Positions 1 through 32,907 of a stretch of 32,907 nucleotides of DNA are shown piece after piece. The notes under the pieces are model-generated. The model saw only the letters and a list, made by a program, of their open reading frames with translations. It did no database searches and was not told the origin of the DNA. Numbering within the stretch: position 1 is the stretch's first letter; each line of letters opens with the position of its first letter. The DNA is from Cellulophaga sp. F20128 (GTDB lineage Bacteria; Bacteroidota; Bacteroidia; Flavobacteriales; Flavobacteriaceae), in the NCBI RefSeq assembly GCF_023015805.1, contig NZ_JALKBA010000025.1, positions 1-32,907 of the forward strand. Direction: 5' to 3'. A program made the translations under genes and the position numbers.

Positions 1-1650
1 ACTTTTACAAGTCCAGGAGAAGGAAGTACATTGACCGTTACCGCTACCATTACTAATGGTGTAGGAAATACAAGTGCTGCCGCTAGTGATGCTGCCACTA
101 TTGAAACAACACTCCCAACTCCAACAATTACAATTGACGATATTACCCCAGATAATACAATAAATGCTATTGAGGCTTCCGGTACTATTGCAATTACAGG
201 AATTGTAAATGGTGAATTTAATGCCGGAGATACTGTTACACTGCTTATCAACGGCTTGACATTCACAGGAACGGTTAATAATACTGGTGCTTTTAGTATT
301 GTTGTAAGCGGCTCAAATTTAGCATCCGATAGTGACACAACTGTAGATGCTAACCTAGTAACTACAGATTTTGCAGGCAATACAAATACAATTTTAACAA
401 CTAAGAATTACAATGTACAAACTGCAAATATTGCAACTCCTATAATCACAGCGATAAGCATAGATACAAATATTCCTAATGACGGAATTACCGCGGACAA
501 TACACTAGAAATACAAGGCACATCAGAACCAAACAGAACTATAGACGTATATGCAAATGGAACTTTAATTGGCACTACAACAGCAGATGCTTCAGGTAAT
601 TGGACATTGGATTATACCAATACTGTTTTAGCCAATGGAAACTATGATCTTACCGCTATTGCCAGTGATACTTTTGATAATATTAGTTTTACATCTTCAG
701 TTTTTGAAATTGTAATAGATACTGAAGCTCCAATTGTAAATGATGCTATTACAGATAGCCTTTCTCCTTTTATTACAGGTGAAGGTTCTGCTAACGAAAC
801 TTTGATTATTGCTATTGACACGGATGGTGATGGAACTCCAGAAGTAACATATACCGTAGTTACAGATGGATCCGGTAATTTTAGCCTAGATACTGGTACA
901 GCTACTCCAGATAATGGATCTTTACCTGTATTAGCTTATCCTAGCACTCTTTACGTTACCGTTACAGATGTAGCTGGTAATACAGACAATACTATTATTT
1001 CTATTACAAATGATTATGATGAAGACGGTTTAACGAATAGTGATGAAGCTACAATAGGAACTGATCCTAACAATCCCGATACAGATGGCGATGGCGTTGA
1101 AGATGGTCAAGAAGTTCTTGATGACACCAATCCTTTAGACGATTGTGAGTCGCTAAATGGAACTCCCCTTGCTACATCTGATTGTGATGATGACGGGCTA
1201 ACAAATGCCGAAGAAGATGCAATTGGAACAGACCCAGAAGATCCAGATTCGGATAGAGATGGTATACTAGACGGTAAAGAAGTTACAGACAAAACAGACC
1301 CATTAGATGCATGCGATTCTATAGGAGGTACACCACCCATAGATATTGCTTGTGATATTAAAATACAAAATGAAAATATAACTCCGAGCACACAAGATGG
1401 TGATTTTATCATTATAAATATTGAAGCATTTCCCAATAATAAAGTAGAAATTTTTAATAGGTGGGGTGTTAAAGTTTTTAGTGTTTCTTCTTACGATAAT
1501 ACTTCCAAAGTTTTTAAAGGATTTTCTAATGGTAGAACGGTTGTTAAAACTAGTAAATCGCTTCCTGCTGGTGTGTATTATTACATCATCAACTATCTAA
1601 AAAAGGGCGAAGCCAAAACAAAGAATGGTTATTTATACCTTAATAACTAA
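1..1650 (+). CDS. Large secreted adhesin, 3' part, with T9SS type B sorting domain
   Basis: The frame is open from base 1, so the gene starts left of the window; 549 C-terminal residues are visible. They hold about three Ig-like beta-sandwich repeats (roughly residues 40-325, with recurring 'DAAGN/DVAGNT'-type ends), then two Asp-rich thrombospondin type 3-like calcium-binding stretches (about 335-450, motifs DEDGLTNSDE, DTDGDGVEDG, DDDGLTNAEE, DSDRDGILDG). The last 85 or so residues match the gliding-motility-associated C-terminal (CHU_C, type B) domain: VEIFNRWGVKVF, then LPAGVYYYIINY and a terminal GYLYL. That domain directs export through the type IX secretion system and usually retention at or release from the surface. 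The PorP/SprF gene follows 9 bases downstream, the usual partner arrangement for type B substrates. It probably acts as a cell-surface or matrix adhesin; the ligand is unknown. A TTG at 31 is not the start, only an in-frame codon. Confidence 0.9.
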   Translation, partial: TFTSPGEGSTLTVTATITNGVGNTSAAASDAATIETTLPTPTITIDDITPDNTINAIEASGTIAITGIVNGEFNAGDTVTLLINGLTFTGTVNNTGAFSIVVSGSNLASDSDTTVDANLVTTDFAGNTNTILTTKNYNVQTANIATPIITAISIDTNIPNDGITADNTLEIQGTSEPNRTIDVYANGTLIGTTTADASGNWTLDYTNTVLANGNYDLTAIASDTFDNISFTSSVFEIVIDTEAPIVNDAITDSLSPFITGEGSANETLIIAIDTDGDGTPEVTYTVVTDGSGNFSLDTGTATPDNGSLPVLAYPSTLYVTVTDVAGNTDNTIISITNDYDEDGLTNSDEATIGTDPNNPDTDGDGVEDGQEVLDDTNPLDDCESLNGTPLATSDCDDDGLTNAEEDAIGTDPEDPDSDRDGILDGKEVTDKTDPLDACDSIGGTPPIDIACDIKIQNENITPSTQDGDFIIINIEAFPNNKVEIFNRWGVKVFSVSSYDNTSKVFKGFSNGRTVVKTSKSLPAGVYYYIINYLKKGEAKTKNGYLYLNN

Positions 1651-1659
1651 TTATATAAA

Positions 1660-2613
1660 ATGAGATTGATTTTAAAACATAAAAAATACATACTTAGTTT
1701 AATTGGATGTTTGCTCTTTGCTATAGGTTTGCAAGGTCAGCAAGATGCACAATACACCCAATATATGTATAATACCATTGCTATAAACCCTGCATATGCC
1801 GGTGCTAGAGGAGCTTTAAGCATTGCTGCTTTACACCGTTCGCAGTGGATTGGTTTAGATGGTGCACCTGTTACACAAACATTTAACATACACTCTCCAA
1901 TCTCATCCAAATCTGGCTTAGGCATTTCTATTGTAAATGATGAAATTGGAAATGGAACTAACCAAGATACTTACATAGATGCACAGTATTCTTATACTGT
2001 AAAAACATCAGGAAAAGGAAAGTTATCTTTTGGTTTAAAAGCTGGCGGGCATTTTTTAAATATAGATTACAATAAATTAAGGGCAAACAACCCTACGGTT
2101 GCCCCTCCTAATAACGGTGTAGACAAACAGTTTTCTCCAAATTTTGGCGCAGGTTTGTACTATCATGAAGATAAATTTTACTTGGGATTATCTGTTCCTA
2201 ATTTTTTAGAAACGGAACATTTTGACGATTCTTCTGGCAATAATACCTATTTAACTAAAGAACGAATAAACTGGTATTTAATTACAGGCTACATTTTTAA
2301 TTTAAATAGCGATTTAAAAATGAAGCCAGCTACGCTTTTAAAAACCGTTTATGGTGCACCAGTACAAGTAGACCTTTCTACAACTTTTTTATACAAAGAC
2401 AAATTTTCTATGGGTCTTGCTTATAGATGGGATGCTGCATTAAGTGCACTTATCGGTATACAAGCTACAGATAGGTTAATGCTAGGATTAGCATATGATA
2501 AAGAAACTACGGCTTTGGGAGGAACAAATTTTAATGACGGTTCTTTTGAAGTTTTTCTTAGATATGATTTTAAATCTAAATTTAGAAATGCACTTACTCC
2601 AAGATTCTTTTGA
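1660..2613 (+). CDS. PorP/SprF family T9SS outer-membrane protein
   Basis: A 317-residue protein with an N-terminal signal peptide (basic MRLILKHKK, hydrophobic core, cleavage near GLQGQ) followed by the family's hallmark start QDAQYTQYMYNTIAINPAYAGARG, here split as QDAQYTQYMYN and INPAYAGARG, and then SQWIGLDGAP. The rest alternates short beta-strand-like segments, ending LRYDFKSK, as expected of an outer-membrane beta-barrel. PorP/SprF proteins are needed for secretion or surface anchoring of particular type B T9SS substrates, and the upstream adhesin is the likely client. The spacing to the upstream stop is 9 bases and the downstream OmpA gene begins 1 base after the stop, so the three genes are almost certainly one transcript. 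Length is normal for the family. The family assignment is strong; the client pairing is inferred from gene order. Confidence 0.93.
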   Translation: MRLILKHKKYILSLIGCLLFAIGLQGQQDAQYTQYMYNTIAINPAYAGARGALSIAALHRSQWIGLDGAPVTQTFNIHSPISSKSGLGISIVNDEIGNGTNQDTYIDAQYSYTVKTSGKGKLSFGLKAGGHFLNIDYNKLRANNPTVAPPNNGVDKQFSPNFGAGLYYHEDKFYLGLSVPNFLETEHFDDSSGNNTYLTKERINWYLITGYIFNLNSDLKMKPATLLKTVYGAPVQVDLSTTFLYKDKFSMGLAYRWDAALSALIGIQATDRLMLGLAYDKETTALGGTNFNDGSFEVFLRYDFKSKFRNALTPRFF

Positions 2614-2614
2614 T

Positions 2615-4564
2615 ATGATGAGAAAAAAAATTATTACGAGTATTTTATTTTTAGTTGTACTACAAAATTTGGTAAGTGCACAAAGTAGACAGTTAGAAGA
2701 GATAGACCAGCTTTTTAACACTAAATCCTATGCTCTTGCCATCAAGGGTTATAAAAATCTAATTGAAAAAGGGATTTCCTCTTACGATATTTACAAAAAA
2801 TTAGGTGATGCATTCTATTTAAACGCGAATTATATAGAAGCCTCAAAGTGTTATGCAAAATTATTTAACTATAAGGATATTACAATAGATCCTGAATATA
2901 TTTATAAATATGCACAAACCCTTAAATCTGCTGGAAACTATGAAGAATCTAATACTAGAATGCAAGAGTTTGAAACTATTAAAAAACAAGATTTAAGAGT
3001 AGCTAAATACTCAGAAAAACAAAATTATCTAGACGAAATTAAAAACCTTAATAAGAAATATACCGTTACTAATTTATCCTCAAATTCGGCCGAATCTGAT
3101 TTTGCACCTTCTTTATACAAGGATACATTGGTGTTTGCTAGTTCAAGAGATACAGGTTTATTAATCAATAATGTACATGATTGGAATAACAGACCATTTT
3201 TAAATTTACACACTGCCGTTAGAAATGATAGCTTGGATTATAGATACCATTCAAATTTTGCAAAAGAATTAAATTCAAAAACACATGAGTCGTCTACAGT
3301 ATTTACCAAAGATGGAAAAACAGTCTATTTTACTCGAAATAACTCTGAAAACGGTAAATTTTCTCCTGATAAAAACGGACTAAGTAGATTAAAAATATAC
3401 AAAGCTTCATTAGAAAATGGTAGCTGGACAAATATTACGGAACTACCTTTTAATAGTGATGATTATTCTACTGCGAACCCAAGTTTAAATTACACAGAAG
3501 ACAAACTTTACTTTGCTTCTGATATGCCTTCTAGTTTAGGAGCTTCTGACATTTTTGTAGTGGACATAAAACCAGATGGGAGTTTTGGGAATCCAATAAA
3601 TTTAGGTAAAAAAATTAATACCGAAGGCCGAGAAACTTTTCCTTTTATTTCTGATTCTGAAACACTTTATTTTGCATCAGATGGTCATCCGGGGTTAGGT
3701 GGGTTAGATATTTTTTATACAAATCTTCAGAAAGAAGATCGTGTATTAAATATGGGAAAAGATATTAATAGTAGAGAAGATGATTTTTCCTTAATTATAA
3801 ATGAGACTGAAAACAAAGGGTTCTTTGCTTCAAATAGACCTAACGGATATGGAAGTGATGATATTTACACTTTTATTGGTGAGCCGCTAATACATTTTGA
3901 AACAGTGAGGATTCACGGAAAAATTGTAGATAAGGTAACTAACACTGTTTTGCCTAATGCCAAAATAACCATCTATGACTATACAACTAATAACCTATTT
4001 GAAACTTATAGTAAAATGGATGGAAGTTTTGAAGCAGAGATTCAAGTTCCTGAAAAAAAGTACCGTTTTATTGCCAAACTTGAAGGATATGATGCTACGG
4101 TATTATATCTAAGGTCCCCTTCTGTCAAAGAGAATATAAAAGATGTGGTCATGTTAATGGGGAAAGAAAATTCAAAATCAGGCACTTCAGTAGGTTCAGA
4201 TCTAACCAATGTTTTACAGCTTAAATCTATTTATTTCGACATAAACAGTTCGTATCTAAGGGTAGAATCTTATCCAGATTTAGATAAAGTGTATCAGTTT
4301 ATGCTAGAACATCCAGAACTAAAAATTGAAGTAGGTTCCCATACAGATAGTACAGAAAGTGATACCTATAATTTATGGTTATCTAAAAGAAGAGCTAAGT
4401 CCACCGTAAATTATTTGATTGGGAAAGGGATTGATGCCAGTAGGATAACAGACGTAGGTTTTGGAGAAACACAGCTGCTAAATGAATGTAGTAATGGCGT
4501 AAAATGTTCCGATGATAAACATTCAAAAAACAGACGGTCAGAATTTATAATTGTCAATGAATAG
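2615..4564 (+). CDS. PorE-like OmpA family protein with TPR, beta-propeller and CRD domains
   Basis: I chose the ATG at 2615 (a second ATG follows at 2618) because it begins a good signal peptide (MMRKKIITSILFLVV, cleavage after VSAQ) and lies 1 base after the porP stop; the longer open frame from 2495 would overlap that gene by over 100 bases. The 649-residue protein has TPR-like helices (about 20-145), PD40/WD40-like propeller blades (about 170-460; repeats such as LYFASDMPSSLGASDIFVV and LYFASDGHPGLGGLDIFYT), a carboxypeptidase-regulatory-like fold (about 465-550) and a C-terminal OmpA domain (about 560-649) with IYFDINSSYLR, SHTDSTESDTYN and NRRSEF, the residues that bind peptidoglycan. 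This order is that of PorE-type T9SS proteins, which tie the secretion machinery to the cell wall. Because it sits with an adhesin and a SprF-like gene, it is probably a substrate-specific paralogue rather than the core PorE. Confidence 0.9.
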   Translation: MMRKKIITSILFLVVLQNLVSAQSRQLEEIDQLFNTKSYALAIKGYKNLIEKGISSYDIYKKLGDAFYLNANYIEASKCYAKLFNYKDITIDPEYIYKYAQTLKSAGNYEESNTRMQEFETIKKQDLRVAKYSEKQNYLDEIKNLNKKYTVTNLSSNSAESDFAPSLYKDTLVFASSRDTGLLINNVHDWNNRPFLNLHTAVRNDSLDYRYHSNFAKELNSKTHESSTVFTKDGKTVYFTRNNSENGKFSPDKNGLSRLKIYKASLENGSWTNITELPFNSDDYSTANPSLNYTEDKLYFASDMPSSLGASDIFVVDIKPDGSFGNPINLGKKINTEGRETFPFISDSETLYFASDGHPGLGGLDIFYTNLQKEDRVLNMGKDINSREDDFSLIINETENKGFFASNRPNGYGSDDIYTFIGEPLIHFETVRIHGKIVDKVTNTVLPNAKITIYDYTTNNLFETYSKMDGSFEAEIQVPEKKYRFIAKLEGYDATVLYLRSPSVKENIKDVVMLMGKENSKSGTSVGSDLTNVLQLKSIYFDINSSYLRVESYPDLDKVYQFMLEHPELKIEVGSHTDSTESDTYNLWLSKRRAKSTVNYLIGKGIDASRITDVGFGETQLLNECSNGVKCSDDKHSKNRRSEFIIVNE

Positions 4565-4677
4565 TTCACGACAAAGACTTTAATTTAGTTCACAGGCCTT
4601 AGTCAAAGTTTAATTCTGGCGCAAACTGAGACAAAGAAGTAAATGCTAGTAACAGAAATTAAAATTTGGTTATACTT

Positions 4678-5004
4678 TTAGTAAAGGTCTATAATTATAG
4701 GAAAATAAGGGCCAAGCAAAACACAATTGAGTGTGGTTGTTGCTGATAATCTCGAAGGTCCGTTTAAAACATATACCGTGTTAGCCAAAGAAGTATTTAT
4801 ACTATTAATTAAGGGTATTTCATCACCATTTCTCCATAATGTCGCTTGTAAAACATCTCCACTTACTAAAACCGCTCCTGCAACATATACATTTGTTATT
4901 ATTGGAGCAGGTTCTGGTGTTGAGGCCTAAGAATCATCCGTACCACAAGAAAAAAATAAGACTATTGGGAGTAAAAAAACGGTTTGTATTATAAATGATT
5001 TCAT
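4678..5004 (-). pseudogene. Lipoprotein gene broken by an in-frame TAG
   Basis: Reading the minus strand from the ATG at 5004 gives a clean lipoprotein signal peptide, MKSFIIQTVF then a hydrophobic core ending LFFSC, followed by GTDDS and a TAG stop (4929-4927) after 25 residues. The same frame stays open for a further 82 codons to a TAA at 4680-4678. The part after the stop keeps protein-like character: a Pro-rich spacer (ASTPEPAP), then ITNVYVAGAVLV, ATLWRNGDEIPL and ANTVYVLNG. This resembles the 'DVYVAG...KYWKNG...ANSIYVSG' propeller repeats common in flavobacterial lipoproteins. A single C-to-T change (CAG to TAG) would explain the stop. The normal family is several hundred residues, so the 3' end is also missing or shifted after VYVLNG. 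It follows the LRR lipoprotein gene by 55 bases on the same strand. Alternatives are a sequencing error or a tiny 25-residue lipopeptide. Confidence 0.65.
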
Positions 5005-5059
5005 AATTTTTAATTTACATTGAGTGGATTAATTGTATGTTATTTAAGTCATATTTCAT

Positions 5060-6373
5060 CTAGTTACAAATTGTTGAAAAAGACACTCCTGTGTCTACAC
5101 CTGAAGCTAATATTGGATTTACTGGCACTAAAACATCAATACAAATACTTGTTAAGCTAGTATTGTTTTTAGCGCTAAAGTCTATGATGTTCTGGCTATT
5201 TCCGTTTTTAATATTTAGGCTAGTTAATTCGTTGCTATTACAGAATAGTTTTTCTAGCACACTATTTTGGGTAAGATCTTGAACACTGATGTTATTTTGT
5301 CCACAAACCAGACTTTTTAAATTTACATTGGCCGTTACATCTAAAGAAGTAATATTATTTACTGCACAAACAAGCGTTTCTAATAATAGATTATTACTTA
5401 GGTCTAAGGAAGTAAAGGTAGATTCATAGCAGTACAATGTTTCTAGTTTTGTGTTCTTAGTTAAGTCTATTGTTGTAATTCTTGTACCTCCACAATTTAA
5501 TTCTGTTAATGCTATATTTTGAGTAATATTTAATTCTGTTAGAATTGTGCCTCCACAATTTAATTGTGTTAATGCTTTGTTTTCTGTAACATCTAATGCT
5601 GCAAGCAACCCATTTCCTTCTAGGTTAATTTCAGTTAATCCAAGGTTTTTAGAAAAATCTATTGCGGTTAACTTGTTATTAGCTATTCCCGTAAAAAACT
5701 TCAGATTGCCATTGCTTCTAAGATCCAATGACGTTAAATTGGTATTAGAGCAAACTAGGCTTTCTAATTTTGTATTGCGACCTAGGTCTAGTTTGGTAAT
5801 GGGAAGATGGCTACAATTAAAATAAGTTAAGTTTGCAAACGCCTCTATACCTGTTAAGTCGGTAAATAGGTCGTTAACATTGAGAAGCGTTGTACCTATA
5901 TCTAAAATAGTGATTTCTAATGGGAATTGATAATTCATTTGCCCGTTAATTTGCCCGTCTTGATCAATATTAGTAGCTACTAAAAATGCTTCAAAGTTTG
6001 GGTCAGGAATATGCACCAAAGACGACGACACAATAGTAAAAGGTACATTTCTTTCTCCTCCTTTACCATCTTTTGCAACCACCCTTCCAGATGCTATGGT
6101 ATTATAAGCAGATGCTAAGAATGAATGTGATAGAGTCGTTAAATTTTCGGCAACCCGTATAGAGTTTACAATAATGTCATAGGTAACAAAATCACCATTT
6201 GGATCTTTAGAAATATCCCATGCAATGTGTATTCCTAAACCCTTGATATCAGCTGTAGCCGTAACATTAAATTCCTCAGGATTTTTATTTATAAATGCAT
6301 CATCATCATTTCCACAGGAAAAAAACAAGGTTAGAAGCACTAAAAAAGCAAGCTGTTTTATATATGTTTTCAT
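5060..6373 (-). CDS. Surface lipoprotein with leucine-rich repeats
   Basis: The 437-residue protein begins with a lipoprotein signal peptide (MKTYIKQLAFLVLLTLFFSC) whose lipidated Cys20 is followed by GNDDD, an acidic stretch like the Bacteroidota lipoprotein export signal, so the protein is probably displayed outside the outer membrane. Residues about 33-115 look like a fibronectin type III-like domain (IAWDISKDPNGDFVTYDI). The linker HIPDPNFEAFLVA...IDQDGQ is the usual cap in front of flavobacterial leucine-rich repeats, which run from about 165 to 410 with a period near 21 residues (for example LESLVCSNTNLTSLDLRSN, LETLYCYESTFTSLDLSNN). Each repeat carries a conserved Cys or Asn at the turn. 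No T9SS sorting tail is present, which fits lipid anchoring. It lies 82 bases after the kelch lipoprotein gene on the same strand and shares its domain plan. The ligand is unknown. Confidence 0.88.
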   Translation of the reverse strand: MKTYIKQLAFLVLLTLFFSCGNDDDAFINKNPEEFNVTATADIKGLGIHIAWDISKDPNGDFVTYDIIVNSIRVAENLTTLSHSFLASAYNTIASGRVVAKDGKGGERNVPFTIVSSSLVHIPDPNFEAFLVATNIDQDGQINGQMNYQFPLEITILDIGTTLLNVNDLFTDLTGIEAFANLTYFNCSHLPITKLDLGRNTKLESLVCSNTNLTSLDLRSNGNLKFFTGIANNKLTAIDFSKNLGLTEINLEGNGLLAALDVTENKALTQLNCGGTILTELNITQNIALTELNCGGTRITTIDLTKNTKLETLYCYESTFTSLDLSNNLLLETLVCAVNNITSLDVTANVNLKSLVCGQNNISVQDLTQNSVLEKLFCNSNELTSLNIKNGNSQNIIDFSAKNNTSLTSICIDVLVPVNPILASGVDTGVSFSTICN

Positions 6374-6455
6374 ATTTTTTAATTTAATTGGGGGCGTTAT
6401 TTGTGATACTATTTAAAAATTAAACCTTGTTTTAAGTATTCAGGAAGTTTTAACG

Positions 6456-7721
6456 TTAATCCATTACCCATACATCTTTTAAGTACTCTCCGCCAAAACC
6501 ACCTATAGTCCAAATTTTATCATTAAAAACTACCGAGGTGTGTCCCGTTCTTTCTGGGAAAGTAGTATTAGCAAGAACTTCAAACCACATTTGCCCATCA
6601 CTACTATGCCAAACATCGTTTATTCTTGTAGTTTCGTTTTGACCGCCAATAATCCACATTTTATCATCAAAAACCACAGAAGTGAGGCCATTTCTTACAG
6701 GAAAAGCTGCATCAGCAGTAACTTGAGCCCAAGTTACTCCATCACTACTCTGCCAAACATCGTTTAAGTTTGTAGGACCGTCAGAACCACCAATAATCCA
6801 CATTTTATTTTCAAAAACCACAGAAGTGTGGCCAGTTCTTCCAGAAAAAGGTGCATTAGTAATAACTTGAGCCCAAGTTACACCATCACTACTCTGCCAA
6901 ACATCGTTAAGCCTATTACCATCAGAGCCGCCAATAACCCACATCTTATCATTAAAAATCACAGAGGTATGGGAACTTCTTTCTGAGAAAGGTGCATCAG
7001 CTGTAACTTGAGTCCAAGAAATACCATCACTACTCTGCCAAACATCATTAAGTCTATTACCATCAGAGCCGCCAATAACCCATATTTTATTATTAAAAAC
7101 CACAACAGTGTGGCCATGACGTGCAGAGAAAGGAGAGGTTGTTGTAATCTGCGTCCAAGAAATACCATCATTACTCTGCCATACATCATTAAGCCAATTA
7201 CCATCATAGCCGCCAATAACCCACATATTATCCTTAAAAACCACAGAAGTGTGCCATAAACGTGCAGAGAAATTAGCATTTGCAGTTACAGCTGTTGCTG
7301 GTATTTTAAGGTTCCGGGTAGTAAAACTGAAAGTGTTACTAGAACTAGTATTTCCTTGAGTGTCTGACGCTACCACTTTCCAAAACAGTTTTTTGTTTAA
7401 AGGGAGCCTGTCTTCTACTGTAAAACTAGCTCCATTAATACTACTTACAATACTGGTAGTTGGATCACTATTTTCATCCATAAATAATTGGTAGGTTATA
7501 GTGTCTCCATCAGGATCAATAGGTGCGTTCCAACTAAACGTTGGCTTTAAATCTACTCCAATTGCACCATCTGTAACCGCTTTTAAGGTAAATGCTGTTG
7601 GTGCTTTATTTGGCGCTACAGCATCGTCCTTGCTACAAGCAAAATTAATTATTACAAAGAAAACCGTGAACGCCAATTTTGTAATGTTACTGTTTTTATA
7701 AAAGATTTTGAATGTTTTCAT
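6456..7721 (-). CDS. Kelch-repeat surface lipoprotein
   Basis: I start this gene at the ATG at 7721 (421 residues), because that Met begins a lipoprotein signal peptide ending VIINFAC followed by SKDD, a textbook Bacteroidota surface-export signal. The frame runs open to 8039, but the extra 106 residues contain a second, degenerate signal peptide and no domain. Residues about 35-135 form a fibronectin III-like domain (FSWNAPIDPDGDTITYQLF). Then come six kelch-type blades of 47-48 residues (about 145-421), each built on HTSVVF-(N/D)-(D/N)-K-(M/I)-W-(V/I)-IGG, a short loop, LNDVWQSSDG and (I/V)-(S/T)-W-(T/A)-QV, together enough for one six-bladed beta-propeller. The blades are unusually alike. 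Kelch propellers bind proteins or glycans; here the function is unknown. The last blade closes with KDVWVMD at the stop, as expected for Velcro-type closure. Confidence 0.85.
   Translation of the reverse strand: MKTFKIFYKNSNITKLAFTVFFVIINFACSKDDAVAPNKAPTAFTLKAVTDGAIGVDLKPTFSWNAPIDPDGDTITYQLFMDENSDPTTSIVSSINGASFTVEDRLPLNKKLFWKVVASDTQGNTSSSNTFSFTTRNLKIPATAVTANANFSARLWHTSVVFKDNMWVIGGYDGNWLNDVWQSNDGISWTQITTTSPFSARHGHTVVVFNNKIWVIGGSDGNRLNDVWQSSDGISWTQVTADAPFSERSSHTSVIFNDKMWVIGGSDGNRLNDVWQSSDGVTWAQVITNAPFSGRTGHTSVVFENKMWIIGGSDGPTNLNDVWQSSDGVTWAQVTADAAFPVRNGLTSVVFDDKMWIIGGQNETTRINDVWHSSDGQMWFEVLANTTFPERTGHTSVVFNDKIWTIGGFGGEYLKDVWVMD
6490..7265 (-). repeat. Tandem 141/144-bp repeats encoding kelch blades
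   Basis: The word TCTGCCA(A/T)ACATC (plus-strand view; CTATGCC in the first copy) recurs with its TGCC at 6607, 6751, 6895, 7036 and 7177, that is at spacings of 144, 144, 141 and 141 bases. Each unit encodes one 48- or 47-residue kelch blade. The 3-base difference is one extra residue in the loop (for example GPTN against GN) in two units. Long stretches between units are identical or nearly so, including the codons for VWQSSDG and SVVF, which points to recent duplication or gene conversion between blades. Confidence 0.85.
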
Positions 7722-8009
7722 AGGCCTAATTTTAGTTGAATTTTCCAATTTTCTTAAAGTAATCTCGCGCATTATTATCCCTATCTTCTTATTGTAGAAA
7801 ATTTTTTGGCAACAGTATAGAACAGCCTTATTTGAATCTATAGAAGTATTAAAATTAAAAATCCGAACATTAGTCTTACTATTAACACCAATAACACATT
7901 CTATTCCAGAAGTTTCTTGCGATCCATTTTCTCCATTCCTAAAACAAGAGGTTAACAGCATGGCTATCGCCTTGAATAGGTTTGCAAATACTTTCATTCT
8001 GTTTTTCAT
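7722..8009 (-). pseudogene. Remnant of a lipoprotein N-terminus, in frame with the kelch gene
   Basis: From an ATG at 8009 the minus strand reads MKNRMKVFANLFKAIAMLLTSC, here split as MKNRMKVFAN and LFKAIAMLLTSC, then FRNGENGSQETSG. This has the shape of a lipoprotein signal peptide with a Gly-rich spacer. The following residues (about 30-96) have no recognisable domain, and the frame runs on without a stop into the kelch lipoprotein's own signal peptide at 7721. A protein with two successive lipoprotein signals would make no sense, so I read this as a truncated gene whose frame happens to stay open, or as leader sequence of the kelch gene. Which lipoprotein it came from is not clear. Confidence 0.4.
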
Positions 8010-8165
8010 AATATTAGTTTTATAATAAGTAGAATACAATGATATAATGCTTATTGTAAAATAGTATTCACCATTTTTTCAACCAATAGGAGTAAATGAT
8101 ATTTGAGAAGAAAAGCCTAGTAGTATTATTGCATAACAATACAATAAATGAAACAAACAGTTGTT

Positions 8166-8275
8166 TTACAGAAACTTACGGACATCACCAGAAAGTGGCC
8201 ATATTCTTTCTTAAAAGCATCTCTAAAACAAGAAATGCTGTTAAAACCAACATCATACACTAATCCTAAAATGGT
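8166..8275 (-). pseudogene. AraC-type helix-turn-helix remnant
   Basis: The minus strand encodes ILGLVYDVGFNSISCFRDAF and then KKEYG, which matches the second helix-turn-helix and signature of AraC/XylS regulators (consensus IA-x-x-VGF-x-S-x-S-x-F-x-R-x-F-K-x-x-x-G). A stop lies directly upstream at 8278-8276. After KKEYG the frame loses similarity, but the -1 frame continues PLSGDVRKFL and stops at 8168-8166, like the usual 'SPSEYRK' end, so a frameshift is likely. The first helix-turn-helix and all upstream domains are missing. It is a decayed fragment, not a working regulator. Confidence 0.6.
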
Positions 8276-8288
8276 TTATAGGAAGTAT

Positions 8289-8400
8289 TTAATTGTTCCC
8301 TAGCTTTTGAAGCCAAAAAGCACCTATAAATTCATCTAATCTTGCAATTAATGCTTCTTTTTTCAAGGGCTTGATAAAGCAGGCATTGGCTTCCTGCACA
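8289..8400 (-). pseudogene. CheY-like receiver domain C-terminal remnant
   Basis: The minus strand reads QEANACFIKPLKKEALIARL, then DEFIGAFWLQKLGNN and a stop at 8291-8289. ANACFIKPL carries the conserved Lys-Pro of response-regulator receiver domains, and the FW-x-x-x-(L/V) ending is that of stand-alone Rcp1-type CheY proteins. The phosphoacceptor Asp and the first two thirds of the domain are absent; the frame upstream (to a stop near 8470) has no receiver features. It is in a different frame from the AraC remnant 14 bases further on. It could be the tail of an independent CheY-like gene or, less likely, of a hybrid sensor that once joined the AraC piece. Confidence 0.5.
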
Positions 8401-8821
8401 ACGCGAAAGTCCAACCTCAAAATAAAATGTAATATTTTCGCTATTGTACTCGTAGCTCCTACCCCTTATAATTCACATTGTACTTGAAAAACTTAAGGTT
8501 TTCTTAAGTATATTAAGAAATAACGAACACTCAGAAATGAAGCAATTAAGCTTTGTTTTTACCTAGACTTAGAATAGTGTTCATTAACAGGACACCACAA
8601 ATGCTATTTTTACGATGGCAATGGAGCACACCAAATTCCATAAGATTCCTTGGGTGGATTATTTTTTTGTATTGATTAATGGGACACTAAAAATAATTTT
8701 TGGAAAGATTCTTTAAATTATTGTAATTTTAAACCTTACCCATAGAGGTAATATAAATCTTGAATAACATTAACAAACCTATAGACCAAATTAATATAGT
8801 ACTCTTTAAAACCACTTAAAA
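8401..8821. other. Non-coding stretch before the oxidoreductase gene
   Basis: I see no gene, RNA or clear repeat here. The base composition is AT-rich with scattered stops in all frames. A short plus-strand frame at about 8614-8718 (MAMEHTKFHKIPWVDYFFVL...) has no recognisable features. No clean TTG-N19-TAnnTTTG promoter was found in front of the gene at 8822. Together with the remnants at 8166-8400 it looks like decayed sequence. Confidence 0.5.
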
Positions 8822-10147
8822 ATGAATAAACGGGAATTTCTTAAAAAATCGGCAACATTATCATCAATTGCCTTATTACCAACAGCTTCTTGGGCTTTTT
8901 CTAAAGACAAACGGTTACGAACGGCTCACATTGGCGTAGGCAATATGGGCGCAGCCGACCTTGAGGCAATTTCTTCGCATGCAAAAGTAGATGTAATTGC
9001 ACTTTGTGATGTTGACGCAAACAATTTGGCAGCAGCTCACAAATTACATCCAAAGGCGAAAATATATTCGGATTACCGAAAAATGCTCCAAGAAATGAAT
9101 AAAAAAATTGATGCAGTTGTGGTATCCACTCCTGATCATACGCATGCACCAGCTTCTATGATGGCTATGGAATTAGACAAACCTGTTTATTGTCAAAAAC
9201 CCTTAACCCATCATGTTACCGAAGCGCGTGCCATGAAAAAAATGGCGAAAGATAAAAACTTGGTCACTCAAATGGGGATTCAGGTACATTCATTCTACGA
9301 TTATAAATTGGCCACCCTTTTAATTCAATCAGGTATTGTAGGTAAAGTGCATACCGTTAGAGCTTGGTCTCCTAAAAATTGGGGATATGACGGACCTATC
9401 CCTGAAGGAAAAGACCCAATCCCTGAAAATCTAAACTGGGACCTTTGGCTAGGAACTTCTGCCGAAAGACCTTATAAAAAAGGAGTTTATCATCCTGGCA
9501 ATTGGAGAAAATTAGTGGATTATGGCTGTGGTACCTTGGGCGATATGGGAGTTCATATTTTTGACACCCCTTACAATGCATTAGCATTAGATGTACCCAG
9601 AACAATTACTACCAACTGTAGAAAACCAAACGGATTTGGATATCCAGAACAAAATATGGTAACCTATGAGTTTCCTGGCACCGAATATACAGCCGATACC
9701 TTAAAATGGGTGTGGTATGATGGTGAAGGAGCAGACAAACAACGTGAAGATTTAATGTTGCCTGGTGGCGAAACACTCCACGACCAAGGCGCTATGTTTA
9801 TTGGAGAAAAAGGAAGATTGTATTTACCGCATTTTGAACTATTACCTAAATTAATTGTAGACGGAGAATACAAGGAAATAGATGTTGACAAATTTGGATT
9901 GGGAGAACCTGTAAGAGATTACGCTAGTGAAGGTAAAAAACACTACCATCAATTTGTAGATTCTTGTTTGGGTAAGGATGAAACCTCAGCTCCTTTTTCA
10001 TATGCTTCTCGACTTACAGAAACAATATTACTAGGCGTTATTGCCGGCAGATTCCCTAACAAAACCTTACATTGGGATGCAAAAACTGCGAAATTTGCAG
10101 AGGAAGAGGCCAATCAATATTTAGATGCCGAATACCGTAAATTTTAA
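8822..10147 (+). CDS. Exported Gfo/Idh/MocA family oxidoreductase
   Basis: A 441-residue protein of the NAD(P)-dependent sugar/inositol dehydrogenase superfamily. Its N-terminus, MNKREFLKKSATLSSIALLP with cleavage near SWAFS, is a signal peptide of the Tat-like 'REFLKKS' kind typical of the exported Bacteroidota subgroup, though a strict twin Arg is replaced by Lys-Arg. The Rossmann fold follows with AHIGVGNMG (about 35-43), VIALCDVD and VVVSTPDHTHA (about 101-111). The usual EKP motif appears as CQKPL (about 124-128), with the functional Lys kept. A large C-terminal substrate domain includes GCGTLGDMGVHIFD, which supplies the conserved Asp and His. The substrate is not evident; relatives oxidise or epimerise sugars or cyclitols, or act as glycosidases. 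It stands alone, with decayed regulator fragments upstream and a terminator 50 bases downstream. Confidence 0.87.
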   Translation: MNKREFLKKSATLSSIALLPTASWAFSKDKRLRTAHIGVGNMGAADLEAISSHAKVDVIALCDVDANNLAAAHKLHPKAKIYSDYRKMLQEMNKKIDAVVVSTPDHTHAPASMMAMELDKPVYCQKPLTHHVTEARAMKKMAKDKNLVTQMGIQVHSFYDYKLATLLIQSGIVGKVHTVRAWSPKNWGYDGPIPEGKDPIPENLNWDLWLGTSAERPYKKGVYHPGNWRKLVDYGCGTLGDMGVHIFDTPYNALALDVPRTITTNCRKPNGFGYPEQNMVTYEFPGTEYTADTLKWVWYDGEGADKQREDLMLPGGETLHDQGAMFIGEKGRLYLPHFELLPKLIVDGEYKEIDVDKFGLGEPVRDYASEGKKHYHQFVDSCLGKDETSAPFSYASRLTETILLGVIAGRFPNKTLHWDAKTAKFAEEEANQYLDAEYRKF

Positions 10148-10197
10148 TGGGGTACTATTTTGTATTCATTAAACTTTTAGTGCATTCAATAAAACCA

Positions 10198-10231
10198 CAA
10201 AGGCCAAAAATTAAGATATTTTTGGCCTTTG
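10198..10231. terminator. Bidirectional rho-independent terminator
   Basis: A perfect 14-bp inverted repeat (CAAAGGCCAAAAAT at 10198-10211 and its complement at 10218-10231) encloses a 6-base loop. It lies between the convergent oxidoreductase and carboxylase beta-subunit genes and can end transcripts from both sides. Confidence 0.85.
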
Positions 10232-10306
10232 TTTAATTAAGTACGGAAAATTCCAAAAAAACAATAGGTAATATCCTTAAAATTAATATTCTCTTTGCAT
10301 CAATTA

Positions 10307-11854
10307 TTACAAAGGAATATTTCCATGTTTCTTTTTAGGCATGTTAACCACCTTATCTTCTAATAACGCAAGGGCTTTTATTAATTTCTTGCGGGTATCT
10401 TTGGGTAAAATAACCTCATCTATAAACCCCCTTTGTGCTGCGCTATATGGGTTTGCGAAAGTAGCTGCATATTCGTGTTCCTTTTCTGCCAACTTGGATT
10501 TTGGATCTTTTGCAGAATTAATCTCCTTTCTAAATATAATTTCACTAGCACCCTTTGCCCCCATAACTGCTATTTCTGCACCCGGCCAAGCATAGTTCAT
10601 ATCTGCACCTATATGTTTGGAATTCATCACATCATAGGCACCACCATAAGCTTTACGTGTAATAACAGTTACCTTAGGTACCGTAGCTTCACTAAGGGCA
10701 TACAATAGTTTTGCGCCATTAGTAATAATACCATTCCATTCCTGATCTGTTCCTGGTAAAAAACCAGGTACATCTACCAATACGAGCAACGGAATATTAA
10801 AACAATCACAGAATCGGGTAAATCTAGCACCTTTTTTAGAACTATTTACGTCCAATACCCCAGCCAAACTCATAGGCTGATTTGCCACGATACCGATACT
10901 CCTACCCGCCAATCTCGCAAAACCTACAACTAAATTTTCTGCATAGTCTTTGTGAATTTCAAAAAAGGAATCCGCATCAATAATTCCATTTATGACAGTA
11001 CGCATATCATAGGGCTGATTGGAGTTTTCCGGTACAATATGTTCTAGTTCTTCACGAATTTCTTCCCCTAAGGTATATGAATTTTTAGGAGGTGCATCTT
11101 CACAATTTTGAGGCATATAACTCAACAGCTCCTTTATTTGAGCAATACAAGCAATATCATTAGCCGCGGTAAGATGTGTAACCCCAGATTTTGTTGCATG
11201 GGTTTTGGCACCACCCAATTCCTCCGATGTTACCTCTTCATTGGTCACTGTTTTAACCACATTAGGTCCGGTGACAAACATATAACTAGAGTTTTCTACC
11301 ATTAAGGTGAAATCTGTCATTGCAGGTGAATACACCGCCCCACCAGCACAAGGACCCATTATGGCAGAAATTTGAGGTACAGCCCCGGACGCTGCTACGT
11401 TTCTGTGAAAAATATCAGCATACCCCCCTAAAGACCTAACTCCTTCCTGTATTCGTGCACCACCACTATCATTTAAGCCAATTATAGGTACGCCTATTTT
11501 CATAGCCATATCCATAATTTTACATATTTTTTCGGCATGTGTTTCTGATAAAGCACCGCCAAAAACAGTAAAATCTTGGGCAAAAACACAAACCTGCCTT
11601 CCGTTAATGGTTCCGTAACCCGTAACAACTCCATCCCCATAATACTTTTGCTTGTCCATTCCAAAGTCGGAAGTTCTGTGCGTAACTAGAATTCCAAGCT
11701 CTTCAAAAGACCCTTCGTCCATTAAAAAATGAATGCGTTCCCGGGCCGTAAGTTTTCCCTTGGCGTGTTGTTTTGCAATTCGGTCTTTGCCACCACCCAG
11801 TTTGGCTTGTACTATTTTATTATGAAGTATATTTTCTTTATTATTTTCTTCCAT
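10307..11854 (-). CDS. pccB: Acyl-CoA (probably propionyl-CoA) carboxylase, carboxyltransferase beta subunit
   Basis: A 515-residue protein of the biotin-dependent carboxyltransferase family, which moves the carboxyl group from carboxybiotin to an acyl-CoA. It starts with the family's GKLTARERI region (about 33-41) and shows both oxyanion-hole regions: [20 protein letters not shown] (about 127-146) with [12 protein letters not shown] in the first half, and [23 protein letters not shown] and [10 protein letters not shown] in the second. The length is normal for PccB and MmdA-type subunits. It is the last of three genes with 1- and 3-base gaps after the biotin carboxylase and biotin carrier, so the complex is complete in one operon. 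Propionyl-CoA to methylmalonyl-CoA is the likeliest reaction; methylcrotonyl- or geranyl-CoA is less likely because there is no enoyl-CoA hydratase or acyl-CoA dehydrogenase nearby. No membrane decarboxylase subunit is present, which argues against a sodium pump. Confidence 0.88.
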
Positions 11855-11855
11855 C

Positions 11856-13334
11856 TTACGTATCCTTTCTGTTAGCCTTCCAATGGGAAGTTTGTGGTTT
11901 GGGTACTTTTACAACGGTATTGTTTTTAACAAACAAATGCAATCCAATCAATGCTGCCACCCTACGTTCTTCTGAGCGTAAATCTCGTACCTTATCTGCA
12001 GAATAATAGTTTTTAACGAATTGTGTATCAAAATTTCCTGAAATAAAAGCAGGGTGCTCACATACAAATTTTCCAAAGGAAAGTGTAGAAGACACACCCC
12101 GTATTTTATAGTCGTCAATTGCCTGTAACATACGTTGAATAGCTTCTTCTCTAGTTGCCCCGTACGCAATCAATTTAGATAACATAGGATCGTAATAAAT
12201 GGGAATTGCCATGCCTTCTTCAAAGCCATCATCTAAACGTATTCCTTTTCCTTCTGGTCTTATATAGGTTTCCAAGGTTCCAATACTGGGTAAAAAGTTA
12301 TCCAAAGGATCTTCTGCGTAAACCCTGACTTCTATAGCGTGACCCTGAATGGACAAATCGGCCTGAGCAAACCCTAGTTTTTCATTTCTAGCCACCTTAA
12401 TTTGTTGTTCCACCAGATCAATCCCCGTAATAAGTTCCGTTACCGGATGTTCTACCTGCAAACGCGTGTTCATTTCTAAAAAGTAAAATTCCTTATTTGC
12501 GTCTAATAAAAACTCCACAGTACCAACTCCTACATAATCACAAGCCTTAGCAACTTTTATTGCGGCCTCACCCATAGCCTTCCTAATGGTTGGGGTTAAC
12601 ACTACAGACGGTGCTTCTTCTACTACTTTCTGATGCCGTCGTTGTATGCTACATTCGCGCTCAAACAAATGCACCACATTCCCGTGATTATCTGCTAAAA
12701 CCTGTATTTCTATATGTCGGGGGGAGGTAACATACTTTTCAATAAACACTGAACCATCTCCAAATGCGGCTGTAGCCTCACTAATAGCGCGTTTCATTTG
12801 CTCTGGCAACTCTTCCCTATTTTCTACAACACGCATTCCTTTTCCACCACCACCAGCAGCGGCCTTAATTAGAATGGGAAAACCAATTTTCTTCGCAATT
12901 TTAACTGCTAAAGTTACATCTGTTATGGCTTCGTCAATTCCAGGAACCATAGGAATATTGTAATCTCTAACAGCTTCTTTGGCCGCCAGTTTATTTCCCA
13001 TAATTTCTATGGCGTGTGGTTTGGGTCCAATAAAAGTAATTCCTGATTCTGCAACCTTTTTGGCAAATACTGCATTTTCACTTAAAAACCCATACCCCGG
13101 GTGAATTCCATCGGCCTGCGTTTGTTTAGCTGCCGTTAGAATTTTATCCATCATCAAATACGATTCGGATGAGGGTGCTTTTCCTAACAATACGGCTTCA
13201 TCTGCGAACTTAACATGCGGGGCATCTCTATCAACATCAGAGTAAACTGCCACCGTTTTTATGCCCATTTTTTTAGCCGTACGCATTATTCTTAATGCAA
13301 TTTCTCCTCGGTTTGCAATTAAAATTTTCTTCAT
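11856..13334 (-). CDS. accC: Biotin carboxylase subunit of acyl-CoA carboxylase
   Basis: A 492-residue ATP-grasp enzyme that carboxylates the biotin of the carrier protein using ATP and bicarbonate. It opens with [20 protein letters not shown], has [11 protein letters not shown] (about 77-87), the Gly-rich ATP loop [11 protein letters not shown] (about 158-168), [19 protein letters not shown] (about 226-244) and the catalytic [14 protein letters not shown] (about 290-303). It ends about 40 residues beyond a minimal AccC, with a basic tail, but without a fused biotinyl domain; that domain is the separate gene 3 bases upstream. The operon context suggests the alpha half of propionyl-CoA carboxylase rather than of acetyl-CoA carboxylase. 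It may well serve one complex only, and a second accC for fatty-acid synthesis would be expected elsewhere. Confidence 0.92.
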
Positions 13335-13337
13335 AAC

Positions 13338-13817
13338 TTACGCTATCTCAATTAACAATTGCCCTTTTTCTACGGCATCATCTTTCCGTATTTCGATCGC
13401 CTTTACAATACCGTCACTTGGTGCCGTAATAATATTTTCCATTTTCATAGCAGACAGCACTACCATTTGATCTCCTTCTTTAATACCCTGTCCAACTGTG
13501 ACCAAAACCTCTAAAATAAGCCCTGGCATGGGGGCCTTGACATCTTTTTGTTGTTGGGTGTTTACTTTTAAAAGTCCCATTTGATTAACCATTTGGTCAT
13601 ACTCATCAGCTATGCTAATGGGGTATGTATTTCCATTAACCTCTAGTATAAGTTTTTTTGTTAAATGACCGATTTCCAATAATTTTATACGGTACGACTT
13701 GTGGTTTTGAAGAACATGAAACTCATCTTGCGTATATTGAAAAATATCCAATTCAGCTAATTCTGATGTGGTTATTTTTATTTCTTCTTTATGTACTGTA
13801 ACCTTGTATGTTTTCAT
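13338..13817 (-). CDS. Biotin carboxyl carrier subunit
   Basis: A 159-residue protein whose C-terminal 75 residues form a biotinyl domain. VKAPMPGLILEV begins it, and VLSAMKMENIITAP holds the biotin attachment Lys125. The N-terminal 80 or so residues, with YRIKLLEI and LILEVNGNTYPISI, resemble the small beta-rich domain that docks the carrier of propionyl-CoA carboxylases to the beta subunit. It is the first of the three carboxylase genes and starts 45 bases after the PgpH-like gene, with no terminator between, so both may share a transcript. Confidence 0.9.
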   Translation of the reverse strand: MKTYKVTVHKEEIKITTSELAELDIFQYTQDEFHVLQNHKSYRIKLLEIGHLTKKLILEVNGNTYPISIADEYDQMVNQMGLLKVNTQQQKDVKAPMPGLILEVLVTVGQGIKEGDQMVVLSAMKMENIITAPSDGIVKAIEIRKDDAVEKGQLLIEIA

Positions 13818-13862
13818 TCGGCTTGGGGTGTGAATTTAATTAGCAAGACCTCGAAAATTTAA

Positions 13863-15899
13863 TTATTCGGGATATTCAATTCTCAAGTGATAAATATTAG
13901 TAAGCTTAAGCTTTAACACTTTTTTTATCTCTACAATTTCTTTAAAAGTAATGTTGGCGTTTGAAAATTGATTTGCGCGCATTTGCCCGTCGATAATTTT
14001 ATCTACAAACTCATCTATCATTAAAAAAGTAGGATTTTTTAAACTTTTTGAAGCTGCCTCAACAGAATCGGCCATCATTAAAATGGCTGTTTCTTTTGAA
14101 AAAGGGATAGGGCCTGGATATTTAAAATCCTCTTCATTAACCGCATCATCCTGTTGCAAAGCTTTTTTATAAAAATAGTATACTTTAGATGTACCGTGAT
14201 GCACTCTTATAAAATCGATCACTCGATCTGGTAGATTATTCTTTTTTGCAATTTCTATACCATCTAAAACGTGGTTGATGATAATTCTTGCACTATCCAA
14301 GGGCTCATGATCATTATGCGGATTCACATTTGTTACTTGATTTTCAGTAAAATAAGTAGGATTATTCATTTTACCTATATCATGATACAAGGCCCCTACC
14401 CTAACCAACATAGCATTGGCACCTATTTCTTGCGCCGCTGCTTCAGCTAAATTCGCAACTTGTAAAGAATGATGAAACGTTCCAGGTGCTTTGTTAGAGA
14501 GCTCCTTAAGTAACTTGGAGTTTGTATCTGATAATTCCAACAATGAAACGTCAGAAACCAAACCAAAGACCTTTTCATAGATATAAATTAAAGGCTGTAC
14601 AAACAACGTTATCATTCCATTTAGTAAAAATACACCAAAGGTTATTCCATGCATGTTGTTTAAGTTTCCTTCATGTATAATGTGAAATGCAAAATATCCT
14701 ACTATATAGATCAAGGTAATTTGCCCTACAGAAATAAATAAGTTGGCTCTTTTATATAATTCAGATACTGTCAAAATGGTTACAATACCGGCCATGATTT
14801 GTAGAAAAATATACTCAAAACTATTGGGCACTACAAACCCTAAAATTAGCAAGGTTAACACATGGACAAAAAGACCCAAACGCGCATCAAAAAAAGTTTT
14901 CAAAATTAAAGGTAAAATACACAAGGGTACCACAAATACATAGGCCTCATTGTATTTAATAACCATAGTGGTTACAAATACCATAAATAAGATATTGAAG
15001 AAAATGAAGGTTACCTTGGTATTGTTATTGTAGACGGACTTTCTGTATTTATTTAAAAACAATAAGAGCATCAATAAAACCAAGGCTACCAATATTGTAT
15101 ATCCAGCAATAATGACATAATAATTACTATCGGCCCATAGTTCAGATTCATATTCTTCCTTGAGAGAGTTCAGTATTTTATAATTTTCTGCTTCAACAAC
15201 CTCCCCTTTAACAATAATTAATTTCCCCTCGTCTACCGTTCCTCTTGTCATTGAAATTTTAGAGAGTTCTTCTTCTAAAGCCTTTTGAGAAAAGTTTTTA
15301 TTATAAAACACATTGGGTTTTACAATATCAAAAAACAATTCATTATACTGTGAACTGTATCTAGATAACTGCTTTTGCTCTATAATCTCTAAGATCCTCT
15401 TTTCTACATTTTGCAAACTATTGACATCACTAAAACTCAGTTGAATTGCCTCATTATTTTTTAACAATAATAGTTTACTCTTTTTAGAAGCCACATTGGT
15501 TTTCTTAAGAATACCATTTTTATAAATAGCATCTAAAATTTGTTTCCCGGCAGACTCTAAGTATTTTTCTTGATTAGAATTCAATTCTGATGCCTTAAAT
15601 ACCCTTGAAAAATTGGTCGTATAACTTTCTTCTACCGCTGCAACAACACTATCGTCATACGTGTAATAATCTAGTTGGGCATTTTGAATTGCATTTTTCT
15701 CTATTTCTATTTCATTGGCATCTTTCTTAATAGAAAAATCGAATGGTGCATATAGATTTTCGTATTGCCAAGGTTTCCCCTTTTGAAATTCATATTTAAA
15801 CTTACCTCCTTTTGGAAAGAAAAATACAATGAGGAATATTGTGGCTACGTAGAGAAAGCCCTTGTAAATTAACGATTGATTTTTATAAATTTTTTCCAA
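13863..15899 (-). CDS. PgpH-type membrane HD phosphodiesterase (probable cyclic di-AMP hydrolase)
   Basis: A 678-residue inner-membrane protein with the 7TM-HD architecture of PgpH (YqfF). There is one N-terminal membrane segment (about 15-28), an extracytoplasmic 7TMR-HDED-like domain (about 50-255, ending MTRGTVDEGKLIIVKGEVV), seven hydrophobic segments (about 262-450), then a cytoplasmic HD domain. Its metal ligands are all visible: the His pair in GTFHHSLQVANLAE (about 472), the HD of LYHDIGKM (about 503), the His pair in NPHNDHEP and RVHHGTS, and the Asp of MMADSVEA. PgpH enzymes cut cyclic di-AMP to pApA, setting levels that control potassium and osmotic balance and, in some Firmicutes, pyruvate carboxylase. 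A perfect -7 box match lies 30-37 bases upstream of the start. The family call is firm; the nucleotide specificity is inferred from architecture. Confidence 0.88.
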   Translation of the reverse strand: MEKIYKNQSLIYKGFLYVATIFLIVFFFPKGGKFKYEFQKGKPWQYENLYAPFDFSIKKDANEIEIEKNAIQNAQLDYYTYDDSVVAAVEESYTTNFSRVFKASELNSNQEKYLESAGKQILDAIYKNGILKKTNVASKKSKLLLLKNNEAIQLSFSDVNSLQNVEKRILEIIEQKQLSRYSSQYNELFFDIVKPNVFYNKNFSQKALEEELSKISMTRGTVDEGKLIIVKGEVVEAENYKILNSLKEEYESELWADSNYYVIIAGYTILVALVLLMLLLFLNKYRKSVYNNNTKVTFIFFNILFMVFVTTMVIKYNEAYVFVVPLCILPLILKTFFDARLGLFVHVLTLLILGFVVPNSFEYIFLQIMAGIVTILTVSELYKRANLFISVGQITLIYIVGYFAFHIIHEGNLNNMHGITFGVFLLNGMITLFVQPLIYIYEKVFGLVSDVSLLELSDTNSKLLKELSNKAPGTFHHSLQVANLAEAAAQEIGANAMLVRVGALYHDIGKMNNPTYFTENQVTNVNPHNDHEPLDSARIIINHVLDGIEIAKKNNLPDRVIDFIRVHHGTSKVYYFYKKALQQDDAVNEEDFKYPGPIPFSKETAILMMADSVEAASKSLKNPTFLMIDEFVDKIIDGQMRANQFSNANITFKEIVEIKKVLKLKLTNIYHLRIEYPE

Positions 15900-15928
15900 G
15901 ATAATTTTTTAGTTAAAAGTAACTTAAT

Positions 15929-15936
15929 CAAAAATA
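15929..15936 (-). promoter_or_regulatory. Candidate -7 box for the PgpH-like gene
   Basis: On the minus strand TATTTTTG matches the Bacteroidota primary-sigma -7 consensus TAnnTTTG at all six fixed bases and would place the transcript start near 15922, about 22 bases before the ATG. No TTG is found 19-21 bases upstream, so only half of the promoter signature is present. Confidence 0.4.
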
Positions 15937-15999
15937 GAAAATTATAGCCTTAAAAAAGGGTTTTGGCAAAAGAACCCTAACATATCTGCTTTAATTTAT

Positions 16000-16007
16000 T
16001 AATTTTG
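16000..16007 (+). promoter_or_regulatory. Candidate -7 box for the thiolase operon
   Basis: TAATTTTG matches TAnnTTTG and lies 23 bases before the thiolase ATG, predicting a start near 16014. The -33 TTG at the right spacing is missing, so support is partial. Confidence 0.4.
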
Positions 16008-16030
16008 CATTGTTTAAAATTTAGAATCTT

Positions 16031-17206
16031 ATGAAAGATGTTGTTATAGTTTCCATGGCAAGAACTCCAATTGGGAGTTTTTTAGGAGTATTATCTAGTG
16101 TAAGTGCACCCAAACTTGGTGCAATAGCCATTAAAGGTGCCTTAGATAAAATTAAACTAGAACCATCTCAGGTTCAAGAAGTATTAATGGGCAATGTTAT
16201 ACAAGCTGGCGTAGGTCAGGCTCCGGCCAGACAAGCAGCAATATTTGCGGGAATTCCAAATACAGTGCCTTGTACTACAATTAATAAAGTCTGTGCTTCG
16301 GGTATGAAAACGATTATGCAAGCAGCCCAATCCATAGCGCTAGGCGACAATGATATTGTTGTGGCCGGAGGTATGGAAAATATGAGTATGGCGCCACATT
16401 ATGTACATATAAGAAATGGTCAAAAATTTGGTCCAACTTCATTAATAGACGGGTTACAAAAAGATGGTTTAGTAGATGCCTATGACCAGAACGCTATGGG
16501 TGTTTGTGCCGATGCCTGTGCAACAACATATCAGTTTAGCAGGGAAGATCAAGATAATTACGCAATACAGTCTTACAAAAGGTCTGCTACAGCTTGGGAG
16601 CAAGGAAAATTTGTGAATGAGGTCGTTCCCGTTGAAGTTCCACAACGCAGAGGAGAACCTGTCATTATATCTGAAGACGAAGAATTTAAAAATGTTAAAT
16701 TAGAAAAAATACCCGGCTTACGCCCTGCTTTTTCAAAAGATGGTACCGTTACGGCTGCTAATGCATCTACCATTAATGACGGGGCTGCTGCGCTAGTATT
16801 AATGAGTGCTGATAAGGCAAAAGAGTTAAATTTAAAACCCTTGGCTAAAATTATAAGTTATGCCGATGCTGCTCATGAGCCAGAATGGTTCACTACAGCT
16901 CCGTCCAAAGCCTTACCAAAGGCCCTAGGAAAAGCTGGTATCTCTATTGATGATGTTGATTTCTTTGAGTTTAATGAAGCTTTTGCTGTAGTTGGCTTAG
17001 CCAATATGAAAATATTAGGACTTACCGATAAAAATGTGAACGTAAATGGCGGTGCTGTTTCCTTAGGACATCCCCTTGGCTGTTCAGGTGCTAGAATCGT
17101 AATTACATTACTAAGTGTTTTAGAGCAAAATAATGGTAAAATTGGTGCTGCAGCTATTTGTAATGGCGGTGGAGGAGCATCTGCAATTGTTTTAGAAAAA
17201 GCATAA
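16031..17206 (+). CDS. Acetyl-CoA C-acetyltransferase (thiolase)
   Basis: A 391-residue thiolase, the normal family length. The nucleophile Cys88 sits in NKVCASGMK, the second acid-base Cys377 in ICNGGGGAS, and the catalytic His347 in SLGHPLGCSGAR; NEAFAVV (about 315-321) completes the site. The VVIVSMARTPIGSFLG start and GGMENMSMAP are typical of biosynthetic acetoacetyl-CoA thiolases, which join two acetyl-CoA units or cleave acetoacetyl-CoA. Many Bacteroidota use such an enzyme for ketone or amino-acid catabolism or as entry to the mevalonate route; nothing nearby settles which. The next gene begins 21 bases downstream on the same strand. Confidence 0.92.
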   Translation: MKDVVIVSMARTPIGSFLGVLSSVSAPKLGAIAIKGALDKIKLEPSQVQEVLMGNVIQAGVGQAPARQAAIFAGIPNTVPCTTINKVCASGMKTIMQAAQSIALGDNDIVVAGGMENMSMAPHYVHIRNGQKFGPTSLIDGLQKDGLVDAYDQNAMGVCADACATTYQFSREDQDNYAIQSYKRSATAWEQGKFVNEVVPVEVPQRRGEPVIISEDEEFKNVKLEKIPGLRPAFSKDGTVTAANASTINDGAAALVLMSADKAKELNLKPLAKIISYADAAHEPEWFTTAPSKALPKALGKAGISIDDVDFFEFNEAFAVVGLANMKILGLTDKNVNVNGGAVSLGHPLGCSGARIVITLLSVLEQNNGKIGAAAICNGGGGASAIVLEKA

Positions 17207-17227
17207 TATTAAGCACAAAGTTCACCT

Positions 17228-17980
17228 ATGCAATACGGTATTTGCAATCTTAGCATTGTTCCATTAAGGCAAAACCCAGACGATACATCAGAAATGGTTA
17301 CTCAATTATTATACGGAGACCATTTTAAAGTGTTGGAGCAGCGAAAATTCTGGAGTAAAATACGGATTGCTTTTGATACTATAGAAGGTTGGGTAGACAA
17401 TAAGCAATTTACTATAATTTCTGAAGCCGATTATTTTCAGACAGAAAACGTATCGGAAACAAGACTTAGCTCAGATTTAGTTTCATTTATATCCCCAAGC
17501 AACAACAGCCTAATGCCTATTGTTGCGGGATCATCTATTCAAAATACAGGAGTTTTAAATCATATTTTTGATGGCCATCAAATTCAAGGGGTTCAAGCGA
17601 AAGAGAAATTAATTCACACGGCTTTGTTGTACTTAAATAGTCCCTTTTTACAAGGAGGAAAATCACCCTTTGGCATTGATGCCCCTGGCCTAACACAAAT
17701 GGTTTACAAAACAAATGGATACCAGCTATTACGAACTGCTCAAGATCAATCTAAGCAGGGAGAAGCATTAAGTTTTATTGAAGAAAGTGAAGCGGGTGAT
17801 TTGGCTTTTTTTGATGACTCTAATGGGATCATAGATCACGTTGGTATTATTATGCAAGACAATTATATTATTCACGCATTTGGAAACGTTCGTATTGATC
17901 GTATTGACCATACCGGTATTTTTAATACGGAATTAAAGAACTACACCCATAAACTTAGAGTGATAAAAAAAATCATCTAA
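17228..17980 (+). CDS. SH3-NlpC/P60 family protein lacking the catalytic Cys (probable pseudoenzyme)
   Basis: The 250-residue protein has an N-terminal bacterial SH3-like half (about 1-70, PLRQNPDDTSEMVTQLLYGD, then EGWVDNKQF) and a C-terminal NlpC/P60 half (about 130-250). The family normally cleaves peptidoglycan peptides with a Cys-His-His site whose Cys lies in a GIDCSG motif. Here the codons at 17672-17689 read GIDAPG, so residue 152 is Ala (GCC), and the only Cys in the protein is Cys6. The first His is kept (DHVGIIM, about 205), as is the later HAFG His. The Trp that usually precedes GGKSPFG is Gln (FLQGGKSPFG). The gene is otherwise intact and no signal peptide is visible, so it is probably a structural or binding relative acting in the cytoplasm. 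It is likely co-transcribed with the thiolase, and a terminator follows. Confidence 0.8.
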   Translation: MQYGICNLSIVPLRQNPDDTSEMVTQLLYGDHFKVLEQRKFWSKIRIAFDTIEGWVDNKQFTIISEADYFQTENVSETRLSSDLVSFISPSNNSLMPIVAGSSIQNTGVLNHIFDGHQIQGVQAKEKLIHTALLYLNSPFLQGGKSPFGIDAPGLTQMVYKTNGYQLLRTAQDQSKQGEALSFIEESEAGDLAFFDDSNGIIDHVGIIMQDNYIIHAFGNVRIDRIDHTGIFNTELKNYTHKLRVIKKII

Positions 17981-18005
17981 GATTTTACTACAATTTATGT
18001 ATAAA

Positions 18006-18031
18006 AAAAGCCTTCATTTCTGAAGGCTTTT
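18006..18031. terminator. Bidirectional rho-independent terminator
   Basis: AAAAGCCTTCA (18006-18016) and its perfect complement (18021-18031) form an 11-bp stem with a 4-base loop between the convergent NlpC/P60-like and TPR genes. A-rich and T-rich flanks suit both directions. Confidence 0.85.
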
Positions 18032-18050
18032 AGTTTAATGGTTAAAAATT

Positions 18051-19316
18051 TTACTCTTCTAATATCTTTTTTAATCGTGTAAAATTTTCAGTATCCCCCA
18101 AGGCTCCATAAATGTTTTTTAACTGTGTTAACAAACCTTGATTGTCTGTGTTTTCTTTTAATGCATTTTCTAATATCAAAGCAGCATCTCTAAACAGATC
18201 GTCTTTTTTATTCTTTAACTCATCATACTTAGCTATATCTGCTCTTGAATTCCCTAAGTCGTTCATAGCGTCTATTAAACCATTTCCTTCATTTACATAA
18301 GTAGTTGAAAGGTTTAGTTGGGCGTTTATATAGCCTGGATTTAATTCAATTGCTCTTAAATATGCCGTTCTTGCTTCTTCTATTTTGCCTTGTTCCATAT
18401 TGATAACACCAATATTATAAAACAAATCTGGGTTATCTGGATCTACAGTTGTAGCTCTGGACATCAATTCAACAAACTTATCTTTATTTCCTAATTTATA
18501 GTAAAGGTTTGCTTCGTTTAATATTAAATTTACATCATTTGGATTGTTTTCCCTTGCTTCCTTATAGGCGTCTAAAGCTTTATCATCCTCACCCAATTGC
18601 GTGTATATAAGTGCAATATTTTTTACAATTTCAGCTTTTTTAGAAGGTACTTTCTCCTCTTTTGGATCTTTATACTGCTTCGATTTTATCATTAATTCTC
18701 TTTGCGTTTTATCCATTTCCTCAGTTTCACCTGTTGTAACGTTTACCGCAGTATACTTAATCTCACTACCATCGTAGTTTAAATCTTTAAGCTCATTATA
18801 ATACTTTAGCGCTTTCTCCATATTTTTAGCATTTACAGCACTATTAGCTGCATAATACAAATACACTGTATCTTTTTTACTTAAAGAATATGCCAAATAT
18901 AATTTATCAGCTCCTTCTTCAAACTTTCCATCATTGTTATCCTTAATTGCAGAATTCACAATATCTCCAGACATTGTAGACATGGCTTGTTCAGCTGTTA
19001 CAGAATATTTATTTTTTCCAATTTCATCTTCAAAAGCAATTAAGTCATTAAACGCAGTTATTGATTCTTCAAAGGCTCCTGCTTCTCCTGATTTTGCTAA
19101 TTTAGAATAGGTATTTCCTCGAATAAAATAATACAAGGCTTTGGTTTTATCATCTGCATCACCCAATAGTGCTGCTGCCTTTTCTAATTGTATTTTGGCT
19201 TCCGCAGCGTTATCTGCATTTAATGCTTTATCTGCTGCCTTTACTTCGGATTTTTGGGCGTATGTCATTGTTGAAAATGACACAACTGCCGCTACTATTA
19301 AAATTTTAGTTTTCAT
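18051..19316 (-). CDS. Exported tetratricopeptide repeat protein
   Basis: I start at the ATG at 19316 (421 residues) because it begins a clear signal peptide, MKTKILIVAAVVSFSTMTYA followed by QKSEV; the ten extra residues of the longer frame are not signal-like. The mature part is helical throughout. It has a first TPR-like helical region (about 25-200) and canonical TPRs in the second half: IALIYTQLGEDDKALDAYKE, ANLYYKLGNKDKFVELMSRA, YNIGVINMEQGKIEEARTAY and LNLSTTYVNEGNGLIDAMND. It is probably periplasmic or loosely held at the outer membrane and serves as a protein-binding scaffold; the partner is unknown. It lies 32 bases after gyrA with no terminator between, an arrangement that suggests co-transcription. 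Confidence 0.83.
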   Translation of the reverse strand: MKTKILIVAAVVSFSTMTYAQKSEVKAADKALNADNAAEAKIQLEKAAALLGDADDKTKALYYFIRGNTYSKLAKSGEAGAFEESITAFNDLIAFEDEIGKNKYSVTAEQAMSTMSGDIVNSAIKDNNDGKFEEGADKLYLAYSLSKKDTVYLYYAANSAVNAKNMEKALKYYNELKDLNYDGSEIKYTAVNVTTGETEEMDKTQRELMIKSKQYKDPKEEKVPSKKAEIVKNIALIYTQLGEDDKALDAYKEARENNPNDVNLILNEANLYYKLGNKDKFVELMSRATTVDPDNPDLFYNIGVINMEQGKIEEARTAYLRAIELNPGYINAQLNLSTTYVNEGNGLIDAMNDLGNSRADIAKYDELKNKKDDLFRDAALILENALKENTDNQGLLTQLKNIYGALGDTENFTRLKKILEE

Positions 19317-19348
19317 TTCAAATTCTATTAATAAGTTAGTGTACATAT

Positions 19349-21880
19349 TTATTCTTCTGTTTCGTTGGTATCATTATCAAGAGCCGTGCCATCCTCAGCA
19401 GTAACATCTAGATCCAGGATTTCTTCATCTATAACAGCGTCTTCGTCTTTCATTACTTTTGCAACGGCTGCAATAGAATCATTTCCTTTAATATTAATTA
19501 ATTTAACACCCTGTGTTGCTCTACCCATTACGCGTAAATCTTCAACACCCATACGAATGGCAATTCCGGATTTATTTATAATCATAAGATCATCGGTGTC
19601 TGATACATTTTTAATGGCAACTAGTCCTCCCGTTTTTTCTGTAATAGAAATCGTTTTCACCCCTTTACCACCTCTATTGGTGACTCTGTAGTCCTCTAGG
19701 CTAGAGCGTTTTCCGTACCCATTCTCTGAAACAACTAGGATATCTTGCTCAAAATCATGAATAGATACCATCCCGACTACTTCGTCCTTTTCATTGGCCA
19801 AAGTAATCCCTCTAACCCCTGAAGCATTTCTACCCATAGGTCTGGTTTTACTTTCTTCAAAACGAATTGCTTTTCCTGATTTTAACCCTAGGAATATCTC
19901 ACTTGTTCCAGTTGTTAATTTTGCTTCAAGAAGCTCATCATCTTCTCTAACTCCAATGGCATTAATACCATTTAGACGCGGTCTAGAATATTGTTCAAGA
20001 GAAGTCTTTTTAACCGTCCCTTTTTTAGTAGCCATAATTACATAATGACTATTCACATACTCTTCATCCTTTAAATCTTGCGTACAAATAAATGCCTTTA
20101 CAGCATCGTCTTGTTCTATATTAATAAGGTTTTGAATAGCTCTTCCTTTGGATGTTTTACTCCCTTCTGGAATTTCATAAACACGCATCCAGAAACATTT
20201 TCCTTTCTGCGTAAAGAACAACATATATTGGTGGTTTGTTCCCACAAATAAATGTTCTAAGAAGTCCTCCGTTCTTGTTGAAGATGCTTTTTGTCCAACC
20301 CCGCCTCTGTTCTGAGTTTTATACTCACTTAAAGCTGTTCTTTTAATATACCCTGCATGAGAAATAGTAATCACTACTTGCTCATCAGGAATCATATCCT
20401 CAATGCTTAAATCGCCACCCGCAAAATTAATTTCAGAACGCCTATCATCTCCGTACTTTTCCTTAACCTCTTGAAGCTCATCCTTAATAATTTGCATTCT
20501 TCGTGGTTCATTGGCAAGAATATCCTTTAAATCTGCAATGGTTTCAATTACTTCATTGTACTCTGCTCTTAACTTGTCTTGTTCCAGACCTGTTAATTGA
20601 CGCAAACGCATTTCTACAATTGCCTTGGCTTGTATCTCTGAAAGTTTAAACCTTTCTATTAAATTTTCTCGTGCTTCATCAGCATTAGAAGACCCTCTTA
20701 TAATTGCAATTACTTCATCAATATTATCTGATGCAATAATTAATCCTTCCAAGATATGGGCTCTATCTTCCGCCTTTTTAAGGTCAAATTCTGTTCTACG
20801 AATAACAACCTCATGCCTGTGCTCCACAAAATAGTGAATCATTTCTTTTACATTCAGGAGCTGAGGCCTCCCTTTAACAAGCGCAATATTATTAACACTA
20901 AAAGAAGTTTGTAGTGATGTATATTTATAAAGGGTATTTAAAACGATATTTGGTATAGCATCTCGTTTTAAGATATAAACAATCCGCATACCATTTCTAT
21001 CAGATTCATCTCTGATGGTAGCAATACCTTCAATTTTCTTATCATTAACAAGATCGGCCGTTTTCTTAATCATATCGGCCTTATTCACTTGATACGGAAT
21101 CTCAGTAACAATGATGCATTCTCTACCTTGAACCTCTTCAAAGGTTGCTTTTGCACGCATCATTACTCTACCTCTACCCGTCTTAAAAGCTTCACGAACT
21201 CCATCATATCCATATATAATACCCCCAGTTGGAAAATCGGGTGCTTTAATATGTGTAATAAGCTCATCTATCTCAATATCATTATTCTCTATATAAGCAA
21301 TAGTACCGTCTACGACTTCAGATAAATTATGAGGAGGCATATTTGTTGCCATACCAACAGCGATCCCAGATGCACCATTGACCAATAAGTTTGGAATTCG
21401 CGCTGGTAAAACTGTGGGTTCTTTTAAAGAATCATCAAAATTAAGCTGGTGATCTACGGTATCTTTTTCAATATCTGCCAACATGTCATCTGCAATCTTT
21501 CGCATACGTGCTTCCGTATAACGCATTGCTGCAGGGCTATCACCATCAATTGAACCAAAGTTACCTTGTCCGTCTACAAGCATATATCGTAAACTCCAAT
21601 CTTGAGCCATACGCACCATAGAATCATAAACAGAAGTATCCCCATGCGGGTGATACTTACCTAAAACCTCACCCACAATACGGGCAGATTTCTTATGTGC
21701 GCTATTGGAACGAACACCCAATTCATGCATACCATACAAAACCCTTCTGTGTACTGGCTTTAAACCGTCTCGTACATCTGGTAAGGCACGTGACACAATA
21801 ACCGACATTGAGTAATCAATGTAGGCAGATTTCATTTCGTCTTCTATGTTTATTGGAATAATTTTTTCCCCTTCTGCCAT
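19349..21880 (-). CDS. gyrA: DNA gyrase subunit A
   Basis: The 843-residue protein is the breakage-reunion subunit of gyrase, which with GyrB introduces negative supercoils. The N-terminal region has [20 protein letters not shown] (about 30-49), the quinolone-pocket helix [17 protein letters not shown] (about 77-93) and the catalytic Tyr121 in [10 protein letters not shown]. The coiled-coil tower and C-gate follow ([15 protein letters not shown]), then the C-terminal pinwheel with a GyrA-box-like QNRGGVG and further NRGGKG blades, ending in an acidic tail. The GyrA box distinguishes it from ParC. At the position equivalent to E. coli Ser83 there is Thr82, with Asp86 kept. It is divergent from clpC across 260 bases, in which I found no clean promoter match. 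Confidence 0.96.
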
Positions 21881-22140
21881 ATTAAAATCTTATAAACTAA
21901 TTTGATTAAAAATTGACGCCAATATACATAAAATCATTAGGAGAAAAGCACAATTTAAGCACTTTAATACATTTTTTATTAACACTCTTTATATTTTAAA
22001 ATAGTTGGGAATTAAATTAAAATTTTGCAATTAAAATATGCGTTTTCCGACAAATACTACAACTTTAACGAATATAGGTATGGTATTTGCCTTAAATAAA
22101 GATAGATTTATTACTTTTATAACGGACTAAGGAATAATTT

Positions 22141-24687
22141 ATGGATGACAATTTTTCACCAAGAGTAAAAGATGTAATTGCGTATAGCAAAGAAGAAGCT
22201 TTAAGGCTTGGGCACGATTTTATTGGTACCGAGCATTTAATGCTAGGCCTTCTACGTGATGGCAATGGAAAAGCTATTAATATACTAGATGCATTGGAGG
22301 TAGATTTGGATCATTTACGTCGCAAAGTAGAAATACTAAGCCCCGCAAATCCCAGTTCCGATAATTTGCAAAAAGATAAAAAGAACCTACACTTAACGAG
22401 ACAAGCGGAGCGTGCCTTAAAAACCACCTTTTTAGAAGCAAAGCTTTTTCAAAGCACTTCTATTAACACCGCTCATCTATTACTGTGTATATTAAGAAAC
22501 GAAAATGATCCTACAACAAAGCTACTTCACAAACTTAAAGTAGACTATGATAGCGTAAAAGATGAGTTTAAATCTATTATCACTAAAGATGAAGATTATA
22601 TAGACACCCCTAGAGCTGAGTCTTTTTCTAATGATGCGGATAGCGAAAATGACGAAAAAGAAAATTTCGGATCTACATCAGGACAAAAAACAAATAAAAA
22701 ATCTAAAACTCCTGTGCTAGACAACTTTGGACGCGATTTAACGCAAATGGCGGAAGAAGACAAATTAGACCCGGTTGTTGGAAGAGAAAAAGAAATAGAA
22801 AGAGTCTCACAGATTCTTAGTAGAAGAAAGAAAAACAACCCCTTACTTATAGGAGAACCTGGTGTTGGTAAAAGTGCAATTGCAGAAGGTTTAGCTTTGC
22901 GCATTATAAACAAAAAGGTATCCCGAATTTTGTTCAACAAAAGAGTTGTTACCTTAGATTTAGCATCTTTGGTGGCCGGTACAAAATACCGTGGCCAATT
23001 TGAGGAACGAATGAAAGCGGTAATGAATGAACTTGAAAAAAATGATGATATTATTTTATTCATTGATGAGATTCACACTATTGTTGGAGCCGGTGGAGCA
23101 ACAGGAAGCTTAGATGCTTCTAACATGTTTAAACCTGCCTTGGCACGTGGTGAAATACAATGTATAGGAGCTACAACCCTAGATGAATACAGACAGTATA
23201 TTGAAAAAGATGGTGCTTTAGAACGTCGTTTTCAAAAAGTAATCGTAGAGCCTACCACAGTAGATGAAACTATAGAAATCCTTAAAAACATCAAAGGGAA
23301 ATACGAAGATCACCATAATGTTATCTATACCGATGAGTCTATCATTGCTTGTGTTAAGCTAACAAATAGATACATGACCGATCGTTTTCTTCCAGACAAG
23401 GCAATAGACGCTTTGGATGAAGCAGGCTCCAGAGTGCATATCGTTAATATGGATGTACCCAAGCAAATCTTGGAACTAGAAAAGCAATTAGAAGATGTTC
23501 GTGAATTAAAAAATACAGTTGTAAAAAAACAACGTTACGAAGAGGCTGCAAAACTTCGTGATGATGAAAAGAAAATTGAAAAGGATCTTGCCATTGCGCA
23601 AGAAAAATGGGAAGAAGATAGCAAGCTACATCGAGAAACGGTTACGGAAGATAATGTGGCAGACGTTGTTTCTATGATGAGTGGTATTCCTGTAAATAGA
23701 ATTGCACAGACCGAAATAAACAAACTGGCAGAATTACCCAATCTAATAAAAAGCAATGTCATTGGTCAGGATGATGCTGTTGCCAAAGTAGCCAAAGCAA
23801 TTCAACGAAATAGAGCTGGTCTAAAAGACCCTAACAAACCTATTGGATCGTTTATCTTTTTAGGACAAACGGGTGTTGGTAAAACGCAGTTAGCAAAGGT
23901 TTTAGCGAAGGAATTATTTGATTCTGAAGATGCACTTATTCGGATTGATATGAGTGAGTATATGGAAAAATTCGCCATTTCTCGTTTGGTAGGAGCTCCT
24001 CCAGGATATGTAGGGTATGAAGAAGGCGGACAGCTGACAGAAAAGGTAAGAAGAAAACCGTATTCTGTTGTACTGCTTGATGAAGTAGAAAAAGCACATC
24101 CAGACGTATTTAATATGATGCTTCAAGTGTTAGATGATGGTTTCTTGACGGATAGTTTGGGGCGTAAAATCGATTTTAGAAATACCATTATAATCATGAC
24201 TTCCAATATTGGAGCGCGACAATTGAAAGATTTTGGTCAAGGGGTAGGATTTGGAACATCAGCTAAGAAAGCACAAGCAGATACGCATCAAAAAAGCGTC
24301 ATTGAAAATGCACTAAAAAAGGCATTTGCTCCAGAATTTTTAAATAGGATCGATGATGTAATCGTATTTAATCCTTTAGAAAGAGAAGATATCCATAATA
24401 TTATTGATATTGAATTAAACAAACTTTACCTTAGAATTAAAGAGATAGGTTACCACCTAACACTTTCTGACAAAGCTAAAGACTATATAGCAGATAAAGG
24501 TTTTGACAAACAATACGGCGCAAGACCATTAAAAAGAGCTATTCAAAAATACATTGAAGATGCTTTAGCCGAAGAAATTGTAAATTCTAAACTCGTAGAA
24601 GGAGATAGTATTTTTATGGATTTAAATGAAGCCAAAGAAGAGCTTACTATAAAAATAAAAAAGGAGAACAAAACTTCTGAAGCCTAA
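22141..24687 (+). CDS. clpC: ClpC-type AAA+ unfoldase of the Clp protease
   Basis: The 848-residue protein unfolds substrates and feeds them to ClpP. The Clp N-domain repeats (about 3-150, [20 protein letters not shown] and [11 protein letters not shown]) are followed by the first AAA+ module with Walker [10 protein letters not shown] (about 238-246) and Walker [13 protein letters not shown] motif in the middle domain ([20 protein letters not shown], about 461-480) marks it as ClpC rather than ClpA or ClpB. The second AAA+ module has GQTGVGKTQ (about 575-583), [14 protein letters not shown], and the sensor-2 region [20 protein letters not shown]. The linker at about 150-190 is acidic and Lys-rich. 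No CtsR or McsA/B partners are present, as usual outside Firmicutes. A strong terminator follows. Confidence 0.94.
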
Positions 24688-24714
24688 ATAAAAGTGCTAC
24701 AACGAAAGCACGTT

Positions 24715-24744
24715 AAAAGGAGTCCATTTAAATGGACTCCTTTT
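24715..24744 (+). terminator. Rho-independent terminator of clpC
   Basis: AAAAGGAGTCCA (24715-24726) pairs perfectly with TGGACTCCTTTT (24733-24744) around TTTAAA, followed by further Ts. It lies 27 bases after the clpC stop. Confidence 0.9.
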
Positions 24745-24889
24745 TTATTGAACCTCAATTTAAAAACTCAAAAAATGAATTTTTTAAGCTTCTTGAAACT
24801 ATAAAAGGATATTTAAGCGCTTTATCTATTTTTTTTCGGTATCGCTCTACATCCTCCTACTTTAGCCAAGAACACTATTACGCAGAAAT

Positions 24890-25300
24890 ATGAAGATTGG
24901 GCAAAACAAGAAACCAATAATTGTTAAAGAGTACCAGCTAGAGTCTGGAAAAATATTTGTCTATGATAATTATATGGTGTCCTCATTTGATGAAGGCACT
25001 ACTGTTACCTTAGAAAAGGCATTTCAAATTATCGGTATTTCTGAAATTCATTTTAGGGATAAGGATTTTGGCTACATTAGCCTGCGCAAAAATTCATACG
25101 CCATAGATCCAAACATCTACAACTACATAAGAGGTTTTGAAAATCTTAAAGCTTTCGCTATTGTTTCAATTAAGGAAATAGACATGCACAACTTTAAAAT
25201 TGAAAAAATGTTCTACAAAAAACCTATGAAGTTCTTTATAGATTACAGCAATGCGCTTATATGGGTAAAAAGAAGAATAGCTTCCGCTGCAAAAAAATAA
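24890..25300 (+). CDS. Small STAS/SpoIIAA-like protein of unknown role
   Basis: A 136-residue soluble protein with no signal peptide or membrane segment. The pattern of alternating strands and helices, with KIFVYDNYMVSSFDEGTTVT, then HFRDKDFGYISLRKNSYAID, FENLKAFAIVSI, and a C-terminal SNALIWVKRRI helix, is like a family of small flavobacterial proteins with a STAS/SEC14-type fold. I recognise the overall shape but not a specific function. It starts 202 bases after clpC behind a terminator, so it probably has its own promoter, and it converges on the nnr gene, whose stop lies 5 bases away. The basic C-terminus (KRRIASAAKK) is unremarkable. Confidence 0.65.
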   Translation: MKIGQNKKPIIVKEYQLESGKIFVYDNYMVSSFDEGTTVTLEKAFQIIGISEIHFRDKDFGYISLRKNSYAIDPNIYNYIRGFENLKAFAIVSIKEIDMHNFKIEKMFYKKPMKFFIDYSNALIWVKRRIASAAKK

Positions 25301-25305
25301 GACAA

Positions 25306-26856
25306 TTATTCTTTACCTTCTGTATCCTGTTGTCCTTGTAGGTCCTCTGTACGTCTAAAAAGCTCCAAAAAAGCAGCCCCAATTGTTTCTACAATTGAAG
25401 TTGCTGATAGGGACTGATAGCCTAAACTTTCTACTGCCAAGTCTGCTGCACTTCCGTGCAAATAAACGCCAAATACGGATGCCACGACTGGCGAATACCC
25501 TTGAGCAATTAAGCCGGTGATAACCCCCGTTAAAACATCTCCGCTGCCTGCAGTTGCCATTCCAGGATTTCCTGATGTATTTACATACCCCTTGCCCTTA
25601 TACAAGGTAATAGTATGTGCGCCTTTAATGACAAGCACACAACTATATTTCTTAGAGAATTTTTTTGCCTTTTCTAATTTATCAAAATCATTTGCCCATG
25701 AACCCAACAAACGTTCTAATTCTTTTGGGTGTGGCGTCAATACAGTATCCTTGGGGAGTAGCTTTAACAAGGCCTTATTTTTAGATAAAATATTTAAGGC
25801 GTCAGCATCTAAAACCAAGGGTTTTTTATTTGTACCTAAAAAGGCAGCAAAAGCGTTCTGTGTTGCTTCACTGGTTCCCAAACCAGGACCAATACCAATA
25901 ACGGTAGCTTCTACAGTGAAATTGAAACCGGAAATATTTAATTCTGAAACATCTGTTTGCACCATAACTTCAGGAAGGGCAGTCTGAAAAGGAATATAAC
26001 CCGAAGTAGGCACATAGGCCGAAACCAACCCACTTCCCGAAAGCAAAGCACCTTTAGCTGCCAATAGGGCCGCTCCAATTTTCCCATAGCTTCCGCCAAT
26101 AATCAAGGCATGACCATAATGGCCTTTATGTGCAAATTTTTCCCTAGGAATATACCATTGCAACACTTCATTTTTACTTATTAAATCAAAATCTGTTTCC
26201 GTAACAGTTAAATATTCTGCATCTATACCTATATCAATGATTTCCCAATTACTGCCATAGACACCCGTTTCTGGCAAAAAGAAAGCCAATTTAGGTGTCT
26301 GAAATGTTAAAATATGATTTGCATGTATGACGGCATCTGGGTCTTCTACGCCCTTATCTAAAAATAAACCTGAAGGAACATCGACAGACAATACAAATGC
26401 CCCACTTTTATTAATATGTGCCATTAACTGAGTCACCCAAGCAACTGGAGCTCTATTTAATCCTATTCCAAAAATTGCATCCACAACAATGTCTTCTTTA
26501 CTAATTTTTGGAATTTCACTTTCTTTGGCGAGAAAAACAGGCCATATTTTTCTGTCTTTTAACCGTTTTAAATTGGTTAAAAAATCAGCCGTTCTTTTAT
26601 CGCTATAATCCACAATATATACAACGATATTATAGCCGTGTTCCTGTAAATGTCTTGCAACCGCCAGGCCATCACCCCCATTGTTCCCAATACCACAAAA
26701 CAAATGTATTTTAGGTTGCGCTCCTTGCAATCTTACATTTAACCAATTAAAAATCTGAATAGCAACACGTTCCATTAGTTCATCACTAGTGATCTGTTGT
26801 TTTTTAATTGTGAATTTGTCAGCTTCATATATTTGGGCACCAGTAAAAATCTTCAT
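25306..26856 (-). CDS. nnr: Bifunctional NAD(P)H-hydrate epimerase / ADP-dependent dehydratase
   Basis: The 516-residue fusion repairs hydrated NADH and NADPH. The N-terminal epimerase half (about 1-215) has the YjeF_N motif CGIGNNGGDGLAVARHL (about 54-70) and DVPSGLFLDKG. The C-terminal dehydratase half (about 235-505) has GGSYGKIGAALLAAKGAL, GIGPGLG, LDADALN, LTPHPKELERLLG, and the nucleotide loop GNPGMATAGSGDVLTG. The first half interconverts R and S forms; the second restores the cofactor using a nucleoside triphosphate or ADP. Length and order are normal for the bacterial YjeF/NnrD fusion. It diverges from thrA across 261 bases. The C-terminal tail (TEDLQGQQDTEGKE) is polar and probably disordered. 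Confidence 0.94.
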   Translation of the reverse strand: MKIFTGAQIYEADKFTIKKQQITSDELMERVAIQIFNWLNVRLQGAQPKIHLFCGIGNNGGDGLAVARHLQEHGYNIVVYIVDYSDKRTADFLTNLKRLKDRKIWPVFLAKESEIPKISKEDIVVDAIFGIGLNRAPVAWVTQLMAHINKSGAFVLSVDVPSGLFLDKGVEDPDAVIHANHILTFQTPKLAFFLPETGVYGSNWEIIDIGIDAEYLTVTETDFDLISKNEVLQWYIPREKFAHKGHYGHALIIGGSYGKIGAALLAAKGALLSGSGLVSAYVPTSGYIPFQTALPEVMVQTDVSELNISGFNFTVEATVIGIGPGLGTSEATQNAFAAFLGTNKKPLVLDADALNILSKNKALLKLLPKDTVLTPHPKELERLLGSWANDFDKLEKAKKFSKKYSCVLVIKGAHTITLYKGKGYVNTSGNPGMATAGSGDVLTGVITGLIAQGYSPVVASVFGVYLHGSAADLAVESLGYQSLSATSIVETIGAAFLELFRRTEDLQGQQDTEGKE

Positions 26857-26910
26857 TCACTAAAAATATTTGTTAATTACTATTGATTTCACAAAAATCA
26901 TAGAAATTAT

Positions 26911-26940
26911 TTGATTAAAAAAACAAAAGTACTACATTTG
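26911..26940 (+). promoter_or_regulatory. Promoter of thrA-thrB (TTG-N19-TACATTTG)
   Basis: A -33 TTG (26911-26913) is followed by exactly 19 bases and TACATTTG (26933-26940), matching the Bacteroidota primary-sigma promoter at all fixed positions. The predicted start is near 26947, leaving about 170 bases of leader before the thrA ATG. Confidence 0.75.
26924..26931 (-). promoter_or_regulatory. Candidate -7 box for nnr
   Basis: On the minus strand TACTTTTG fits TAnnTTTG at every fixed base; there is no TTG at the proper distance. It lies back to back with, and inside, the thrA promoter's spacer, so the two could not be occupied together. Confidence 0.3.
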
Positions 26941-26972
26941 ATTCGTTAGTAAGCATTGCTTAAATATACATT

Positions 26973-27047
26973 TTGGACAAAAAATCAACTTTTTTCAATA
27001 CAATTACTTGTGTTCTTACAAACACAACAGCTACCCCCTTGGGGTGA
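26973..27047 (+). CDS. Putative threonine-rich leader peptide of the thrA operon
   Basis: A 24-codon open frame lies between the promoter and thrA, beginning MDKKSTFFNT and continuing ITCVLTNTTATPLG, then TGA. Seven of 24 residues are Thr (positions 6, 10, 12, 16, 18, 19, 21), with an Ile and a dense Thr run at 16-21. E. coli thrL, the leader of the corresponding enzyme, is likewise Thr/Ile-rich. The start would be TTG at 26973; ATA or ATT codons just upstream are the alternatives, and an in-frame TAA precedes at 26961. No ATG and no obvious Shine-Dalgarno sequence are present, though this phylum often lacks one. The Thr run overlaps a 7-bp hairpin. Translation is an inference from content and place, not shown. 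Confidence 0.55.
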   Translation: MDKKSTFFNTITCVLTNTTATPLG

Positions 27048-27101
27048 TCTTCTACATACATGTCCATATTGTTGTATTGATTTTCAATACCATTTATTAC
27101 C
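26995..27101 (+). promoter_or_regulatory. Inverted repeats in the thrA leader (candidate attenuator)
   Basis: Three local hairpins are visible: TTGTGTT/AACACAA (27008-27014 with 27021-27027), ACCCC/GGGGT (27033-27037 with 27041-27045) and GTATTG/CAATAC (27074-27079 with 27085-27090). A fourth, long-range pairing joins TCAATACAA (26995-27003) to TTGTATTGA (27072-27080), 9 bp, and competes with the third hairpin for the same bases. GGTGAT (27043-27048) can also pair with ATTACC (27096-27101). I see no T-run after a hairpin, so a transcription terminator is not evident, and control at translation start is equally possible. Folding was not computed. Confidence 0.45.
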
Positions 27102-27117
27102 TAATAATTTATTCTCA

Positions 27118-29562
27118 ATGAAAGTATTAAAGTTCGGCGGAACTTCGGTTGCCAATGCCAAAAATATAAGATTAGTTAAAAATATTGTAGCCCATTCAAA
27201 CACCAAAACAGTGGTTGTTGTATCAGCCTTTGGGGGTGTTACAGATTTGTTATTAGAAGCAGCAAGTTTAGCGTCTACCCAACAAGAAACATACAAAGAA
27301 GTTGTAAAAAAAATAGAGCACAGGCATATTGAAACTATTAAAGATTTAATTCCAATAACCAATCAAAGTAAAATTTTAAGTAAGGTTAAAAGTGAATTAA
27401 ATGTTTTGGAAACCCTTCTAGAAGGCGCTTTTTTCATAGGTGAAATAACACCGAAACTATCCGATAAAATTGTTAGTTATGGCGAACTTTTATCTTCCTA
27501 TATCATTAGCGAATTTTTTATTTCCGAAAAATTAGACGCCCACTACAAGGATAGTAGGGAACTTTTAATTACGAATACTACCTATGGTAAGGCAAGTATT
27601 CTAAATTTTGAAGATACAAATACCTTAATCCACCACTATTTCACCACAAACCCAAATTTGATCACTGTATTAGGAGGGTTTATAGCTGCTTCCAGTACGG
27701 GCGACTCTACGACTTTAGGACGTGGCGGCTCAGATTATACCGCTGCCATTATCGCAGCTGCCGTAAACGCAGAAGGTTTAGAAATATGGACAGATGTTAG
27801 CGGTATGTATACGGCCAACCCTAAGATTGTAAAACAAGCCCAAGCTATTCCAAACATATCTTATGAAGAAGCTATGGAGCTTTCACATTTTGGAGCTAAA
27901 GTATTATACCCTCCAACAATACAACCTGTGCTGGCCAAAGGAATACCAATTCAAATTAAAAACACCTTTGACCCAGAATCCGTGGGTACTTTAATTACCA
28001 AGAGCATAGAAAAAAATGGCAAAACTGTACGCGGTATAAGTCATATCGAAAACGTTAGTTTACTTTCATTGGAAGGACCAGGTATGGTTGGTATTCCAGG
28101 AATATCAAAACGTTTTTTCGAAGTCCTTTCCCTGGCTCAAATTAGCATTGTGTTGATCACTCAGGCATCGTCAGAACATTCTATTTGTATTGGTATAGCA
28201 GACCTAGATTCTACAGCTGCACAAGAAGCTATCAACAATGAGTTTCAGTATGAAATTTCTTTAGGAAGAATTAAGCCAATATTAGTAGAGAACAATCTTG
28301 CCATTATTGCCTTGGTTGGCGATCATATGAAAAACCACCAAGGATTAAGTGGTAAAATGTTTAGTAACCTAGGTAAAAACAATGTAAACATACGGGTTAT
28401 TGCTCAAGGGTCTTCTGAGCGAAATATTTCGGCTGTCATCGCTAATAGCGATGTAAAAAAGGCATTAAACTCTTTACATGAAGCTTTTTTTGAAGAGAAC
28501 ATTAAACAATTAAACCTGTTTATAATGGGGGTTGGTAATGTAGGATCCCGACTTTTACATCAAATTAAGCAACAAAAGAAATACCTGAAAGAAAATTTAA
28601 AACTTAACCTAAGGGTTATTGGGATATCAAATTCCAGAACTATGTTTTTTGATGAAGAAGGAATTTCGTTAAAACATTGGGAAGAAGCATTGGCAAAGGG
28701 AGAAAAAGCAGATACAGAAGCCTTTTTCAAGGCTATAAAAAAGCTGAACTACAGAAATAGTATTTTTATAGACAATACCGCTAGTGATGTCATTTCTAAA
28801 ACCTACACCAAGTATCTTAGCAATAGTATTTCTGTTGTCACTTGCAATAAAATTGCCTGTTCATCTGAATACGAAAACTATAAAAATCTAAAGTATCTAG
28901 CACAAAAATACAACGCGCCATTTTTATTTGAAACGAACGTTGGTGCTGGGTTGCCAATTATTGATACTTTAAAGCACTTAATTGCTTCTGGGGATAAAAT
29001 TTTAAAAATACAAGCTGTGCTGTCTGGGAGTTTAAATTTTGTATTTAATAATTTCAACAATACTACAACTTTTAATAATATTGTAAAACAGGCACAAGAA
29101 GAAGGCTACACAGAACCAGATCCTAAAATAGATTTAAGTGGAATTGATGTGGCTCGAAAAATATTAATTTTAGCTAGAGAAAGTGGTTATCAAATTGATA
29201 TTAATGAAATTGAAAACAAATCATTTTTACCCGAGGAAAGTCTAAACACAAACAATAACGAAGATTTTTTCGCTTCTCTTATTAAGTATGAGGCCGATTT
29301 TCAAGAAATGTATGCAGAAGCCCATCAAAAAGATTGCAAGCTAAAATATGTGGCTCAGTTTGAAAATGGAAAAGCAAGTGTAGGTCTACAACATATCCCC
29401 AAAGGACACGATTTTTATAATTTAGAAGGAAGTGATAACATTGTCTTGTTTTTTACGGAACGGTATCCCAATCAGCCAATGATTATAAAAGGAGCAGGTG
29501 CAGGTGCAGATGTAACAGCTTCTGGCATATTTGCAGATATTATAAGAATTGGAAATTTTTAA
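27118..29562 (+). CDS. thrA: Bifunctional aspartokinase / homoserine dehydrogenase
   Basis: I start at the ATG at 27118 because it begins the conserved MKVLKFGGTSVANA; the frame is open further upstream only through the leader. The 814 residues match ThrA length. The aspartokinase half (1 to about 290) has KFGGTSV, VVVVSAFGG and GRGGSDYTAAIIAAA with EIWTDVSGMYTANP, followed by two ACT-like regulatory domains (about 310-460, LEGPGMVGIPGISKRFFEVL and ALVGDHMKNHQGLSGKMF). The homoserine dehydrogenase half has the NAD(P) loop IMGVGNVGSR (about 469-478), CNKIA, ETNVGAGLPIIDTLKHL, LSGSLNFVFN and DLSGIDVARKILIL. It makes aspartyl phosphate and reduces aspartate semialdehyde to homoserine, feeding threonine and methionine. 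The ACT domains suggest threonine feedback. thrB follows after 4 bases. Confidence 0.95.
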   Translation: MKVLKFGGTSVANAKNIRLVKNIVAHSNTKTVVVVSAFGGVTDLLLEAASLASTQQETYKEVVKKIEHRHIETIKDLIPITNQSKILSKVKSELNVLETLLEGAFFIGEITPKLSDKIVSYGELLSSYIISEFFISEKLDAHYKDSRELLITNTTYGKASILNFEDTNTLIHHYFTTNPNLITVLGGFIAASSTGDSTTLGRGGSDYTAAIIAAAVNAEGLEIWTDVSGMYTANPKIVKQAQAIPNISYEEAMELSHFGAKVLYPPTIQPVLAKGIPIQIKNTFDPESVGTLITKSIEKNGKTVRGISHIENVSLLSLEGPGMVGIPGISKRFFEVLSLAQISIVLITQASSEHSICIGIADLDSTAAQEAINNEFQYEISLGRIKPILVENNLAIIALVGDHMKNHQGLSGKMFSNLGKNNVNIRVIAQGSSERNISAVIANSDVKKALNSLHEAFFEENIKQLNLFIMGVGNVGSRLLHQIKQQKKYLKENLKLNLRVIGISNSRTMFFDEEGISLKHWEEALAKGEKADTEAFFKAIKKLNYRNSIFIDNTASDVISKTYTKYLSNSISVVTCNKIACSSEYENYKNLKYLAQKYNAPFLFETNVGAGLPIIDTLKHLIASGDKILKIQAVLSGSLNFVFNNFNNTTTFNNIVKQAQEEGYTEPDPKIDLSGIDVARKILILARESGYQIDINEIENKSFLPEESLNTNNNEDFFASLIKYEADFQEMYAEAHQKDCKLKYVAQFENGKASVGLQHIPKGHDFYNLEGSDNIVLFFTERYPNQPMIIKGAGAGADVTASGIFADIIRIGNF

Positions 29563-29566
29563 TATT

Positions 29567-30496
29567 ATGGATAAGGAAATACGTGTGTTTTGCCCAGCTA
29601 CAATTGCTAATATCTCATGTGGATTTGATGTCCTTGGCGTAGCCTTAGATAATGTTGGGGATGAAATGGTGGTTCGTAAAACACGAAAAAAAGGAATTAC
29701 TATAACCAAACTAGAAGGGCAAGATTTACCCTTAGAAACTCATAAAAATGTTGCTGGCGTTGCAGGCTTAGCATTATTATCTGCCTCAGACTACGATGGG
29801 GGTTTTGAAATTGAAATCTATAAAAAAATAAAAGCTGGAAGTGGTATAGGAAGTAGTGCTGCAAGTTCAGCAGGAGCCGTTTGGGCAATGAATAAATTAT
29901 TAGGAGAACCTTTCTCTAATTTAGATTTGGTGAAATTTGCAATGAAGGGAGAGGAACTGGCCAGTGGAGTACCACATGCAGACAATGTAGCTCCTGCTAT
30001 TTACGGTGGCTTTACTTTGGTACGCAGTTACGACCCCTTAGATATCATAAAAATTAACACCCCAAGCGAATTATACGCTACGGTTATACACCCCCAAATA
30101 GAAGTAAAAACATCCGATTCTAGAAAAATACTAAAAACAACAATTTCTTTAGCAGATGGTATTAAACAGTGGGGTAATGTTGGCGGTTTAATCGCCGGAC
30201 TGTATACGGAGGATTACAATTTAATTGGTAGATCATTAACAGACCATATTGTAGAACCAATACGCTCTATTCTTATTCCCGCCTTTGACACTGTTAAATC
30301 TGCCTCCATACAGGCAGGTGCTCTTGGCTGTGGAATATCGGGTTCTGGACCCTCCATATTTGCGTTGTGTAAAGGAAAATCCAGTGCAATTAAGGTGGCA
30401 GAAGCGATGCAAAAAGTATACACCAAAGTGGGAATCACCTATGATATCCATGTCTCAAGTATAAATTTAGAAGGAGTGAAAAAAATGAACCCCTAA
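29567..30496 (+). CDS. thrB: Homoserine kinase
   Basis: A 309-residue GHMP kinase, started at the ATG at 29567, which begins the conserved MDKEIRVFCPATIANISCGF and lies 4 bases after thrA; the six extra residues of the longer frame overlap thrA. The ATP loop is KAGSGIGSSAASSAGAVWAM (about 83-102), the second motif is ELASGVPHADNVAPAIYGG, and the C-terminal LGCGISGSGPSIFAL closes the site. It phosphorylates homoserine for threonine synthase. thrC does not follow, although thrA-thrB-thrC is the common order in Bacteroidota. Confidence 0.95.
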   Translation: MDKEIRVFCPATIANISCGFDVLGVALDNVGDEMVVRKTRKKGITITKLEGQDLPLETHKNVAGVAGLALLSASDYDGGFEIEIYKKIKAGSGIGSSAASSAGAVWAMNKLLGEPFSNLDLVKFAMKGEELASGVPHADNVAPAIYGGFTLVRSYDPLDIIKINTPSELYATVIHPQIEVKTSDSRKILKTTISLADGIKQWGNVGGLIAGLYTEDYNLIGRSLTDHIVEPIRSILIPAFDTVKSASIQAGALGCGISGSGPSIFALCKGKSSAIKVAEAMQKVYTKVGITYDIHVSSINLEGVKKMNP

Positions 30497-30582
30497 CTAC
30501 AACTACTACTTAAATTAAACTTAAGATTATAATTCTAGTTTCTTTTTCGAAAACCATTTCAATCTAAAAAACATATTAAGTT

Positions 30583-30612
30583 TTGCCATTTGTACGGTTG
30601 TTAGTATCTTAC
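30583..30612 (+). promoter_or_regulatory. Candidate promoter of the DUF349 gene
   Basis: TTG (30583-30585), a 19-base spacer and TATCTTAC (30605-30612), which fits TAnnTTTG at four of six fixed bases. The predicted start is about 23 bases before the ATG at 30642. Confidence 0.4.
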
Positions 30613-30641
30613 CATACTAAAGAAATCCAAATACACATATT

Positions 30642-32621
30642 ATGTTGGAAGACAATAAAGAAGAACTACAAAACAATGTAGGGGGTGAAGAAATTTCAGA
30701 AACTACTGAAGATAAGACGACTTCAGAGAAAACTACTGAAATTAAAAGTGATCAACTTGAGACTCAAAATCCTGAAGATGAAAAAGAAATTATAGATGAA
30801 ATTGAGGAAACCAATGCTGAAGATGCAGAGGATCAAGACAATCAACAAAGACATGAAATTCCGTTATTAGATTACCATGCTATGAGTATGGAAAATTTAG
30901 TAGGAGAACTACAGCGTTTGGTTAAAAATGAAAAGGTACAAGCCATTAAAAAACATATTGATGGTATTAAATATGAATTTGATTTAAAGTTTCAAGAGTT
31001 TCTTGAACACAAAAAAGAAGAATTTATAGCAAATGGTGGCAATGAAATTGATTTTAGGTACAACTCGGTTACAAAACGCCAATTTAACGAAGTATACTCT
31101 GATTACCGAGAAAAGAAAGACCAGTATTACAAAACCTTAGAACGCAATTTAAAGGATAATCTAGCCAAAAGATTACAAATAATTGAAGATTTAAAAGGGT
31201 TGGTGAATGTAGAAGAAGACATTAACACCACTTATAAAAATTTTAAAGATCTCCAGGAAAATTGGAGAAATGCCGGTCCAATTCCAAGAACAGAATACAA
31301 TAACGTGTGGCGCACCTACCACCATCATATTGAAATATTTTATGATTTCTTACACTTAAATAGAGAGTTAAGGGATTTAGATTTTAAGCATAATTTAGAA
31401 GAAAAACTAAAGTTAATAGTCCGTGCTGACGCCTTAACACACGAACCAGATTTAGGAAAAGCCTTTAGAGAACTTCAGACCCTACATAAAATATGGAAAG
31501 AAGATATTGGTCCCGTAGAAAAGGAGCATAGAGAGCTTATTTGGGAACAATTTAGCAATGCTACCAAAGTTTTACACCAACGAAGACAAGATTACTATAA
31601 AGATTTAGATAAGGTCTACGAAGAAAATCTGGTGCAAAAGAATACAATTATTGCTAAAATAATTGAAATTGCAGCTAATACATCTAGCAATCACAAGGAA
31701 TTACAAAGTCAGATTAAAGAGATAGAAGCCTTACGAGAGGCTTTCTTTACAGCTGGCAAAGTTCCACAAAAATCAAATGAAAAAACTTGGGCTATTTTTA
31801 AGGAAGCCGTAAAAACCTTTAATAAGTCTAAAAATGCTTTTTATAAAAATCTCAAGAAAGAGCAACAAGACAATTTGGATAAAAAAAGAGCTTTATTAGA
31901 AATTGCCACAGTAACAAAAGATAGTGAAGATTGGGATGTTGCTACAAGCGAATTTAAACGTATTCAAGGAGAATGGAAAAAAATAGGCCATGTTCCTAGA
32001 AAATATTCCGATAAGATTTGGAATGAATTTAAAAGTGCTTGTAATCATTATTTTGATCGTCTTCATGCTTTAAAGAATAAATCGAGCAGTGAGGAAATTG
32101 AAAATTTAGAGCACAAAACTGCCTGTTTGGAGAAATTAAAAGCGTTTACCTTAACGGGGGATAGAGCTAACGATTTAGCGAGTTTAAAAGAATTCATTAG
32201 TGAATGGAAATCGTATGGACACGTCCCTTTCAAAAAGAAGAACATTAATAATAAATTCAACACCATTCTTGACGCCATATTTAAAAAATTAGATGTCAAT
32301 AAACAAGAATCTGAACTTTTAAAATATGGAAATAAGATTCAACAATTATCTTCTACAGATAACGATAACGCTATTTACAAAGAACGCCTTTTTATTCGAC
32401 GCAAAATAGATGAGAGTAAAAGTGAAATTCGTCAATTAGAGAACAATTTGCAATTCTTTTCCAATGCCTCTGAAGACAATCCTCTTGTAAAGGATGTTGT
32501 TAAAAACATCAACAATCATAAAGATGCTTTAAATACTTGGAAAGCCAAGCTGATAAAGTTGAACATTTTGGAAAATACTCGAAACAAAGAGGATGAGGAT
32601 AATAATAGTGAGGAGGAATAA
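30642..32621 (+). CDS. DUF349 multi-repeat coiled-coil protein
   Basis: A 659-residue cytoplasmic protein. Residues 1-75 are acidic and low-complexity (many Glu, Asp and Thr). From about 80 on it is highly charged and helical, with five DUF349 repeats of about 70 residues recognised by their W-G-P/V-P core: ENWRNAGPIPRTEYNNVW, KIWKEDIGPVEKEHRELIW, EAFFTAGKVPQKSNEKTW, GEWKKIGHVPRKYSDKIW and SEWKSYGHVPFKKKNINN. A final coiled-coil region (about 560-640) ends in an acidic tail. DUF349 proteins are common in Bacteroidota and of unknown function; no enzyme motif is seen. It stands alone between thrB and the rRNA operon, with its own terminator. Confidence 0.87.
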   Translation: MLEDNKEELQNNVGGEEISETTEDKTTSEKTTEIKSDQLETQNPEDEKEIIDEIEETNAEDAEDQDNQQRHEIPLLDYHAMSMENLVGELQRLVKNEKVQAIKKHIDGIKYEFDLKFQEFLEHKKEEFIANGGNEIDFRYNSVTKRQFNEVYSDYREKKDQYYKTLERNLKDNLAKRLQIIEDLKGLVNVEEDINTTYKNFKDLQENWRNAGPIPRTEYNNVWRTYHHHIEIFYDFLHLNRELRDLDFKHNLEEKLKLIVRADALTHEPDLGKAFRELQTLHKIWKEDIGPVEKEHRELIWEQFSNATKVLHQRRQDYYKDLDKVYEENLVQKNTIIAKIIEIAANTSSNHKELQSQIKEIEALREAFFTAGKVPQKSNEKTWAIFKEAVKTFNKSKNAFYKNLKKEQQDNLDKKRALLEIATVTKDSEDWDVATSEFKRIQGEWKKIGHVPRKYSDKIWNEFKSACNHYFDRLHALKNKSSSEEIENLEHKTACLEKLKAFTLTGDRANDLASLKEFISEWKSYGHVPFKKKNINNKFNTILDAIFKKLDVNKQESELLKYGNKIQQLSSTDNDNAIYKERLFIRRKIDESKSEIRQLENNLQFFSNASEDNPLVKDVVKNINNHKDALNTWKAKLIKLNILENTRNKEDEDNNSEEE

Positions 32622-32654
32622 ACCCCGGCTCTATTACATAACAAAATTTTAATT

Positions 32655-32692
32655 AAAAAGAGGAGCTAACCTATTTGTTAGCTCCTCTTTTT
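32655..32692 (+). terminator. Rho-independent terminator of the DUF349 gene
   Basis: A perfect 16-bp stem (AAAAAGAGGAGCTAAC at 32655-32670 with its complement at 32677-32692) and a 6-base loop ending in a T-run, 33 bases after the stop codon. Confidence 0.92.
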
Positions 32693-32785
32693 ATGTTTTA
32701 CAGTAGACCTAACTTCTATCGCTTGGATCCTGTTAGGCAATTTGATATTTATTACTCTTATTTCATTAAAAATAGGGCATAAAAA

Positions 32786-32811
32786 AAGCCCTTATCGTTA
32801 GATAAGGGCTT
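32786..32811 (-). terminator. Terminator of the rRNA operon
   Basis: AAGCCCTTATC (32786-32796) and its perfect complement (32801-32811) with a GTTA loop. On the minus strand the stem is followed by seven or more Ts and it lies just past the 5S 3' end. Confidence 0.88.
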
Positions 32812-32819
32812 AAAAAAAA

Positions 32820-32907
32820 GGCAGCGGCCTACTCTCCCACAAAAATGCAGTACCATCGGCGCAGATGGGCTTAACTTCCCTGTTCGGAATGGAAAGGGGT
32901 GAGCCCC
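32820..32907 (-). rRNA. rrf: 5S ribosomal RNA, 3' part
   Basis: Read on the minus strand, the segment carries the conserved 5S core CCATTCCGAACAGGGAAGTT, then GCCCATCTGCGCCGATGGTA and GTGGGAGAGTAGG, ending GCCGCTGCC. About 88 of the expected 110 or so bases are inside the window; the 5' end lies to the right. It implies that a 16S-23S-5S operon on the minus strand ends here. Confidence 0.95.

Follow-up and report, generated by a model that had tools for sequence, protein, structure and literature searches.

The thrA-thrB operon of Cellulophaga sp. F20128 is preceded by a 170-nt leader with a short threonine-rich frame that comparison with relatives supports well as a leader peptide, and the leader is best explained, with a probability of about 0.74, as a ribosome-mediated attenuator of thrAB that probably works via transcription read-through and has no recognisable terminator. 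The most conserved part of the leader is a small hairpin, HP1, with the consensus ACCC[CT]-loop-[AG]GGGT, which has the stop codon of the frame within or next to it and was left unnamed in an earlier note on this DNA. The stretch that was analysed, referred to as the window, is 32,907 nucleotides long.

Organization of the locus

The ThrA protein is a member of the AK-HSD I family by its NCBIfam profile. The gene upstream of the leader lies on the opposite strand and encodes NAD(P)H-hydrate epimerase and dehydratase domains, and the promoter, the TTG frame, HP0, HP1, the ACATAC block, TGTCCA and HP2 are all located between this gene and thrA (Table 1). A 5S rRNA gene occupies the contig end on the minus strand (window 32816-32907).

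Table 1. Features of the leader and of the operon, in window coordinates
Feature	Position	Strand	Remarks
Bacteroidota-type promoter	26910..26940	+	TTTG 26910-26913, 19-nt spacer, TACATTTG 26933-26940
Thr-rich leader peptide frame	26973..27047	+	TTG start, TGA stop 27045-27047; ORF reading; homologous frame open in relatives
P1 5' strand, TGGACA	26974..26979	+	overlaps start codon and Asp codon; can pair with TGTCCA 27061-27066
HP0, 7-bp hairpin	27008..27027	+	TTGTGTT (27008-27014)/AACACAA (27021-27027); inside the frame; letters checked
HP1, ACCCC-CTT-GGGGT hairpin	27033..27045	+	at frame end; last base is first base of TGA stop; core conserved feature
ACATAT-like block, ACATAC in the window	27054..27059	+	conserved; starts at the 9th base after HP1
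P1 3' strand, TGTCCA	27061..27066	+	partner of TGGACA 26974-26979
HP2, GTATTGA-TTT-TCAATAC hairpin	27074..27090	+	no T-run behind
thrA, bifunctional aspartate kinase/homoserine dehydrogenase I	27118..29562	+	ATG 27118, 814 aa; NF006959 1048.8 bits, cut-off 726
thrB, homoserine kinase	29567..30496	+	NF002288 and TIGR00191 above cut-off; ATG 29567, TAA 30494-30496

The earlier note had described a complete promoter in front of the leader, and its letters are correct. The pattern TTG-N18-20-TANNTTTG, which we take to be the promoter consensus of the phylum Bacteroidota, is present in all 17 leaders of the genus and in 55 of 120 leaders overall, as compared with 0.8% of shuffled sequences.

Sampling and distribution of the leader

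Related loci were gathered by a DNA search with positions 26880-27240, with matches in 33 of 60 genomes (the source genome among them, and many over the thrA coding part only), and by a thrA protein search, which matched 77 of 148 genomes of the order; further stretches were added by place. From named species, the top 80 out of 593 candidates were taken, and the named genera sampled include Maribacter, Arenibacter, Flagellimonas, Kordia, Flavobacterium, Tenacibaculum, Polaribacter, Formosa and Gelidibacter. After loci without a thrA-type start or with fewer than 150 bases upstream had been dropped and duplicates removed, 153 distinct Flavobacteriales upstream regions were retained, a few of which belong to other aspartate kinases and not to thrA. 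Of the 153, 120 have both the HP1 pattern and a short frame, a count that a second pattern finder also gives. Among the 33 regions that do not have it, 11 are from genomes of about 0.6 Mb (family f16) and three are of a terminator type (L064-066), while some of the others are not thrA and several are thrA regions with no visible leader; L069 and L136, also in this group, have a degenerate HP1 as judged by eye. A larger set of 146 HP1 leaders, from which five duplicates were subtracted, gave the 141 distinct leaders used for measurements on HP1 itself.

A covariance model, R1, was built from HP1 and its flanks. Within the own genome the model has one match below an E-value of 1, with the other matches at 1.6 to 8.3, and across the phylum it finds matches in 48 of 395 genomes, of which 30 are from the window's family, three from f5, four from f18 (same class) and 11 from f38, which belongs to another class. 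All 15 matches outside the order, 11 of them in that other class, lie upstream of thrA, and among the loci fetched within the order the thrA start is at most 200 nt after HP1 in 24 of 25, with L224 not confirmed. In f38, a TTTAAGTC-TTAA-like block seen by eye recurs shortly before thrA in L228 and L236-L240. The own genome also encodes a second AK-HSD of 1127 aa (L266, G000:C37:72346-74745 plus flanks), in which the N-terminus resembles a MetX (homoserine O-acetyltransferase) domain at a score under the curated cut-off; the next gene, incomplete because the locus ends within it, resembles a homoserine sulfhydrylase. L266 is absent among the matches of the thr-leader model, in keeping with threonine-specific control. 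Searches of Rfam gave no match at the leader to the Thr_leader family RF00506 or any other family (26880-27130, E up to 10), and no riboswitch or T-box match in the window or, at gathering scores, in the loci of 18 relatives and L266.

The threonine-rich leader peptide frame

The frame encodes the 24-residue peptide MDKKSTFFNTITCVLTNTTATPLG, and its 24 codons, TTG start and seven threonine codons are as the earlier note described them. The TTG start, which that note had called a weak point and which is unusual, aligns with ATG-GAC in other members of the genus, and TTG itself is kept in L002-L007. In the frame set by the ACC codon of HP1, the 20 codons before HP1 are free of stops in all 120 leaders and contain 758 threonine codons among 2400 (31.6%), a count over leaders that share kinship and are not 120 independent cases. 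The other two frames of the same leaders have 86 and 33 ACN codons per 2400 and are interrupted by stops in 86 and 50 of the 120 leaders, respectively. Isoleucine is also abundant in the HP1 frame, with 339 of 2400 codons (14.1%) vs 90 and 95 in the other frames; the long ORFs of a genus relative, taken as a control, contain 6.3% threonine and 7.5% isoleucine. Threonine is densest at the five codons adjoining HP1, each of which encodes it in 69-89 of the 120 leaders.

Coding constraint and codon conservation are likewise apparent among relatives, as expected for leader attenuation. In pairwise counts among L002-L007, 36 of 62 single-base codon differences are synonymous, vs 25% expected, and the in-frame gaps of the genus alignment are of three or six bases, with the lone single-base gap falling just before the start codon. 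An open 24-codon stretch with at least seven threonine codons occurs upstream of only 1 of 101 control genes from a genus relative, so the frame is more than a product of chance. The search of thrA upstream regions in relatives that the earlier note had suggested as a check has thus found the threonine-rich frame open in the 120 Flavobacteriales regions described above, and the proposal of a threonine leader peptide before thrA-thrB in Flavobacteriaceae is supported by this comparison. A short threonine-rich frame of this kind, placed upstream of a threonine biosynthesis operon, is a further hallmark of leader attenuation.

HP1 and the ACATAT-like block

The HP1 stem is 5-6 bp long in 123 of the 141 distinct leaders and reaches a maximum of 9 bp, the loop is mostly 3 nt, and the stop codon lies inside the hairpin or at most 3 nt away in 137. 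In 111 of the 141 leaders (79% vs 14% of shuffles) HP1 is followed by a block of the form [AT][CT]ATA whose first letter is at base 7-12 behind the hairpin, and 19 leaders have no such block within 26 nt of HP1. The distance from HP1 to the thrA start ranges from 56 to 188 nt across leaders. In a control search the HP1 pattern had 4 occurrences in 600,000 bases of strand, and the strict pattern of HP1, spacer and AYATA occurs exactly once per genome in five whole genomes, each time at the thrA place; a slightly looser HP1 pattern is found in 71 of 395 genomes, and many of the occurrences outside the window's family look like chance. In family f25, L257 and L258 have a ACCCTTAGGGGT hairpin upstream of thrA and no ACATAT-like block.

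Two further proposals for HP1 were considered and set aside. Use of the element as a general device for other amino acids was rejected, as only thrA was found in the five pattern-searched genomes, and pairing of the 3' arm of HP1, GGGGT, with a conserved downstream partner showed no excess over shuffles (mean z +0.12).

Other pairings in the leader

RNA structure overlaps the frame at two places, with HP0 inside it and HP1 at its stop codon, an arrangement expected of leader attenuation, and we infer that the position of the ribosome would matter for both structures. HP0 is the 7-bp hairpin, TTGTGTT/AACACAA, that the earlier note had reported as overlapping the frame. A stem of the HP0 type, with 6-8 bp, a loop of 4-7 nt and an end 5-13 nt ahead of HP1, is the longest in 14 of 17 genus sequences, while the stem letters differ among them; this support comes from a listing of stems per sequence, as a separate, ungapped genus alignment of the HP0-HP1 region misplaces HP0 between subclades, and for the window itself the listing gives an overlapping 7-bp stem instead of HP0.

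The earlier note had also proposed a switch between competing pairings, in which TTGTATTG at 27072-27079 pairs with CAATACAA at 26996-27003 or, in part, with CAATAC at 27085-27090. The letters and coordinates of these segments are correct, and the pairing of 27072-27079 with 26996-27003 extends over 10 bp in the window (p 0.01). It does not, however, recur in relatives, where the same places in the 16 other genus sequences give 3-6 bp with a lowest p of 0.28. Because of this absence the proposed switch is not a general mechanism, and this mutually exclusive pairing, present in 1 of 17 genus sequences, is not a conserved one.

Evidence for the remaining pairings is milder. The P1 stem is a lead only: it has a mean length of 5.1 bp vs 4.2 bp in shuffles among 37 sequences with the GTCC motif, a mild excess, and the GGAC:GTCC stem is found mostly in the group of Maribacter and the window. 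Pairing of the downstream block with the leader frame as a general feature was tried and rejected (mean z +0.10 over 120 leaders, 2 of them below -2). Many lineages have a predicted hairpin near the HP2 position, with varying stem letters (mean z -1.09 over 120 leaders), and 24 of the 120 are below z -2, while the window itself reaches only -0.6 and none is predicted in several short leaders. The fold of the whole leader is only mildly stable at -33.6 kcal/mol (z -2.1, with 5 of 200 shuffles as good). In L025, L028, L111 and comparable loci of Flavobacterium, the stretch from HP2 to thrA is longer by about 80 bases than in close relatives such as L026, and the leader unit itself is unchanged.

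Terminators in the window and in other families

The earlier note had pointed out that the window has no T-run, and none is found before the thrA ATG; a terminator hairpin followed by a T-run is accordingly missing between the leader peptide and thrA in the window, and a conserved terminator/antiterminator pair was not found in HP1-type leaders. A loose terminator test is passed by 17 of 146 window-type leaders (15 of 141 distinct), with energies of -5.2 to -9.5 kcal/mol, and the window leader fails it. Two candidate terminators were rejected: HP2 usually has no T-run, and several species with short leaders have no predicted HP2, and a stem before a T-run is suggestive in two groups and not general.

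Six thr leaders of other families, in contrast to the window type, have T-tailed terminators of -16 to -22 kcal/mol (L064-066 in f5/g69; L253, L256 and L260 in f17). These look like textbook Thr/Ile attenuators, and by eye the leader repeats the 3' arm of the terminator, as an antiterminator would, clearly in L065, L066 and L256 and partly in L260. L250 and L251 (f22) are further threonine-rich leaders, of which one has no terminator and one a weak one.

Proposed mechanism and alternative explanations

The leader peptide, rich in threonine, or threonine and isoleucine, would report to the thrA-thrB operon how much threonine tRNA is charged. Threonine codons are most frequent directly ahead of HP1, so that a shortage of threonyl-tRNA would halt the ribosome there; when threonine is scarce the ribosome would thus stall in the run that ends at the hairpin, and when it is plentiful the ribosome would go on as far as the stop codon within or next to HP1. 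Where the ribosome stands may then determine whether HP1 and the ACATAT-like block can act, and with this whether RNA polymerase reads into thrA. Pausing is proposed because the conserved block stands at a steady distance after HP1, similar to the hairpin-stabilised pause of E. coli hisL, which lies 10 nt beyond a 5-bp stem with an 8-nt loop (PMC9291695). HP1 resembles it with a stem mostly of 5-6 bp and a block at base 7-12 after the stem, and differs from it in its mostly 3-nt loop; the pause here is predicted from this likeness. Ribosome-sensitive pausing would form the core of the mechanism, with read-through or termination of transcription as its most likely outcome, so that stalling at the threonine run, a pause at HP1 and the block, and a transcriptional output together make up the model that we infer. 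The variable distance from HP1 to thrA, together with the terminators of some families, favours control of transcription over occlusion of the thrA start. Several observations count against the favoured explanation: the TTG start is unusual, HP2 varies and is missing from the predictions for some species, no conserved partner elsewhere was found for the 3' arm of HP1, few window-type leaders pass the loose terminator test and these only weakly, and 33 of the 153 upstream regions do not have the HP1 pattern.

With no terminator, transcription would most simply be ended by Rho, or else by HP1 itself together with helper factors. In a Rho-dependent attenuator, Rho would load on the C-rich, G-poor RNA of the threonine run and the region after HP1 once the ribosome has left, and terminate at the HP1/ACATAT pause, while a stalled ribosome would cover the loading site. 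The missing canonical terminator in most window-type leaders fits this, as does a composition of 16.8% C vs 8.4% G in up to 90 nt after HP1 (13.0 and 12.8% in control upstream regions), and it would also work where HP2 is not predicted; an equally strong skew is, however, present in 12.9% of 101 control genes, and G-poor start regions may serve translation, which leaves this account rather unlikely. Control of translation, in which a stalled ribosome would alter structures over the thrA start at an unchanged transcript level, is unlikely: the window has no T-run and some leaders have only 56 nt between HP1 and the start codon, but this distance extends to 188 nt, HP2 is more than 100 nt from the start in part of Flavobacterium, and some other families use terminators.

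Classical attenuation through pairing between the 3' arm of HP1 and a segment just before a T-run is distinctly improbable, although stems of 6-9 bp occur at a steady place in many Flavobacterium and Chryseobacterium-like sequences (GGGTATA:TATACTT and GGGGTACAT:ATGTACTCT, respectively) and L020 and L229 (G053) and L054 (G161) pass the terminator test with a stem of the GGGGTACAT:ATGTACTCT type. A p of 0.05 is reached in no more than 5 of the 84 sequences, the mean p is 0.39, and the window has neither a comparable stem nor a T-run of this kind. It is very improbable that the threonine-rich frame is a chance occurrence or a small protein with a function of its own, with the conserved sequence regulating in another manner, e.g., as a metabolite-binding RNA. 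HP1 and the ACATAT-like block are indeed more conserved in sequence than attenuator arms usually are, but the threonine content in the right frame across the 120 leaders, the location of the unit before thrA in 39 of 40 inspected model matches, and the lack of an Rfam riboswitch match all argue against this reading.

Relation to known leaders and significance

To our knowledge, little is known about the control of amino-acid synthesis in Bacteroidota. Vitreschak and others reportedly listed attenuators in Bacteroidetes/Chlorobi in 2004. The classical attenuator for threonine synthesis is E. coli thrL, a leader peptide rich in threonine and isoleucine before the genes for AK-HSD I and homoserine kinase. 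The Cellulophaga leader resembles it in its Thr/Ile-rich peptide and in the two genes that follow, and is unlike thrL (RF00506) in having neither an Rfam match at the leader nor a canonical terminator; HP1 with its stop codon and the ACATAT-like block are not known to be part of thrL. The leaders of f17 and f5/g69 share with the window the frame rich in threonine, or threonine and isoleucine, upstream of thrA and differ in their strong T-tailed terminators and in not having the HP1/ACATAT unit in the window's form. The Bacteroid-trp RNA, a Trp leader, belongs to a different operon, and no Rfam match was obtained in the scanned thr leaders. It was reported as RF01692, a Bacteroidetes motif marked as likely cis-regulatory (PMC2864571), and the Thr leader RF00506 has been listed with 45 sites (PMC3766115). 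In Flavobacterium psychrophilum, of the same family as the window, strong clues for leader peptide attenuation were described upstream of amino-acid biosynthesis operons (PMC9723704), in a report whose main text makes no mention of thrA or threonine. No description of a Bacteroidota thr leader was found by title or abstract start in the open-access literature.

A broader interpretation, offered tentatively as possible and not as probable, is an attenuator without a switchable terminator pair, in which the stop-codon hairpin and an ACATAT-like block that follows at a distance of roughly one RNA-exit-channel length would act as a ribosome-sensitive pause or an atypical (Rho- or NusG-aided) terminator for threonine synthesis in at least two Bacteroidota classes, and the canonical terminators of some families would be replacements. 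The comparative data describe a compact leader before thrA that no Rfam family matches and that occurs in two classes of Bacteroidota. They also contain a built-in comparison, as the thr leaders of some families have a plain terminator and most window-type leaders have no recognisable one, and this comparison makes it testable what stops expression when the intrinsic terminator is missing.
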